A DNA stretch of 64,000 nucleotides from Gammaproteobacteria bacterium (GTDB lineage: Bacteria > Pseudomonadota > Gammaproteobacteria > Pseudomonadales > Azotimanducaceae), in the NCBI GenBank assembly GCA_026707945.1, contig JAPOVV010000074.1, positions 1 through 64,000 of the forward strand, given 5' to 3'. This document shows, one piece after another, positions 1-64,000 of the stretch. The translations under genes and the position numbers were made by a program. Under the pieces are notes generated by a model that was not told the DNA's origin, did no database searches, and saw nothing but the letters and a program-made list of their open reading frames with translations. The number at the start of each line of letters is the position of its first letter. Within the stretch, counting starts at the first letter, position 1.

Positions 1-444
1 GAAGACCCAGGACCTATCGTAGATACTCACGGGACTATCGTAGGAGAGCACATCGGACTCCCCTACTACACGCTCGGGCAACGACAAGGACTGAGAGTCG
101 GCGGTATGCGCCACGCCGAGGAAGCCCCCTGGTACGTTCAGAGTAAACGTCTGAAGACGAATGAACTCGTCGTGACACAAAATCAATCAGAGCTAGAGGC
201 TACCGTCTTGCTCGCTGATGAAACGAATTGGTTCGTCGCGAATCCATCAGCAATCGAGCGATGTGACGCGATGGTTCGATATCGTTCAACGCCGAAGCCT
301 TGTACGATCGAAATCCACGACGCCGACGTAAAAGTTCGATTCGATGAACCTCAACGCGCGATTACGCCCGGTCAATATGTCGCGTTTTACGAAGGAAGTC
401 AATGCCTGGGTGGTGCCAAAATTAAGTTAGTAGAGACGAAATGA
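1..444 (+). CDS. mnmA: tRNA-specific 2-thiouridylase MnmA, C-terminal part (5' end outside window)
   Basis: The frame is open from base 1, so only about the last 147 residues are present. MnmA thiolates uridine 34 of tRNA-Lys, tRNA-Glu and tRNA-Gln using sulfur relayed through the Tus system. The visible part holds the family's conserved central motif GLPYYTLGQRQGLRVGG near residues 19-35, followed by PWYV and the small C-terminal beta-barrel domain. The P-loop and catalytic cysteines lie upstream of the window. The stop overlaps the purB start in an ATGA, so the two genes are translationally coupled. In Pseudomonas-type genomes hflD often lies between mnmA and purB; there is no room for it here. 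Confidence 0.95.
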   Translation, partial: EDPGPIVDTHGTIVGEHIGLPYYTLGQRQGLRVGGMRHAEEAPWYVQSKRLKTNELVVTQNQSELEATVLLADETNWFVANPSAIERCDAMVRYRSTPKPCTIEIHDADVKVRFDEPQRAITPGQYVAFYEGSQCLGGAKIKLVETK

Positions 445-1883
445 CGAAGAACCATCCAAAAATTCCGGCGGACCTCGTTGCAGATTCCTCGATCAACGAG
501 CTGCTTGCCCTCTCGCCGCTCGATGGACGGTACCGACGACATGTCGTTAACCTCTCAACGATCTGTAGCGAGTTCGGGTTGATCCGACGCCGTGTATCTG
601 TCGAAATCGAATGGTTGAAATTTCTCGCCGCAGATCTCAGATTGGTCGGCGATACCCGTCTAGATTCGCAGCAAGTAAGCGCACTACATGCCGTTCAGAC
701 CGAATTCACCATATCTGATGCCGAGCGAGTTCGGGCGATTGAGCAGGAAACGAATCACGATGTCAAGGCAGTCGAGTACTTCGTCAAAGAGAAACTTGAA
801 GCGATTGGTCTACACGCGCTGAAGGAGTACGTGCACTTTGCGTGTACGTCTGAGGACATCAACAATCTCGCCTACGCGATGATGCTTAGAGATGTACGTC
901 GCGATGTTCTACTGCCATTAATGGTTGAAGTCACGCGTGAAATCCTCTCTCTCGCGTCCTCAAACCTCGAGACCCCGATGTTGTCACGTACGCACGGTCA
1001 AACAGCATCGCCTACGACCTTAGGGAAGGAGCTCGTGAACGTTGTGGCTCGTCTTACGCAATGGGCGGAGCGCTTCAATGATGTAGCGATACAAGCCAAG
1101 ATCAATGGCGCAGTAGGTAATTTCAACGCGCACGTCGCCGCCGCGCCCGAAATTGACTGGCCTACAGCGTCGGCTACGTTTGTTGGGACGTTAGGGTTCA
1201 CTCCAAATCCGTACACGACACAAATCGAACCACACGACTGGATCGCGGAATACCTGAATGCGCTCGCGGGTTTCAACCAGGTGATACTGGATTTTGATAG
1301 AGACATATGGGCTTACATCGCACTCGGCTACTTCAAGCAGAAGCAAGTCGAAGGCGAAGTAGGTAGTTCAACGATGCCTCACAAGGTCAATCCGATTGAT
1401 TTCGAAAACTCAGAAGGAAACGTCGGTATAGGAAACGCGCTCGCGAAACACCTCGCCGATAAGTTGCTTATTTCGCGCTGGCAGCGAGACCTGACTGATT
1501 CAACGGCGTTACGAAATGTAGGTTCGGTATTTGGACATACCGTGATCGCACTTCGAAGCACAAGTCGAGGGTTGAAGAAACTCGAAGTGAATCAAGCGCT
1601 GCTTGGGAAGGATCTGGACGCAGCGTGGGAAGTATTGAGTGAAGCAGTGCAAACTGTTATGCGTCGACACGGTCTTTCCGATCCATATGAAACGGTAAAG
1701 GAGATCACACGCGGTAAGCAACTGACTGAACCACTCTACGCCGAAATGCTGGGAAAACTACCTCTAGATGAGAAATTGCTTTCGCAATTGCGAGCGATGC
1801 ATCCATCGACGTACATCGGTTTAGCAAAGGAGCTCGCAGACAAAGGCGTACATGAGCTCTCGGCCCGGCTTAAGAATCTATGA
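441..1883 (+). CDS. purB: Adenylosuccinate lyase
   Basis: 480 residues, close to the bacterial 455-480. PurB cleaves SAICAR to AICAR and adenylosuccinate to AMP, each time releasing fumarate, in purine synthesis. The fumarase/aspartase superfamily signature SSTMPHKVNPIDFENSEGN lies near residues 308-326, on the loop carrying the catalytic serine. The LSRTHGQTASPTT segment near 180-192 contains the conserved histidine. The N-terminal LSPLDGRYR is typical of the E. coli-type enzyme. The ATG overlaps the mnmA stop, and the purB stop overlaps the start of the next gene, so mnmA, purB and the acetyltransferase look like one operon. Confidence 0.97.
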   Translation: MTKNHPKIPADLVADSSINELLALSPLDGRYRRHVVNLSTICSEFGLIRRRVSVEIEWLKFLAADLRLVGDTRLDSQQVSALHAVQTEFTISDAERVRAIEQETNHDVKAVEYFVKEKLEAIGLHALKEYVHFACTSEDINNLAYAMMLRDVRRDVLLPLMVEVTREILSLASSNLETPMLSRTHGQTASPTTLGKELVNVVARLTQWAERFNDVAIQAKINGAVGNFNAHVAAAPEIDWPTASATFVGTLGFTPNPYTTQIEPHDWIAEYLNALAGFNQVILDFDRDIWAYIALGYFKQKQVEGEVGSSTMPHKVNPIDFENSEGNVGIGNALAKHLADKLLISRWQRDLTDSTALRNVGSVFGHTVIALRSTSRGLKKLEVNQALLGKDLDAAWEVLSEAVQTVMRRHGLSDPYETVKEITRGKQLTEPLYAEMLGKLPLDEKLLSQLRAMHPSTYIGLAKELADKGVHELSARLKNL

Positions 1884-2308
1884 CACCCGTTGTCCGTCGC
1901 GTCACGTGGGCAGACGCGTGCGAAGTACTTAAAGAAATTCGCTTCAAGGTCTTCGTAGAAGAGCAAGCGGTACCGATCGAAGAAGAACTGGATGGGATGG
2001 ATGAGGTTTCCACCCATTTCATAGCGTCACTAGACGGAAATCCCGTCGGCGTCGCCAGACTGATGCCATCGGGGCAGATCGGCCGTATGGCGGTGCTCAT
2101 TCCCTACAGAAGAAATGGTATCGGCGCTTTGCTGCTGTGCGCTGCGGTAAACGAAGCGCTCGAAAACGGTCACGTGGAACCATTTCTTCATGCCCAGACT
2201 CATGCACTCAGCTTCTATGAAGAAAATGGCTTTTCAGCGTTTGGCGAACTTTTTCTCGACGCAGGGATAGAGCATCGCGCAATGCGGTATGTTGGGAGCA
2301 AAAAATAA
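1880..2308 (+). CDS. GNAT-family N-acetyltransferase (YjcF/ElaA-like)
   Basis: 142 residues forming a single GNAT domain. The acetyl-CoA pyrophosphate-binding motif appears as RRNGIGALLL around residues 77-86, preceded by the beta-strand IGRMAVLIP. Near the C-terminus, FYEENGF followed by GIEHRAMRY matches the small YjcF/ElaA-type branch. The N-terminal part, with EIRFKVFVEEQ and DEVSTHFIA, also fits that branch. The substrate is unknown. The gene overlaps purB by ATGA, which suggests cotranscription, but I infer no purine role from that alone. About 100 bases without a gene follow before aceA. Confidence 0.85.
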   Translation: MTPVVRRVTWADACEVLKEIRFKVFVEEQAVPIEEELDGMDEVSTHFIASLDGNPVGVARLMPSGQIGRMAVLIPYRRNGIGALLLCAAVNEALENGHVEPFLHAQTHALSFYEENGFSAFGELFLDAGIEHRAMRYVGSKK

Positions 2309-2410
2309 AACATTCCATTAAAGAAAGTAATTCATGCTATCTATTCTCTTTTTTACTCAAATCTGATTCCTAGAATTCGCGCCTTTCTATATAGCGCAAC
2401 CGATAAACTC

Positions 2411-3784
2411 ATGGCTCTTCACTACCAACCTCGCAAATCACGTTCTGAACAGATCGCCGAATTAGAGGAAGAATGGCGCACAAATCCTCGCTGGAGCGAC
2501 GTTAAGCGCGGTTACTCCGCAGAAGACGTCGTGCAATTACGAGGCACCATTCCCCATCGGAGCATGTTGGCCGCACACGGCGCCGACAAGCTCTGGGACC
2601 TACTGCAATCGGAAGACTTCGTGAACTGTCTGGGCGCACTAACTGGTGGTCAAGCGGTCCAGCAAGTCAAGGCGGGCATCAAGGCTATCTATCTGTCAGG
2701 CTGGCAAGTTGCCGCAGACGCAAACACCTCAGAGACGATGTACCCCGACCAGTCGTTGTACGCTGTTAACTCTGTTCCAACCGTCGTCAATCGCATCAAT
2801 AACGCCTTTCGACGTGCCGACGAGATTCAGTGGTCGAAAGGGATCGACGATGGTATTGACTACTACGCACCCATCGTCGCGGACGCCGAAGCTGGGTTCG
2901 GCGGCATTCTCAACGCATTCGAGCTCATGAAGGCAATGATCAACGCTGGGGCCGCAGGCGTCCACTTCGAAGATCAGCTTGCAAGCGTGAAGAAATGCGG
3001 TCATATGGGCGGGAAGGTGCTCGTACCGACCGTAGAGGCCGTTCAAAAGCTGATCGCTGCCCGTCTCGCCGCAGACGTATGCGATGTTCCGACATTGCTG
3101 ATGGCGAGGACTGACGCGAACGCCGCAGAAATGCTGACGACTGACATCGATGAACATGACAAGCCTTTCATTACGGGTGAACGGACGCCGGAAGGGTTTT
3201 ATCGAACGCGTGCAGGGTTGCCGCAAGCGATTGCTCGGGGGAAGGCTTACGCGCCCTACGCTGACCTGATTTGGTGCGAAACAGCGGTACCGGACCTCGA
3301 TGAAGCAAAAGCATTTGCCGACGCGATCCACAACGACTACCCTGACCAGATGCTCGCGTACAACTGTTCACCGAGCTTCAATTGGCGAAAGAACCTAGAC
3401 GACGCGACTATCGCGAAGTTTCAACGCGAACTCGCTGCCATGGGTTATCGCTTCCAATTCATCACGCTAGCCGGTATCCACAGCATGTGGTACAACATGT
3501 TCGACTTGGCGCAGAAATACGTTAAGAACCAAATGACGGCGTACGTCGAACTCCAAGAACAAGAGTTCGCAGCAGAGTCCCGCGGTTACTCATTCGTCAG
3601 TCACCAACAGGAAGTAGGCACGGGTTACTTCGATGAAGTTGCCAACGTGATCCAAGGTGGCGAATCTTCGGTCACCGCCCTGACGGGTTCGACGGAAGAA
3701 GAGCAGTTCACACAAGAAGACGACGCGAGCGGTACGCCTGAGTCCCACATCGAGGAACTCATTCGCGGCGCGGTTAAAAGCTAA
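2411..3784 (+). CDS. aceA: Isocitrate lyase
   Basis: 457 residues, slightly longer than the 434 of E. coli AceA. It splits isocitrate to glyoxylate and succinate, the first step of the glyoxylate bypass needed for growth on acetate or fatty acids. The ICL signature [14 protein letters not shown] lies near residues 194-207 with the catalytic cysteine at about 196. Further family motifs are ADAEAGFGG (metal-binding aspartates), ARTDA and YNCSPSFNW. No malate synthase gene is in the window. The gene has its own 102-base AT-rich leader and is followed by a clear hairpin terminator, so it appears to be a single-gene unit. Confidence 0.97.
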
Positions 3785-3803
3785 ACGGTCCGTTCTTTAA
3801 ATT

Positions 3804-3839
3804 CACCGAGCGCTACGATGTGGCGTTCGGTGTTTTTTT
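3804..3839 (+). terminator. Rho-independent terminator of aceA
   Basis: A 10-bp stem pairs 3804-3813 (CACCGAGCGC) with 3823-3832 (GCGTTCGGTG) with one G-U pair and a 9-base loop. It is followed at once by a run of seven T residues. It begins 19 bases after the aceA stop codon and points in the same direction. The rest of 3840-3975, up to the convergent nudC stop, shows no gene. Confidence 0.85.
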
Positions 3840-3975
3840 CGACGGAATCTATAAGAAGCTATTTTCGCCAGAGGCGATATACACCCGTAAATGTCGGGAA
3901 ACAAACGGGATTTCGTCGGGATAACTTACGAGCAAATCTGGATAAGCTGCGAATAACTTACAGTTCTGGTCGTCG

Positions 3976-4815
3976 TTAAGCGGTGTCTTGCTTCTCGTCG
4001 ATAAAACTATTGATTAGCCAGCGAGAAATCGCGGTCGCTCCTGGAACATTCGGCAATTCGTCGTAGCGAAACCATCGCGCTTCAGCAATTTCCTCGTCAT
4101 GAAATGTAAGGTCGCCTGAATCGTAGTCACAGTGGAACCCCAACATCAGCGAGTTTGGAAAAGGCCACGACTGGCTACCCAGGTAACGTAGATTCTTGAC
4201 TTTGAGACCGACTTCCTCTCTGATCTCGCGATGCACCGTCTGCTCGATCGATTCACCCGGTTCGACAAATCCCGCGAGCGTGCTGAACATACCTTGAGGC
4301 CAGTTGTAGTTACGCGCTAGAAGCATCTCATCGCCTTTACGAACCAGCACGATGATGCTAGGACTCAACCGAGGATAAGCGACCAATCCACACGAAGGGC
4401 AATATCGTGCGCGATCCGACCGGTGATCTTCCATAGGATCACCGCACCGGCCACAGTACTGATTCGTCCGTACCATCTCAACGATCTGCTTAGCGCGACC
4501 AGCCAGATAGAACATTCCGGGTTCAACTCGACCCAACCAGCCTCGAAGGTCCGATACTGCATATCCCGGAGGTACTTCGCCTTTAATATCGAGCGCAAAG
4601 CATGGGTTGTCTCGCCAAGCGCCCAAGTAATTCTTGCTACGCGTCTCGACATCAAGCCAACGAAATTCATCGGCTTCGATGGGACGAGGAATGCCGCCTT
4701 CGCTTATCGACAACAACTGATCACCCATCAAACAAAAATAGAGCGCGTTCTCTGCGCTTTGATTTTCATGGTTCACCGGATGGGACAAGAAATCGTCAGG
4801 GTCGAAAGGCCACAT
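3976..4815 (-). CDS. nudC: NADH pyrophosphatase / NAD-capped RNA decapping hydrolase NudC
   Basis: 279 residues (E. coli 257). NudC hydrolyses NAD(H) to NMN(H) and AMP and removes NAD caps from RNA 5' ends. All family hallmarks are present: a C4 zinc site at Cys121, Cys124, Cys139 and Cys142; the Nudix box GFVEPGESI...REIREEVGL at about 182-204; and the NADH-pyrophosphatase signature SQSWPFPNS at 214-222 (usual form SQPWPFPxS, so one proline is replaced by serine). The ATG gives an N-terminal domain of normal length. It is divergent from nhaB and shares a 149-base upstream region with it. Confidence 0.95.
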   Translation of the reverse strand: MWPFDPDDFLSHPVNHENQSAENALYFCLMGDQLLSISEGGIPRPIEADEFRWLDVETRSKNYLGAWRDNPCFALDIKGEVPPGYAVSDLRGWLGRVEPGMFYLAGRAKQIVEMVRTNQYCGRCGDPMEDHRSDRARYCPSCGLVAYPRLSPSIIVLVRKGDEMLLARNYNWPQGMFSTLAGFVEPGESIEQTVHREIREEVGLKVKNLRYLGSQSWPFPNSLMLGFHCDYDSGDLTFHDEEIAEARWFRYDELPNVPGATAISRWLINSFIDEKQDTA

Positions 4816-4964
4816 ATGACTTACGGTCTGATTGGAGGGCGTGATTTTAGGAGGCGCGACAGAGCGCGTTAGTTTGCCAATCTATCGACATGCGCATAGG
4901 CAAAATTAGCGACTTTATCGGCGCGTAATCGCACGACCGGTCTACTTAGTTTTTAAGGAATAGT

Positions 4965-6500
4965 GTGAGCTCTCGATCCGCACCCACCATCCACGCCAAA
5001 TCACTACCCGAAGCGTTTTGGCAAGGCTTTCTAGGTTCCTCACCCGATTGGTACAAGTACACGATCATCGCGTTCTTGGTCATCAACCCAATCCTGCTTT
5101 TTATTCCAGGCATAGGCGTCACGGTTGTTGGGTGGATTCTTGTTCTAGAGTTCATTTTTACGCTCGCTATGGCACTCACATGCTATCCCTTGCTCCCAGG
5201 TGGCCTGCTTGCACTCGAGGCGGTTGTCATCGGCTTGACAACCCCAGAAGCCATCTACGGAGAGTTGCAACAGAACCTGAAGGTGATTCTGCTCCTGGTA
5301 TTCATGGTGGCGGGCATCTATTTCATGAAGGACTTGCTGTTGTTCATCTTCAGCAAGCTACTCATCCACGTACGTTCCAAAGTCTTGTTGTCGTTGCTAC
5401 TTTCGTTCGTCGCAGCTTTTCTGTCGGCGTTCTTGGACGCACTTACCGTCATGGCGGTCATCATCGCTGTATCGCTCGGGTTTTACGCGGTATACAACTC
5501 TGTCGCTGCAGGATTGGAAGAGGTACCGGAAGACGTTCACGACATCCCGGAGCTGAGCGAAGAACATCAAACGGACCTCGAAGAGTTTCGCGCATTCCTC
5601 CGAAATCTCGTCATGCATGGTGCTGTGGGTACCGCCCTTGGCGGCGTAACAACCCAGGTTGGCGAACCACAGAATCTACTGATCGCGGATCGCCTCGGTT
5701 GGGAGTTCATGGAATTTGTCTTCCAAATGGCACCCGTGACATTCCCGGTGTTAATCGTCGGTCTGGCGACATGCGTCTTACTGGAAATCACGCGCATCTT
5801 TGGATACGGCGCGAGGATTCCTCATTCTGTTCACAGAATTCTGCTCGAAGCCCACTCTGAGGAAATGAGGCAGCTGACGCACGGCGATCGCAGCGCACTA
5901 ATCGTACAAGGGATCGCCGCTTTAACGCTCATCTTCGCGCTCGCATTTCACGTAGCGGAAGTTGGTTTGATCGGCTTACTGGTCATTGTGCTTCAGACTG
6001 CGTTCAACGGCGAAACCGAAGAGCACAACATCGGCAAAGCGTTTCAGGAAGCGTTGCCATTCACGGCATTGCTCGTCGTGTTTTTTGCAATCGTCGCCGT
6101 GATCCATGGTGCTCACCTCTTTACACCTATCTCCGATTGGGTTTTGAGTCTACCAGTGGATTCGCAGCCTGGGTTTTATTACATTGCGAACGGCTTGCTT
6201 TCGGCGATTAGCGACAACGTATTCGTGGCAACAGTCTACATTCAAGACGTCGCGGACGCGTACGCAAATGGGGAAATAACGCGTCAGCAATTCGATGCAT
6301 TAGGTATCGCGATAAATACTGGCACGAATATTCCTAGTATCCTGACGCCCAACGGACAAGCGGCTTTTCTCTTCCTACTGACTTCGTCCCTTGCCCCGTT
6401 GATCCGCCTGTCATACGGGCGGATGGTCTACATGGCGATTCCGTACTTTGTGACGATGGGAACCGTTGGTTGGATCTGTGTGAACTGGTTCCTGATGTAG
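4965..6500 (+). CDS. nhaB: Na+/H+ antiporter NhaB
   Basis: 511 residues, the usual length for NhaB. It exports Na+ in exchange for protons at the inner membrane. The sequence alternates long hydrophobic segments with short loops, about ten to twelve membrane spans. It has NhaB-type segments such as [21 protein letters not shown] near the middle and [28 protein letters not shown] near the C-terminus. The start is a GTG with AAGGA about 8 bases upstream. The stop lies one base from the convergent dnaQ stop. The presence of NhaB fits a saline or marine habitat but does not prove it. Confidence 0.95.
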
Positions 6501-6501
6501 A

Positions 6502-7173
6502 TTACGTCTCGGCAGCTAGCTTCCGCATGTATTCTTCGTGCGCAGCTAGTTCAGCATCCGTCGCATGGATAACGAGTGGATTTTGTCGTTGGATCTTCAA
6601 AAATCGAGGCTCTTCGTAGACTTCTTCCGATTCCTCAAGCTCTCCTAGGAGACTATTCTTCGACTCAAGCATGCGAAGATAGACTTCAGCCAGTAGCTGT
6701 GAGTCCAAAAGAGCGCCGTGTTTATCTCGATCTGTACGGTCAACGGCGTATTTACTGCACAGCGCATCCAGACTAACCTGCCCGCTCTTGTGGATCTGTT
6801 TAGCAAGCGTCATAGTATCTGTGATTCGGCAAAGATCCGCCATTCGCTCGGCTCGATTTGCGTGCTGAAACTCTGCGTCAATAAACCGCACGTCAAAAGT
6901 GGCGTTATGCATGAACACCTCGCGACCGCGAATAAAGTCGATGAAACGATCCGCGACATCGCGGAACCGCGGTTCATTAGCGAGCATCTCAATTGTGATC
7001 CCATGAACTTCTGAGGCTTCCGGATCAATTTCTCGCTCTGGATTGAGTAATTGATGAAATTCCTCATTCGTGTGCATGCCGTCTCGAACCACAGTCGCTC
7101 CGAGTTCAATGATTCGATGCCCAGCTGACACGTCGATTCCGGTCGTTTCGGTATCAAGAAAAACTTGAATCAA
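6502..7173 (-). CDS. dnaQ: DNA polymerase III epsilon subunit (3'-5' proofreading exonuclease)
   Basis: DEDDh exonuclease: FLDTETTG carries the first Asp/Glu pair at the N-terminus, HNATFDVRF the second Asp, and DKHGALLDSQLLAEVY the His and final Asp. I chose the TTG at 7173, which gives 223 residues, because GAGGA lies 7 bases upstream and the protein then starts directly at the exonuclease core as in other DnaQ. An upstream ATG at 7215 would add 14 residues and overlap rnhA. The C-terminal region binds the polymerase alpha subunit. It follows rnhA on the same strand, a common gammaproteobacterial pairing. Confidence 0.94.
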   Translation of the reverse strand: MIQVFLDTETTGIDVSAGHRIIELGATVVRDGMHTNEEFHQLLNPEREIDPEASEVHGITIEMLANEPRFRDVADRFIDFIRGREVFMHNATFDVRFIDAEFQHANRAERMADLCRITDTMTLAKQIHKSGQVSLDALCSKYAVDRTDRDKHGALLDSQLLAEVYLRMLESKNSLLGELEESEEVYEEPRFLKIQRQNPLVIHATDAELAAHEEYMRKLAAET

Positions 7174-7189
7174 CTGAAAATCCTCACTG

Positions 7190-8158
7190 TCAAGGTCGGG
7201 ACAACTCTTGCGCATCGCGCGCGGCTAAGGCTGCAGCATGCACAAGAGAAGCTGGGGAGTTTTCATCTGAACGACGTTCAAGTTGCCAATCGATATTTGC
7301 GCGCCCGAGCAAGCCATGTATCTGCATCCACAGATCCTTATTAGCGATGGGCTTGTCATTGGATTTACGCCAACCGCGTCGTCGCCATCCTTCCAACCAC
7401 TGTGTGACGCCCTTGAACAGATATTCGGCATCTGTCGTCACACTCACGGCTTCTTTTTCAGGTATCGAACGCATCAACTCGATCACGCCTGTGAGCAGGC
7501 AGCGATTCACACTCATTCGGTCTTGAACGCGTTGAGAGATGTCTACCTTTCCTTCTCTTTCTCGCACGATCGCCCATGCACTATGACTCTCGCCGATATT
7601 CGCGGCAGAAATGTAGAAGTTCACGTTAGGTGGCGGCGTAGCTGCTGTCGTTATCGTCCTTTCTTCGGTGATAGTTGAAGCAGCGTGGGTTTTACTGGCA
7701 GACATCGCAGCATCTCGGGCTGCTTGATCGACTAGCTCGTTGAAGGTATGTCCGGCATGCGCCTTGACCCAACGCCAATCAACCTGTAAACGCGTGTTCT
7801 GTGCATGCAGTTCAAGCCACAGATCCTTGTTAAGGACGGGTTGACCTTTTCGTCGTGTCCACCCATTAGCTATCCAGGCGTCCATCCATTCGGTAATACC
7901 ACGGCGAAGGTACTCGGAGTCGGTGAATAGTTCGACCTTCTCTCCGTCTGTACACGTCTTCAACGCTTCAATCGCTGCCGTTAGCTCCATGCGATTGTTG
8001 GTTGAATGCGCTTCGCTGCCTTTTACGAGCTCGTTGGCTTCGCCGTCGACGACCGGCAGGTAAGCCCAGCCACCAGGTCCGGGATTTGTAGGTGCACAGG
8101 AACCGTCCGTGTAAAGAACGACCTTGGACTTTGTTACGGTCTGACTACTCGATCTCAA
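7190..8158 (-). CDS. rnhA: Ribonuclease HI with a second, degenerate RNase H domain
   Basis: 322 residues, about twice the usual 150. The first domain (about 11-152) is a complete RNase HI that cuts RNA in RNA-DNA hybrids: Asp18 in YTDGSC, Glu58 in NRMELT, Asp80 in FTDSEY, His134 in KAHAGH and Asp144 in ELVDQA. After an Ala/Thr/Pro-rich linker (about 153-177) a second copy of the fold runs from about 178 to 318. There the equivalents are Ser184, Leu221, Asp243, Ser297 and His307, so only one catalytic acid survives. The basic handle segment (second copy about 254-277, with WLEGWRRRGW and KDLW) is well kept. The only usable start is a TTG overlapping the ppiD stop. dnaQ follows 17 bases downstream. 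Confidence 0.93.
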   Translation of the reverse strand: MRSSSQTVTKSKVVLYTDGSCAPTNPGPGGWAYLPVVDGEANELVKGSEAHSTNNRMELTAAIEALKTCTDGEKVELFTDSEYLRRGITEWMDAWIANGWTRRKGQPVLNKDLWLELHAQNTRLQVDWRWVKAHAGHTFNELVDQAARDAAMSASKTHAASTITEERTITTAATPPPNVNFYISAANIGESHSAWAIVREREGKVDISQRVQDRMSVNRCLLTGVIELMRSIPEKEAVSVTTDAEYLFKGVTQWLEGWRRRGWRKSNDKPIANKDLWMQIHGLLGRANIDWQLERRSDENSPASLVHAAALAARDAQELSRP

Positions 8159-10058
8159 TGAGTTCAGTCTTAATCGAAGCCTCAGATCTCAAGCTAGCAA
8201 CGAATGCCGAGGTCGCGAGCACTTTAGCTTCGTTTTGTGAGGATTCCATCAACGTGTTTTGTTCTGTTGTGTCAAGCAACGCGTAATCGGCCAAATCTTG
8301 GCGGGAAGCGGTAACGATGTACTTTGTCGGTGTGAACTCGGATTCCGCAGAAACGATGACACGCTCACCATCAACTGGAAGTGGTTTCGCGAACGCTGCT
8401 TCCAAAACGGCCGGATCGACCGTGAAATCGTCTCGCTTCTGACGCTCATAGACGACCCAATCTGATCCCGCAGCAAGCGACGCTGCGTCGTAGTTGCGAT
8501 CATCCAATAGTTGTGTCATCACACTGTCGAGTTTCGTGTCTCGAGCCGCTATTGCGGCTTCTTCGGCCAGCTTCTCACGAATCTCATCGGATACAGTCTC
8601 GAATGGGCGCAATGTCGGTTCGGTGCGACCGGACAATCGACCCACGATGATTGAGGTATCGCCAATTTCCACGACGCGACTGTTGAAGCCATTGTCGATC
8701 ACGTCGCTCTCCATAAACGCATTGCGCACACTTTGTGTTGCAAATACGCCGTCGTTACTGAACCGATCGACCGCTAAGATTTCATTAATCTCGACGCCAA
8801 ATTCGTCCACAATCGGTTGTAGTGAGTCCGATTGTTCGAACGCTAATCGATCGACTTCGGTAAGCGCTTCCTTAAGCGAATCCGTCGCTAGTGCTAAACG
8901 GTGTTCTTCCACGAGCGCTTCGCGCCGCTGCTCAAGCGATGGGAGATCAAGCTCCTCGACTTCAAGCAGTTCGATTAAGTGATAGCCGAACGACGTCTTG
9001 ACTGGTGGTGAGATTTCATTGAGTTCGAGCGACCACAGTGAGTCGGAAAACTCCCTAACCCATTGCTCGCGCTCGGAGAACCCGAGATCGCCTCCGTCCC
9101 GCTTTGAGCCTTCATCTTCGGAAAGTTCTTTCGCTAGTTCCCCCAGTGATTCACCTGCATCGATACGTCCTCGAATTTCAGATATCAGAGTTAGTGCTTC
9201 TTCGTCGGAACGGTTGTCATCAATCTTGATGAGAAGATGTCGACCCCGCCGTTTGGCGTTCGACTCGCGAGCAGCAACGTCCGCATCGTACAAGTCCTGA
9301 ATTTCTTCTTCCGACAGCTCCGTATCGGAAACGAATAGGTGCCGCTTCAATTCCACATACTCAAAGTCGAACGTACCTTCAGACATGTACAAATCTGTAT
9401 TTAGCTCATAGTAAGACGCGACGTCTTCGCCCGTAACGCTGTCTGACTCCTTGAACTGATCAAGGTCGAATTCAAGAACCGAGATGTCACGAACTTGCTT
9501 GTCAAATTTCGCGCTTAGACGCGTTTCCGATGCTGTACTGAATGCAGTATCTTCGATCACACGTAGTAGCTGGGATCGAACGCTCGCGTCTTCCTGCAAC
9601 CCTCGAAGCGTCTGTACAGAGAGACCGCCTCGTTCAAGTGTTTCTCGCAGTAGCTCTTCATCGAACGCGCCACTTTCAGTTTGGAACTGTGGGTCGTTGC
9701 GTAGCACCCGTTCAAACGCCAAATCTGACAGCGTTAGGTCAAGATCACGACTTGCCTGCATGAAGAGTTCCATATCGATCAGTTGTCGAAGCGCGAATTC
9801 TTCGTTGACGAATTCATCGAGCTGAGCCTCTGAAATAGAGTCGCCGTAAGTACTTCGAAACCGTTGCTTTGAATTCTCGATTTGACCCGCTAAACGACGT
9901 TCGGTAATGTCTTCGCCGTTGACCGTAGCGACCGCAGGTTCGTTTACGGCAAAGAGATTGAACGCACCGAAACCGAAGATCGTCAACACGACAATGATCA
10001 CACCCGCGACGAATTTAGCGATCCACCCCTGGGATGCGTTGCGCATTCTGACCAACAT
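8145..10058 (-). CDS. ppiD: Periplasmic folding chaperone PpiD (SurA_N and parvulin domains)
   Basis: 637 residues (E. coli 623). A short cytoplasmic N-terminus is followed by one membrane anchor at about residues 12-38, which places the rest in the periplasm next to the Sec translocon. A SurA_N-like helical region follows. The parvulin-type domain lies at about 245-345, with RGRHLLIKI, the ELAKELSEDEGSKRDGGDLGF segment and FGYHLIELLEV. PpiD-type parvulin domains are often catalytically weak, and I cannot judge activity here. It lies downstream of hupB as in E. coli. Serine-rich open frames on the opposite strand are compositional shadows of this acidic gene. Confidence 0.93.
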   Translation of the reverse strand: MLVRMRNASQGWIAKFVAGVIIVVLTIFGFGAFNLFAVNEPAVATVNGEDITERRLAGQIENSKQRFRSTYGDSISEAQLDEFVNEEFALRQLIDMELFMQASRDLDLTLSDLAFERVLRNDPQFQTESGAFDEELLRETLERGGLSVQTLRGLQEDASVRSQLLRVIEDTAFSTASETRLSAKFDKQVRDISVLEFDLDQFKESDSVTGEDVASYYELNTDLYMSEGTFDFEYVELKRHLFVSDTELSEEEIQDLYDADVAARESNAKRRGRHLLIKIDDNRSDEEALTLISEIRGRIDAGESLGELAKELSEDEGSKRDGGDLGFSEREQWVREFSDSLWSLELNEISPPVKTSFGYHLIELLEVEELDLPSLEQRREALVEEHRLALATDSLKEALTEVDRLAFEQSDSLQPIVDEFGVEINEILAVDRFSNDGVFATQSVRNAFMESDVIDNGFNSRVVEIGDTSIIVGRLSGRTEPTLRPFETVSDEIREKLAEEAAIAARDTKLDSVMTQLLDDRNYDAASLAAGSDWVVYERQKRDDFTVDPAVLEAAFAKPLPVDGERVIVSAESEFTPTKYIVTASRQDLADYALLDTTEQNTLMESSQNEAKVLATSAFVASLRSEASIKTELIEIE

Positions 10059-10093
10059 GATGAATAAAGCGCCTATAGATTAGGTTTAAAGAG

Positions 10094-10128
10094 AAGTCGC
10101 GGACACCCGACAAGCGAGTCCGCGACTT
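10094..10128. terminator. Perfect 11-bp hairpin between hupB and ppiD
   Basis: An 11-bp perfect inverted repeat (10094-10104, AAGTCGCGGAC, with 10118-10128) has a 13-base loop. On the + strand it is followed by TGTTTTTTG, which looks like an intrinsic terminator. On the - strand, the direction of hupB and ppiD, the trailing sequence is only CTCTTT, so termination would be weaker. It could partly separate hupB from ppiD transcription, protect the hupB mRNA 3' end, or block antisense reading into hupB. Confidence 0.6.
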
Positions 10129-10188
10129 TGTTTTTTGTGTGGCTGGTGTGACTCACGCGACCGCGTGGTCCCAATACCACCCAAACGG

Positions 10189-10467
10189 TTAGCTGTTTAG
10201 TCGTTGCTTTAGTCGACTACCTGCTTTAAAAGCAGCGTTCGACGATGCGGCGACTTGAATCGGTTCTCCTGTTTGCGGGTTACGTGCAGTCCTTGCTGCG
10301 CGGTGGCGAACTTCGAAGGTTCCAAACCCTATCAGCATCACCGGATCCCCACTACACAGCGATTCAGCGATTGACTCAAGAATCGCGTCAAGTGATTTTG
10401 CGACATCGCCTTGCGTTAGCGAGTCATCCTTTGCAGCAGCCGCGCGGATCAAATCAGCTTTGTTCAC
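10189..10467 (-). CDS. hupB: DNA-binding protein HU
   Basis: 92 residues, the size of HU/IHF subunits. HU bends and compacts DNA as a dimer. The N-terminal helices (NKADLIRAAAAKDDSLTQGDV) are followed by GFGTFEVRHRAARTARNPQTG, the conserved base of the DNA-binding arm, where the NPQTG proline intercalates into DNA. The start is GTG with GGAG 8 bases upstream. Neighbours are clpX upstream and ppiD downstream. In E. coli and most relatives lon lies between clpX and hupB; here there are only 189 bases. HU rather than IHF is inferred from the ARNPQTG arm and this neighbourhood. Confidence 0.94.
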   Translation of the reverse strand: MNKADLIRAAAAKDDSLTQGDVAKSLDAILESIAESLCSGDPVMLIGFGTFEVRHRAARTARNPQTGEPIQVAASSNAAFKAGSRLKQRLNS

Positions 10468-10575
10468 TTACATATCTCCATGAACGTATGTGAGAAAAGA
10501 GCACCCGCGGGCGCACATCGTGTCAGCGACAATCATGCCGCATCTCCGTGTTGCAACGCAACTACTCCGTAAATA

Positions 10576-10596
10576 CTCGAACTTCCGATGTTCGAG
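10576..10596. repeat. 7-bp inverted repeat in the clpX-hupB gap, where lon would be expected
   Basis: CTCGAAC and GTTCGAG are separated by 7 bases. Without a T-run on either strand it is a poor intrinsic terminator; it could be an operator-like site or chance. The gap 10468-10656 has no open frame resembling Lon and no other gene I can support. Confidence 0.3.
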
Positions 10597-10656
10597 CGAT
10601 CAGATCGCATTGGATCTAACTCTGTTCCTAACAACTTCCTATCGCCGAGACTCGAT

Positions 10657-11943
10657 CTAAACCGTATCTCCGCCGCTTACTTTCTTTTCCAGCGGCTTGT
10701 ACTTCAGCATCGGCTTATGCGCCTCGCAATCACGAACCATCTTGGCATCGACTACAACGCCAACAACGTCAGATTTCGATGGTATCTCATACATGACATC
10801 GAGAAGCACTTCTTCAAGGATTGAACGCAAGCCGCGAGCACCAGTCTTTCGTTCAACAGCGCGCTCCGCGATAGCCTCCAGAGCATCTTCATTGAATACC
10901 AGGTCAACGTCTTCCATGCCAAGAATCGCCTGATATTGCTTAATCAGCGAGTTCTTTGGTTCAGTAAGAATCTTGACGAGCGCGTCTGTGTCAAGTTCCT
11001 GAAGTGTTGTGACGACGGGCAGACGCCCGACCAATTCAGGGATTAGCCCGTATTTGATGAGGTCCTCAGGTTCAACCGTTCGCAAGATCTCTCCGATCTG
11101 CTCGGCGTCCTCTTCACCTTGTACCGTCGCGTTAAACCCAATTCCACTCTTCGATGTACGGTTTTGGATAACTTTCTCTAAACCCGAGAACGCGCCACCA
11201 ACGATGAACAAGATATCCGACGTGTTAACTTGAATAAACTCTTGTTGTGGGTGCTTGCGCCCGCCTTGAGGCGGAATCGCGGCGGTCGTGCCTTCAATTA
11301 GTTTCAGTAAGGCTTGCTGCACGCCCTCACCCGACACGTCACGTGTAATCGACGGATGATCGGTCTTGCGTGAAATCTTGTCAATTTCGTCGATGTAGAC
11401 GATCCCACGTTCGGCCTTCTTGACATCGTAATCGCACGTCTGAAGAAGCTTCTGAATGATGTTCTCAACATCTTCGCCGACGTACCCTGCTTCAGTCAAG
11501 GTTGTCGCGTCCGCAATAACGAACGGTACCTTGAGCATACGCGCAAGAGTTTCAGCGAGAAGGGTCTTGCCGGAGCCCGTCGGACCTATAAGCAGGATGT
11601 TGGATTTTGCGAGCTCGACATCCGACTGCTTGGCACCGTTGCGAAGTCGCTTATAGTGGTTGTACACCGCCACTGACAGTATGCGCTTGGCGTAGTCCTG
11701 TCCGATCACATAGCCATCAAGGAACTCGTTGATTTTCTTCGGCACCGGCAGATCGTCGGCCTCAGGTCGCTCTTGCTCTACTGGCTTCTTGGGTTGCTTG
11801 ATAATGCCAGCACAAATCGCAACACACTCATCACATATGTAAACGTCATCCTGACCTGCGATGAGCTTGTCGACTTCTTGACCGTTCTTAAAACAGAAGG
11901 AACATTCAGCGACGTCGTCTGAGCCGCCTTCTCGATCACTCAT
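10657..11943 (-). CDS. clpX: ATP-dependent Clp protease ATP-binding subunit ClpX
   Basis: 428 residues, normal length. ClpX unfolds tagged proteins and feeds them to ClpP. The N-terminal zinc-binding domain has Cys14, Cys17, Cys37 and Cys40. The AAA+ module has Walker A GPTGSGKT at 120-127, the GYVG pore loop at 153-156, Walker B IVYIDEID at 181-188, and the SGIGFNA loop that docks on ClpP. The order clpP, small zinc-finger gene, clpX is read right to left. The ATG lies 31 bases after the stop of the small zinc-finger gene, so they are probably cotranscribed. Confidence 0.98.
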
Positions 11944-11974
11944 GTTATTGCTTCCATACAGTTTTGTTGAGCAC

Positions 11975-12244
11975 TTACTTGTGCTTCTTTACGATGCCAG
12001 AACAGATTGAGACGCAATCATTGCAAATGCTCTTGTGCATTTCGCTAGAGAAGAACATTTCGTTTTTTCGATACTTCCGAAAACAAAATGAACATTCGAC
12101 GCGTTCATCGGAGTACACTGCGACGCATTCATCACAAATATACACGTCGTCGTGGCCTGCGATGAGTAGGTCGACTTCTCGTTTGTCCTTCTTACAGAAT
12201 GAGCACTGGACCAATACACCGGAACTGCTTTCTAGGTCATTCAT
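11975..12244 (-). CDS. Stand-alone protein of two tandem ClpX-type C4 zinc fingers
   Basis: 89 residues consisting of two copies of the ClpX zinc-binding domain and nothing else. Finger 1 uses Cys14, Cys17, Cys37 and Cys40, the same numbering as in the neighbouring ClpX, and shares [15 protein letters not shown] and other runs with it. Finger 2 uses Cys51, Cys54, Cys74 and Cys77 and is more diverged ([14 protein letters not shown], then [12 protein letters not shown]). There is no AAA+ module. It lies inside the clpP-clpX operon, 155 bases after clpP and 31 before clpX. ClpX zinc domains dimerise and bind adaptors such as SspB and substrates such as lambda O, so a role in modulating ClpX is an inference. 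It probably arose by duplication of the clpX 5' end. Confidence 0.9.
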
Positions 12245-12399
12245 GTCGCTGATTTTCTTCGGTTCGCTCGTGCACGTTCGTGTGCTCCGTAGTCAAAGAA
12301 TAGCACGTTAATGACTGTAAACGCTATTCGTAATGTTGCACGCCTTGCTAGACAGTCCGACGGAACGTTCCGGTTTGTTTCGATTTTCACCTATATTCG

Positions 12400-13008
12400 T
12401 CATTCATTGACCGCTTTTGGCAGCTTGATACGTGGCTCTTGAACCTTATCGATCAAGCCGTATTCAGCCGCTTCGCCGGGGGTCATCCAATAGTCTCGAT
12501 CCGTGTCTTTTGCGATTTGTTCGACCGATTTTCCGGTATGCGTTGCCAACAATTCATTGAGCTGCTGCCGGATCGCCAAGATCTCGCGTGCAGCGATCTC
12601 GATGTCTGCAGCCACGCCTCTTGAACCGCCCGATGGTTGATGAAGCATGATTCTCGAATTCGGCAATGCAAAACGCTTGTTCTCAGCGCCTGACGCGAGT
12701 AGAAATGCACCCATGCTTGCTGCTTGACCGATGCACGTTGTCTCAACATCGCACCTTACGAACTGCATGGTGTCATAAATCGACAGTCCCGCCGTCACAG
12801 AGCCACCTGGTGAATTGATATACAGGTGTGTGTCCTTATCGGGGTTTTCAGACTCGCACCATAACAGTTGTGCAACGACCACACTAGCGACCGCATCATC
12901 GATCGCCCCATTGATGAAAATGATGCGTTCTTTTAAGAGACGTGAGAATAGATCGTAGGAGCGTTCGCCCCTAGCCGTCTGTTCTAACACCATAGGCACA
13001 AGCGCCAT
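12400..13008 (-). CDS. clpP: ATP-dependent Clp protease proteolytic subunit ClpP
   Basis: 202 residues from the ATG at 13008, which begins [19 protein letters not shown], the typical ClpP N-terminus. A longer reading would run back into tig and is rejected. ClpP forms the barrel-shaped serine protease of ClpXP and ClpAP. The catalytic Ser lies in [12 protein letters not shown], the His in [14 protein letters not shown] and the Asp in the following helical region near [18 protein letters not shown]. The start lies 19 bases after the tig stop, matching the conserved tig-clpP-clpX order. Confidence 0.97.
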
Positions 13009-13027
13009 ATGCAAGTTACTCCTGTAG

Positions 13028-14809
13028 TTACGTGTTCTTCTTGAACAGTTTTTTGAAAATTCCTGGTTTACTGTCTTCTTCGGCACCACGTTCCCCTACG
13101 TCGAGGTTCGCTTGGTCAGCTGCCATCGATTCGTCGCTGATCCCGCTCGTCGAGTGTGCATCCGCATCAGTTGCTTTATCTTCATTGGACTCTGGTGCGC
13201 TAGCGATATATCCCTCTGGATCTGGAAGACTTGGCGCTACCGTGAAGATATCCAAAGCCTCTTCCGCGTCCTCTCCGGCCGTTTGCGAGAAAAACGAATC
13301 GAATTCAACATCCTCGTCTTCGATCGTCGCTTCGTCTAGCAAGACCTTTGTTGCCTGTTCCAATAGGCTCTGCGTGACCAAATCTTGATAGTGTTGTTCG
13401 CCGTAGACGAAATCAAGATACTCTTGCGCTCGAGACTGGTCTTCGACCAAACTGACACTGTCAGCCTTAGCTTGAATCTGCGAAGCAACCCATTCTTGAT
13501 CCGCTTCTATATCGCGTTGTTCGATCAAGGCCTGTTGGGTTAATGTGAACGCAACACGCTGAATCGCACGATTTACCTCGCTCGTCCAGAAAACCCTTAG
13601 GCTCTCTGGCAGTAATCCTTCTTCCCCATTGCCAGAAGATGATGTATCGTCATCGTGGTCATCATCATGTTCGTGATCATGATCGTCCGCGTGAGGTTGC
13701 GCCATTAGTAGGTTTTGATCCAGTACCTCGCCATCGACAATCGGATCAAAAAGCCGAAACGCCATGAAGGTAGATTGGAGGTTTTGCTCACCAACCTGCG
13801 TACCTTCTAGAAACCGTTGCCGGAGCACCTCCCGCGGAATAGAGGCAATGTGCTGTTTCGCAAGCGCCCACATCGCACGATTCTGGAGCACTTGCTCGCT
13901 CGTTCGTTCAATGGCTTGCTCGATTGAATCACGGGCTACTGGTATCAAATCGTCGATACTCTCGACTTTCGTGTCTGGCGATGAATCTACAAGATGCCGA
14001 AATTCGGGCCGCGCAAAAAGAGCCTCGCCGATATGTGGCAGATCGCCAGTGTCAATTCGAACAACAGACAAGGACGAGTCGTTCGGCGCCGCTTCCTCGT
14101 TTATACCAAGCTCGTTGCTCAGTTCTTCATTTGAAACATCAAGATGGTCACCTACCTTTAAGCCTACAAGCTTTTCATGAAGTGATTCCGAGACATCGTC
14201 CTTAGGCGAGCGAAGTACGATTGGAAAACGTTCGGTCCTAGGATCGGCGGCGTCACGGTCTTCAGCATCCGTTTCGTCGGTGCGCGCAGCATTCAGTTGA
14301 AACTCAATCCAGACCCTGTCTCCGCTCTTAGATTCGATCTCGTCGCCATCCAGTTCGTACCACTCGATACAGCGCTCACGCGCAGTGTTAATCTGCTTTC
14401 TTACGTCTTCGTCGCTCAGATTCACATTCGGACGCTTGATAGTAATTTCTGATAAATCGCCGATCTCGATCTGGGGCATCGTTTCAACGCGTACCTTGTA
14501 GGTGTACGGCGAATCAACTGGCGCCGCGAGATATGGTCTTCCAATCCAACCCGCCTGCAACCCCTCCTCAGAAAGAATCTCAGTGCAATTCTCATTCACG
14601 ATCTTTTCGAGTACATCGTTTTCGATCGCGGAACCGTACCGTTGGGAAATAACTTTTCGGGGCGTTTTACCTTTGCGAAATCCCTTAAGATGTGCGCTCG
14701 ACGCCACTTCGTTCGTTAGTTCGTGTATACGCCCATCCAACGCTTCCTGACTAATAGGAACGGTGTATTCCCGAGTGAATTCACCGATTTGTTCGTACTC
14801 GTACGTCAT
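13028..14809 (-). CDS. tig: Trigger factor, long variant with eroded PPIase domain and acidic tail
   Basis: 593 residues against about 430 in E. coli. The N-terminal ribosome-binding domain is well conserved, with the L23-docking motif GFRKGKTP at 43-50. The middle PPIase region (about 163-255) keeps strand-like pieces such as GDRVWIEF and LVGLKVGD but lacks the usual GxxIPGFE core, so prolyl isomerase activity is doubtful. The C-terminal chaperone arms are interrupted by an Asp/His cluster with His373, 377, 379, 381 and 385, a possible metal site. After about residue 490 comes a low-complexity acidic tail ending in a basic amphipathic segment (GIFKKLFKK near 583-591). It lies 22 bases after tRNA-His and upstream of clpP. 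Confidence 0.93.
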
Positions 14810-14831
14810 ATTGAAATCTAATTTGAAATAG

Positions 14832-14907
14832 TGGGGTGGATGAAGGGATTTGAACCCTCGACATCCGGAACCACAATCCGGGGCTCTACCACTGAGCTAC
14901 ATCCACC
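14832..14907 (-). tRNA. tRNA-His (GTG)
   Basis: The cloverleaf reads right to left. The 5' end has the extra G-1 opposite discriminator C73 that is specific to tRNA-His. The D arm is GCTCAGTGGTAGAGC, the anticodon loop TTGTGGT contains GTG, the T arm contains GGTTCAAATC, and CCA is encoded. It is the last of three tRNAs upstream of tig. Confidence 0.96.
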
Positions 14908-14939
14908 ACGCAATTCGATTTTACGAACGTTTTTCAAAG

Positions 14940-15015
14940 TGGCACGCCTGGAAGGATTCGAACCTTCAACCGTTGGCTTAGAAGGCCAATGCTCTATCCA
15001 TTGAGCTACAGGCGC
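14940..15015 (-). tRNA. tRNA-Arg (TCT)
   Basis: The acceptor pairs GCGCCTG with CAGGCGT, giving a G1-U72 wobble. The D arm is GCTCAATGGATAGAGC, the anticodon loop CTTCTAA contains TCT, the T loop is GGTTCGAATCC, the discriminator is G and CCA is encoded. It reads AGA and AGG codons. It lies 32 bases upstream of tRNA-His on the same strand. Confidence 0.96.
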
Positions 15016-15162
15016 AGACTGGACCGCTGTCACGCGCCGCTAAAGTCACCTCTAGTACGCGCTCGACACCCGATTGAAACCAAGAATTCGGACAGCTGGC
15101 AACTTCTCACCCCTAGGGCGTAATTGCATCTGCGAGCATGCGATTACACCACGTTCTTTCAC

Positions 15163-15239
<77 letters not shown>

Positions 15240-15247
15240 GTGCGAAA

Positions 15248-15253
15248 ATTATC
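15248..15253 (-). promoter_or_regulatory. Possible -10 element of the tRNA-Pro-Arg-His row
   Basis: On the - strand GATAAT ends 8 bases before the tRNA-Pro 5' end, so transcription would start within a few bases of the mature tRNA. No good -35 hexamer is visible at 17 bases, which makes this weak. Confidence 0.3.
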
Positions 15254-15341
15254 CAAATCTGACGCGATGATGCTCGGTTATCGGACAGCCACCTCCCATG
15301 GCAAGAAGAATAGCCCGATGTGGTATGCCGTATTAACCGGG

Positions 15342-15584
15342 TTAATCGCTGTTTTTGTCGCCTATATGCAAACCGCGAGGTAACGCTACAGCACGGAAAA
15401 TACTCAAGCACATGAATATGCCGACGGTTGACCAAAAACCGGGAGTCTGGAGCGCATCCGGTAGAAAACCGAACATCGCACCGATACCCAAGAACGACCA
15501 AATGAACCAAAACGGAATGGCAAGAAACGTCGCGAGTACGAAACTGACGACCCAACCAATAATCGGTATCGCGTTGACCATCAT
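15342..15584 (-). CDS. Small hydrophobic membrane protein, unknown function
   Basis: 80 residues with two hydrophobic helices, at about 6-32 (including FVLATFLAIPFWFIWSFLGIG) and about 50-67 (STVGIFMCLSIFRAVAL), and a short polar C-terminus. The start ATGATG has AGGGG 3 to 8 bases upstream, which supports a real gene. I do not recognise a family. It lies upstream of tRNA-Pro on the same strand and is divergent from folD across 139 bases. Confidence 0.6.
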   Translation of the reverse strand: MMVNAIPIIGWVVSFVLATFLAIPFWFIWSFLGIGAMFGFLPDALQTPGFWSTVGIFMCLSIFRAVALPRGLHIGDKNSD

Positions 15585-15723
15585 TAGCCCCTATAGCTTC
15601 AAACTAAGAATAGCTCGGCAATCTTAGAGCTCTCATATCAGCCTGTTCGATCAAGTTTCTGAGGAATGCGAATAGGCAATCTAAAATTCCGATCTTCGCC
15701 TTTTAGGCACTGCGAAGCTACTC

Positions 15724-16578
15724 TTGACCGCCAAGATTCTGAATGGTGAGCGAATCGCCAAAGACATTCGCAAACAGGTCAAGGAGAAGCTTGAACAACG
15801 CCGCCAGCGCGGTCTCCGACTTCCCAATCTATCTGTCGTTCTTGTCGGCGAAGATCCTGCTTCTGAGCTCTATGTCCGCCTGAAAAAGCGCGATTGTGAA
15901 GAGGCCGGCATCGAATGCCATGTTTACCACCTACCTGCAAGCGCTCGGGAGGTCGAAGTTTGTGCGCTCGTCCGCCGTATCAACTCGGACCCTTTAGTTG
16001 ACGGTATTTTGGTGCAACTACCTCTACCTTCGCATCTCAACGACTTAAACGTAATTAGCGAAATCGACCCTCGGAAGGACATTGATGGTGTGTCGCCTCA
16101 CAATATGGGTCTACTATCGCTAAGACACCCCGCGCACCGCAGCTGCACACCCAAGGGGGTCATGACACTCTTAGAACACACGGGTGAGACCCTGCTAGGT
16201 ACCCATAGTGTGGTAATCGGTGCATCAAATCATGTCGGACGTCCGATGGGTCTAGAGTTACTACTGGTTGGCAGCACCGTTACGACCGCGCATAAATTCA
16301 CGCGCAACACGAAGGAACTCGCACGCGAAGCGGATGTTCTCGTGTCTGCGACCGGGAAAGCTGGTCTGATCGAAGCCGATTGGGTCAAACCAGGAGCGAT
16401 TGTCATCGACGTTGGGATCGACCGACAACCGGATGGGTCATTACGTGGGGATGTGGACTTCGAGAGCGTGTCCGAGGTTGCGAGCTGGATCACACCAGTA
16501 CCGGGAGGTGTAGGGCCCATGACCCGCGTTTCGCTTCTTCAGAACCTTCTCGACTCCGTCAATCGAGCAACTAGTTGA
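15724..16578 (+). CDS. folD: Bifunctional methylenetetrahydrofolate dehydrogenase/cyclohydrolase FolD
   Basis: 284 residues (E. coli 288). FolD interconverts 5,10-methylene-, methenyl- and 10-formyl-tetrahydrofolate with NADP+, supplying formyl groups for purine synthesis and initiator tRNA. The active-site segment ELYVRLKKRDCEEAGI holds the catalytic Tyr/Lys pair. DGILVQLPLP, the IDPRKDIDGVSPHN loop, the NADP site VVIGASNHVGRPMGLELLL and the C-terminal TPVPGGVGPMT are all family signatures. The start is a TTG whose product aligns with E. coli MAAKIIDGKT. The stop overlaps the lpxH start. Confidence 0.97.
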   Translation: MTAKILNGERIAKDIRKQVKEKLEQRRQRGLRLPNLSVVLVGEDPASELYVRLKKRDCEEAGIECHVYHLPASAREVEVCALVRRINSDPLVDGILVQLPLPSHLNDLNVISEIDPRKDIDGVSPHNMGLLSLRHPAHRSCTPKGVMTLLEHTGETLLGTHSVVIGASNHVGRPMGLELLLVGSTVTTAHKFTRNTKELAREADVLVSATGKAGLIEADWVKPGAIVIDVGIDRQPDGSLRGDVDFESVSEVASWITPVPGGVGPMTRVSLLQNLLDSVNRATS

Positions 16579-17300
16579 GTCGCGTTTTTATTTCGGACCT
16601 GCACCTCGAATCGGAACAGACGCCGAAATACCGTTCATTTCAGCGAGTCCTTCGAAATGCATGTGAGAACGGCGAAGAGGTATTTGTTCTAGGTGATCTC
16701 GTCGATGTGTGGATAGGCGACGACGACGACTCGAGCTTCGCAAGACAATTGATCAGCGACCTCCGCTCTTGCGCGGCTCAAATCTCCCTACATGTAATGC
16801 ATGGAAACAGAGATTTTTTGTACCGTGAAAAGTTCGCTAATCTCACAGGCGCAGTACTGCTTACAGACCCATACGTGTTGGCACGTGACGATCTGCCGGA
16901 GCGGATTCTCCTGTCCCACGGCGATGCGTACTGTACAAGTGATAGCGCGTACATGCAAATGCGAAACCTTTTCCGATCATCTGAATGGCAGAATCAGATA
17001 CTCGGTTCGACACTCGTGGAACGTCGTGAACTAGCTCGATCACTTCGTGAGCAAAGCAAGGCCTCGAACGAGTTGAAAGCCGAGAACATAACTGACGTTG
17101 TCGAGATTGAAATTGAAAAGGACCTATTGCAACATTACTGCACGACAATGATTCACGGTCACACGCACAGACCGGGAATTCATGCCTTAGGCAACGGCAT
17201 GAAGCGCATGGTTTTAGGGGACTGGGATCGATGTGGATGGTTGTTACGCCAACACGCGTCGGCATTCAACCTCGAGCGCTTTGCCGTTCAATCTCACTAA
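16575..17300 (+). CDS. lpxH: UDP-2,3-diacylglucosamine pyrophosphatase LpxH
   Basis: 241 residues (E. coli 240). LpxH makes lipid X from UDP-2,3-diacylglucosamine in lipid A synthesis at the inner membrane. The calcineurin-like metal motifs appear in order: FISDLHLE, GDLVDVWIGDD, MHGNRDFL, LSHGDAYCTSD and IHGHTHRPGIH. The start is a TTG overlapping the folD stop (TTGA). Its TAA stop overlaps the convergent miaE stop, so neither gene has room for a separate terminator. Confidence 0.95.
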   Translation: MSRVFISDLHLESEQTPKYRSFQRVLRNACENGEEVFVLGDLVDVWIGDDDDSSFARQLISDLRSCAAQISLHVMHGNRDFLYREKFANLTGAVLLTDPYVLARDDLPERILLSHGDAYCTSDSAYMQMRNLFRSSEWQNQILGSTLVERRELARSLREQSKASNELKAENITDVVEIEIEKDLLQHYCTTMIHGHTHRPGIHALGNGMKRMVLGDWDRCGWLLRQHASAFNLERFAVQSH

Positions 17301-17899
17301 TAGGTCGGGATGCCACTATGGAACCTGAATTCTCTGTCAGGTTGCGTCACCAGATCAGCATCTAATCGGCAGAGACTATGCAGTCTCTGATCACAGTGAT
17401 CGGAGTCTAGCTCCGACGCCTTCGCGAGATAGAACTCAAAATGGCGATCTTCCGCATCATGCAACTTCTCGTACAACGTTCGCAAATCACCATCCAGGAT
17501 AGCGAGTAACGCGCCAATTCTTTCGCAAGATCTCGCCTCGATCATTGCGCACACCAACAGCTGATCGATTAAACGCGCCGGTTCGCGCTTACTGATCCAT
17601 GCGTGCAACGCACCTGCGTACCGGCCCGCAGACAAATGCTGAATTCGAATATCTCGTCGCTTGATCGTTTTTAAAACGAGCTCAAGGTGCTTGAGCTCCT
17701 CGCGTGCGATACGGGAGAGGTCCAACGCGAAACGTTCATCCGACCCGCACCGATGCAAAAGCGAAACCGCAGTGGCGGCGGCTTTTTTCTCACAGTTTGC
17801 TTGATCGAGTAGAAGGGTGGAAATTTGGCTAGATGCTTCGTCAAGCCATGCCGCGGGCGTTTCACACAGCAATAGACTCTGAATCGGTGCTGAGAGCAC
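17297..17899 (-). CDS. miaE: tRNA 2-methylthio-N6-isopentenyl adenosine hydroxylase MiaE
   Basis: 200 residues, normal for MiaE. It is a non-haem di-iron monooxygenase that hydroxylates ms2i6A at position 37 of tRNAs reading UNN codons. The ferritin-like di-iron ligands appear in AREELKHLE, IEARSCERI and AEDRHFEFY. The start is GTG. It overlaps the convergent lpxH at the stop codons and lies 2 bases downstream of the DUF1289 gene, so it probably belongs to the purF operon's tail. Confidence 0.92.
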   Translation of the reverse strand: MLSAPIQSLLLCETPAAWLDEASSQISTLLLDQANCEKKAAATAVSLLHRCGSDERFALDLSRIAREELKHLELVLKTIKRRDIRIQHLSAGRYAGALHAWISKREPARLIDQLLVCAMIEARSCERIGALLAILDGDLRTLYEKLHDAEDRHFEFYLAKASELDSDHCDQRLHSLCRLDADLVTQPDREFRFHSGIPTY

Positions 17900-17901
17900 G
17901 G

Positions 17902-18396
17902 CTAATTCGCGCGGATTTTGTAGAACTGCTCGAATGCTCCGCGAGAGGTCTCGTAATAGAAATCTTCAATATGCTTGAGCACGTTCAATGGGTCTTCCCA
18001 TCCTTCCAGGTCTTGTGGTGGATTCAATCCCCATCCGGCGTAGGCACCCTTGCAACGACCGAGTGCTTCGTATACCCTCAGAGCCAGGTCATCGCTCTCT
18101 TTTCCGACAAACGCGTCCGTCTTCGACCGTAATTGAGCCTCATCAACTATGCCCACTATGGCCAGAATACTGTCCCGTTTGAGTTTTGCTAGCCGATTAA
18201 AAACCATTTCTCGTTGATCTGGTGCGAAATTCTGCCAATCTCGGACCTCGTTAAAAAACCGCTTACACCCCCGACATACGTAATCTCCATGCGATGTCGA
18301 GCAGATACCGACGCAAGGGGTTGAACGCGCTTTCGGTTTTAAGAAATGTTCGGAGCGCGCTGGATGATTGCGCTTGTTCCGTGGTTCTTCAGGCAT
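17902..18396 (-). CDS. DUF1289 family protein
   Basis: 164 residues. The short DUF1289 domain lies near residues 27-60: PCVGICSTSHGDYVCRGCKR, followed by EVRDW. It has four cysteines in a C-x3-C-x8-C-x2-C pattern that suggests a metal or Fe-S site. About 100 further residues of unknown role follow, rich in charged helices. The start overlaps the purF stop by 8 bases, so it is cotranscribed with purF. The function of DUF1289 proteins is not established. Confidence 0.85.
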   Translation of the reverse strand: MPEEPRNKRNHPARSEHFLKPKARSTPCVGICSTSHGDYVCRGCKRFFNEVRDWQNFAPDQREMVFNRLAKLKRDSILAIVGIVDEAQLRSKTDAFVGKESDDLALRVYEALGRCKGAYAGWGLNPPQDLEGWEDPLNVLKHIEDFYYETSRGAFEQFYKIRAN

Positions 18397-19927
18397 TCAC
18401 GCGGGCGTTCGTGGTGTGTTCATCATCTGATTCGATTTCGAAAACGTCCTCGATAGAACGTGTATAGTCGTTGCGTTCGAGCGATAACTGACTGAGATAT
18501 GACTCATCGACACCTACGCAGTTGTAACGACCATCAAAAATCGAGCAATCAAATTCCTCGATGTCCTCGTTCCAGCTACGTACTACTCGCTTGAGGTCTT
18601 CCAACTTTTGATATACGAGCAACTCGACATCGAGGCTTTCTTGAACCTCTTGTTCGGTTCGACCCGTCGCGATAAATTCATCCGTACTCGGCATGTCGAT
18701 GCCAAACACATTCGGATATCGCACAGGTGGCGCAGCGCTCGCTAGATAGACCTTCTTCGCACCCGCTTGACGACATTGCTCGATTACCTCACGGATCGTC
18801 GTTCCTCGAACGATCGAATCCTCAACAAGCAGCACGACTTTGTCGCGAACCTCGAGTTCAATCACATTCAATTTTTGACGAACTGACTTTTTCCGAATCG
18901 ACTGACCCGGCATGATGAAAGTTCGTCCGATGTATCGATTTTTTACGAATCCTTCCCGATAGTCGACGCGTAGTCGGTGCGCCAATGGGAGGGCGGCAGT
19001 TCGACTCGTTTCCGGAATGGGTATGACCACATCAACGTCATGCTTTCCATTTTGGAATCGCTCAAGAAAGGTATCCGCCAATGCTTCACCCATACTCAGC
19101 CGCGCCTTGTAAACGGAAATCTTGTCGATTACAGAGTCTGGTCTTGCTAGATAGACATATTCAAAAATACATGGTGTGTGGGTGTGTTGTTCCGCACATT
19201 GCTGAATGTGGAGTTCTCCACTTTCCGTGATGTAGCACGCTTCACCTGGCTCGATGTCCCTTATCGGCTTAAACCCGAGAATGTCGAGCACGGCCGTTTC
19301 GCTTGCAATCATGTAGTCAGGCGTACTTTTTCTGGCACTGTTGCGCGCCCCCACGACCAAAGGCCGAATACCTCGCGGATCACGGAAACCGACGATCCCG
19401 CCGCCAATAACGAGCGCAACAGCAGCATAAGCACCAATGCACTGTTGGTGCACCGCCGCGACAGCATTGAAGACACTCGCGGGTTCACTGACCGCCTGTT
19501 CGCTGTTCTGTAACTCGTGCGCGAATACATTCAACAGGATTTCAGAATCGGATCGAGTGTTCAAGTGCCGGTTGTACTTACTTGTTATATCCTCCCGTAG
19601 CGCTTTCGAATTCGTGATGTTGCCGTTGTGAGCAATACATATACCACAAGGTGAATTCACATACATTGGTTGAGCTTCGGCGGACGTAGCCGTACCCGCG
19701 GTCGGATAGCGAACATGTCCAACGCCGAGTTTTCCGCGTGCACGCAACATGTGACGCTCTTGGAAGACTTCGCTAACTAACCCGTTCGCTTTCCGCAGCG
19801 CTAGTCTTTCCCCATCAGAGATTGCCATTCCTGCAGCGTCCTGACCCCTGTGTTGCAGGATGAGCAATGCATCGTAGAGCTCCTGATTAATCTCAGTACT
19901 GCCAACGATGCCAACTACGCCGCACAC
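18389..19927 (-). CDS. purF: Amidophosphoribosyltransferase
   Basis: 512 residues (E. coli 505). PurF makes 5-phosphoribosylamine from PRPP and glutamine, the committed step of purine synthesis. The N-terminal nucleophile is Cys2 (MCGVVGIVG) after Met removal, with LQHRGQDAAGM and CIAHNGNI of the glutaminase domain. The PRPP loop VVLLVEDSIVRGTTIREV lies in the phosphoribosyltransferase domain. The order cvpA-purF is conserved from Pseudomonas to E. coli, with 43 bases between them here. Confidence 0.97.
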   Translation of the reverse strand: MCGVVGIVGSTEINQELYDALLILQHRGQDAAGMAISDGERLALRKANGLVSEVFQERHMLRARGKLGVGHVRYPTAGTATSAEAQPMYVNSPCGICIAHNGNITNSKALREDITSKYNRHLNTRSDSEILLNVFAHELQNSEQAVSEPASVFNAVAAVHQQCIGAYAAVALVIGGGIVGFRDPRGIRPLVVGARNSARKSTPDYMIASETAVLDILGFKPIRDIEPGEACYITESGELHIQQCAEQHTHTPCIFEYVYLARPDSVIDKISVYKARLSMGEALADTFLERFQNGKHDVDVVIPIPETSRTAALPLAHRLRVDYREGFVKNRYIGRTFIMPGQSIRKKSVRQKLNVIELEVRDKVVLLVEDSIVRGTTIREVIEQCRQAGAKKVYLASAAPPVRYPNVFGIDMPSTDEFIATGRTEQEVQESLDVELLVYQKLEDLKRVVRSWNEDIEEFDCSIFDGRYNCVGVDESYLSQLSLERNDYTRSIEDVFEIESDDEHTTNARVNA

Positions 19928-19970
19928 GCTTATGTCTCTCTTTTTCTAGACATGACCGGACAGAAAAGGC

Positions 19971-20456
19971 TTATCGCACTAACAAGTCTACAAACTTGCT
20001 CACGTCATCAATAAAAGGTTGAAGTAAGTCGAACGAAAACGAATGTATGAGCGCCGGTGAATCAGGATACCATCTCAGCATACATGCGATGATGAGCAGG
20101 ATTACTAGCAAGCCGCGGACTACACCCAACAATAAGCCGATCGAACGATCAGCAGGACGCATCGCTGACTCGGCTAACGCAGAATCAATCCCTTTCCTAA
20201 CGAACGCGCCAACTAACGTCATCACTATGAACACGATCACGAATCCGAGCGGCAATGCCCAAGGATTCTGATCTACCTCGGACGCACCTAAGATGAGATT
20301 GCCGACTTCCGTTCCGAATATCAAGCCACCGATGACAGCGACTAACAACACAACGGTCGCAATCGTGTCGATGACCGCGCCTTTTGTCCAGCCTCGATAC
20401 GTCGAGATCAATAAGAGCACCGCGAAGCCGATATCCCAGTAATTGAAATCGCTCAC
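19971..20456 (-). CDS. cvpA: CvpA family membrane protein
   Basis: 161 residues with four hydrophobic segments. The N-terminal DIGFAVLLLISTYRGWTKG is the hallmark of CvpA, a protein linked to colicin V production and envelope homeostasis in E. coli. Its molecular role is unclear. The start overlaps the dedD stop by ATGA and purF follows, which is the standard dedD-cvpA-purF order. Confidence 0.93.
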   Translation of the reverse strand: MSDFNYWDIGFAVLLLISTYRGWTKGAVIDTIATVVLLVAVIGGLIFGTEVGNLILGASEVDQNPWALPLGFVIVFIVMTLVGAFVRKGIDSALAESAMRPADRSIGLLLGVVRGLLVILLIIACMLRWYPDSPALIHSFSFDLLQPFIDDVSKFVDLLVR

Positions 20457-20974
20457 GGCTTGTAACCAACGACCAGTCCATCGACTTCATAGCGATCTGC
20501 CGCGTCGTCTCGAAACGACTCTGCTGCGCCCCTCTCATTGAACGGGCCTACTGCAACACGAGTCATGATCTCCCCGTCGATCTTAGCTTGCGAAACCCAG
20601 GTTCGCTGTCCATCGTCTTGAAGTTGCCTACGTAACGCATCCGCCTTCTCTTCCTCACGAAAACTGCCAAGCTGAACAGCCCAATACCCGGAATCGTCCA
20701 AGTTTTCATCAATTGTTACGTCTCCTACGCGGGTACCGTATTCGACCAGAAAGCCATCTTCATCAACGATTTGCCGTAGTTCATCTCGTTTCGACTCGGC
20801 ACTGCTTGCGTTCGGCAACGGTATTTCGGGAACCCTTTCAATATCGAGTTCGGCCATCGGTTCGATTTCGAGGGCTGGTCCCGGGGCTTCGTCGAAGAGC
20901 ATGGGAATGAGAATGATCGCGAGTGCCCCCAAGAACACGCCCCCAACGATACGATCACGAGTCTTGATTTCCAT
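20453..20974 (-). CDS. dedD: SPOR-domain protein DedD
   Basis: 173 residues: a short cytoplasmic start, one membrane helix at about 10-26 (GGVFLGALAIILIPMLF), a linker, and a C-terminal SPOR domain at about 95-170 (WAVQLGSFREEEKADALRRQL through RVAVGPF to YEVDGLVV). SPOR domains bind denuded septal glycan, and DedD helps cell division. It overlaps folC by one base and cvpA by four, in the conserved order. Confidence 0.93.
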   Translation of the reverse strand: MEIKTRDRIVGGVFLGALAIILIPMLFDEAPGPALEIEPMAELDIERVPEIPLPNASSAESKRDELRQIVDEDGFLVEYGTRVGDVTIDENLDDSGYWAVQLGSFREEEKADALRRQLQDDGQRTWVSQAKIDGEIMTRVAVGPFNERGAAESFRDDAADRYEVDGLVVGYKP

Positions 20975-22299
20975 TACGGAACAACGTTCTCTGTTGTCGA
21001 TATATTCAACGCTCTCCGCGCACGGGCGACGACATCAAACGATCCAAGTATCACGATCGGGACGTCTTGATCTGTCGCTAGCTTTGACGCAATTCGTAAT
21101 GCACTGTCGAGTTTCGATTCGACATGAACCGGACAGTGCCGTTCCTTCACTATTCGTTGAACCGCGGTTGCACTCAGTGCACGCTCTCCGTGGGAATCCG
21201 TTAGTACGATACCGATCACCTTGGCTGCGTCTCTGACGCCAGGATTCACAATACTCTCTAGCATACCTTCTACGTCTTTGTCGGAGAAACATGCGAATAC
21301 GACGACGCATTTGGCGAAATTTCGCTTAGCGATAGCTCGACGAAGATACACGATTGCAGCTGGATTGTGTGCGACATCGAAGATCCAATGACGGTCGCTT
21401 ACAAATCGGCGCTCGAGACGCCCTGCGAGTATCGAAAATCGCATCGTCTCCAGTTGCTTATCGTATGGCGCACGGTTCATTAATGCGGCTGCTTGCAAAG
21501 CGGAGCTAAAACTCTCGAGAGGGTAGTCAATCGACGAAGGTAAAGGCATCGTGCGCAATCCTGACCCTTCGGTGAAGAACACGGAGCGCGCGTCACTTAC
21601 GCCAAATTCGGTTCCGAATCGAAACAATGGATTGCCATGCTCATTTGCGTATTCGCGGACGACCTGGTTGACCCGATTATCAGCGAATACTAATGGTTTG
21701 CTAGGTCGTGCAATGGGCACTTTCTCACGACTGATCGCTTCGATCGTATCGCCCAATATGTCACAGTGGTCTAGGTCCACGTTCGTGATAACGGCAACAT
21801 CGCAATCGACAACATTTGCACAGTCTAGTCGTCCGCCTAACCCTACTTCGACGACTGCCACGTCGACCTTCCATTGATTGAATACATGAAGCGCTGCGAG
21901 CGTCGTCAGATCAAAGTAGGTTAACGCAATATCCCGCGTGGCGTCTGCAATTGCATGAATGGCATTCAAACACTGAGTAGGCTCAACCTGCACACCGTCG
22001 AGCATGATTCGTTCAAGGTAGTTATGCACATGTGGCGACGTGGTTGTCCCTACACGAATGCCCTGATGCGACAGTAGTTGTTGCAAATACCGAACTGTGC
22101 TGCCTTTTCCGTTAGTTCCTCCTACAACAACCTGTTTGGAGGCGACGCGGTGTAATCCCAACTCCTGCGCAACTTTGCGAATCGAGGAGAATGATCGGGA
22201 TTGAGTCAGTTGGGCGCGCTGTCTCGCGATTTCGGTTACAAGTGCTTCGACGGTTTTTCCCGTCGGGTTTGCCGCCTGATCAGCACGCACGAATTGCAC
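20974..22299 (-). CDS. folC: Dihydrofolate synthase / folylpolyglutamate synthase
   Basis: 441 residues (E. coli 422). FolC adds glutamate to dihydropteroate and extends folate polyglutamates. The Mur-ligase-like P-loop is VGGTNGKGSTVRYLQ near 60-75. VVEVGLGGRLDCANVV and FDVAHNPAA are the other conserved motifs. The start is GTG, inside the last codons of trpA (20-base overlap), so the two genes are tightly coupled. In E. coli, Pseudomonas and many relatives accD lies immediately upstream of folC; here trpA abuts folC directly and accD is absent. Confidence 0.96.
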   Translation of the reverse strand: MQFVRADQAANPTGKTVEALVTEIARQRAQLTQSRSFSSIRKVAQELGLHRVASKQVVVGGTNGKGSTVRYLQQLLSHQGIRVGTTTSPHVHNYLERIMLDGVQVEPTQCLNAIHAIADATRDIALTYFDLTTLAALHVFNQWKVDVAVVEVGLGGRLDCANVVDCDVAVITNVDLDHCDILGDTIEAISREKVPIARPSKPLVFADNRVNQVVREYANEHGNPLFRFGTEFGVSDARSVFFTEGSGLRTMPLPSSIDYPLESFSSALQAAALMNRAPYDKQLETMRFSILAGRLERRFVSDRHWIFDVAHNPAAIVYLRRAIAKRNFAKCVVVFACFSDKDVEGMLESIVNPGVRDAAKVIGIVLTDSHGERALSATAVQRIVKERHCPVHVESKLDSALRIASKLATDQDVPIVILGSFDVVARARRALNISTTENVVP

Positions 22300-23083
22300 G
22301 TTTTAATGCGGAAGTGAGAGCATGTAGTTCTTTCAGAGATTCTTCGAACGCATTCTCACCACCGAGAATATCAACTAGCGCGCTTCCTACAACGACCGCG
22401 TCCGCAACCTTCGCGACCGCCGCTGCAGCTTCTGGCGTCTTAATACCGAAGCCCACTGAGACCGGTAGATCAGTCGTTTTTTTTATCGATGCGACTCTCT
22501 GCGCGACATCCGTAACGTCAAGGTGGTCGGCGCCAGTGATCCCTTTGATCGATACATAGTAAAGGAATCCCGAACCGCTCGAAGCTAGCGCCTCTATGCG
22601 CTCAATCGGCGTCGTAGGTGCGACTAACAAAATTAGGTCGATTCCCCTAGGACTCAGCGCAGCGTTCAGTTCCGCAGCTTCCTCGGGAGGTAGGTTTACT
22701 ACGATCAATCCGTCGACGCCTGAATCCGCTGCGAGCTGTGCAAACGGATCGATTCCAAGTGCAAGGATGGGATTCATGTAACCCATCAAGACCACAGGAG
22801 TAACCTCGTCGTGCTGGCGGAATAGCGCCACCTGTTCGCACGTTTTTCGCAATGTCACGCGATTCAATAGTGCACGTTCAGACGATCGTTGAATCGCTGG
22901 ACCATCGGCCTCCGGATCTGTAAAAGGAACACCTAGTTCCAGAACATCCGCACCCGCATCCGCTAGCTTCTTTAGCGCGGGTACCGTTGCTGACAAATTA
23001 GGATCACCAGCGGTAATGAACGTGATCAAGCCTTTTTCATCCAGTCGCTGTAGCCGATCAAACGTCGCCCCAAGTCGGCTCAA
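22280..23083 (-). CDS. trpA: Tryptophan synthase alpha chain
   Basis: 267 residues (E. coli 268). TrpA cleaves indole-3-glycerol phosphate to indole, which is channelled to TrpB. The catalytic Glu lies in [18 protein letters not shown], with the catalytic Asp in [31 protein letters not shown] and the phosphate-binding [11 protein letters not shown] all match the family. The start overlaps the trpB stop by ATGA and the stop lies inside folC. Confidence 0.97.
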
Positions 23084-24294
23084 AGTGATACTCCATCGAT
23101 ACGCGCGACCGTCTCCAAGTCCTTGTCGCCACGACCAGAGAGATTTACAACAATCACATCTTCGACATCGCTCGATTCAGAGGTCTTCACGGCCTGCGCA
23201 AGTGCATGCGCGGACTCAAGTGCTGGCACAATGCCTTCGCACTCCGAAAGGAGCCGAAATGCGTTCAACGCCTCTTCGTCCGTAACGGTTACATACTTGA
23301 CACGACCCGCGTCCTTAAGGTAGGCGTGCTCCGGTCCTACACCTGGGTAGTCCAAACCCGCTGATATTGAGTGCGTGTCAAGGATGAGACCGTCCTCGTC
23401 AGCCATAAGGTACGTATTCGCGCCATGCAGTACGCCGGGAGTCCCTCCATTGAGCGGCGCCGCGTGTCGCGACGTATGCATGCCTTCGCCACCCGCTTCA
23501 ACCCCGATCATGGATACGGTGCTGTCATGCAAGAATGGATAAAACAAGCCCATCGCATTAGAACCACCTCCGACGCACGCTATCAAGATGTCGGGCAGCT
23601 GACCGATCTGTTCGAGGCACTGTTCACGGCATTCTTCCCCGATTACGGCTTGAAAATCGCGCACCATGACCGGATATGGGTGGGGTCCCGCAACGCTGCC
23701 TATGATGTAGTGCGTCGTGTCGATGTTGGTCACCCAATCACGCATCGCCTCGTTCATGGCATCTTTCAGCGTCTTGGATCCCGAGTCGACCGCCTGGACG
23801 TGAGCTCCTAGCATTTTCATGCGATATACGTTGGGTTTCTGACGCTCGATATCAGTCGAACCCATGTAGACTGTGCATTCGGCACCTAACCTTGCAGCGA
23901 CGGTTGCCGTCGCGACACCGTGTTGCCCTGCCCCTGTCTCTGCAATGATTCGACGCTTGCCCATGCGCGATGCTAACAACGCTTGACCAATCGTATTGTT
24001 GATCTTATGTGCGCCAGTGTGATTTAGATCTTCGCGTTTTAGGAAGACACGGGCATTGCCAGCCTTCGCCGCGAAACGTTTCGCCTCGTAAAGCGGCGAC
24101 GGTCGTCCGACGTAACGCGCAAGGTCGGTTTTGAAGTCTGCCACGAACGTAGGATCGTCTAACGCATCTTGGTAAACCTGCGTCAATTCGTCCAGCGCAC
24201 TCATCAGCGTTTCGGCGACAAACCTGCCACCGTACGGACCGAAATGTCCTGCGCTGTCAGGGAGCTCGTTGTCTCCTGCCCTATGCCGATACAT
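23080..24294 (-). CDS. trpB: Tryptophan synthase beta chain
   Basis: 404 residues (E. coli 397). TrpB joins indole and serine with pyridoxal phosphate. The PLP lysine lies in [11 protein letters not shown] and the phosphate-binding loop is [22 protein letters not shown] near the start and [16 protein letters not shown] are typical. It overlaps trpF by 14 bases upstream and trpA by 4 downstream. Confidence 0.98.
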
Positions 24295-24898
24295 TCCTCA
24301 CACCTTGCATGAATCGGACCATTAGTTCACGGTTTTTGGAGTGATCGTCGTTCTCGATTCCTGATGCAACATCGACGCCCCAAGGACGCAGCTGATTGAC
24401 TGCATCCGCGACATTATTCGGGTTCAATCCTCCCGCAAGGATCACTTTAGCATCAGAGTCTGTAGGAAATCGCTCCCAATCGAACGTTTTACCAGAGCCA
24501 CCTCCCAGTTCAGACGAAGAGTCCAAGAGGTATGCGAATGCATTAGGAAACCGGTCACGCTCACGATTGAAATCAAACGTTTCAGTCACATGCATGACTT
24601 TCACATACGGCATATCGAACGAATCGCAGAAGTTTGAGGTTTCGTCGCCGCTAAACTGTAAAAAATCTAACGCGATGCGCTCCAAGATTAGGTGGACCTC
24701 TGACTCAGTCGGATTTTTGAATACGCCAACAAATAGCATCTTCGACCCGAAGGAGGAAACAAGCTCCGCTGATTTATCGATGTCAATGTAACGCGGGCTA
24801 AGCGGTACGAAATTGAGGCCGACCAGATCGCATCCGGCATGGATAGCTGCCTGAACGTCTAAGTCACTGCGCAGGCCACAGAACTTTACTGCCGTCAT
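24281..24898 (-). CDS. trpF: Phosphoribosylanthranilate isomerase
   Basis: 205 residues from the ATG at 24898, which overlaps the truA stop as ATGA and begins [17 protein letters not shown], the usual TrpF start with the catalytic Cys in KFCGL. A longer reading from 24928 adds ten unconserved residues inside truA. TrpF isomerises N-(5'-phosphoribosyl)anthranilate in tryptophan synthesis. [25 protein letters not shown] and [11 protein letters not shown] of the (beta/alpha)8 barrel are visible. The catalytic Asp lies in the GVDVASGIE region. Confidence 0.95.
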
Positions 24899-25746
24899 GG
24901 ACTGATCGGCCTGCGGTAGTAGTCGCAAGGCAACGTCACGGGTCGAAACAACTCATGAACGCGACCAAGTATCGCTGGGACACGAATGGAGCTATCAAGA
25001 CTAATTTCTTGTTCATAGCCAACTGCTGCTAAATACAAACCCGACGCATGCGCGGTCGGTGGGCTCAGATTTCGGTCGCGAGATTCGAGCAGCTTCTCGA
25101 CATCACTGCGATTTAGTTTGTTGTTACCTACATCATGAAGCACCGCAGCCAGATTTCGAACCATATGAAGTAGGAACGCATTAGCTGCAATATCGATTAT
25201 CACAAAATGACCCGCACTAATGACATCAAGATGGTAGACATGTCGAAACGGCGTTCGAGATGTGCAGTTTGCCGCTCGTAAACAGCTGAAATCCTGTTCG
25301 CCGAGAAAAAGCTCCGCAACCTCTGACATTCTCACGACGTCAAGTGTCGCATTAGTCCAGCTCACGAAATCGCGAAGGAAAACCTGGTAGTCTGCGCGAT
25401 GACCATAGACATAGATGTACCTTCGCCACAACGCCGAATATCGCGCACTGAACTTAGCGTTGACTTGCCGTACCCAATTGATTCCAATCGTCTCAGGGAG
25501 AAGCGAATTTACGCCCACTATCCATGCTCTGTCGGGACGATCTACGGACGTCTCGAAACTCACAACCTGCTGCGTCGCGTGTACACCGCGATCTGTCCGA
25601 CCAGCCGCAGTAACTGAAACAGGCTCTGCCGCAATAGAACTTAGCGCCGATTCAAGTTCTTCCTGAACGGTTCGTGCTTCAGCTTGACGTTGAAATCCGC
25701 TATAGCTCGTACCGTCATATTGGACGCCGAGTGCGTAGTGATTCAT
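24895..25746 (-). CDS. truA: tRNA pseudouridine synthase TruA
   Basis: 283 residues (E. coli 270). TruA makes pseudouridine at positions 38-40 of many tRNAs. The catalytic Asp lies in AAGRTDRGVHATQQVV near residues 48-63. The N-terminal GVQYDGTSYSGFQRQ and NAFLLHMVRN near the C-terminus are family signatures. It sits between asd (28 bases upstream) and trpF. In Pseudomonas-like genomes fimV usually lies between asd and truA; it is missing here. Confidence 0.96.
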   Translation of the reverse strand: MNHYALGVQYDGTSYSGFQRQAEARTVQEELESALSSIAAEPVSVTAAGRTDRGVHATQQVVSFETSVDRPDRAWIVGVNSLLPETIGINWVRQVNAKFSARYSALWRRYIYVYGHRADYQVFLRDFVSWTNATLDVVRMSEVAELFLGEQDFSCLRAANCTSRTPFRHVYHLDVISAGHFVIIDIAANAFLLHMVRNLAAVLHDVGNNKLNRSDVEKLLESRDRNLSPPTAHASGLYLAAVGYEQEISLDSSIRVPAILGRVHELFRPVTLPCDYYRRPISP

Positions 25747-25774
25747 TGTCGATCGGACTGTGCTGGAACAGTCG

Positions 25775-26794
25775 TTAGCTAAGGATGGGAAGCAACTCTT
25801 CCGCGATTTGGATGCTGTTCAATGCTGCGCCCTTTCGTACATTGTCGGATACAACCCACATGTCGAGGCCGCGAGGGTGTGATACATCTTTTCGAACGCG
25901 TCCAACAAAGACTGGGTCTGTACCGGCCGCGTGTTCAACTGCCGTCGGATAGCCGCCCGGTTGCCGATCGTCGACGAGTACTACGTTTTCAGCGCTCTTT
26001 AGCAGGTCGCGAGCGAAGTCAACACTGATGGGTTCTTTCGTTTCAATGTGAACCGCTTCGGAATGCCCATAAAACACAGGGATGCGAACGCATGTCGGAT
26101 TTACCTTAATGGATTCATCCTCAAAGATCTTCTTCGTCTCAAGAACCATCTTCCATTCCTCTTTCGTGTAGCCGTTGTCCTCGAACTCGGCAATCTGAGG
26201 AATCGCGTTGAATGCGATCTGAACCGGGTGTACGGTTGCTTCTGCGCCATTGCCGTTCAATATGTTCGTCGTCTGCTCAGCTAATTCGCGGATCGCTGAA
26301 GCTCCAGCACCGGACACCGCCTGATAGGTCGCGACGTTAATGCGTTCAATCCCAACTGCATCGTAGATCGGTTTAAGCGCGACCACCATCTGAATGGTCG
26401 AACAGTTAGGGTTAGCGATGATGCCAGTCTCCAAGCCATCCTTGATTCGATGAGGATTGACTTCCGGGACGACCAATGGAATGTGAGCCTCCTGGCGAAA
26501 TTGTGACGTGTTGTCTACCACGATCGAACCAGCTTCTGCGGCCCGCGGGGCGTGTATCGCGGAAACGGATCCGCCTGCCGAGAAAAAAGCCACCTGCGTG
26601 TCAGAAAAGTCGAAGTCATCCAGAACTTCAATATTTATCTTGCGATCTTTGAAGTCGAACGACTTACCCGCCGAGCGCGAACTAGCTAGCAGACTGATCT
26701 GATCAACAGGAAATTCGCGTTCCTCGAGCATTTCGCGCAGAACTTCACCAACGGCACCCGTCGCGCCGGCGATCGCTACGTTTACAGATTTCAT
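25775..26794 (-). CDS. asd: Aspartate-semialdehyde dehydrogenase
   Basis: 339 residues, the length of the Pseudomonas/Gram-positive-type Asd (USG-1-like family). It reduces aspartyl phosphate for the lysine, threonine, methionine and diaminopimelate pathways. The Rossmann motif is AGATGAVGE at about 9-17. The catalytic Cys lies in GIIANPNCSTIQ, the conserved AVSGAGASAIRE follows, and the RIPVFYGHSEAVHIE region contains the active-site His. The start lies 2 bases after the leuB stop, in the leuB-asd order known from Pseudomonas. Confidence 0.96.
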   Translation of the reverse strand: MKSVNVAIAGATGAVGEVLREMLEEREFPVDQISLLASSRSAGKSFDFKDRKINIEVLDDFDFSDTQVAFFSAGGSVSAIHAPRAAEAGSIVVDNTSQFRQEAHIPLVVPEVNPHRIKDGLETGIIANPNCSTIQMVVALKPIYDAVGIERINVATYQAVSGAGASAIRELAEQTTNILNGNGAEATVHPVQIAFNAIPQIAEFEDNGYTKEEWKMVLETKKIFEDESIKVNPTCVRIPVFYGHSEAVHIETKEPISVDFARDLLKSAENVVLVDDRQPGGYPTAVEHAAGTDPVFVGRVRKDVSHPRGLDMWVVSDNVRKGAALNSIQIAEELLPILS

Positions 26795-26796
26795 AT

Positions 26797-27882
26797 CTAA
26801 CCCAGTTCCTGCAATACGGCTTCTGTCATCGCGTCGGTGCCTACCTGTTGGATCGATTCATCTGGTGTCGAAGGCATGATGTCACCTGTCCGATATCCCT
26901 TGGACAACACTGTATCGACCGCTCGCTCAATTTGATCCGCCAAATCGCCAGCATCAAGACCGTAGCGAAGCATCATGGCGACCGAAAGGATCGTCGCAAG
27001 CGGATTCGCAAGGTTTTTGCCTGCGATATCTGGCGCGGTTCCGTGAACTGGTTCATAGATACCCCGGTTGTCAGCGTTCAAAGACGCCGACGGGAGCATG
27101 CCGAGCGATCCAGTTAACATCGCAGCGACATCTGAAAGTATGTCACCAAACATATTCCCTGTGACGATAACGTCGAACTGCTTAGGTTCCCGTACCAACT
27201 GCATGGCTGCATTGTCGACCAACAGATGCGTCAATTCGACGTCTTGATAGTCAGCGTGAACCTCGTTGACAACATCTCGCCACAGCTGGGTGACTTCTAA
27301 CACGTTTGCCTTGTCGACCGAGCAGAGCTTGTGGTTCCGTTTTCGAGCTAACTCAAATGCGGTCCGAGAAATTCTCTGGATTTCAGTCTCGTCGTAGACG
27401 TAGGTGTTCACGCCCCGTCGCACGTTGCCTTCGACGTGAACCCCTCGAGGTTCACCGAAATAGATGCCGCCCGTTAACTCACGTACGATCAATAGATCGA
27501 GATTACTCACAAATTGAGCTTGCAGTGTCGAAGCGGCAGCCAACGGTTCAAACAAAATCGCTGGACGCAAGTTCGCGTAAGCATCCAATCCTGATCGAAG
27601 TCCGAGCAGACCTTTCTCAGGTTTTTTGTCGACAGGCAGGTTATCCCATTTTGGACCACCTACCGCACCAAGGAGGACCGCATCCGCCTCTTGCGCGGCG
27701 CGCAAGGTCTCTGGGGTAAGCGGGACGCCATGTTTGTCGATGCTGATGCCGCCTGCATCGGCTTCGTCGACGTGAAGATCGAATACCCCTTCAGTGGCCT
27801 TCCGCATGACCCGCACCGCGTGCGGCATGATCTCCGCACCAATACCGTCGCCAGGAAGTACGAGGATTTGCGCTGATTTCAC
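26797..27882 (-). CDS. leuB: 3-isopropylmalate dehydrogenase
   Basis: 361 residues (E. coli 363). It oxidatively decarboxylates 3-isopropylmalate with NAD+ in leucine synthesis. The N-terminal [31 protein letters not shown], the SVDKANVLE region with the catalytic Lys, and the metal-binding [24 protein letters not shown] are all present. The [20 protein letters not shown] block near the C-terminus gives NAD specificity. It overlaps the leuD stop by four bases. Confidence 0.98.
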
Positions 27883-28541
27883 ACATTACCCCCGCTGAAT
27901 AGCCAGGGGTTCGCCTTGCGATGACGAGCTTCGAACGCCTCGATATCGGCGGTGTGTTCGAGCGTTAGACCGATTTCGTCCAAACCTTTGAGCATCCGGT
28001 TCTTCCGTACATGTTCGATCTCAAATCGATAGCCCAGATCGCTTCCCGCAGTCACCGTTTGTTCCTCTAGGTCAACCGACAACTCGATGGGTTGTTGCTG
28101 AGTTGCTCGTGCGAATAGCACCTCAACATGCTCATGCGAGAGTTGAACAGGCAACAAGCCATTGTTAAAGCTATTGTTGTAAAAGATATCGGCAAACGAA
28201 GGTGCGATTACGCAACGGAATCCGTACTGAAGCAGTGCCCAAACAGCATGTTCACGACTTGACCCGCAGGCGAAATTCTCGCGTGCGAGCAGGATCGACG
28301 CATTGACGTACCGTGGATCGTTCAATACAAAATCAGATACCGGTTGTCGTGACGATAGTGGTTTGCCAATCGTGCCTTCGTCTTCAAAACGCCATGCGTC
28401 AAAGAGATTGTCACCGAAACCGGTCCGCTTAATCGACTTCAAAAATTGCTTCGGGATGATTTGATCAGTATCAACGTTCGCCTTATCTAAAGGCGCGACG
28501 ATACCGCTGTGACGCACGAACTGTAATGGGTTTACGCTCAT
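27879..28541 (-). CDS. leuD: 3-isopropylmalate dehydratase small subunit
   Basis: 220 residues from the ATG at 28541, which overlaps the leuC stop as ATGA and gives the family start [34 protein letters not shown] longer frame running 44 codons back into leuC is rejected. LeuD is the swivelling domain of isopropylmalate isomerase; with LeuC it converts 2- to 3-isopropylmalate. The [16 protein letters not shown] signature is intact. Confidence 0.97.
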
Positions 28542-29950
28542 TGCAGAAACTCCCGAACGTCTGCGATATGACCTGCGATTGCACTCGCAGCGGCAGTCGC
28601 AGGGCTGACTAGATGCGTTCGACCGAGGTGCCCTTGTCGACCCTCGAAATTTCGATTCGACGTCGATGCACACCGCTCCTTTGGCATTAAACGGTCGTCA
28701 TTCATCGCCAAGCACATCGAACATCCCGGGGCACGCCACTCAAATCCGGCATCTATGAAAATCTCATCTAAGCCTTCGCTTTCGGCTTGCTGCTTTACAA
28801 GCCCAGAACCAGGTACAACGAGCGCTGCATCGAGATGACTTGAGACCTTTCGACCTTTTGCCACCAAGGCTGCTGCTCTAAGGTCCTCAATGCGCGCGTT
28901 GGTACACGAACCGATAAAGACCTTATCAAGTGGTACGTCCATCAACGAGTCGCCCGGGCGCAAATCCATGTACTTAAGCGCGCGCTCTGCCGTTTCGGCG
29001 GTCGCCTCATCGTCAAACGATGCAGGGTCTGGAATTGCTTCATCGACGCTTACGACGAGTTGCGGGTTGGTACCCCATGAAACTTGCGGGCTAAGAGCGG
29101 CGGCATCGAGTGTGACTTCGGTGTCATAGACCGCGTCTTCATCCGACTTAAGATCTCGCCACTTTCTGCAAGCTGCGTCCCATAACGCGCCCTGCGGCGA
29201 AAAAGGTCTTCCCTCAACGTAGGAGAGTGTCGTTTCGTCAACTGCGACCAATCCCGCACGCGCGCCTGCCTCGATGGACATGTTGCAGATCGTCATGCGT
29301 CCTTCCATACTCAAGGATCGGATGGCTTCGCCTGCGTATTCGATGGTGTGGCCTGTCGCACCGGCGGTTCCGACCTTGCGTATCAGCGCCAGGATGATGT
29401 CTTTTGCATAAACGCCTTCGTTAAGAAAACTGGTGATGTCAACAAGCATGTTTCGGCTTTTCTGTTGAACTAGGCACTGGGTTGCCAATACATGCTCAAC
29501 TTCGGACGTTCCGATGCCGTGCGCGAGCGTACCTAATGCGCCGTGTGTTGACGTGTGAGAATCACCGCAAACTACCGTCATGCCTGGCAAGACCGCGCCT
29601 TGTTCCGGACCGATGACATGCACGATACCCTGTCGCACGTCCAAAAGCTCAAATTGCTGTATATCGAACGCTCGACAGTTGTCGTCTAACGTTACAACCT
29701 GCTCCTTTGCGATCGAATCCTCGATCCCAGCCATGCCCAGCGCGCGGTTTCTCGTAGGAATGTTGTGATCAGGTGTTGCTAGATTCGCGTCTAAGCGCCA
29801 AGGTACTCGTCGAGCGAGTCGGAGCCCTTCGAACGCCTGTGGCGACGTCACTTCGTGTATAAGGTGACGATCTATGTACAGCAGACTGAGACCATCATCG
29901 CGTTGACCAACGACATGTGCATCCCAGATCTTGTCGTAAAGCGTTGCCAA
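28538..29950 (-). CDS. leuC: 3-isopropylmalate dehydratase large subunit
   Basis: 470 residues (E. coli 466). It is the Fe-S subunit of isopropylmalate isomerase, an aconitase homologue. The three cluster cysteines lie in [14 protein letters not shown] and [26 protein letters not shown] and the N-terminal [11 protein letters not shown] are typical. It is the first gene of a long leftward row through leuD, leuB, asd, truA and trpF. A well-formed sigma-70 promoter lies just upstream. No leuA is in the window. Confidence 0.98.
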
Positions 29951-29980
29951 GATGGTTCAGAGGTGGATTTGCGGCGCGGG

Positions 29981-30009
29981 ATTATAGAAACTCTCGATCC
30001 TTCTGTCAC
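29981..30009 (-). promoter_or_regulatory. Sigma-70 promoter of leuC
   Basis: On the - strand GTGACA (30009-30004) is followed after exactly 17 bases by TATAAT (29986-29981), a perfect -10 and a 5/6 -35. Transcription would start near 29974 and leave a leader of about 25 bases before the leuC ATG. That is too short for a leucine leader-peptide attenuator, so control by attenuation is unlikely. Confidence 0.75.
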
Positions 30010-30296
30010 CTGCTTCTAGTGCACAATCACGTTAATTTTGTTGATAGATCAATAAGTTGCGTTCAGGACTGGTTTACAAAAACGGTCTTAATTCTCAATA
30101 ATGGGGAACGTCTTTCCCCACAATGACGCACTACGCGAGCTCCGGTCAAAATATCGACGGAAACGGTTCGATGCCTCGTATCAGAAAAGCCAACATCCGT
30201 GAGTGGATACAAAGACTCAAGGACCAGCGGTAGTGCGAGAACTTAGGACTCGGCTAACTGGCGCTAGAGTGTCTACGGTAGTAGAATCCACGTACG
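30010..30296. other. Intergenic region between divergent leuC and hydA
   Basis: Together with the leuC promoter, 29951-30296 is one of the longest gene-poor stretches of the window (346 bases). Its left part is AT-rich. A 36-codon frame lies at 30123-30233 and is listed separately. I see no transposase, tRNA or attachment site at this edge of the presumed acquired hydA segment. Confidence 0.5.
30123..30233 (+). CDS. Possible small protein upstream of hydA
   Basis: A complete ATG-to-TAG frame of 36 codons. The product starts polar (THYASSGQNIDGNGS) and ends in a strongly basic helix-like part (RIRKANIREWIQRLKDQR). There is no convincing ribosome binding site. It may be a small protein, the remnant of a gene trimmed when the neighbouring pair was acquired, or chance. 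It lies 63 bases upstream of hydA. Confidence 0.2.
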   Translation: MTHYASSGQNIDGNGSMPRIRKANIREWIQRLKDQR

Positions 30297-31691
30297 ATGT
30301 CTCTACTGATCCGTAACGGCAGGGTCGTTACCGCCACGGATAACTATCTCGCCGACCTCTACGTCGAGAACGACAAGGTCTCGTTAATCGGTAACAACCT
30401 TGACGTGAAGGCTGATCAAGAAATCGATGCCTCCAACAAACTCGTGATCCCGGGCGGCGTCGATCCCCATACACATATGGACATGCCGTTCGGAGGCACT
30501 ACCAGCGCTGACGATTTTGAGTCCGGCACCCGCGCCGCCGCTTTCGGCGGCACCACCACGATCATCGACTTTGCCATACAAACCAAGGGTGACTCTACGC
30601 TGGAAGCGCTAGACACTTGGCACGGCAAAGCCGAGGGAAAGGCATCTATCGACTACGGCTTTCACATGATCGTTACGGACATGGAGGATGAACGACTCTG
30701 GGAGCTGCGGCGTCTTGCGGATGAGGGCATCACCTCTTACAAGATGTTCATGGCATACCCGGGCGTACTGTACGTGGATGACGGCACCCTTTTTCGCGCC
30801 ATGCGCAAGGCCGGTGAAGACGGTACTCTGGTTTGCATGCACGCGGAGAATGGCATCGTCATCGACGAGATCGTCAAGCTCGCTCTAAAGGAAGGGAAGA
30901 CGTCGCCAAAGTACCACGCTCTGACCCGACCGACACGAATGGAGGCGGAAGGCGTACATCGCTCGATTGCCATCGCCGAGGTCGCCGGGGTACCAGTCTA
31001 TATCGTGCACCTGAGTTCCTCAGACGCCTTAGAGCAGGTCACACTAGCACGCAACCGAGGCACTCTGGTGTTCGCAGAAACCTGCCCACAATACCTGTTC
31101 CTGGACATTAGTCACTATGATCAGGAGGAATTCGAAGGCGCCAAGTACGTCATGACGCCCCCTCTCCGAGAGCGCTGGAACCAGGATGAACTTTGGCGGG
31201 GTCTGCGATTCGGCGATCTGCAGAGTATCTCGACCGATCATTGCCCTTTCTGTTTCAAAGACCAGAAGACACTGGGAATCGACGATTTCAGTAAGATCCC
31301 CAACGGGGCTCCGGGCGTCGAGAACCGCATGAGCCTCGTCTACAACGGGGGCGTTGCCGCAGGTCGCATCTCGGTGAACCGCTTCGTCGAACTCACATCG
31401 ACGGCTGCGGCCAAACTGTTCGGCCTATTTCCTAGGAAGGGAACCATCGCCGTCGGGAGCGATGCGGATATCGTGATCTTCGATCCCGAACGCAGGGAAA
31501 CCATCAGTGCTGATAACCCCTGTACCCATCACATGCGCGTCGACTACAACGCCTACGAAGGTATCGAGACGCAGGGTTTCAGCGAGACGGTGATCAGCCG
31601 CGGAAAGGTGATCGTCTCCGACAACGAATGGCACGGGCGTTCAGGCGCAGGTCAATTCGTCAAACGAGCCCTGTTTAGCGGTCCAAACTGA
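30297..31691 (+). CDS. hydA: Dihydropyrimidinase / hydantoinase family amidohydrolase
   Basis: 464 residues, the usual length. The family opens cyclic amides such as dihydrouracil, dihydrothymine or 5-substituted hydantoins. The metal site is complete: HTHMD near residues 57-61, the Lys that becomes carboxylated in SYKMFMAYPG, HAENG, HLSSSDAL and the STDHCPF aspartate. The tail GTIAVGSDADIVIFDPE is typical of amidohydrolases. Next to a nitrilase-type beta-ureidopropionase it fits steps two and three of reductive pyrimidine breakdown. No dihydropyrimidine dehydrogenase is in the window. By eye the gene is GC-richer than its neighbours, suggesting transfer. Confidence 0.93.
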   Translation: MSLLIRNGRVVTATDNYLADLYVENDKVSLIGNNLDVKADQEIDASNKLVIPGGVDPHTHMDMPFGGTTSADDFESGTRAAAFGGTTTIIDFAIQTKGDSTLEALDTWHGKAEGKASIDYGFHMIVTDMEDERLWELRRLADEGITSYKMFMAYPGVLYVDDGTLFRAMRKAGEDGTLVCMHAENGIVIDEIVKLALKEGKTSPKYHALTRPTRMEAEGVHRSIAIAEVAGVPVYIVHLSSSDALEQVTLARNRGTLVFAETCPQYLFLDISHYDQEEFEGAKYVMTPPLRERWNQDELWRGLRFGDLQSISTDHCPFCFKDQKTLGIDDFSKIPNGAPGVENRMSLVYNGGVAAGRISVNRFVELTSTAAAKLFGLFPRKGTIAVGSDADIVIFDPERRETISADNPCTHHMRVDYNAYEGIETQGFSETVISRGKVIVSDNEWHGRSGAGQFVKRALFSGPN

Positions 31692-31756
31692 GTCCAATTC
31701 GACGGACACCTAACTGCGTGTTTCCCGTCCGTTCAACCATTGCGAGAGAAACCAAG

Positions 31757-32623
31757 ATGCCGAGATTGCTAAAGTCGGGATTAATCCAGATGTCGCTGCC
31801 GCAAGGTATCGATGACTTTTCCATGTCCGAAATAGTCGATGCCATGATCGACAAACACATTCCCTTCATTGAAGAAGCGGGTACCCGAGGCGTGCAGATT
31901 CTTTGTCTGCAGGAAATATTCAGCACCCCATATTTCTGTCCAAGCCAGGACGCAACCTGGTATGCAACTGCCGAACCCGTACCTGGACCGACGACCGAGC
32001 GTCTAGCAGAGTATGCCCGCAAGCATCAGATGGCCATGGTCGTTCCTGTGTACGAGAAGGAAGCAGCTGGCGTCCTCTATAACACTGCCGCAGTCATCGA
32101 TGCTGACGGCGCGTACCTTGGCAAGTACCGTAAAACCCACATTCCCCATACTTCCGGTTTTTGGGAAAAGTTCTTCTTTCGCCCAGGCAACCTAGGTTAT
32201 CCCGTCTTCGACACCGCGTACGCCCGGATCGGGGTGTATATCTGCTATGACCGCCACTTCCCGGAAGGTGCACGAACGCTAGGACTTAACGGAGCAGAAA
32301 TCGTGTACAACCCTTCAGCGACAGTGAGGGGGCTTTCCTCCCATCTATGGGAACTTGAACAACCCGCTCACGCCGTAGCGAATGGTTATTTCATGGGTTG
32401 TATCAATCGCGTTGGCATCGAATCTCCGTGGAACCTTGGTGATTTCTACGGCAGGAGCTATTTCGTTGATCCCCGCGGCAAAATCTTCACCCAGGCGTCT
32501 GAAGACAAAGACGAACTTCTCATTGCTGACCTCGATCTCGACCTGATCGACGAGGTCCGATCAACATGGCAGTTCTACCGAGACCGTCGACCCGAGTGTT
32601 ACGAGGATCTAACTTCTCTCTAG
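31757..32623 (+). CDS. Nitrilase-superfamily beta-ureidopropionase-like N-carbamoyl amidase
   Basis: 288 residues from the ATG at 31757; an upstream frame adds 13 unconserved residues. The carbon-nitrogen hydrolase triad is present: Glu in CLQEIF, Lys in KYRKTHIP and Cys in YICYDRHFPEG. The runs GFWEKFFFRPGN and LGLNGAEIVYNPSAT resemble beta-ureidopropionases, which turn N-carbamoyl-beta-alanine into beta-alanine, CO2 and ammonia. N-carbamoylputrescine amidase is a close alternative. It lies 65 bases after hydA on the same strand and probably shares its transcript. Confidence 0.88.
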   Translation: MPRLLKSGLIQMSLPQGIDDFSMSEIVDAMIDKHIPFIEEAGTRGVQILCLQEIFSTPYFCPSQDATWYATAEPVPGPTTERLAEYARKHQMAMVVPVYEKEAAGVLYNTAAVIDADGAYLGKYRKTHIPHTSGFWEKFFFRPGNLGYPVFDTAYARIGVYICYDRHFPEGARTLGLNGAEIVYNPSATVRGLSSHLWELEQPAHAVANGYFMGCINRVGIESPWNLGDFYGRSYFVDPRGKIFTQASEDKDELLIADLDLDLIDEVRSTWQFYRDRRPECYEDLTSL

Positions 32624-32728
32624 TCGCAGCAACACCGTTCCGTTACAGGCATTCAACGACAGCACGGATAGCTCAGCTACCTTGAGCGGGATTTATCCAC
32701 TTCAAGGAGTGTTCTCGATTCTCGCAGG

Positions 32729-33529
32729 TCAGTTGCTTGTTGAAGCGCGTCCTAGTACCCTCTCAAAGTACGCGCTCAATCGATCCCACGTGTCCTTCGC
32801 CGGTTCACGATTGGTATCAGCGTCGCGTTCCACGTAAAGCCAGAAACCGTGTTGAACGGGATCGTATATATGCACGTCATTTGGAATTCCAGCTTCGTTG
32901 AGAGCGGCGACGAACGCATGTACTTGGTCAACCGGAATCCCTCGATCCTGACCTGCAAACGCGCCGAAGACCTCATGGTCAATCTTTGCTAATTCAGCAG
33001 GATCCGCTAGTAGTTGCCCGTAAAAGATCGCTGTGCCGTCGTGGTGTTCGCCACCCAACGCAAACGAGAGTGCGACACCTCCACCAAAGCACCATCCAAT
33101 GGTCGCGACTAGCCCGTTCGAATCAGATCGAGCTTTTAGGTAAGCAACGGCGGCATTGAGGTTCGCGATTATTTCGTCTGGATTAGCGCGCGTCTCCCGA
33201 ACCAGAGCAATGTTCTCTTGTGGATTGGATCCCGTCCGACCCGAGTACAAGTCCGCGGCGAGAGCAATGTAGCCCTGTGCTGCCAATGCGTCTGCAACCT
33301 GCTTGACGCGCTCAACAAGTCCGTTCCATTCATGAATCAAAATGACAGCCCCGTGTGGTCCATCGCCGGTCGGTTCTGCAAGGTACCCTTGGGCAGCACC
33401 GTAATACTCCAGCGTGCTCCCAGTAGGCTCAGCGCCGCCACCTTCAATAACTTGCAGGATATTTGAGTTGCCTTGACCAAAGCAAAGTCCCGCAACGAAT
33501 ACTGACAACACTGACAGTACACGTTTCAC
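32729..33529 (-). CDS. Secreted dienelactone-hydrolase family protein
   Basis: About 266 residues from a GTG at 33529, chosen because the product then starts with a clean signal peptide (KRVLSVLSVFVAGLCFGQG); upstream starts at 33547 and 33565 are also possible. The alpha/beta-hydrolase fold has the dienelactone-hydrolase Cys nucleophile in GWCFGGG, the acid in the GAFAGQDRGIP region, and His in PVQHGFW. VILIHEWNGL is the oxyanion region. Dienelactone hydrolase itself acts in the cytoplasm on chlorocatechol products; this one is predicted periplasmic, and its substrate is unknown. It is convergent with the amidase gene and stands alone. Confidence 0.85.
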   Translation of the reverse strand: MKRVLSVLSVFVAGLCFGQGNSNILQVIEGGGAEPTGSTLEYYGAAQGYLAEPTGDGPHGAVILIHEWNGLVERVKQVADALAAQGYIALAADLYSGRTGSNPQENIALVRETRANPDEIIANLNAAVAYLKARSDSNGLVATIGWCFGGGVALSFALGGEHHDGTAIFYGQLLADPAELAKIDHEVFGAFAGQDRGIPVDQVHAFVAALNEAGIPNDVHIYDPVQHGFWLYVERDADTNREPAKDTWDRLSAYFERVLGRASTSN

Positions 33530-33709
33530 AGTGCCTGTTCCACACATTTGATTCTCACTCCGCAAGTCGAGTCGATGCCGCTATTCTAGGTCTAGCCTGC
33601 GACGCTCAAACTTAGGAACAAGAAGGTACCGTGTAGCGTTTTCTATCAGTAGAAGTCGGAGTAGCAGTTCAGTGTTTTAAGTTGATAAATCGTCAAGATT
33701 CAGCAGTAT

Positions 33710-34780
33710 TTAGCGTACGACATCAGCATTCTGTGCTCGATCGCGTAAACAATGATCCATGAGCACCAACGCTGCCATTGCTTCGACGATCGGCGTCGCA
33801 CGAATGCCAACACAAGGATCGTGCCGACCTGTCGTGCTGACAGTTGTCACATCGCCGCTTTTATTTTGAGTTTGACCTTCTTTTGTAATGCTCGACGTTG
33901 GTTTCAGTGCAACACTCAAGGTAATGTCCTGTCCTGAGGCGATTCCGCCTAATACGCCACCCGCATTGTTGCTAACGAATCCAGATTTATCCATCTCATC
34001 GCGGTTTTCGCTACCACGAAGTTCAACGACCGCAAACCCTTCGCCGAATTCGACACCTTTTACTGCGTTAATCCCGATCATGGCGGATGCGAGTTCTGCA
34101 TCCAATTTACCAAAGACCGGCTCGCCTAATCCAACTGGAACATTGGTTGCAATCAGACCGATTCGCGCACCAATTGAGTCTCCATCGGCTCGCAACTCGT
34201 CAATCAGCTGTTCAATCTCAGGAACGAGCGCTGCATCGGGACAGAAAAAAGCGTTGTTTTCGATCTCATTTGCATCGAAGGTCTTCGCTTTCAACGATCC
34301 GATCTGCGCGAGATAACCACGTATCTCCGTACCGTACTGTTCGCGAAGGTATTTCTTCGCGATTCCGGCAGCAGCTACCCGCATGCTCGTTTCTCGTGCG
34401 GACGCACGACCGCCACCGCGGTAATCGCGAAACCCGTATTTCTTCGTGTAGGTATAGTCGGCGTGGGCGGGTCGAAACACGTCTTTAATCGCCGTGTAAT
34501 CACGACTGCGCTGATCTTCATTTTCAATAAGTAACCCGATAGGCGTTCCCGTTGTTTTACCTTCAAAAACACCTGACAGAATACGAACGCGGTCGTCTTC
34601 GCGCCGTTGGGTTGTGTACTTAGATTGACCGGGCTTTCGACGATCGAGATCGCCTTGCAAATCGGATTCGCTTAGCTCTAGTCCTGGTGGGCATCCGTCA
34701 ACGACAGCCCCTAACGCTAAGCCGTGGCTCTCGCCAAACGTTGTTACGCGGAAAAGTTGTCCGAATGTATTGCCAGCCAT
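33710..34780 (-). CDS. aroC: Chorismate synthase
   Basis: 356 residues from the ATG at 34780 (E. coli 361), starting [20 protein letters not shown] frame running 77 codons further upstream overlaps the DUF4892 gene and is rejected. AroC eliminates phosphate from EPSP to give chorismate and needs reduced FMN. The signatures [19 protein letters not shown] near residues 127-136 and [17 protein letters not shown] near the end are present. It feeds the tryptophan genes elsewhere in the window. Confidence 0.97.
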
Positions 34781-34806
34781 ACTACAGCCGCCTGCGACGA
34801 CGTCGA

Positions 34807-35712
34807 CTAACGAGAAACCTGGCGCATCAGGCTCGGAACGACTACTTCTACGCGACTCAACTTTCGCCCCTCCACTGGGAGCAGCGGTCCGACACCCATC
34901 GCCTTCGGTTCGATTGAAGCCTCTGCAGCTAGCTGACCCGCGACCTCCTCTGCACAGCGTCCGCTTGCTTCGATAAGCGGGTCCGCGCCGCCTGACGCGT
35001 GCAAATGACACACGACATAAATATCGCGATTTACCAGATTTAACATCTGCTTCGCGATGGCACTGATGACCTTCTTTGCATCGGCGTCAATCGAGCCATC
35101 CCGCTTCGGCGTCACGTTGCGGATCACTGCGATGCCTGTCGCGTTAAGCGAATCGGCGAATCCTCGGTTTTCGTCAAACGTGACCGGTCCATTTGGCTTG
35201 ACTTCCTCAATATGAGCGTTGACTCGTTTGTTACCTCGCTCGACGACGTACAGCGCAATAAGCGTTTGATCCGATCCCTCGCCTAACACGTATGCCGCGT
35301 ATGACTGTTGACGGTCAGGTGCGGAAAGGCTTCGTATGCGAAATATCTGACTAGCCCAGATCGTAGCGCGACCGCAATCAGGTCCCTCGCACGAGAACAA
35401 CATGGTTCCACCCAGGCGATCCAATTGGGCCGTGTACCATCGAAATGCTTCTTCTCGACTTACGCCTCTCGGCATTTCATAAGTGATTTTCTGTCCCGTA
35501 CCGGTAAACCGGACAGAGCTCTCAAACGATACATCGCGCTTAATCTTGTCGACGGACGCATAAATGAAGTCGTATGAACCTTCGATTACATCGTATTCAA
35601 TGATTGTTGATGCTGTATATCTAGACAGTATATTACTGTCGGAAGAACCAGGAACGTCGGCAAAAAGTGCGAACGACCCTGCGATTAGGACACACGTAAT
35701 CAGGCGTTTCAT
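34807..35712 (-). CDS. DUF4892 family secreted protein
   Basis: 301 residues with an N-terminal signal peptide ([17 protein letters not shown]). The long middle part matches the DUF4892 pattern as I know it: [27 protein letters not shown], a Cys pair in CEGPDCGR and YAAYVLGEG. The last 100 residues resemble an OmpA-type peptidoglycan-binding fold ([27 protein letters not shown], then [16 protein letters not shown]), so the protein is probably envelope-associated. Function is not established. It lies 26 bases upstream of aroC and 50 downstream of gpsA. Confidence 0.75.
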
Positions 35713-35762
35713 TGTTGCATTGGATTATAGATAGCGATTCTGAATTGACAGGTGACGAGCAC

Positions 35763-36770
35763 TCACGTTGGAACGACTGCCTCCACATCCGGCTGCTGCT
35801 GTGACGTCATCAGTTCACCAATAACAGCCAATATATTCTCATTACGAAAAAGCACGCGATACGCACCATCAACGAGAGGCATATATACCTCCAATTCTTC
35901 TTTCTTTCTATACACCACCTCAAGCGTATTTACACCTTCCGCCAGCTTACCGAGTTTTTCTTGCGCTTCATCCAGACTCAATCCTTGAGCTAATTCAGAG
36001 CCAAGTTGAAAGTTCCGCGAGTGCGGAGATGTACATGTGGCGATTAAGTCACCCACGCCTGAAAGACCTAAAAACGTTATCGCATTAGCTCCCATTGATT
36101 GAGCGAATCGATTCATTTCCGCGAGACTTCGCGTGATCACCATGGCGAGCGCATTCTGACCGACTTGAAGCGTCGTCGCCATACCACAAATGATTGCGTA
36201 AATGTTCTTCAGTGCCCCACCCAGTTCGACACCATAGACATCCGAGTTACCGTACACTCTAAACCTCGAGCTCTGTAGATGTTCTTGTACGGTCGCGACT
36301 AGCTTTTCATCCTCGCTTGCAATCACGGTACCCGCAAACTGACCCGCTGCGATCTCCTCGGCTAAGTTTGGTCCACTCAACACACCGACTATCGCGTGTG
36401 AGATTTCATCCATGGCAATCTGACTCATCAAGCGGAACGACGTGGCTTCAACGCCTTTGGTGCCACTGACCACGTATGCGCCAGGGGATACATATTCGGA
36501 CATTGCCTTCGCGACTTCTCGAAACGATGCACTCGGTACCGTGATGAACAAGAGCTCACTCGAAGAAGCTGCCAAGTTGAGATCTGAGGTTGGTTGAACG
36601 CTTTCTGCCAGTTTGTGACCTGGTAGATAGCGCTTGTTCTCACGATCGCTCAACATGTCATGCAGCTGTTGCTCATCGCGCAACCAGAGATACGTCTCAC
36701 AATCGTTACGTGCCAAGATGTTTGCGATGACGGTACCGAAATTCCCAGCACCGATCACTGCGACTCTCAC
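35763..36770 (-). CDS. gpsA: Glycerol-3-phosphate dehydrogenase [NAD(P)+]
   Basis: 335 residues (E. coli 339). GpsA reduces dihydroxyacetone phosphate to sn-glycerol 3-phosphate for phospholipid synthesis. The N-terminal Rossmann motif VAVIGAGNFGTVIA is followed by TKGVEA, VLSGPNLAEEIAAGQ and the catalytic Lys in GGALKNIYAI. LSGVGDLIATCTSPHSRN is the family signature. It overlaps htpG by ATGA. Confidence 0.97.
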   Translation of the reverse strand: MRVAVIGAGNFGTVIANILARNDCETYLWLRDEQQLHDMLSDRENKRYLPGHKLAESVQPTSDLNLAASSSELLFITVPSASFREVAKAMSEYVSPGAYVVSGTKGVEATSFRLMSQIAMDEISHAIVGVLSGPNLAEEIAAGQFAGTVIASEDEKLVATVQEHLQSSRFRVYGNSDVYGVELGGALKNIYAIICGMATTLQVGQNALAMVITRSLAEMNRFAQSMGANAITFLGLSGVGDLIATCTSPHSRNFQLGSELAQGLSLDEAQEKLGKLAEGVNTLEVVYRKKEELEVYMPLVDGAYRVLFRNENILAVIGELMTSQQQPDVEAVVPT

Positions 36771-38644
36771 GCGCGATTCTCCAAGAGTTCGGCCAAAATC
36801 CCATTGACACGACGTACATATACCGCCGTATCCACGTCCAACGATCCATATGCGAGTCGCGCTTGATCAAGCAACGTACGCGTGAGGTCTTCGAACTTTG
36901 TTTCGTCCTCAAGCTCTTTGAGTCGTTGCACGAGTGGGTGCACCATGTTCAGTTCAAGCTTCAGTTTTTCTTCCCCGAGTATCTGATGGGTGTCCTTCAG
37001 CATGTTGCGAACACCCCGGCTGATCCACGGGCGCTCTCGAACGAGACAGGATGCCGATTCGTGCAAGCGCTGCGACGCTGTCACGTCGGAAAGCGATTCG
37101 TCTTCAAGAAGGTCCTTGACTCGCTGCAGAAGCACCTCGTCATCCTCGTCTGTCGATTCGACTTGATCGGTAGCGTCATCATCAGGCTTCTGCGGTAGCT
37201 CCACGTCCGATAGAGAGATATCTTTAAATGCGTGATCGTCGAAATCTTTGAATCGCTCAACGATGTATGAGTCGAAATCATCGCTCAAAAGTAACACTTC
37301 GATACCCGCATCCGTGTAGTGCTCAAGCAGCGGATTGTTGCGCAAGCTCGATGCAGACTCACCAACAAGGTAATAAATCTCCTTTTGTCCATCGGACGCT
37401 CGCTCGACGTATTCCTCTAACCCTACCGTCTGGTCCGAACCGTCGCTTTGGGTCGAAGCAAAACGCATGAGTTTGTAATAGTTTGCATCGTACGCCTGGT
37501 CCCAGTCGTAGGCTACCTTCATCTGGTGACCAAATTCAGTCCAGAACGCGTTGTAGCTATTCGCGTCCTTATTAGCATGGCTAAGCAGACTATCGACCAC
37601 TCTCTTAACAACCGCGTTGCGAACCGTGCGAATCTGATCATTCTCTTGAATCGATTCGCGTGACATATTCAATGGCAAGTCGCGTATGTCGACTACGCCT
37701 TTCACGAAATTGAGATTGTCTGGAAGAAACAGATCCAATTGATCCGTGATAAACACGCGCTGTGCGTACAACTTCAAGCCATGAGTCTTCTCCGTCATCG
37801 CGAACATGAACGGGGCCTTGGCGGGAACAAAGAGCAAACTCGTGTAGTCGACCTTGCCTTCAATCTTGTTGTGAGCCCATAACAACGGGTCTTGGAAATC
37901 GTGTGAAACGCTCTTGTAGAACTCCTTGTATTCGTCGTCGCTTATCGCGTTCTTCGGACGACTCCAAAGCGCTGTAGCGGTATTGATCTGTTTCGGTTCC
38001 GAGTCCTCACCCGCAACGTCGACGATCCAGACTGGCACGTCGACATGGTCGCTGTATTGTTTAACGATGTCTCGGAGCCTGAATTCGTCGGTGAATTCGC
38101 CTGCGTCTTCTTTTAAGATCAATTCGATCGTCGTACCGCGCGCGTGATCATCGACATCTTCTACTGTGAAGTCTGCCTCTCCAGAGGAAGTCCATTTCGC
38201 GGCTTCGGTCGTGCCCGCCCTACGGCTGGTCACGTTGATCTGATCGGCCACCAGAAACGCACTATAGAAACCGACACCGAACTGGCCGATCAGCTGCGAT
38301 GCTTCCTGTTGATCATCGTTGAGCATCTCGAAGAACTGCTCGGTCCCTGACTTCGCAATGGTGCCAAGATTCTCGACCAGTTCATCTCTGGACATGCCAA
38401 TGCCATTGTCCTCGATGGTAAGCGCATTGCACTTGCTATCGAACTTGACATGGATCCCTAATTCGCCTGCGTCGTCTAGTAACGTCGCGTCTGACAACGA
38501 CTCAAACCGCAATTTGTCGATCGCGTCGGCGGCGTTCGAAATCAATTCGCGCAAGAACACCTCCCGGTTTGAGTACAGGGAGTTGATCATCAATTTGAGG
38601 AGTTTTTGAGCTTCTGTTTGAAATGAATGAGTTTCAGTCGTCAC
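36767..38644 (-). CDS. htpG: Chaperone protein HtpG (Hsp90)
   Basis: 625 residues (E. coli 624). Cytosolic Hsp90, a dimeric ATP-dependent chaperone. The N-terminal GHKL ATPase shows NSLYSNREVFLRELISNAADA, IEDNGIGM and QLIGQFGVGFYSAFLVA. The middle domain holds the catalytic Arg region NMSRESIQEN, and the C-terminal dimerisation domain closes the protein. An acidic stretch near 475-495 (DDDATDQVESTDEDDE) lies before the C-terminal domain. gpsA follows with a four-base overlap. Confidence 0.97.
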   Translation of the reverse strand: MTTETHSFQTEAQKLLKLMINSLYSNREVFLRELISNAADAIDKLRFESLSDATLLDDAGELGIHVKFDSKCNALTIEDNGIGMSRDELVENLGTIAKSGTEQFFEMLNDDQQEASQLIGQFGVGFYSAFLVADQINVTSRRAGTTEAAKWTSSGEADFTVEDVDDHARGTTIELILKEDAGEFTDEFRLRDIVKQYSDHVDVPVWIVDVAGEDSEPKQINTATALWSRPKNAISDDEYKEFYKSVSHDFQDPLLWAHNKIEGKVDYTSLLFVPAKAPFMFAMTEKTHGLKLYAQRVFITDQLDLFLPDNLNFVKGVVDIRDLPLNMSRESIQENDQIRTVRNAVVKRVVDSLLSHANKDANSYNAFWTEFGHQMKVAYDWDQAYDANYYKLMRFASTQSDGSDQTVGLEEYVERASDGQKEIYYLVGESASSLRNNPLLEHYTDAGIEVLLLSDDFDSYIVERFKDFDDHAFKDISLSDVELPQKPDDDATDQVESTDEDDEVLLQRVKDLLEDESLSDVTASQRLHESASCLVRERPWISRGVRNMLKDTHQILGEEKLKLELNMVHPLVQRLKELEDETKFEDLTRTLLDQARLAYGSLDVDTAVYVRRVNGILAELLENRA

Positions 38645-38687
38645 GATAGCGAATAGATCAAGTAAGAGTGAGCAGTGAGTGGGTTCG

Positions 38688-38712
38688 GCTGATCAACCAC
38701 AAGTTGACCAGC
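38688..38712 (-). terminator. Hairpin after sucD
   Basis: GCTGATCAAC (38688-38697) and GTTGACCAGC (38703-38712) form a 10-bp stem with one non-Watson-Crick position and a 5-base loop. It lies between the sucD stop and htpG, 13 bases past sucD. There is no T-run on the - strand, so it may act as a weak terminator or mRNA 3'-end stabiliser. Confidence 0.4.
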
Positions 38713-38724
38713 GGTGAATTTTGT

Positions 38725-39603
38725 CTAGCTTGATTGAAGGTTCAAGTCGTTGAGTAGCTCGCCAATTTCTGCCAGGTTATTAACAGTCTGAGCGCCTGCT
38801 TCTCTTAGTGCTGCGAATTTCTCTTCGGCGGTACCTTTTCCCCCGGCGATGATAGCGCCGGCGTGTCCCATGCGCTTTCCTTTAGGTGCCGTGACACCGG
38901 CAATGTAAGCGACAACCGGTTTCGTTACATGATTGGCGATGAATTCAGCCGCTTCTTCTTCCGACGTACCGCCAATTTCACCCACCATGACAATCGCTTC
39001 AGTCGCAGGATCATCTTCGAACAGCCGTAAAACGTCGATAAAGTGTGTACCAGGGATCGGGTCGCCACCTATGCCAACGCACGTTGACTGGCCAAGCCCA
39101 ATATCCGTCGTTTGCTTGACGGCTTCGTAGGTCAATGTGCCTGAACGTGAGACCACACCGACCTTTCCAGGTAGGTGAATCTCGCCAGGCATGATGCCAA
39201 TCTTGCACTCGCCTGGTGTGATGACGCCTGGGCAATTTGGACCCACGATTCGCGTCGATGTGCCGTTGATATGGTGTTTCACGCGAAGCATGTCCAGCGT
39301 CGGAATGCCTTCGGTAATGCAAACGATCAGTTCGATACCCGCATCCGCCGCTTCAAGAATCGAGTCATAACAGAATCGTGCAGGCACATAGATGACCGAC
39401 GTTTTAGCACCTGTAATCGCGACGGCTTCAGCGACGGTATCGAAGACGGGTAAACCGAGGTGATGCGTACCACCCTTTCCTGGGGTCACACCGCCCACCA
39501 TTTTCGTACCGTAGGCGATGGCTTGTTCAGTATGCAGTGTTCCCTGAGAACCCGTGATCCCTTGGCAGATTACTTTCGTGTGCTTATCGACAAGAACGCT
39601 CAT
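38725..39603 (-). CDS. sucD: Succinyl-CoA synthetase alpha subunit
   Basis: 292 residues (E. coli 289). SucCD converts succinyl-CoA to succinate with formation of ATP or GTP. The CoA-binding N-terminal fold has [20 protein letters not shown] and [18 protein letters not shown]. The phospho-histidine loop is [17 protein letters not shown] near residues 246-262. It overlaps sucC by ATGA and closes the suc row. Confidence 0.98.
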
Positions 39604-40775
39604 GCGGGTACCATCGAGTCGGCAGCGGCGACGGCTTTTTCGGCCGCTTCAGGAAGTGTTGTTGCCGTAATGATGTTGAGACCGCTATTCGCAAGAATGC
39701 GCGAACCTTTCTCCGCGCTATTGCCGTCGAAACGAACGATAACGGGGACTTCGACGCCAACATCCTGCACCGCGCTCACGATTCCATCCGCAATATCTGC
39801 GCATGACACAATGCCACCAAAGATGTTTATTAGTACGGCTTTAACTTCGGGATCTGCCAAAATGATCTTGAATGCTTGCGACACGGAATCAACAGTCACA
39901 CCCCCACCGACATCAAGAAAGTTAGCTGGCATCCCGCCGCGCAGTTTCACCAAATCCATGGTGCCCATTGCTAACCCTGCGCCATTGACCATGCACCCGA
40001 TGTTGCCGTCAAGCGCGACGTAATTGAGGTCATACTCAGCCGCCTGCGCTTCTCTCTCATCATCTTGAGTCGGATCATTCAGTTCAACGAGCTCAGGATG
40101 CCGGAAGAGCGCATTGCTGTCGATGTTGACTTTCGCATCCAGACAGTGGATGTCACCGTTGGTCGTGATCACCAGCGGGTTGATCTCAACGAGCGAACAG
40201 TCAAGATCGTCAAACATGCGGCACAGGTTAAGGAAGAGTTTCGTAAATTGAACAATCTGTGGTCCTTGCATACCAAGACGGAACGCGAGTTGTCGACCTT
40301 GAAAATCCTGTGGTCCTAAGCCGGGATCGATCGAGGCGCGAAATATCTTTTCCGGCGTCTCTGCTGCGACTTGCTCAATTTCGACGCCGCCTTCCGCTGA
40401 TGCCATGACGACAACACGGGAAGACGCACGATCAATAACAGCACCTAAATACAGCTCCCTATCGATAGCCGTTAGTTCTTCAACATATAGCAGATTAACT
40501 GGCTGACCGTCCTCTGAAGTCTGCACAGTATGGATTTGATTTCCTAACCATTTATTGGCGAACGCACGAATCTCCGCCTCGCTGGATACGAGCAAAACCC
40601 CACCTGCTTTACCGCGTCCGCCTGCGTGAACCTGGACTTTTATTACCCACCTATCTCCGCCCAGCTCCAATGCAGCGGCAACGGCTTCATCAGCTGTCCT
40701 CGCAACCCGTCCGGCCGAGACAGGTAAACCATATTTGGCGAATAGTTCCTTGCTCTGATATTCGTGTAGATTCAT
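39600..40775 (-). CDS. sucC: Succinyl-CoA synthetase beta subunit
   Basis: 391 residues (E. coli 388). ATP-grasp subunit that binds nucleotide and succinate. [19 protein letters not shown] is the classic N-terminus. [17 protein letters not shown] and the CLVEINPL-type segment ([11 protein letters not shown]) lie in the grasp domain, and [33 protein letters not shown] is the C-terminal signature. It follows lpdA after 37 bases. Confidence 0.98.
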
Positions 40776-40812
40776 TCGTATCGCTTAAAAGGTTAGAACG
40801 GACGCCCGATGA

Positions 40813-42249
40813 CTATTTTCCTTTGCGGCGATTGACCGTATGAATTGCATGCCCGGCTACTCCTAGTGCGGCTTCATGTACCGCTTCCGAAAGCGTTGGG
40901 TGTGCGAACATGATCAAACCTAAGTCTTCAGCGGTCGCACCAAACTCCATCGCGATAACCGCCTGTGCGACCAATTCCGATGCTTGCGGACCGAAAATGT
41001 GAACGCCGAGTAATCGATCTGACTCAGCGTCGGACACCACCTTGACGATGCCTTCCGCATCGGACCCGGCAAGCGCACGCCCGTTTGCAGCGAATGAAAA
41101 CGTACCTGCGTTGTAATCTGCGCCAGTATCTCGCAATTCCTGTTCGGTTTGTCCGACCCATGCGATTTCAGGATGGGTGTAAATAACCGATGGAATACAG
41201 TCATAGTTGACAGCAGGTTTAAATCCCGCTATCCGTTCTGCGACCATGATGCCTTCTTCCATGCCCTTGTGAGCCAACATCGGGCCACGAACCGCATCAC
41301 CGACTGCGTATACATCCGACGCGTCGGTCTCACACTGCTCATTCACGAAAATGAATCCTCGCTCATCGAGTTTTACCGGGCTGTCAGCGCTCAACAGCTG
41401 TTCAGAGTACGGCGCTCGACCGACCGCCACGATGAGTTTGTCGCATTCGAGCGTCTGTTCTTCATCGTTGACGAGATAGGTAACTGTTACGCCGTCACCA
41501 TGGTTCTCGCTGCTAAGAACTCTCGTACCTAGTCGAATGTCCATGCCCTGTTTTGAAAACGACCGCAGCGCATCGCGCGCAATCCGTTCATCTGCGTTCG
41601 GTAGGAATTTCTCAAGCGCTTCAAGCACCACGACTTCCGATCCAAATCGCGCCCAAACGCTCCCGAGTTCCAATCCAATAATCCCGGCGCCGATGATGCC
41701 AAGACGCTTTGGAACTTCCGTGAAGGACAACGCCCCCGTGGAATCGACAATGCGATCGTCGTCGACAGGTGCCGCCCCGATACGCATGGGTTCCGAACCT
41801 GTCGCCAGTATGACGTGCTTGGCGTTAAGTATTTCCTCCGATCCATCATCTTTGGTCACTTTGACGTCAGATCCGGGAAGGAGCGAACCGACACCATGGT
41901 ATGGTGTTACGCCATTACCGCTGAACAGCATCCCTACGCCACCAGTCAGCTTAGCAACGACTTCATCCTTGCGCGCGAGGACACCAGCTAAGTCCAGTTC
42001 GACTTTTGAGACTTTTAACCCCAGGTCGCCATAGTCGTCAGTCGCTACGTAGCGGTGCGATATGTCGAGTAGTGTCTTAGACGGAATACAGCCAACGTTG
42101 AGACATGTGCCGCCTAAAGAGGGTTTTCCGTCAGCGTCCTGCGTCTTGTCTACGCAAGCAACGCTCATACCTAATTGAGCAGCACGGATTGCTGCGTGAT
42201 AGCCGGCAGGTCCGGCGCCGATGACCACGATGTCGTAAGAATCACTCAC
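40813..42249 (-). CDS. lpdA: Dihydrolipoyl dehydrogenase (E3)
   Basis: 478 residues, normal length. E3 reoxidises the lipoyl groups of 2-oxoglutarate dehydrogenase and passes electrons to NAD+. The FAD motif is VIGAGPAGYHAA, the redox disulfide is in GGTCLNVGCIPSK, the NAD site is GIIGAGIIGLELGSVW, and the C-terminal His/Glu pair lies in AHPTLSEAVHEA. It stands between sucB and sucC, so this copy probably serves SucAB. Confidence 0.97.
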   Translation of the reverse strand: MSDSYDIVVIGAGPAGYHAAIRAAQLGMSVACVDKTQDADGKPSLGGTCLNVGCIPSKTLLDISHRYVATDDYGDLGLKVSKVELDLAGVLARKDEVVAKLTGGVGMLFSGNGVTPYHGVGSLLPGSDVKVTKDDGSEEILNAKHVILATGSEPMRIGAAPVDDDRIVDSTGALSFTEVPKRLGIIGAGIIGLELGSVWARFGSEVVVLEALEKFLPNADERIARDALRSFSKQGMDIRLGTRVLSSENHGDGVTVTYLVNDEEQTLECDKLIVAVGRAPYSEQLLSADSPVKLDERGFIFVNEQCETDASDVYAVGDAVRGPMLAHKGMEEGIMVAERIAGFKPAVNYDCIPSVIYTHPEIAWVGQTEQELRDTGADYNAGTFSFAANGRALAGSDAEGIVKVVSDAESDRLLGVHIFGPQASELVAQAVIAMEFGATAEDLGLIMFAHPTLSEAVHEAALGVAGHAIHTVNRRKGK

Positions 42250-42263
42250 ACTATAAACCTATA

Positions 42264-43478
42264 TCAGAGTTCAAGAAGAATTCGAGCAGGATCTTCAATC
42301 ATCCCTTTGATTGTCACCAAAAACTGTACCGCTTCCTGACCATCGATAAGCCGATGGTCGTATGAAAGCGCTAAGTACATCATCGGGCGCACAACGATCT
42401 CGCCATCTTCAACCACAGGACGATCCTGAATCTTGTGCATACCCAATATCGCTGTCTGCGGTGGATTGAGGATCGGTGTCGACATCAGAGAACCGAATAC
42501 ACCGCCGTTGGAAATCGTGAAGGTACCACCGGTCATTTCATCAATGGATAGCTTGTTCTCGCGTGCTTTTTCACTGTATTCGACGATCTGATCTTCGATC
42601 TGATGTAAACCTAATGCGTCGGCGTCTCTGACGATCGGTACAACCAAGCCGCGTTCCGTACTCACCGCCACACCGATGTCGTAAAAACCGTGATAAACCA
42701 CGTCGTCCCCGTCTAGCGACGCGTTGACCGCCGGAAAGCGTTTTAGAGCCTCCACGGATGCTCGGACGAAGAAGCTCATGAATCCAAGCCGCGTGCCGTT
42801 GTGGCGAGCGACGAACTCGTCCTGGTATTGACGTCGCATACGCATGATCGGATCCATGTTCGCTTCGTTGAACGTCGTCAACATCGCGGCCGTTTGTTGC
42901 ACTTCGACCAGGCGTTTCGCGATCGTGGCTCGCAGCCGCGTCATCGGCACACGCCGTTCGACGCGTGCTGTGGAATCGAGTGGCGCTAACGGCTCGATTG
43001 CTTCACCAGTCGCATCGTCTTCAGGCGATGCTTTCGTTTGTGCGGGCGGCACAGCTCGAATCTCGTCGAGCATTTTCGAAACGTCGCCTTTTGTGACCAT
43101 GCCTGATCGACCCGTGCCGTTGACGATCGAAAGGTCAAGGTCGTGCTCCGATGCGAGTTTACGAGCCGCTGGTGATGCCGCAACTTCTGTCGCTTCGCTC
43201 GCGCTGGCAGCGGTGACGTCCATCGGTTCGCTTGCCTGCACCTCCGCTGATTCGTCGATCGAGCAAAGTAGGTCCTCACTCTCGATGGTATCGCCTTCTT
43301 GCTTATAGACCTGCTCGATACAACCGCTGGCTTGAGCCACGATCTCAATCGTCGTTTTCTCAGTTTCGACATCAGCAAGTAAGTCGTCACGCTCTACGAA
43401 ATCACCTTCTTGCTTGTACCACTTCGTCAGTTCCCCTTCGCTAATCGACTCCGGGAACTTGGGTGCTCTAATTTCCAT
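42264..43478 (-). CDS. sucB: 2-oxoglutarate dehydrogenase E2, dihydrolipoamide succinyltransferase
   Basis: 404 residues (E. coli 405). One lipoyl domain at about 2-75, with the modified Lys in [11 protein letters not shown] (most SucB have ETDKV). An Ala/Glu-rich linker follows, then the E3-binding domain ([32 protein letters not shown]) at about 103-136. The catalytic domain contains [16 protein letters not shown] with the active-site His and Asp. It starts 2 bases after the sucA stop. Confidence 0.97.
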
Positions 43479-43480
43479 GC

Positions 43481-46321
43481 CTAATTACCGTGTAATGCGT
43501 CTTGCACTGCTTTTTCTTGACGTACTGAATAAATTACTTGCGATCCGCTAGCCGGAGCTGCGTATGAGTCTCGCCCTGCATACCGAAGCGTCAATTTAGG
43601 ATGGGTCTGTGCAATGACATCTTCAAGCCGATGTTTGAGCGAATACCAAGCGCCTTGGTTCTTCGGTTCCTCTTGGCACCACACGACGTCTTTCAACTTC
43701 TCGAAGACGCTCAGATGGTCCGTTAATTCTGCGGTTGGGAACGGATATAGTTGCTCAATTCGAATGATCGCAGTGTCCTCAATTTCATCGGCACGTCGAG
43801 ATTCGAGCAGGTTATAAAAAACTTTTCCGGAACACAACACCACACGCTCCGCGTTGCTCACGTCGATATCATCGCACTCGCCGATGACATTCTGCCAATG
43901 TCCATCTGCAAGTTCTTCAAGCGTCGACATCGCGAGTTTGTGGCGCAACAGACTTTTCGGCGACATCACAACCAATGGCCTTCGCATCATCCGAATCGCC
44001 TGGCGTCGAAGCAAATGAAAGACTTGGGCGGGTGTTGTGGGTATACATACCTGTATGTTGTGTTCGGCACACAACTGTAAATAGCGTTCCAAGCGCGCGG
44101 AAGAGTGTTCTGGTCCTGCACCTTCGTAACCGTGTGGCAGCAACATCACCAAACCACAAAGCCGCGTCCATTTCGCCTCACCACTTGAAACGAATTGATC
44201 TATCACGACTTGTGCGCCATTCGCGAAGTCCCCGAACTGGGCTTCCCAAATGACCAGCGCATTTGGGGTCGTCGTCGCGTACCCGTATTCGAATGCCAAT
44301 GCTGCTTCTTCTGATAAGAGCGAGTTGTATAGCGAAAAACGTACATCATCTTTCGCAACGTCATGAAGCGCAACGTGTTCTTCACCCGTCCGCTGACAAT
44401 ACAGTGCGGCATGACGGTGACTGAACGTGCCGATACACACATCTTGTCCCGCCAAGCGCACGTTGAATCCTTCGTCCAACAGCGTCGCATACGCCGCGAT
44501 CTCCGCACCACCCCAATTGATAGCCGCAGCCCCCGCAAGCATCTTTTCGCGATCCTCAAGAATTTTTGTCACCTGGCGGTGCACGACGAAACCCGTCGGC
44601 GTCGAAGCGAGTACTTGGCCAAGTTCTCGCAACCTCGTTCGACTAAACGTTGTATCAGCTGGCGCATCCCAATCGTGGCCTATGTACGGTCTCCAATTGA
44701 CAAACAGCGCTTCGTCCGGGTCGCTCACCAATGACAATGCGATCGTTTCGCCGTTATCCAGCCGATCTCGCAACGTATTCGCCATTTCGACGGCTTGCCC
44801 GGTTCTGAGAATCCCTTCCGACTCTAATCGTTGAGCATAGAGAGATCGCGTTGTGGGATGACTGCGGATCTTCTCATACATCAGCGGCTGACTCTTAAAC
44901 GGATCCTCCGCTTCGTTGTGACCACGCCTTCGATAGCACACCAAGTCAATTACAAAATCGCGCCCATACGCGTTGCGGTAGTCGGTCGCAAGCTGCGCTG
45001 CGAACACGACGGCCTCGACATCGTCGCCATTGACATGCAGGATCGGTGCTTGCACCATCTTCGCAACTTCACTGCAGTACTCCGTTGAACGAGCGTCTAG
45101 ACGTTCACTCGTGGTGAAACCGATCTGATTGTTCAGAATGATGTGGATCGTTCCGCCCGTGAAGTAACCACGCGTTTGTGACATCTGGAACGTTTCCATT
45201 ACGACGCCTTGTCCGGCGAACGCCGCATCGCCGTGGATCAGAATCGGTGCAACTACTGTGCCTGTAGGGTCATTCCGGCGATCTTGTCGAGCTCGCACTG
45301 ATCCCTCGACAACGGGTCCAATGATCTCGAGGTGGGACGGATTAAATGCGAGCGCGACGTGCATTTCACCTTTCGATGTCATGACGTTGGAAGAAAAACC
45401 CTGGTGATACTTCACATCACCGGTGTTCGCGTCATCGAGCCTGGTTCCCTCGAATTCATCGAATAAATCCGCGGTGCGCTTACCAAGAATATTGACTAGT
45501 ACGTTTAGCCGGCCTCGGTGAGCCATACCAATCACGACCTCTTGCACATCCCAGTGCCCGAGTCGTTGTAACGTTTCGTGGAGCATTGGAATCAGGCTCT
45601 CGCCGCCTTCCAAGCCGAACCGCTTCGTACCTGGATATCGATTTTGTAGATAGTTCTCTAACCCTTCGGCAGCAGTTAAGCGTTCGAAAATCTCGAGCCG
45701 TTTCTCCGATTCGAATATGGCATGCGCCCGTACAGTTTCCAGGCGTTGTCGTAAATACAGTTCCTGTTGTTCATCACTGATGTAGGTGTATTCAGCGCCG
45801 ATCGAGCCGCAATAGGTTTCCTCAAGCGCATCAATGATCTCCTGGAGTGGCGCAGTTTCCCGCTCGATGAACGATGAAGAACCGGTACTGAATTCAGTAT
45901 CCAGGTCCGCCGCTGATAGTTGATGCCACTCAAGAGTCAGTTCGTCGCATGGCGACCGCTCGAGCAACCCGAGCGGATCAATCTGCGCTCGGCGGTGCCC
46001 TCTACTTCGGTACTCGTTCACCAATTCGAGGACACGTATTTGTTTTCTTTCGTGCTCGGATATGTACTCGTTGCTTTCGCGTTCAACCTGCGCTTTAAAC
46101 CGATTGCGACCTAGTCGCTCGAAGTGGTCAATGACCGTACTATGTGCGATGTCAGCGCCTTGTGATGCGCGAACTGCGAGGGTGCTAAAGTAGTCACGCC
46201 ACTCTTCCGGAACCGAGTTCGCATTTTCGAGGTATTGCTCGTACATGGCTTCAATATATGAAGCACTCGCACCCGACAAGTGCGAACTGCTGAGCATGCG
46301 CTCAAGTAGGGATTCCGCCAC
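43481..46321 (-). CDS. sucA: 2-oxoglutarate dehydrogenase E1
   Basis: 946 residues (E. coli 933). Thiamine-diphosphate-dependent decarboxylase of the 2-oxoglutarate dehydrogenase complex. The N-terminal [24 protein letters not shown] is typical. [34 protein letters not shown] and [18 protein letters not shown] carry the cofactor-binding and catalytic residues. The start is GTG. The sdh genes usually just upstream are here about 6 kb away across an accessory block. Confidence 0.98.
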
Positions 46322-46478
46322 GAGCCAACGTCCTCATCTGCAATTCCGCGTATTTTCCAAGAGTTCTCGCCGATTTCGACATCTGTAGCCCAAATTACAG
46401 CTACAAATGATGACAAATGCGCTAGAGCTCTTACTTCATCGCCATTGTAGAAGGTATCGAGGTGCAAAATCCTGATCC

Positions 46479-47225
46479 ATGACGACGCATAGCATTAGAT
46501 TTGAAGGCGCAAACCTGCACGTCGAAACGGATGGTGATTCATCGCATCACGCGTTGCTGCTTTGGCCACCTGGAAGTAGCACCCTGCGGGTGTGGGATCA
46601 CCTAATTCCCGAACTTGCAACACGCTTCCACGTGATCCGTATCGATGTTCGTGGTTATGGTAAGAGCGAACCCGATCACTTGGACGAGGCGCAATTCACT
46701 TTTCATCAATACGCACGCGATGCGCGGTTCGTTCTTGATCAGCTCAACATTGAAGCAACACATGTCTGGTCACAGTCCTGGGGTACACGCGCGGCCATCG
46801 TGTTCTGTGCTAAAAACCAAGCGTACGTAAAGTCCGCGGCACTCTACGCAGCCAATCTCGATCTGCCAGATGTCGCGGCACAACGTCGAGGTACAAAAGA
46901 CGCAGCCGACGAACGGAACTCACTAGGGATAGTCTCAGCACCTCCGCCTACCGGATTCAACGAACATCGTAGTACGCGAGCTGCGCAACTCGCAGCAGGC
47001 GCACTTCGAAAAATCCAGTTAGCCGATGTGATTGACGAATTGACGATGCCTATATTGATCGGTACTGGCAGCCACGACCCTAATTTAATGTCGAGTCGCG
47101 TCATCGCGTCTCGTCTCGACAACGCACAACTCATCGAATTCGAGCACGTCGGACACAATGCGATTCTCGAGCACCCGACGTTAGCGCTCCGAACGTTTCT
47201 TGAGTTTCATGAGATGCTGACTTAG
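46479..47225 (+). CDS. Alpha/beta hydrolase, function unknown
   Basis: 248 residues with a typical alpha/beta-hydrolase core: LLLWPPGSSTLRVWDHLIPEL at the oxyanion region, VIRIDVRGYGKSEPD after strand 4, a nucleophile elbow SQSWGT (the usual GxSxG with the first Gly replaced by Ser), an Asp in GTGSHDP and His in VGHNAILEHP. The triad therefore seems complete. Substrate unknown. It is divergent from sucA across 157 bases and is the first gene of the block separating suc from sdh. Confidence 0.85.
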   Translation: MTTHSIRFEGANLHVETDGDSSHHALLLWPPGSSTLRVWDHLIPELATRFHVIRIDVRGYGKSEPDHLDEAQFTFHQYARDARFVLDQLNIEATHVWSQSWGTRAAIVFCAKNQAYVKSAALYAANLDLPDVAAQRRGTKDAADERNSLGIVSAPPPTGFNEHRSTRAAQLAAGALRKIQLADVIDELTMPILIGTGSHDPNLMSSRVIASRLDNAQLIEFEHVGHNAILEHPTLALRTFLEFHEMLT

Positions 47226-47295
47226 CTCATACGCGGATTTAGTTTGTTTTTAGATCGCCTTTAAACTATCGCGCCTGCTAATCGAAGAGATACTT

Positions 47296-48564
47296 ATGGC
47301 TGACGAAAGCGCTAACGCCGATCCTTATATGTACAACGGGTTTCCGATGAATACCCCGATGGATATTCGCCTGGGTCTTACACGGGAAGAGGATATCAAT
47401 CACGAGCTTCGATGGGGGATCATCAGTGCTTCGTCGATTTCGTCCGACTGGGTGAAATCGCTACAAGATGTGCCTGGCGCTAAATTCACTGCAATCGCCG
47501 CTCGTGATATGGATCGCGCTAGAGCGTTCGCCGACGCTCATGAAATCCCTACCGCGTACGACTCATATGACGATCTTGTCAACGACGAAGATGTGGACAT
47601 CGTGTACATCGCATCAAAGACATGGGACCACCACCGCGATTTGATGCGGACGATCGGCGCCGGTAAACATGTCCTTTGCGAGAAACCCTTTACTGATACG
47701 GCAGATCAAGCGAAGGAAGTCTTCGACGCGGCGGCGAAAGCCGGCGTCGTGTGCTGGGAGGGCATGTGGCTACGATTCTTTCCCGCCGTCGAGCATGCTC
47801 GCGCTTCGATGGAACGAGGGGATATTGGCGATATTCGTGTTGTACAGGCCGATTACCCTGACCGAGTTTACGCACTAAATCCTGCGATCACTGGTTTCGG
47901 TGCAAGCGAGATGCCAGTCATCGCAGCAGCAGGTCGCAAAGCGCGAGCACAGCCCTACGAGAATGACGTTTTTTCCGCACACGGTTCATCACCGAGTGCA
48001 GCGGTCCTTCAATATTCCGATCAGGAAGGTATCGCAGTGATTACCTTCCCGAACGGTCGGTTCATTGAAGAATCACAATACATCGGTACAAAAGGTCGAA
48101 TAACGGTCGAGACGCCGTCGCATCATCCAAGCGCTGTAACGATTCGTACGGGCAGACCGGGTCGTCGCGGAACACGACGGGAAGAAGGCAAGCCGGTTAT
48201 GGAACTGGATCCACATAAAGGATGGACCGGAGACTGGATCGAAACACACTGGGAGCAGGATCGCAATCCCAGCGCTGGACCATTCAATCAAGTCGACCGA
48301 TTCGAATACCCTGTACCAACACCTGCACCGATAACGCGAGGGCAGCCCCCAGCTGCACGTTGGAACGGCGAACGGCTGATCAAGTACAAAGGCTGGACGT
48401 GGCACGGTGGCAACCAACATGGGTTTACGTACCAAGCGCAAGCGGTGCATCGTTGCATGGGTGCGGGATTGAGCGAAATGCCCCAGTGGACGACCGCGGA
48501 GTCGATTCGAGTCTGTGAGATCATCGACGAGATCAATCGACAATGTGCCGAGCGCGGGTTCTAA
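47296..48564 (+). CDS. Gfo/Idh/MocA family oxidoreductase
   Basis: 422 residues. The N-terminal NAD(P)-binding fold starts late, at about residue 38 (RWGIISASSISSDWV), where the usual glycine-rich GxGxxG is replaced by GIISASS, as in the trans-1,2-dihydrodiol dehydrogenase-like branch. KHVLCEKPFTDTADQA holds the conserved EKP lysine. The C-terminal half keeps the family beta-sheet (VITFPNGRFIEESQYIGTKGRI) plus an extra Pro- and Trp-rich segment near 285-380. Substrate unknown, perhaps a sugar or cyclitol derivative. The Coq4-like gene follows on the same strand. Confidence 0.85.
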   Translation: MADESANADPYMYNGFPMNTPMDIRLGLTREEDINHELRWGIISASSISSDWVKSLQDVPGAKFTAIAARDMDRARAFADAHEIPTAYDSYDDLVNDEDVDIVYIASKTWDHHRDLMRTIGAGKHVLCEKPFTDTADQAKEVFDAAAKAGVVCWEGMWLRFFPAVEHARASMERGDIGDIRVVQADYPDRVYALNPAITGFGASEMPVIAAAGRKARAQPYENDVFSAHGSSPSAAVLQYSDQEGIAVITFPNGRFIEESQYIGTKGRITVETPSHHPSAVTIRTGRPGRRGTRREEGKPVMELDPHKGWTGDWIETHWEQDRNPSAGPFNQVDRFEYPVPTPAPITRGQPPAARWNGERLIKYKGWTWHGGNQHGFTYQAQAVHRCMGAGLSEMPQWTTAESIRVCEIIDEINRQCAERGF

Positions 48565-48675
48565 ATTCGAGCGAAAAATCACGATCCTTATGCGTGTGAG
48601 TTGCGCAAAACCCTAAAATTTCACGAGCGGAATAGCTCGTGCGATACACACATGACCCGGAACAAAAGACAGACT

Positions 48676-49410
48676 ATGCGGCGTATGAAGACTCGTCCGC
48701 TGACCGCGCTTAAAGCCGTTCGTAATGTGCTGAACGATCCAGAGCAGACTTCTCAGGTATTTCGGGTCCTTCAGGCTCTGAGCGGTCCTTCCTTGACTCG
48801 AAATTTCAATAAGTTCTGTGCCACCGAAACCGGCAATCGTGTACTGAATGAACGGCTTGATCTGGTTTCTAAGTTGAACGACCCCGATTACTTAACGAGT
48901 TTACCCGAGCATTCGCTCGGGCATACGTACCATCGGTTTATTAGCCGCGAACAAATCTCCGCAGGGGGTCTTGAGGAAGCAAGCGCCGAAGCGAACGAAG
49001 AAGATGGATATTCACCCGTTGCTACAGATCAACAAAGCAATGCGGATTTCGACCTCTTCATTCGTCGAACTCGAGCTTCTCACGATCTGTTTCACGTTTT
49101 AACACGCTATGGCCGCGATCCTCTCGGAGAAGCATGTCTGCTCGCGTTTACGTATGGTCAAACCAAAAACATCGCTTTTCCATTCATCCTCTTGTCAGCG
49201 GCTCGGCGTTTGTATCAAGGGGCAGGCATTACCGTATTTGGTGCGCTCTGGCGTGGTTATCGCGACGGCAAAAAGGCGGGCTGGCTTCTAAGCGCTGACT
49301 GGGAAACGCTGTTGGAACAACCGCTTGAAAGCGTTCGTAATTCATACGGCATTCCCGCACCCGAACGATATCAAAGACTCGCCGCGAACCTCGCACAAGC
49401 AAGCGCTTAG
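48676..49410 (+). CDS. Coq4-like protein
   Basis: About 244 residues; ATGs at 48652, 48676 and 48685 and a TTG at 48601 are all possible starts. The Coq4 metal motif HDxxHx11E is intact: His136, Asp137, His140 and Glu152 when counted from 48676 (SHDLFHVLTRYGRDPLGEACL). ALKAVRNVLNDPEQTSQVF is a typical Coq4 start, and HTYHRFI and DFDLFIRRTR-like segments also fit. Coq4 is needed for ubiquinone synthesis in eukaryotes and has been linked to C1 decarboxylation and hydroxylation of the ring. Its bacterial homologues are less well studied. Neighbours are an oxidoreductase and an esterase, not ubi genes. Confidence 0.82.
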   Translation: MRRMKTRPLTALKAVRNVLNDPEQTSQVFRVLQALSGPSLTRNFNKFCATETGNRVLNERLDLVSKLNDPDYLTSLPEHSLGHTYHRFISREQISAGGLEEASAEANEEDGYSPVATDQQSNADFDLFIRRTRASHDLFHVLTRYGRDPLGEACLLAFTYGQTKNIAFPFILLSAARRLYQGAGITVFGALWRGYRDGKKAGWLLSADWETLLEQPLESVRNSYGIPAPERYQRLAANLAQASA

Positions 49411-49424
49411 CGCTAGTTGATACC

Positions 49425-50534
49425 CTGAGCGACTTCACAGAGCGGCTGTGGCCGCAAGATGCTCCTCACGCTGAAGGCACCGATCCCACCGATATTCCAG
49501 CGCTTTCAGTTCATACCGACTTAGGAGCACGCGATACCGGTGCTGGCGTCATTGTTTGCCCTGGCGGGGGCTATCGCATACTTGCGTCGACCCATGAAGG
49601 GCTGCACGTCGCTGCTGCACTCAATGAAGTGGGCGTTAGAGCGTTCGTTTTGCGCTACCGTGTTGGTCCTAAGTACCACTCTAGCATCTCGTTGCTGGAC
49701 GGGCAGCGTGCGATTCGTTTCGTGCGTCACCACTCAGAACGATTTGGCGTTGATCCAAACCGGCTCGGCATGCTCGGCTTCTCTGCAGGTGGCCATCTAA
49801 CGTTTGCGGTGGGTACTAGCGATCTTCGTACCCAACCAAGCGCCAACGATCCAATCGATCGAGAATCGTCTGTACCCAATTTCCTGGTACCAGTCTATGG
49901 CGTCAGCAACGGCGAAATACGAGGTCGTAAAGCGACCGAATACCTAGCGACTGACACGAAAGTGAATGCCGACACGCCGCCGACTTTTCTCGTGCATACG
50001 CATGAAGACGACATCGTCTCTTCAGAACAATCGACGCTGTTTTACAACGCACTACGACGAGCGGGAGTCGCTGCCGAAATGCACGTCTTTGGGTATGGTG
50101 AACATGGCGTCGGATTGGCGTCGGGTGATCCCGATACAAGCCAGTGGTTCCCATTGCTCGTGCGGTGGATGCGACGGTCGGGATTCCTTACGCGAATGCC
50201 GCGGGTACCCATCCAGCAGACGTTGCCAACTCACGATACGATCGAGCATCCATTGGGCATGTTCTGGGTCACGTTGATTCCCGACGATCCGCATGCGCCT
50301 ATCGCAAGAGTACGACTTGATCCAAATGCGGGAGGGTTAGTACAGATTCCTGCTTCGCATGGTCCAGTCCCTGGACCGCATACTTTGGAGTTGCGAAGGA
50401 TTTCGCACACATGGCCTTTCGATGCAGTAGGCGAGTATCAAGTGATCGACAAAGCGCAACCGATGCTTAACGAGCGTCCGACGATATCGGTTCGCGTGGT
50501 CGTAGAGACCAACGGCACCATTCGAACGATTTAA
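49425..50534 (+). CDS. BD-FAE/pectin-acetylesterase-like alpha/beta hydrolase with C-terminal extension and no standard start
   Basis: The homologous region begins with ERLWPQDAPHAEGTDPTD and the oxyanion motif VIVCPGGGY, but no in-frame ATG, GTG or TTG precedes it. The best candidate is a CTG at 49425, giving 369 residues with the nucleophile Ser120 in GFSAGGH, an Asp in HTHEDD and His in GYGEHGVG. The first standard start is a GTG at 49629, which would remove the oxyanion loop. The frame is -1 relative to the Coq4-like gene, whose stop is at 49410. About 110 extra C-terminal residues (from about 265) form a predicted beta-rich part I do not recognise. Confidence 0.72.
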   Translation: MSDFTERLWPQDAPHAEGTDPTDIPALSVHTDLGARDTGAGVIVCPGGGYRILASTHEGLHVAAALNEVGVRAFVLRYRVGPKYHSSISLLDGQRAIRFVRHHSERFGVDPNRLGMLGFSAGGHLTFAVGTSDLRTQPSANDPIDRESSVPNFLVPVYGVSNGEIRGRKATEYLATDTKVNADTPPTFLVHTHEDDIVSSEQSTLFYNALRRAGVAAEMHVFGYGEHGVGLASGDPDTSQWFPLLVRWMRRSGFLTRMPRVPIQQTLPTHDTIEHPLGMFWVTLIPDDPHAPIARVRLDPNAGGLVQIPASHGPVPGPHTLELRRISHTWPFDAVGEYQVIDKAQPMLNERPTISVRVVVETNGTIRTI

Positions 50535-50547
50535 AGCTGATCGTACG

Positions 50548-51369
50548 CTAGGCTTCAGCGCTTTCCTTCATAAGCGCGTCCATCGCTTGTCTGGCGCGCG
50601 ATTCATCCTGCGGGATGAGAGAAATAATCCGATCAACGCCAACATCGCGAAAAGCGGCAATCGCAGCGGCATCGACGCGCATCGATGGTGTAACACTGAT
50701 CTCAAGCTGATCGCCGCCTTCAAGTTCATGTAACCTCGCGACAACCGCGGCAGTCTGATCAACATTCATCGCAAACCCATACCAACCTTGACCATATTTA
50801 GCCGCGCGTTTTAGAGCACCAAGGCTCGTACCGCCGACAACGATGGGAGGACCACCATCTTGGATGGGTCTAGGTTGCGCGTCGATGTCGTTGAACTGAT
50901 AGAAGCGACCGTTAAACGTCGGTTGAGCTTGATTCCACAATGCGCGCATGATTTCTATGTACTCGTTGCTTCGAGCGCCTCGTTCATGAAAAGGTATCCC
51001 TAACGCGGCAAATTCTTGGTGTAGATAACCTGCGCCAATCCCCAATATCAAGCGACCATTAGACAGCACATCCAAACTCGCCATTTCCTTTGATAGGACT
51101 AACGGATTACGCTGCGCAATGAGTACGATGCCAGTGCCTAACCTAATCTTGGATGTTTTGGCGGCGAGAAAAGCCAATACCGTACTCGGATGGAGCATTG
51201 GATGGTCCGGTTCAGCCGGCGATGGCGGCTGACGAGGGGACGGAAACACGACGTGTTCGCCAGTCCACATGGACTCCATCCCGGCAGCTTCAGCATGCTG
51301 CGCTAGCTCTATTGCGATCGTCGGTTCTGCAGAAGCGCCTGATCCGATACCGAAAAATCCTATTTTCAA
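50548..51369 (-). CDS. LLM-class flavin-dependent (luciferase-like) oxidoreductase
   Basis: 273 residues, shaped like the F420/FMN-dependent bacterial luciferase-like family. MKIGFFG, the ESMWTGEHVVFPS segment, IRLGTGIVLIAQRNPLVLSKEMASLDVLSNGRLILGIGAGY and PPIVVGGTSLGALKRAAKYGQGWYG are typical. The annotated TIGR03619-like F420 branch has this layout, but cofactor use cannot be read reliably here. Substrate unknown. It is convergent with the esterase gene, 13 bases away. Confidence 0.85.
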   Translation of the reverse strand: MKIGFFGIGSGASAEPTIAIELAQHAEAAGMESMWTGEHVVFPSPRQPPSPAEPDHPMLHPSTVLAFLAAKTSKIRLGTGIVLIAQRNPLVLSKEMASLDVLSNGRLILGIGAGYLHQEFAALGIPFHERGARSNEYIEIMRALWNQAQPTFNGRFYQFNDIDAQPRPIQDGGPPIVVGGTSLGALKRAAKYGQGWYGFAMNVDQTAAVVARLHELEGGDQLEISVTPSMRVDAAAIAAFRDVGVDRIISLIPQDESRARQAMDALMKESAEA

Positions 51370-51418
51370 TGTAGTAAGTCCTTCAATCGCTTACTTTAGA
51401 AATACGGCTTGTTCCTCG

Positions 51419-52099
51419 CTATGAAGATTCGCCTGCCTTCTGCATTTCAAGTTTCGATTCGATTGCCAGCTGGTTTATTTCACCAGCCGTGGTTTCAACG
51501 TCACCGATTCTTAGCTGCTCATCGTCCAAAACGATATCGGCGCGGAATTGCTTCCAATCTCCACCCCGCAAAACTTCAATCCCGCGTGCACTTGCCATAT
51601 CGCGAATATAGAAGATGGGTTCGAGTGGCATTAGAGGACTCGAATCAACTTGTCGAAGTACCAACATCTCCGCATGGCGTGTCGAAACACCCTCAGCTGT
51701 AAATCGCACATCAACATCGTGTTCGCTACCTATAACGATGATGCGAATGACCTCAGTCTTTTCCGGGCGGGGCCGTGCAAATAGATTTCCGTCCGATAGT
51801 ATGCCGTCCAGACCAGTTGGATCATGCCTTTGCGCTCGCAACGAAGATAGCCGGCTGCGCCGAGTCGTTCTTCTAATCAGCCATGCAAGTAATACGAGCG
51901 CGGCGACACCTAAAACCGCGATAATCGCAATATTCATCGCGCTTATATCCCCAAAACCAAAGGCAGTTTGACTGAGATATAAATGCTGATTTATGCTTGT
52001 GCTGTTAATCGCTTGAGAAGACTGAAGAAGCAAAAGTGACAAAACTACGAGTAATCCATGAACCACGTAACGCTTGCGAGCCTTCAATAAGACAAACAT
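51419..52099 (-). CDS. Membrane protein with an FHA-like domain
   Basis: 226 residues from the ATG at 52099; another ATG lies at 52138. An N-terminal signal-like helix (VVHGLLVVLSLLLLQSSQA) and a second helix (NIAIIAVLGVAALVLLAWLI) precede a cytoplasmic basic stretch RRTTRRSR. The C-terminal 120 residues resemble a forkhead-associated domain: VIGSEHDVDV, VSTRHAEM (the S-x-x-H pair), FYIRDMASARGIEV and DEQLRIGDVE. The usual GR after the first strand is GS, and the StNGT turn is SARGI, so phosphothreonine binding is uncertain. No kinase gene is nearby. Confidence 0.65.
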   Translation of the reverse strand: MFVLLKARKRYVVHGLLVVLSLLLLQSSQAINSTSINQHLYLSQTAFGFGDISAMNIAIIAVLGVAALVLLAWLIRRTTRRSRLSSLRAQRHDPTGLDGILSDGNLFARPRPEKTEVIRIIVIGSEHDVDVRFTAEGVSTRHAEMLVLRQVDSSPLMPLEPIFYIRDMASARGIEVLRGGDWKQFRADIVLDDEQLRIGDVETTAGEINQLAIESKLEMQKAGESS

Positions 52100-52240
52100 C
52101 GAGTTAGCACACCACGAATTTGCTCTCTCTAGACTCAATATGTTAGCGACTTTAATGACTACCGAGACCGAATATCGAGCGGAACCATCGCTTTAATCCA
52201 TCGCCAATAAACAATGGTGAGAGCACGCACCGATAAATAT

Positions 52241-52942
52241 TCAGCTACCTTCAATTAGCATCGTACGAATCTTGCCAATCGCCTTCGTTGGATTCAAGTC
52301 CTTCGGGCATGCATCGACGCAATTCATAATCGTGCGACACCGAAACACACTGTACGGGTCGCCTAACTTATCGAGTCGTTCACTCGTCGCCGTGTCCCGC
52401 GAATCTGCTAAGAATCGATAAGCCTGTAGAAGCCCTGCGGGACCAATGAATTTGTCTGGGTTCCACCAGTACGACGGACAGGAAGTAGAACAACACGCAC
52501 ATAGGATGCACTCATAAAGCCCGTCCAGTTTCTCACGCTCCTCAACGCTCTGGATTCGTTCTCTCTCTGGCGGTTCTTCGTCGTTGATCAGGAACGGATC
52601 GATTTTCTCGTATTGCGCGTAAAACTGCGACATATCGACCACGAGATCGCGAATGACCGGTAATCCTGGTAACGGTCGAAGCGTCAGTGAATTTCGGCTG
52701 ACGATTGAAGAAACGGTCGTCTTACACGCAAGACCGTTACGCCCGTTCATGTTCATACCATCCGATCCGCACACACCTTCCCGACAGGAACGTCGATACG
52801 CGATTGTCGGATCCTGCAAACGAAGGTCTTCTAGTACATCCAGTACCATCAATTCGCGATCTTGGGGCAATTCGAATTCATAGTCTTGCATGCGTGGCAC
52901 GTCGTCTTGCTCCGGCACGAATCGATAGACGCTTACTTTCAA
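52241..52942 (-). CDS. sdhB: Succinate dehydrogenase iron-sulfur subunit
   Basis: 233 residues (E. coli 238). I chose the TTG at 52942, one base after the sdhA stop, because GGGAG lies 7 bases upstream and the product KVSVYRFVPEQDDVPRMQDY aligns with the E. coli start. The 2Fe-2S site is in SCREGVCGSDGMNMNG with NGLAC; the 4Fe-4S and 3Fe-4S ligands are in CILCACCSTSCPSYWW and CRTIMNCVDACPKDLNP. It passes electrons from SdhA to ubiquinone bound near SdhCD. Confidence 0.97.
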   Translation of the reverse strand: MKVSVYRFVPEQDDVPRMQDYEFELPQDRELMVLDVLEDLRLQDPTIAYRRSCREGVCGSDGMNMNGRNGLACKTTVSSIVSRNSLTLRPLPGLPVIRDLVVDMSQFYAQYEKIDPFLINDEEPPERERIQSVEEREKLDGLYECILCACCSTSCPSYWWNPDKFIGPAGLLQAYRFLADSRDTATSERLDKLGDPYSVFRCRTIMNCVDACPKDLNPTKAIGKIRTMLIEGS

Positions 52943-52943
52943 C

Positions 52944-54716
52944 TTAGTACTCCCGAACCGCAGGTTCAAACGCATCAATCTGAGTCGGTGCGAAATTCAC
53001 AGAACGCTTACCGACGCGATGATCAGAAGGGTAATACATCGAATGACAAAGCCATTGTTCATCATCTCGCTCCGGAAAATCGTCACGTGCGTGGGCTCCT
53101 CGACTCTCCGTTCGACCCAACGCGGCATACGCTGTCGCTTCTGCGATCTCCAACAGATTGTCTAGTTCGAGCGCATCGATACGCGCGGTGTTAAACGCTT
53201 TGCTCTTGTCGGCGAGGTGTGCTTCTTGGATACGCTGTCGTAACTCTTCAAGTTTCGCGCGACCACGCTCCATCGGTTCACCTGTGCGGAAGATGCCGAA
53301 GCTCTCTTGCATCGTCAACTGTAATTCTCGTTTTAACTGGAGTGGCTCCTCACCTTCATTCGAACTTTCCCACCTTCGGAAACGCGACATCGCTCGATCG
53401 AGGTCGTCAGCAGAAGCGTCAGCGTACGAAACACCTTGTTTCATCACTTCCTCAATGTGTATCCCCGCGGCTCGACCAAATACGATGAGATCCAGTAGCG
53501 AATTACCGCCCAACCGATTTGACCCATGGACAGATACGCATGCGACTTCTCCGACTGCATACAAACCTTCAATGATCACATCGCGTCCAAACTCGTCCTG
53601 CGTCAACGCCTCGCCGGAGACGTCCGTCGGTATACCGCCCATCATGTAATGACAAGTCGGATAAACTGGAATAGGTTCTCGCACCGGATCAACATGCGCA
53701 AACGACCGCGCGAGATCGGTAATGCCGGGCAACCGTTCGGTTAGGGTATCTTCCCCTAAGTGATCCAGCTTCAGCAAAACGTGATCGTTGTTAGGTCCAC
53801 AACCGCGACCATCGGCGATTTCAAGGACCATGGCACGTGCAACGACATCTCGACCTGCCAAGTCCTTCGCATTAGGTGCATACCGCTCCATGAATCGTTC
53901 ACCGTCACTATTGATCAAATAGCCACCTTCGCCGCGAGCGCCTTCGGTAATCAATATGCCGACATCCGCAATGCCAGTCGGATGGAACTGCCACATTTCA
54001 ATGTCTTGAACTGGAAAACCAGCTCGAAGGGACATGCCCAAGCCGTCGCCCGTGTTCATTAGCGCGTTGGTCGTACTGTAGTAAATACGCCCACCCCCGC
54101 CTGTTGCCAATACTGTTGCATTGGATTTGATGTAAACAAGCTCGCCTGTCTCGACGCAGATCGCTAGTGACCCTACCACAGCACCGTCCTGATTCTTGAC
54201 GAGATCAACGGCGAACCATTCAGAAAGAAACGTTGTGTTGTTCTTAATGTTGGCTTGATATAACGTGTGCAGAAGCGCATGACCTGTACGATCCGCAGCA
54301 CAGCACGTGCGAGCCGCTTGTCCACCCTTGCCGAAATCCTTAGATTGGCCTCCAAACGGTCGTTGATAGATCCGACCCGATTCAGTTCTTGAGAACGGCA
54401 AGCCTAAATGCTCGAGTTCGTAGATGGCTTCCGGACCAACACTGCACATGTATTCGATCGCTGCTTGGTCGCCAATATAGTCTGACCCCTTCACGGTGTC
54501 ATACATATGCCACCGCCAGTCGTCTTCTGGATCGTCGCTGCCAATCGCACAAGTAATACCGCCTTGTGCAGATACAGTGTGGGAACGAGTCGGGAATACT
54601 TTCGATATTACCGCTGTTCGATAACCCGACTGTGCGATCTGCATCGCCGCGCGCATACCAGCACCACCGCCACCAATAATGACTCCGTCGAATTCCATCG
54701 TGCGAATGTCGGTCAT
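52944..54716 (-). CDS. sdhA: Succinate dehydrogenase flavoprotein subunit
   Basis: 590 residues from the ATG at 54716 (E. coli 588), overlapping the sdhD stop as ATGA. A frame extending 126 codons upstream through sdhD is rejected. It oxidises succinate to fumarate. [18 protein letters not shown] binds FAD, His46 in [12 protein letters not shown] is the covalent FAD attachment site, and [25 protein letters not shown] and [24 protein letters not shown] are the substrate-domain signatures. Confidence 0.98.
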
Positions 54717-55069
54717 AAGTGTCCCCAAATAAGACTCAAGGACCAAACTAGGAAAACTAACAATGCTGCACCGATGACAAGCTGGTACGCCAAACGGAGT
54801 CCCTTCGCGACACCCTGCCCTCGAATGTAATCGGTACCGACTGTCCACATCCCGATCCACGAGTGTATGGCGATTGCTAGCACGGTAAGTGAAGACAGTA
54901 AGAGAGAGTAGCCCGATGTAAAGTAACTTCGCCAGGCGATATAGTCCATATCGCCATTGAGCGCAAAGATTACTGTTAGATGGATTACGTAAATACCAAT
55001 GATCACCGCCGTTAATCGCTGCACGATGAAGTCGATTAATCCACGCTTCGATGATCGAGATTCGCTCAT
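54713..55069 (-). CDS. sdhD: Succinate dehydrogenase membrane anchor subunit SdhD
   Basis: 118 residues from the ATG at 55069, which overlaps the sdhC stop as ATGA (E. coli 115). Three hydrophobic helices follow a basic start ([21 protein letters not shown]). The haem-ligand His is probably the one in [20 protein letters not shown]. It anchors SdhAB and forms part of the quinone pocket with SdhC. Confidence 0.94.
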
Positions 55070-55437
55070 GTAACGATCCATAGTCCGAATCCAATCGACG
55101 CTAAAGCTGTAAGAATCAGTGTCGTCCACGCGGACCTGCTACTTGCACGTAGTGATATCCCAATGTGGAAGTCCATTAATAAGTGTCGTATACCTGCAAA
55201 AAAGTGATACGAAACGGCAGTTAATACGGTCCATGCAAGTACGCCGTGGTACGTTGTGCCGACTGCATTGAAAACCCAATCGAACGATTCAGGCGATTCG
55301 AGCGTCAGACTTAGTAGATAAGTGAAATAGCCGACACCAAAAAGGAGAACGACACCTGAGATGCGATGTAATATCGACGCGATTGCTGCAATCGGAAAGC
55401 GAAACGCGGTTAGGTCTAAATTAACGGGTCGTGTCAT
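55066..55437 (-). CDS. sdhC: Succinate dehydrogenase cytochrome b556 subunit SdhC
   Basis: 123 residues (E. coli 129) with three membrane helices. [20 protein letters not shown] is followed by LHRISG, the conserved quinone-site segment, and [16 protein letters not shown] holds the haem histidine. It is the first gene of sdhCDAB. The 217 bases upstream are very AT-rich near 55590-55640 and probably contain the promoter. No gltA lies next to it. Confidence 0.96.
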
Positions 55438-55654
55438 ACGTGTCGCCGCAAAGCGTTACCAAGCCTCCATCAAGCGGCAACATCGGCTCACGTGAATGAT
55501 ACGCAGCTTGTCGTTTTCAAATCGGCTGACTGTTCGAAAACTATGCGCGGAGTGATCCATCGTGATCGCTTGGACGACAGATATGATCTAAAATATTATT
55601 TTTTAAAATCAATAGGTTATAAGAGATATTTACCAAGGACTTAATCATTCCGAT
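55438..55654. promoter_or_regulatory. AT-rich upstream region of sdhCDAB
   Basis: 217 bases between sdhC and dsbC without a gene. On the - strand a TTGATT followed by a 25-base almost pure A/T stretch (around 55588-55615) looks like a promoter with an UP-like or curved region, but I cannot fix a -10 hexamer with confidence. Confidence 0.4.
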
Positions 55655-56407
55655 CTACATTAATCCTTCACCCTTGAGTATCTGTTCTAGTTCCTCTGCA
55701 TTGACATAACCTCCTACCGTCTTGCCATTGCTCAAAACAAGCAAGGGTGTACCTCGCAGACCAAACAATTTCCCCAACCGATACTGGTCAGCGACCGAGT
55801 TTTCGCATGTCTTAGGTTCGATCTCACCACCCAGCTTTAGCTGTGTCAACGCGGTATGGGGTGTGTTGGAGCACCATGCAGACACCATGGCACTGTAGGG
55901 TTCACTGTCAATCCCCGCACGGGGAAACGCCAAATATCGAATCTCAATGCCTTTTCCATGATAGTCCGCCATTTCGGCATGCAGTTTTTGGCAATAGCCA
56001 CAGGTCGTGTCGGTGAATACATGAACAACCGCTTTTGGCGATTCGAACGGTGGCGCAAACGCAATCACGTCTTTCGTCGTTAGCGCATTCAGCTGTGTTT
56101 CACGCATTGAGCCGATGTGTCTGTCGGTGTGTGCTATCAAAGACAACTCGGGTTCAGTCTTTACTTCAATCAAATCACCTCGCAAAATCCAGCGGCGGTC
56201 TTCGGATACGTAGAGCACCGAGTAATCCTGCAAGGTGGCAACATAAAAACCATCTAGTTCTGCTGGCTCGATGCTCAGCACCTGGTTGTTTTCACCCATG
56301 AGCGAATTTACAAACGACTTAACTTTGTCATCTGCTCTAAGTGGGAGTGCGACGATCATCATCGAGCATGCGACGAGCATCGCCACTAGGTAATTCGTAT
56401 TAGTCAC
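55655..56407 (-). CDS. dsbC: Thiol:disulfide interchange protein DsbC
   Basis: 250 residues (E. coli 236) with a signal peptide (LVAMLVACSMMIVALPLRA). DsbC isomerises wrong disulfides in the periplasm as a V-shaped dimer. The N-terminal dimerisation domain is followed by the thioredoxin fold with active-site Cys136-Gly-Tyr-Cys139 in FTDTTCGYCQKLH and the cis-Pro in RGTPLLV. The second Cys pair (WCSNT and KTCEN) matches the structural disulfide of DsbC. It follows xerD by 44 bases in the conserved order. Confidence 0.95.
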   Translation of the reverse strand: MTNTNYLVAMLVACSMMIVALPLRADDKVKSFVNSLMGENNQVLSIEPAELDGFYVATLQDYSVLYVSEDRRWILRGDLIEVKTEPELSLIAHTDRHIGSMRETQLNALTTKDVIAFAPPFESPKAVVHVFTDTTCGYCQKLHAEMADYHGKGIEIRYLAFPRAGIDSEPYSAMVSAWCSNTPHTALTQLKLGGEIEPKTCENSVADQYRLGKLFGLRGTPLLVLSNGKTVGGYVNAEELEQILKGEGLM

Positions 56408-56451
56408 TTTTGCTATTGTCCGTCATCTGAATGGAGTAAACACCAACTACG

Positions 56452-57360
56452 TCAACCACGCGGATGATGAATCGCGTGTAACGACTTTAATCGTTCGTTC
56501 GCAACGCGTGTGTAAATCTGCGTGGTAGAGAGACTTGCGTGCCCTAGCATCATTTGGACCGCTCGCAAATCAGCGCCGTGGTTAAGCAAATGTGTCGCGA
56601 ACGCGTGTCTGAGCGTATGTGGCGACAAATGCCGTTCGATCCCCGCCCTTTCTGCATAGCGTTTGATTGCATACCAAAAGGTTTGACGGGTCATCAATTG
56701 GCCACGTTTACTTGGAAACAACACATTTGTCGGAATGTTAGACAGCAACATGGGACGCGCGTTCTCTGTATAGCTCATGACCCAATTGAGCGCTTCTTCT
56801 CCAAGGGGTACGATCCTCTCCTTGTTTCCTTTACCCACGACTCTAACGATTCCCTGATTCATGTTGATGCTTTCGCGAGTAAGTTCAATCAATTCAGTCA
56901 CTCTTAAACCCGTCGCATAAAGCACTTCAAGCATCGTGCGATCCCGCCATTCGACGGCGCTTTTATCTGGATTAGGCGCGTTTAACAGCGCTTCAACTTC
57001 CCCTTCCGAAAGGTAATCTGGCAGGCGTTTCGCGAGTTTGGGACTCTCGATATTCGCGATCGGGTTGTCTGAAACCAATCCGTGCTCTAGGGCATGATTG
57101 AAGAAACCACGCAAGCTCGAGAGAAAGCGGGAACGACTACTCGACGCCTTGCCATTCACTACGTGCTCAGCGAGGTATGCCTGCAAATCCTCACGCGTGC
57201 AATCTCGAATCCGCTTCCCGAGCCACTTCTCAAAAGCCTGCAGGTCGTGGCGATAGCACTTGACCGTGTTCGAAGATAAATTTCTTTCGTACCAGATCGT
57301 ATCCAGGTACGTCTGGATATCGTCTGAAACAGTCACAGTGGCCGACTCAGGCGTGACCAC
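56452..57360 (-). CDS. xerD: Tyrosine recombinase XerD
   Basis: 302 residues from the GTG at 57360 (E. coli 298), 16 bases after the rplS stop with GACGGAG about 8 bases upstream. A longer frame overlapping rplS is rejected. XerD works with XerC at dif to resolve chromosome dimers. The N-terminal SAM-like domain contains YERNLSSNTVKCYRHDLQAF. The catalytic residues are Arg in YATGLRVTEL, Lys in VGKGNKERIVPL, His-x-x-Arg in SPHTLRHAFATHLL, His in MLGHASLSTTQ and Tyr in IYTRV. The link to dsbC and rplS supports XerD over XerC. Confidence 0.94.
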   Translation of the reverse strand: MVTPESATVTVSDDIQTYLDTIWYERNLSSNTVKCYRHDLQAFEKWLGKRIRDCTREDLQAYLAEHVVNGKASSSRSRFLSSLRGFFNHALEHGLVSDNPIANIESPKLAKRLPDYLSEGEVEALLNAPNPDKSAVEWRDRTMLEVLYATGLRVTELIELTRESINMNQGIVRVVGKGNKERIVPLGEEALNWVMSYTENARPMLLSNIPTNVLFPSKRGQLMTRQTFWYAIKRYAERAGIERHLSPHTLRHAFATHLLNHGADLRAVQMMLGHASLSTTQIYTRVANERLKSLHAIHHPRG

Positions 57361-57376
57361 GTTAGACTCCGTCGCT

Positions 57377-57775
57377 TTAGATTTTCTCTTTAATCCGCGC
57401 TGAACGACCAGATCGCTCACGCAAGTAGTAGATCTTCGCCTTGCGCACATCGCCGCGACGGTTGACCTGGATACTGTCGATCAAGGGACTATAAAGTTGA
57501 AAGGTGCGTTCGACGCCAAAGCCGTGAGATATTTTTCGCACCGTGAATGAAGAATTCAGTCCACGGTTCCGCTTGGCGATGACGACTCCTTCAAAGCGCT
57601 GGAGTCGGGTCTTCTCACCCTCGGTGATAACTACTTGCACCGCGACCGTGTCGCCGACTGAAAAGTCAGGAATCGCGGCTTTTTCCTTGCCGCCTCCTTC
57701 AACGGTCGAGCCGCGCGCGGTTAACTCGCGGAGGTGTCGTTCCTCTACCAGTTCAACGAATCCTTTCCTGCCCAT
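57377..57775 (-). CDS. rplS: 50S ribosomal protein L19
   Basis: 132 residues from the ATG at 57775, with AGAGGG 7 bases upstream. An earlier ATG at 57823 falls inside trmD. The L19 core is clear: [48 protein letters not shown] and [25 protein letters not shown]. The N-terminus is about 15 residues longer than in E. coli. L19 sits at the 30S-50S interface. It is the last gene of the rpsP-rimM-trmD-rplS row. Confidence 0.97.
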
Positions 57776-57789
57776 CGCGTAGCCCTCTG

Positions 57790-58530
57790 CTAGTGTTTCT
57801 TGTTGACATGGTGCTTTAACCATGCTTTTTCAGTTGAATTGAATCGTCGGTCTGTCAGCAACTCTGGACGTCGCTGCCACGTGCGCAACAATGCTTGCTC
57901 GTGGCGCCACCTTGCGACTGCCGCGTGATCACCCGATGTCAGCACCGAAGGAACCGACTTACCGCGCCACTCACGTGGTCGCGTAAACTGCGGTCCCTCT
58001 AGTAAATTATCCCCGAATGAATCGTCATCCGCAGACTTTTCGTTACCTAACGTGCCCTTGACTAATCGTCCTATGGCATCGATAACCAACAGCACAGGTA
58101 ATTCTCCGCCCGACAACACGTAGTCGCCGACAGAAATTTCGAAATCGACGTACTCCTCAATGTAGCGTTCATCCACACCCTCGTAGCGCGCGCTGACCAA
58201 CACCATCGCGTCCAACTGCGACAGCTCGCGTACCATCGCCTGCGTGAGCGTGTTGCCTTGAGGACTGAGGTAAATCGTTTTCGGCGCTCGCGCCGGCGAC
58301 TTACTTATTGCTTCCTCCGTACATGCTGCAAGAGGTTCCGCCATCATCAGCATCCCAGGCGCACCGCCAAATGGATGATCATCAATTGATCCATAACTGT
58401 CAGTTGCGTGGTCCCGGACGTTGAACAACTCGATATCAAGTTGATCCTTTGCTACCGCTCGACCAACGACACCATCACTCAACCCTGCCGTAATCAATTG
58501 GGGCATCGCTGTTACAACACCAATCCACAT
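57790..58530 (-). CDS. trmD: tRNA (guanine-37-N1)-methyltransferase TrmD
   Basis: 246 residues (E. coli 255). TrmD methylates G37 next to the anticodon to prevent frameshifting. The SPOUT trefoil knot includes [40 protein letters not shown] and AIGRLVKG; the catalytic Asp region is near [27 protein letters not shown] in the N-terminal half is typical. It lies 8 bases after rimM. Confidence 0.97.
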
Positions 58531-58538
58531 GAGTCAGA

Positions 58539-59051
58539 TCATGCCATCCAATCTGCGTCCCACCGAACTATCACGTTCTCAGCTAGCGAGACGGAATCCA
58601 ACACCGGTTTAACGCACGGGATGAGGTACTCGCCTTTCTCGCCTTTGACATCAAGTACCGCCGAGGCTCCCGTTTCGATTACGTTCGATACCTTCCCAAG
58701 CGTGATGTCTTCAGTATTCACGACAACTAGACCGATTAGATCTACCCAGTAAAACTCGTCTGTCTGAAGCGGCGGCAATGCGTCTCGATGCACACCAAGC
58801 TCCAAGTTGCGCAGTTTCTCGGCAATCGTTCGATCTTCGCACCCGTTGATCCGCGCAATCAATTCTCCGCGATGGCGCTGAAATTCAACGCTTACCAAGT
58901 GTTCCCAATGCTCGTCGCCTCTTCTTCCGTAGAGCTTCTCGAATTCAAGAAGATTCGTGATTGGCTCAGTAAAAGAATGGACGTGCGTCCAACCTTTTAT
59001 GCCATATGCGGAACCGATACGTCCTACGACAACGATTCGATTAGGTTCCAA
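58539..59051 (-). CDS. rimM: Ribosome maturation factor RimM
   Basis: 170 residues (E. coli 182). RimM assists assembly of the 30S head and binds S19. VVGRIGSAYGIKGWTHVHSFTEP is the N-terminal RimM barrel, and EFYWVDLIGLVVVNTEDITLGKVSNVIETGASAVLDV is the PRC-barrel domain. EYLIPCVKPVLDSV follows near the end. It starts 3 bases after rpsP. Confidence 0.95.
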   Translation of the reverse strand: MEPNRIVVVGRIGSAYGIKGWTHVHSFTEPITNLLEFEKLYGRRGDEHWEHLVSVEFQRHRGELIARINGCEDRTIAEKLRNLELGVHRDALPPLQTDEFYWVDLIGLVVVNTEDITLGKVSNVIETGASAVLDVKGEKGEYLIPCVKPVLDSVSLAENVIVRWDADWMA

Positions 59052-59054
59052 CCG

Positions 59055-59702
59055 TTAAGCTGGTTTCTCTTCTTCTTTAGCACTTGCATCCGATTCAGAC
59101 TCAGCATCTGCGACCGATTCCGAGTCTGGTGATTCTTCTGCGGTTGCTTCAACGGTCGAATCTTCGCCTGACGCCGCTTCGGCGGAAACCTCTTCGGCTG
59201 AGGGCTCTTCGGCGGAGGTCTCTTCGGCTTCGGTTTCCGCGGCGGACTCGTCAGCTGCTTTTGCGTCGGCCGCAGGTTCCTCTACTTCAGCCTCGGCCGC
59301 GGACGCTTCATCGTCTCTTACTTCGACCGGCGCTTTCTCTGTTTCGGCCTCAGCTAGCGCTTCGTTTGCGGTTGCTCCGACGGATTCTGTCGCATCTTCT
59401 GCAACCGACTCCACAGTTTCTTCCGCTTCTTCAGCTACTTCCGCGGGACCAATCTGTTCCGCTCGCCGAGCTTCCTTGACGAGTCGCGAGACAGTCTGGG
59501 ACGTTTGTGCACCCTGACCAAGCCAGTAGTCGACGCGTGTTAGATCGATGCGTAGACGTTCTGCCTTACCTTTTGCAATCGGGTTGTAGAAACCGACACG
59601 CTCAATAAACGTACCGTCGCGACGCGCTCGCCGATCGGCGACGGTCACGTGATAGAACGGTTTGTGTATCGAGCCGTGTCTGGCAAGACGGATTACGACC
59701 AT
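59055..59702 (-). CDS. rpsP: 30S ribosomal protein S16 with long acidic C-terminal tail
   Basis: 215 residues, whereas S16 is normally about 80-90. Residues 1-80 are an ordinary S16 ([24 protein letters not shown] and [10 protein letters not shown]). From about 88 to the end the protein is almost only Ala, Glu, Asp, Ser and Thr, in irregular repeats such as [16 protein letters not shown] and VSAEA. The tail has no visible break in reading frame, and rimM follows 3 bases later. A 114-base gap to ffh holds the probable promoter. The tail's role is unknown; disorder is expected from its composition. Confidence 0.95.
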
Positions 59703-59816
59703 GGAAAAAGGCTTATCACCTAGATGAGCGAGCGGCGGATTTTACTTAGGGAAAGGGTCGATTGACCACTATTTGTTAATAAAGTCGAGATCAACAACGA
59801 ATGTTGGTACGCGTTT

Positions 59817-61166
59817 TTATTTATTCTCAGCCATCATTTGTTCTAGCTGCGCCAGCATCTTGCTCGACCGGCCCATTCGGCTGAGTCGCTTTGTGGCTTT
59901 CTGCATCTGCTTGAACTTCCTGATCGTGAAGTTCACATCCTGAATTCGCGTGCCGCTCCCGGCTGCAACGCGCTTCTTGCGAGACGGTATGTTTAGCAGG
60001 TTGGGAAACGCACGTTCTTTCGCGGTCATCGAATCAATGATGATTGCGTGCTTTCGGATGACATCATCGTCCGTTTCCTTCACCTTCACATTCGGCGCAT
60101 TGGGCAGCCTCGAAAGTACGCTGGCCATGCCACCCATATCGGTCATCTGCTTGATCTGCTCGCGCATATCGTCAAATGTGAACGATGCACCCCGGAGCAT
60201 TCGTTTAACGACACGCTCGGAAGCATCAATATCGACTTTCTTTTCCGCTTCTTCAACCAATCCCAGGATGTCACCCATCCCAAGAATGCGAGACGCCAGA
60301 CGGTCAGGATGAAACAGCTCAAGCCCATCCAGACCTTCCCCGGTACCGAGAAACTTGATCGGTTTGTGAGTAATCGCCCGCACTGAAAGTGCGGCACCGC
60401 CCCGAGCATCGCCATCAGCCTTCGTCAAGACAACGCCCGTAAGCGGTAGTACACGATCGAACGTTCGAGCTGTTTTAGCAGCATCCTGGCCGGTCATTGC
60501 GTCGACGACGAACAACGTTTCAGTGGGTTGCAGACTATCGTGCAGTTGCCGGATTTCAGCCATCATTTCATCGTCGATGGCGAGGCGCCCAGCAGTATCA
60601 ACGATGAGCGTGTCGCTCTCAAGATCCTTGGCTGTAGACAGCGCGCTCTGAACAATCTTTAGAGGCTGTTGGTCAGGCGATGTCTCAATGAAATGAGCCT
60701 TCGCCGATGCCGTGAGAACGCGTAGCTGCTCAATCGCCGCAGGTCGATATACGTCCGCTGATACGGTCGCGACCCGTTGGCTCTGCTCATGCTGGAGATA
60801 TCGGGCAAGTTTGGCAACCGTAGTTGTTTTACCCGTTCCTTGCAATCCAGCCATTAAAATGACAGCTGGTTTTTTTGACGCCCTGAGCTCGAGGCTGGAA
60901 ACTTCCGTCCCCATGAGCGATACCAGCTCGTCGTGGACGAACTTCACGAACATGTCACCTGGTCGCACCGACGCGACGAACTCTCGCCCTACAGACTTCT
61001 TCCTGACGGCTTCGACGAACGGGATAACGACTTCAAGGGCAACATCAGCCTCAAGCAACGCCGTGCGGACCTCACGGATCGCTTCGGCAACGTTGTTCTC
61101 AGTAAGTCTTCGAGTACGAATACCCGAGAAGGTCTGCGTGAGTTTGGTCGTTAGATTGTCAAACAT
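59817..61166 (-). CDS. ffh: Signal recognition particle protein Ffh
   Basis: 449 residues (E. coli 453). SRP GTPase that binds signal sequences on ribosomes together with 4.5S RNA and docks with FtsY. N domain MFDNLTTKLTQTFSGIRTRRLTENNVAEAIREVR; G1 GLQGTGKTTT; then VSADVYRPAAIEQL, DTLIVDTAGR, LTKADGDARGGAALS and FLGTGEGLDGLELFHPDRLASRILGMGD. The methionine-containing M domain ends with LSRMGRSSKMLAQLEQMM. It is divergent from the cytochrome c assembly gene by 56 bases, the arrangement known from Pseudomonas. Confidence 0.98.
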   Translation of the reverse strand: MFDNLTTKLTQTFSGIRTRRLTENNVAEAIREVRTALLEADVALEVVIPFVEAVRKKSVGREFVASVRPGDMFVKFVHDELVSLMGTEVSSLELRASKKPAVILMAGLQGTGKTTTVAKLARYLQHEQSQRVATVSADVYRPAAIEQLRVLTASAKAHFIETSPDQQPLKIVQSALSTAKDLESDTLIVDTAGRLAIDDEMMAEIRQLHDSLQPTETLFVVDAMTGQDAAKTARTFDRVLPLTGVVLTKADGDARGGAALSVRAITHKPIKFLGTGEGLDGLELFHPDRLASRILGMGDILGLVEEAEKKVDIDASERVVKRMLRGASFTFDDMREQIKQMTDMGGMASVLSRLPNAPNVKVKETDDDVIRKHAIIIDSMTAKERAFPNLLNIPSRKKRVAAGSGTRIQDVNFTIRKFKQMQKATKRLSRMGRSSKMLAQLEQMMAENK

Positions 61167-61222
61167 AATCGCGCAAAGCTGCGCTGGATTTCGGCGCGTG
61201 AATTCTAATTTTTGAAAACCTA

Positions 61223-62041
61223 GTGTCGCTTAATCTCTTTTCACAGCAGATCGCACCTGACCTTTTTGGCGGCCTCGCGGCTCTGTTGTATCTGCTCTAT
61301 TTATGGCTGCAGCTGCGTTCGGAGGCGATTGAATCGTTTCCCAATCGACGCGTAGCGGCGCTAATCGCGCCGGCTATTGGTATGCACCTAATCTACACGG
61401 TATTGATCGTCAGTACCGGTTCTGGAATCATCCTTTCAATCTGGTCGAGTGCGATCGTCATGACTTTCGTCGCGATGGTCTGTACGTTCTATCTTTATCT
61501 AGTCCAAGGCTATCGCGTGTTGGCTCTTGTCACCGTGCCGCTCGCGATCATCTCACTTTTCATCGGGCTGCTCCTAACGCCAGCCGACGGAACCTTGATC
61601 GATCAGGCGACGGTTATAGCGCATGTCTTGATCAGCATGCTTACCTACGCGACATTGGGATTAGCAGCGGTTCAAGCGGCGTCCATCATCGTGCTACACC
61701 AACGACTAAAGAAGAATGATTCGACGGCGTTTGTGAAATTGATGCCTCCCCTTCAAACCGTTGAAGCCACTGCTATGCACTTGCTGTGGTTAGGTGTTTC
61801 ACTACTGACGCTGACCGTCGTTACAGGTCTGATCTTCCGTTGGGATTTCGTACAGCAAGGCAATTACGTCTTGCACATGGGGCTCGCGTTAACTTGCTGG
61901 GTACTCTATCTCGCTCTCATCTGTGGCCAGCTTTGGTTCGGATGGCGAGGACAAATATCTGCAAGGTTGTCGCTTCTCGCCTTTGCCATATTGCTCATCA
62001 GCTATTTCGGACTTCAGTTCGTATTCGGCTATGGGACCTAA
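61223..62041 (+). CDS. CcsA/YpjD-type cytochrome c assembly family membrane protein
   Basis: 272 residues with about eight hydrophobic helices. Conserved histidines in VIAHVLISMLTYATLG and a later GLIFRWDF region fit the CcsA/CcmC/YpjD haem-handling fold. In gammaproteobacteria the gene next to ffh is annotated YpjD, of unconfirmed function. The start is GTG. It lies 21 bases upstream of the CorC-type gene, the standard ypjD-corC-like order. Confidence 0.88.
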   Translation: MSLNLFSQQIAPDLFGGLAALLYLLYLWLQLRSEAIESFPNRRVAALIAPAIGMHLIYTVLIVSTGSGIILSIWSSAIVMTFVAMVCTFYLYLVQGYRVLALVTVPLAIISLFIGLLLTPADGTLIDQATVIAHVLISMLTYATLGLAAVQAASIIVLHQRLKKNDSTAFVKLMPPLQTVEATAMHLLWLGVSLLTLTVVTGLIFRWDFVQQGNYVLHMGLALTCWVLYLALICGQLWFGWRGQISARLSLLAFAILLISYFGLQFVFGYGT

Positions 62042-62062
62042 CCACTAACCAATTCAAATCAA

Positions 62063-63385
62063 ATGGAAACCTTTGTAGTACCCGCTTGGGTATTGATCCT
62101 CTCCGTATTCATTCTTCTGTTGATGAGCGCGTTCTTTGCGGGCGCCGAAACAGCGATGATGAAATTGAATGTTTATCGCATGCGAGCGCTTGTGCGCAAG
62201 CGTCACGGTGGCGCACGTCGTGCGTTCAGATTGCTTCAGCACAAAGATCGCCTGCTCGGTGTCATATTAATTGGCAATAACCTCGTAAATTACTCCGCCG
62301 CCGTCGTCGCAAACGTGGTCTTCGTCCGCTGGTTCGGAACAGAGCTCGGTGGCGTGATTACGACTGTTTCGATTACTTTCATCTTTCTCATCTTCGCTGA
62401 TATCGCCCCAAAAACGATCGGCGCTGTACGACCCGAATCGATTGCGTACCCGAGTGCGTATGTACTCCTACCACTTCAATCAATCATGAAGTACTTAGTG
62501 TCGTTTTCGAATTTCTGTGGGGCGTTCGTCGTTAAGCCATTCACACGTGGTGTTGTGGACGATGAAGATCTTTCTGAGGACGAATTGCGTCGAGTTTTCG
62601 ACCAAGCGCGCAAACTGCCTCGCAATCGCCAACTGATGATCCTAAACATTTTGAATTTAGAGGAACAGACTGTCGGTGATGTCATGCAACCCCGAGAAGC
62701 AATCTACGGTATCAACCTAAACGATTCGATGTCTGAGATTCGGGAACGCATTGCCGCGGCGGATCACACACGACTTCCGGCCTATCGCGGTACCATCAAC
62801 AATATTCAGGGCATCCTCCACATGCGGGAGGCAAATCGACTCCTCCAAGATCCCGATGCGTCTAAGGAAGATTTGGTTGCTGCACTCGAAAACACGTACT
62901 ACACACCAAGTCAAGTACCGCTTTCTCGGCTCGTCAATAACTTCAAACAGCGCAGACGACGCTTCAGCATCGCAGTTGACGAGTACGGGGTCGTTGTAGG
63001 CTTGATCACGATCGACGACATCATCGAAGAAATCGTCGGCGAATTCACGCTAAGTTCGCACGAAACAGATACTGGGGTGATCTCGCCGATCGATGAAAAC
63101 ACCTATCGTGTTACGGGAAATACTCTCTTGCACGAGTTAAACAACATCGCGCATTGGACACTTCCAGAAGATGGTCCACGAACCGTCAATGGGTGGGTAC
63201 TTGATCATTTGCGACGAGTACCTTCTGGTCAGACCTCGATTAGCATCGAGAACTACCGCGTGGAGATCATTGAAATCGTCGACAACGCCATAAAGTCTGC
63301 CACTATTACGCAGTTGCCTTTCGACGATGATTTTGGTGTCGAAGAACCTAAACAGGAGGATCACAGCGAGCAAAATCGAGAGTAG
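62063..63385 (+). CDS. HlyC/CorC family membrane protein (DUF21, CBS pair, CorC domain)
   Basis: 440 residues. The N-terminal DUF21 region has about four membrane helices (VLILSVFILLLMSAFFAGAETAMM, LLGVILIGNNLVNYSAAVVANVVF, TTVSITFIFLIFADIAPKTIGA, YVLLPLQSIMKYLVSF). Two CBS domains follow, with VGDVMQPREAIYGI and FSIAVDEYGVVVGLITIDDIIEEIVGE, and a C-terminal CorC_HlyC domain (YRVTGNTLLHELN through VNGWVLDHLRRVPSGQ). The YfjD/CorB branch is implicated in Mg2+ or Co2+ efflux. It follows the cytochrome c assembly gene by 21 bases. Confidence 0.93.
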   Translation: METFVVPAWVLILSVFILLLMSAFFAGAETAMMKLNVYRMRALVRKRHGGARRAFRLLQHKDRLLGVILIGNNLVNYSAAVVANVVFVRWFGTELGGVITTVSITFIFLIFADIAPKTIGAVRPESIAYPSAYVLLPLQSIMKYLVSFSNFCGAFVVKPFTRGVVDDEDLSEDELRRVFDQARKLPRNRQLMILNILNLEEQTVGDVMQPREAIYGINLNDSMSEIRERIAAADHTRLPAYRGTINNIQGILHMREANRLLQDPDASKEDLVAALENTYYTPSQVPLSRLVNNFKQRRRRFSIAVDEYGVVVGLITIDDIIEEIVGEFTLSSHETDTGVISPIDENTYRVTGNTLLHELNNIAHWTLPEDGPRTVNGWVLDHLRRVPSGQTSISIENYRVEIIEIVDNAIKSATITQLPFDDDFGVEEPKQEDHSEQNRE

Positions 63386-63497
63386 GTACGATGGTTCGCC
63401 GACCGTATAACCTCGTTAGAAAGTCTACTGGTGAGTAACGTGACCATACGCGACATTGACTAGTCCGTTAGATGACCTGCCGAATCACAATTTACGC

Positions 63498-64000
63498 ATG
63501 ATCCTCACACTTAGTACGCTCCCGCGGATAAACCGTGATGCGATTTCCGCAAAGATCGCAATTCTGTTGTCGATTCTGTGCCTTCAAACATTTGCGGAGT
63601 CGTCAATACCTCCGATTGACGATCGCTGCGAGATCACGAAAGCCTTTTTACCGTTCGACGAGAACGCATTCCGGCCGTGCGACGTTGAGGTGAATGAGTG
63701 CACTGAAGCACGAATGTCACGATTCAACGAAACTGAGGATCAGGCTCAAAATCAATGTTGGCGACTTCCGCTGTCCATGGATCCAGATTTCGATGGTCCC
63801 TGTCCTGCATACATGGAAGAACTGGAATCCCGCGCAACCACTGATCGTGAGTCGCTGATGCGATTGGTCTTGTTAAGGAACTATTTTTCGAGTAGGAATG
63901 AGTTCGATGCCGAGATCGATGTGTTCAAGCGGAATGAGTCGTTACAGAGCATTCGTAGCTTGCTCGAAGACGACCCAAACAATCCAGTAGCGTTAAAACT
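63498..64000 (+). CDS. Secreted cysteine-rich protein, 3' end outside window
   Basis: An ATG at 63498 opens a frame without stop to the window end (167 codons). The product begins with a signal-peptide-like stretch (SAKIAILLSILCLQTFAESS) and then contains spaced cysteines in DRCEI, RPCDVE, NECTEA, NQCW and GPCPAY, followed by a charged helical part that ends ESLQSIRSLLEDDPNNPVALK-like, reminiscent of a repeat-type helix. I do not recognise a family. It probably acts outside the cytoplasm, where the cysteines could form disulfides. Bases 63386-63497 upstream show no other gene. Confidence 0.6.
   Translation, partial: MILTLSTLPRINRDAISAKIAILLSILCLQTFAESSIPPIDDRCEITKAFLPFDENAFRPCDVEVNECTEARMSRFNETEDQAQNQCWRLPLSMDPDFDGPCPAYMEELESRATTDRESLMRLVLLRNYFSSRNEFDAEIDVFKRNESLQSIRSLLEDDPNNPVALK

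Follow-up and report, generated by a model that had tools for sequence, protein, structure and literature searches.

A clpX-derived paralogue with two zinc fingers between clpP and clpX, a candidate free docking domain

Introduction

The choice of substrates by ClpX is partly governed by adaptors docked on its zinc domain. In the window analyzed here, a stretch of 64,000 nucleotides from a gammaproteobacterium of the family Azotimanducaceae (GCA_026707945.1, contig JAPOVV010000074.1), fingers of this type are encoded both within clpX and in a small separate gene next to it. This locus raises the question of where a free-standing pair of ClpX-type fingers came from and what it might do beside ClpX.

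Results

A short gene with two ClpX-type fingers and no ATPase

An earlier note, made from the letters alone, described an 89-residue gene between clpP and clpX whose product has two C4 fingers of the ClpX type but lacks an ATPase. The open reading frame, Pfam, and equivalog profiles bear this description out, and a residue count confirms the cysteine positions that it gave (14, 17, 37, and 40; 51, 54, 74, and 77). The gene starts with ATG (ORF 12244..11975, minus strand), 155 bp after the end of clpP and 31 bp before the start of clpX. The features of the locus are as follows.

11975..12244, minus strand: double-finger gene, 89 aa (ORF, translation, PF06689 in two stretches, relatives in the same place, omega 0.207)
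12125..12205, minus strand: finger 1, Cys14 to Cys40 (coordinates calculated from the ORF)
12014..12094, minus strand: finger 2, Cys51 to Cys77 (coordinates calculated from the ORF)
10657..11943, minus strand: clpX, source of the copied finger (NF003745 and TIGR00382 equivalogs, PF06689)
11824..11904, minus strand: the finger of clpX itself, Cys14 to Cys40
12400..13026, minus strand: clpP, upstream neighbor (PF00574)
13028..14809, minus strand: tig (trigger factor), upstream (PF05697)
12297..12305, minus strand: TGCTATTCT, putative extended -10 element, read by eye in the gap
12272..12285, minus strand: GCAC-N6-GTGC inverted repeat ahead of the double-finger gene, by eye

The double-finger protein has an additional cysteine, Cys81, and the neighboring ClpX has cysteines at 14, 17, 37, 40, and 44, with the same spacing within the finger. 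An 11-residue stretch that the earlier note found common to finger 1 and the neighboring ClpX is seen in the translation. Against the Pfam family zf-C4_ClpX (PF06689), the whole protein scores 74.2 bits in two stretches (cut-off 27), and a six-frame search assigns 55.6 bits to finger 1 and 27 bits, exactly the cut-off, to finger 2. The second finger is weakly matched elsewhere too, reaching 28.8 bits in one relative (G010) and giving no PF06689 match at E≤1e-3 in another (G016). At E≤0.001, a search of the complete assembly (3.8 Mb, 117 contigs) with PF06689 gives only three hits, namely clpX and both fingers. PF06689 is the sole Pfam family above its cut-off in the protein, homology to the ClpC N-domain was not found by the criterion applied, and no ATPase domain was found by Pfam and equivalog profile search. 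Assignment as a ClpX was rejected, with scores of 41.9 bits for NF003745 and 37.6 bits for TIGR00382 against cut-offs of 359 and 370.75 and no AAA+ module, as was assignment as a known anti-phage defense protein, for which 0 PADLOC families matched at E≤1.

Finger 1 matches 2ds7, a solved structure of the ClpX zinc domain (E 2.4e-8), and keeps the ClpX hairpin sequence, and the hairpin of finger 2 is diverged. A predicted structure of the protein is of modest confidence (pLDDT 69.3), and a prediction from a four-sequence input was poor (pLDDT 44.5). The ClpX finger of the genus is itself diverged, at ≈50 to 60 bits to PF06689 compared with mostly 67 to 77 among the family matches listed.

The earlier note placed the gene in a clpP-clpX operon; its position between the two genes is as described, and "operon" is a reading of the spacing only. 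The putative -10 element TGCTATTCT was also seen by eye between clpP and clpX in five relatives (G010, G016, G001, G017, and G006), and a sigma-70 consensus scan ahead of the double-finger gene found no promoter. By eye, the inverted repeat is kept in G000 (the window genome), G010, G016, G001, and G017, and a GTGCAC also precedes the clpX of G016 and occurs at the G017 junction. Farther upstream, the trigger factor (13028-14809) is 593 aa in length; its C-terminal part is long, acidic, and rich in His, and the Trigger_C profile is barely visible (E 0.06).

Distribution of the compact gene among relatives

We examined 18 genomes of the genus, all that the search returned, designated G000 for the window genome and G001 to G017 for the others. 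A double-finger gene is present in four of them (G000, G010, G016, and G001), lies between clpP and clpX in all four, and keeps all eight cysteines in each. The search of related genomes that the earlier note had proposed shows, then, that the gene is not unique to the window genome and that its position is constant. The relatives discussed below, matched by identity, are G010 (JAJECH010000050), G016 (JAPOXV010000018), G001 (JAGWBO010000022), G017 (JAPOVY010000142), and G006 (VXLJ01000024), all metagenome-assembled Pseudomonadales or Gammaproteobacteria.

In one further genome, G015, a 96-codon frame between clpP and clpX (L058:4078-4365) encodes one extra finger, with an insertion between its cysteine pairs. 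This finger groups with the ClpX of G015 itself (SH-aLRT/UFBoot 75.4/80) and is probably an independent duplication. Twelve genomes have the clpX finger and no extra one, as read directly from the clpP-clpX gap in eight (G002, G003, G004, G006, G007, G011, G012, and G017) and by profile search in G005, G008, G009, and G014. The remaining genome, G013, which is 77% complete, gave no finger match at all.

Searches of wider samples were of limited sensitivity throughout. An alignment of the four proteins matched 10 of 206 family genomes at E≤1e-11, comprising the four double-finger genes, two genomes that matched only through clpX (G006 and G017), and four from a different genus (g50) whose matches are larger double-finger frames. 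This search was not exhaustive, since known larger frames in G088, G090, G094, G174, and G186 went unreported, and a diverged compact gene could therefore be missed. Among the matches listed for the order sample (390 genomes, five of the genus; E≤1e-6), only G000 and G010 had compact double-finger rows; a row spanning two fingers in G066 was set aside as a frame joining a ClpX finger to ClpP. The class (369 genomes) and phylum (398 genomes) samples gave a two-finger match in G000 only, with four genomes of the class sample matching through ClpX alone.

Origin by duplication and probable loss

To judge from the finger DNA and the leaders, the double-finger gene is a truncated clpX paralogue. 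The leader and 5' end of clpX were duplicated in tandem, and a second copy of the zinc finger was then joined in frame to the first. The G001 gene has 114 codons, and its finger 2 shares 96% DNA identity over 99 nt with the finger of its own clpX, the next-best clpX reaching 85%. This finger is preceded by a clpX leader read in frame, with Lys replacing the clpX start Met, and it is a fresh tandem duplication reached by read-through of the former clpX start. Finger DNA identities and the read-through leader support an origin from the ClpX zinc domain, whose finger type the earlier note had recognized.

A tree of the fingers with ClpX N-domains, also proposed there, places the second fingers of G000, G010, and G016 in one clade (SH-aLRT/UFBoot 98.5/99 for protein and 99.3/99 for DNA), so that all three share one older event. 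Finger 2 of G001 would be either a separate second duplication or the result of gene conversion. All four double-finger genes have the leader AGAAAATC, distinct from the clpX leader, and this common leader suggests that the first duplication was a single one across all four. In G000, G010, and G016, finger 1 shares 64 to 79% protein identity with the neighboring ClpX finger and finger 2 shares 36 to 45%, and the first 44 residues of ClpX are identical across the five genomes of the clade.

G017, which is without the double-finger gene, is sister to G016 in most trees, including the DNA tree of clpP and clpX (UFBoot 96). With tig and ppiD added for seven genomes (ppiD for the five other than G017 and G001), the same pair is supported at 100/100 by trees from nucleotides and from codons and at 100/96 by the tree from protein. 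The clpP and clpX protein tree conflicts, placing G017 with G000 at a support of 58, and the trees leave the branching order of G000, G010, and G001 without firm resolution. In G016 the gene is flanked by GTGCAC repeats, and by eye the G017 gap resembles the outcome of a deletion between them. A loss in G017 is the simplest account of these data and a probable one.

Purifying selection on the gene

Over 88 codons in G000, G010, and G016, the omega of the double-finger gene is 0.207, different from 1 with LR 34.7 and p=3.9e-9, an estimate that comes from three sequences only, with branch dS of 0.81 to 0.98. By half, omega is 0.148 for finger 1 and 0.254 for finger 2 in the same genomes, and 0.205 for finger 1 once G001 is added. 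The value for clpX in these three genomes is 0.007, so that the double-finger gene is ≈30 times higher. On these codon estimates, the gene is under purifying selection in G000, G010, and G016. The earlier note took a gene confined to this genome with dN/dS near 1 as counting against its view; four genomes carry it, at the omega given above, and this sequence check does not refute the view. The young finger 2 of G001 differs from its own clpX at 6 of 129 bases, four of the changes altering a residue and two silent, which gives no sign of constraint, and six changes are too few to judge. Because three relatives keep all eight cysteines at 50 to 57% protein identity and omega lies far below 1 in three of the four genes, we regard the gene as more than a chance open reading frame.

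The docking patch and potential ligands

According to PMC7804408, ClpX zinc domains are dimers, and trigger factor binds the zinc domain at a hydrophobic region with F16 and I46; this region overlaps the site of lambda O and is also where SspB and RssB bind. In the chain numbering of the solved structure, F16 falls on the Phe of CxFC and I46 on the seventh residue past the last Cys. All eight fingers of the four proteins have Phe at the F16-equivalent. At the I46-equivalent, all four second fingers have Ile, as does finger 1 of G001, and finger 1 of G000, G010, and G016 (three of four species) has Glu. By residue content, finger 2 carries both tested patch residues on a changed hairpin, and finger 1 has the hairpin without the whole patch. 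Given its Glu in three of four species, finger 1 may not bind the usual ligands, and we infer a division of labor between the two fingers.

SspB is encoded in 17 of the 18 genus genomes. Its tail reads LPxHLR[L/V]VKD in G000, G010, G016, G017, and G006 and LPSYLRVVKD in G001, and the LRLVKD or LRVVKD end presumably resembles the ClpX-docking tail of E. coli SspB; a literature search on this likeness gave no paper. G017 is without the double-finger gene, although it encodes SspB and its ClpX finger shows no difference in protein sequence. With SspB tails alike in G017 and G006, neither of which has the gene, no co-variation of the gene with SspB is seen.

Discussion

Relation to known proteins

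The closest known domain is the zinc-binding domain of ClpX itself (PF06689; PDB 1ovx, 2ds5-2ds8); both fingers of the window protein reach its Pfam cut-off and have the cysteine spacing of the neighboring ClpX. The window protein differs from ClpX in having no AAA+ module, two fingers per chain, a diverged finger 2 hairpin, and, in three species, a finger 1 that has lost the Ile46-equivalent.

Stand-alone fingers also occur in phage proteins. Among 60 IMG/VR loci found by alignment (L119-L178), 17 encode short single-finger proteins of 54 to 155 residues, an eighteenth (L159) is cut by the contig end, the others have longer, mostly ClpX-like frames, and none shows the cysteine pattern of a two-finger protein. 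Five of the single-finger loci (L154, L158, L164, L172, and L174) have a common "KYDELLK"-like N-terminal segment. Several PHROGs with stand-alone ClpX-type fingers (6797, 5259, and others) are mostly annotated as of unknown function. Like the window protein, the phage proteins have a finger and no ATPase, but a single one, often with an extra N-terminal segment.

The same family also has larger double-finger proteins (genera g50, g7, and g27), with frames of 171 to 392 codons. They likewise have two tandem PF06689 fingers and no ATPase (two scanned), but those read have a long N-terminal region, and they lie on a contig other than that of the clpX match or >40 kb from it. In g50 and g7, five frames of 241 to 392 codons (L095, L096, L097, L099, and L100) have the tandem fingers behind an "AREYGFSSW"-like N-terminal region; some genomes have more than one, and Pfam names the fingers only (two scanned). 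In G066 of the same family, clpP and the 5' end of clpX have been duplicated in tandem, yielding a 313-codon frame (L094:2885-3823) that joins a ClpX finger and ≈40 further ClpX residues to a second ClpP (PF06689 63.9 bits, PF00574 274.1 bits).

A functional precedent comes from actinobacterial ClpC2. PMC10030653 describes it as a partial ClpC1 homologue that has no ATPase and keeps cyclomarin A from ClpC1 by sequestering it, with an extra dimerization domain and its own promoter, which ClpC2 represses; its authors also propose phage proteins, substrates, and adaptors as possible ligands. By analogy, the window protein is also an ATPase-less paralogue of a Clp unfoldase N-domain, of ClpX rather than ClpC. 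The domains are unrelated, the ClpC N-domain not being a zinc finger, and ClpC2 has a known ligand, whereas those of the window protein are candidates. With its different domain, the window gene does not count as a ClpC2, although it may act in a similar way.

The earlier note knew of no characterized protein with this exact layout. For the compact form at the clp locus this stands, as we found no paper on it in the open PMC literature; related kinds do exist, and given the phage single fingers, the larger family proteins, and the characterized ClpC2, it is not wholly new. Stand-alone ClpX-type fingers as such are already known, and what the comparisons point to in the window is a selected, clade-specific, clpX-derived docking-domain paralogue.

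Possible roles of the double-finger protein

The explanation that we rank first, and hold tentatively, is that the double-finger protein acts in trans as a second ClpX docking domain, competing for the ligands of ClpX or redirecting them. The clpX paralogue has kept only the adaptor-docking zinc domain; its product, made beside ClpX, would work in trans as a free docking domain and bind zinc-domain ligands, whether the SspB tail, trigger factor, substrates, or hostile proteins or compounds; and this binding would lead to competition with, or redirected delivery to, ClpXP. Origin, position, selection, the kept patch, an encoded SspB, and the ClpC2 precedent favor it. The conservation of the gene, its purifying selection and probable loss in G017, the retained cysteines, and the patch residues of finger 2 are read from the DNA, and from them we infer translation, zinc binding, ligand binding, and competition. 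Against it stand the Glu in finger 1, the absence from G017 despite SspB, the lack of SspB co-variation, an omega from three sequences, a G001 finger 2 that looks unconstrained, the modest model, and the lack of a consensus promoter. The earlier note suggested an operon-encoded ClpXP regulator; the ClpX zinc-domain origin, adjacency to clpX, and selection fit that view, and the regulatory role itself is a proposal from them.

Ranked next, and possible though rather doubtful, is that the protein is an adaptor and no decoy, finger 1 pairing with the ClpX zinc domain and the surface-changed finger 2 bringing new substrates to ClpXP. Finger 1 is indeed closer to the neighboring ClpX finger in G000, G010, and G016 (64 to 79% versus 36 to 45% protein identity), its half has the lower omega (0.148 versus 0.254, point estimates), as expected if its partner is constant, and the ClpX zinc domains are dimeric according to PMC7804408. 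The quick change of finger 2 fits a decoy equally.

Two further readings are unlikely. One is that the protein has left the Clp system and is now a small zinc protein of the treble-clef type, its basic tail included, whose partner is nucleic acid or some other protein; the gene lies beside clpX in all four genomes, however, finger 2 has both tested patch residues, and finger 1 is ClpX-like. The other is an improbable extension of the docking-domain reading, in which the cell repeatedly copies its own docking domain as a diffusing decoy against attackers or hijackers that reach ClpX through this domain. Its targets might conceivably be phage proteins or natural products, which would make the protein a zinc-finger counterpart of ClpC2. 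Finger 2 would then be, equally speculatively, a fast-changing capture face and finger 1 the constant part.

Very unlikely is an inert by-product of short repeats that keep duplicating and deleting the clpX 5' end, for although duplications recur (G001 finger 2 and the G015 single finger, the latter probably a separate event), G017 probably has a deletion, the G001 finger 2 has four residue-changing and two silent changes from its own clpX, and another genus has a larger tandem duplication fusing a ClpX finger to a second clpP, the omega of 0.207 (p=3.9e-9 for G000, G010, and G016) and the retention of all eight cysteines in four of four genes, with branch dS of ≈0.8 to 1.0 among three, disfavor it.

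If the protein is a competing or redirecting docking domain, a free, selected zinc-domain copy beside clpX would allow the specificity of ClpXP to be set through titration or redirection. Different stages of the process are visible across the genus: one duplication is fresh, another is old and diverged, and a sister species has probably lost the gene, so that the idea can be tested through comparison of natural variants.

Further features of the window

The usual place of lon is between clpX and an HU gene. Here, no lon lies between clpX and the gene at 10189-10467, which we take to be HU-like (interval 10467-10657); a full-length lon is found elsewhere in the genome (G000:C9). The protein encoded at 7190-8158 is 322 residues long and carries two RNase H stretches in tandem (PF00075).
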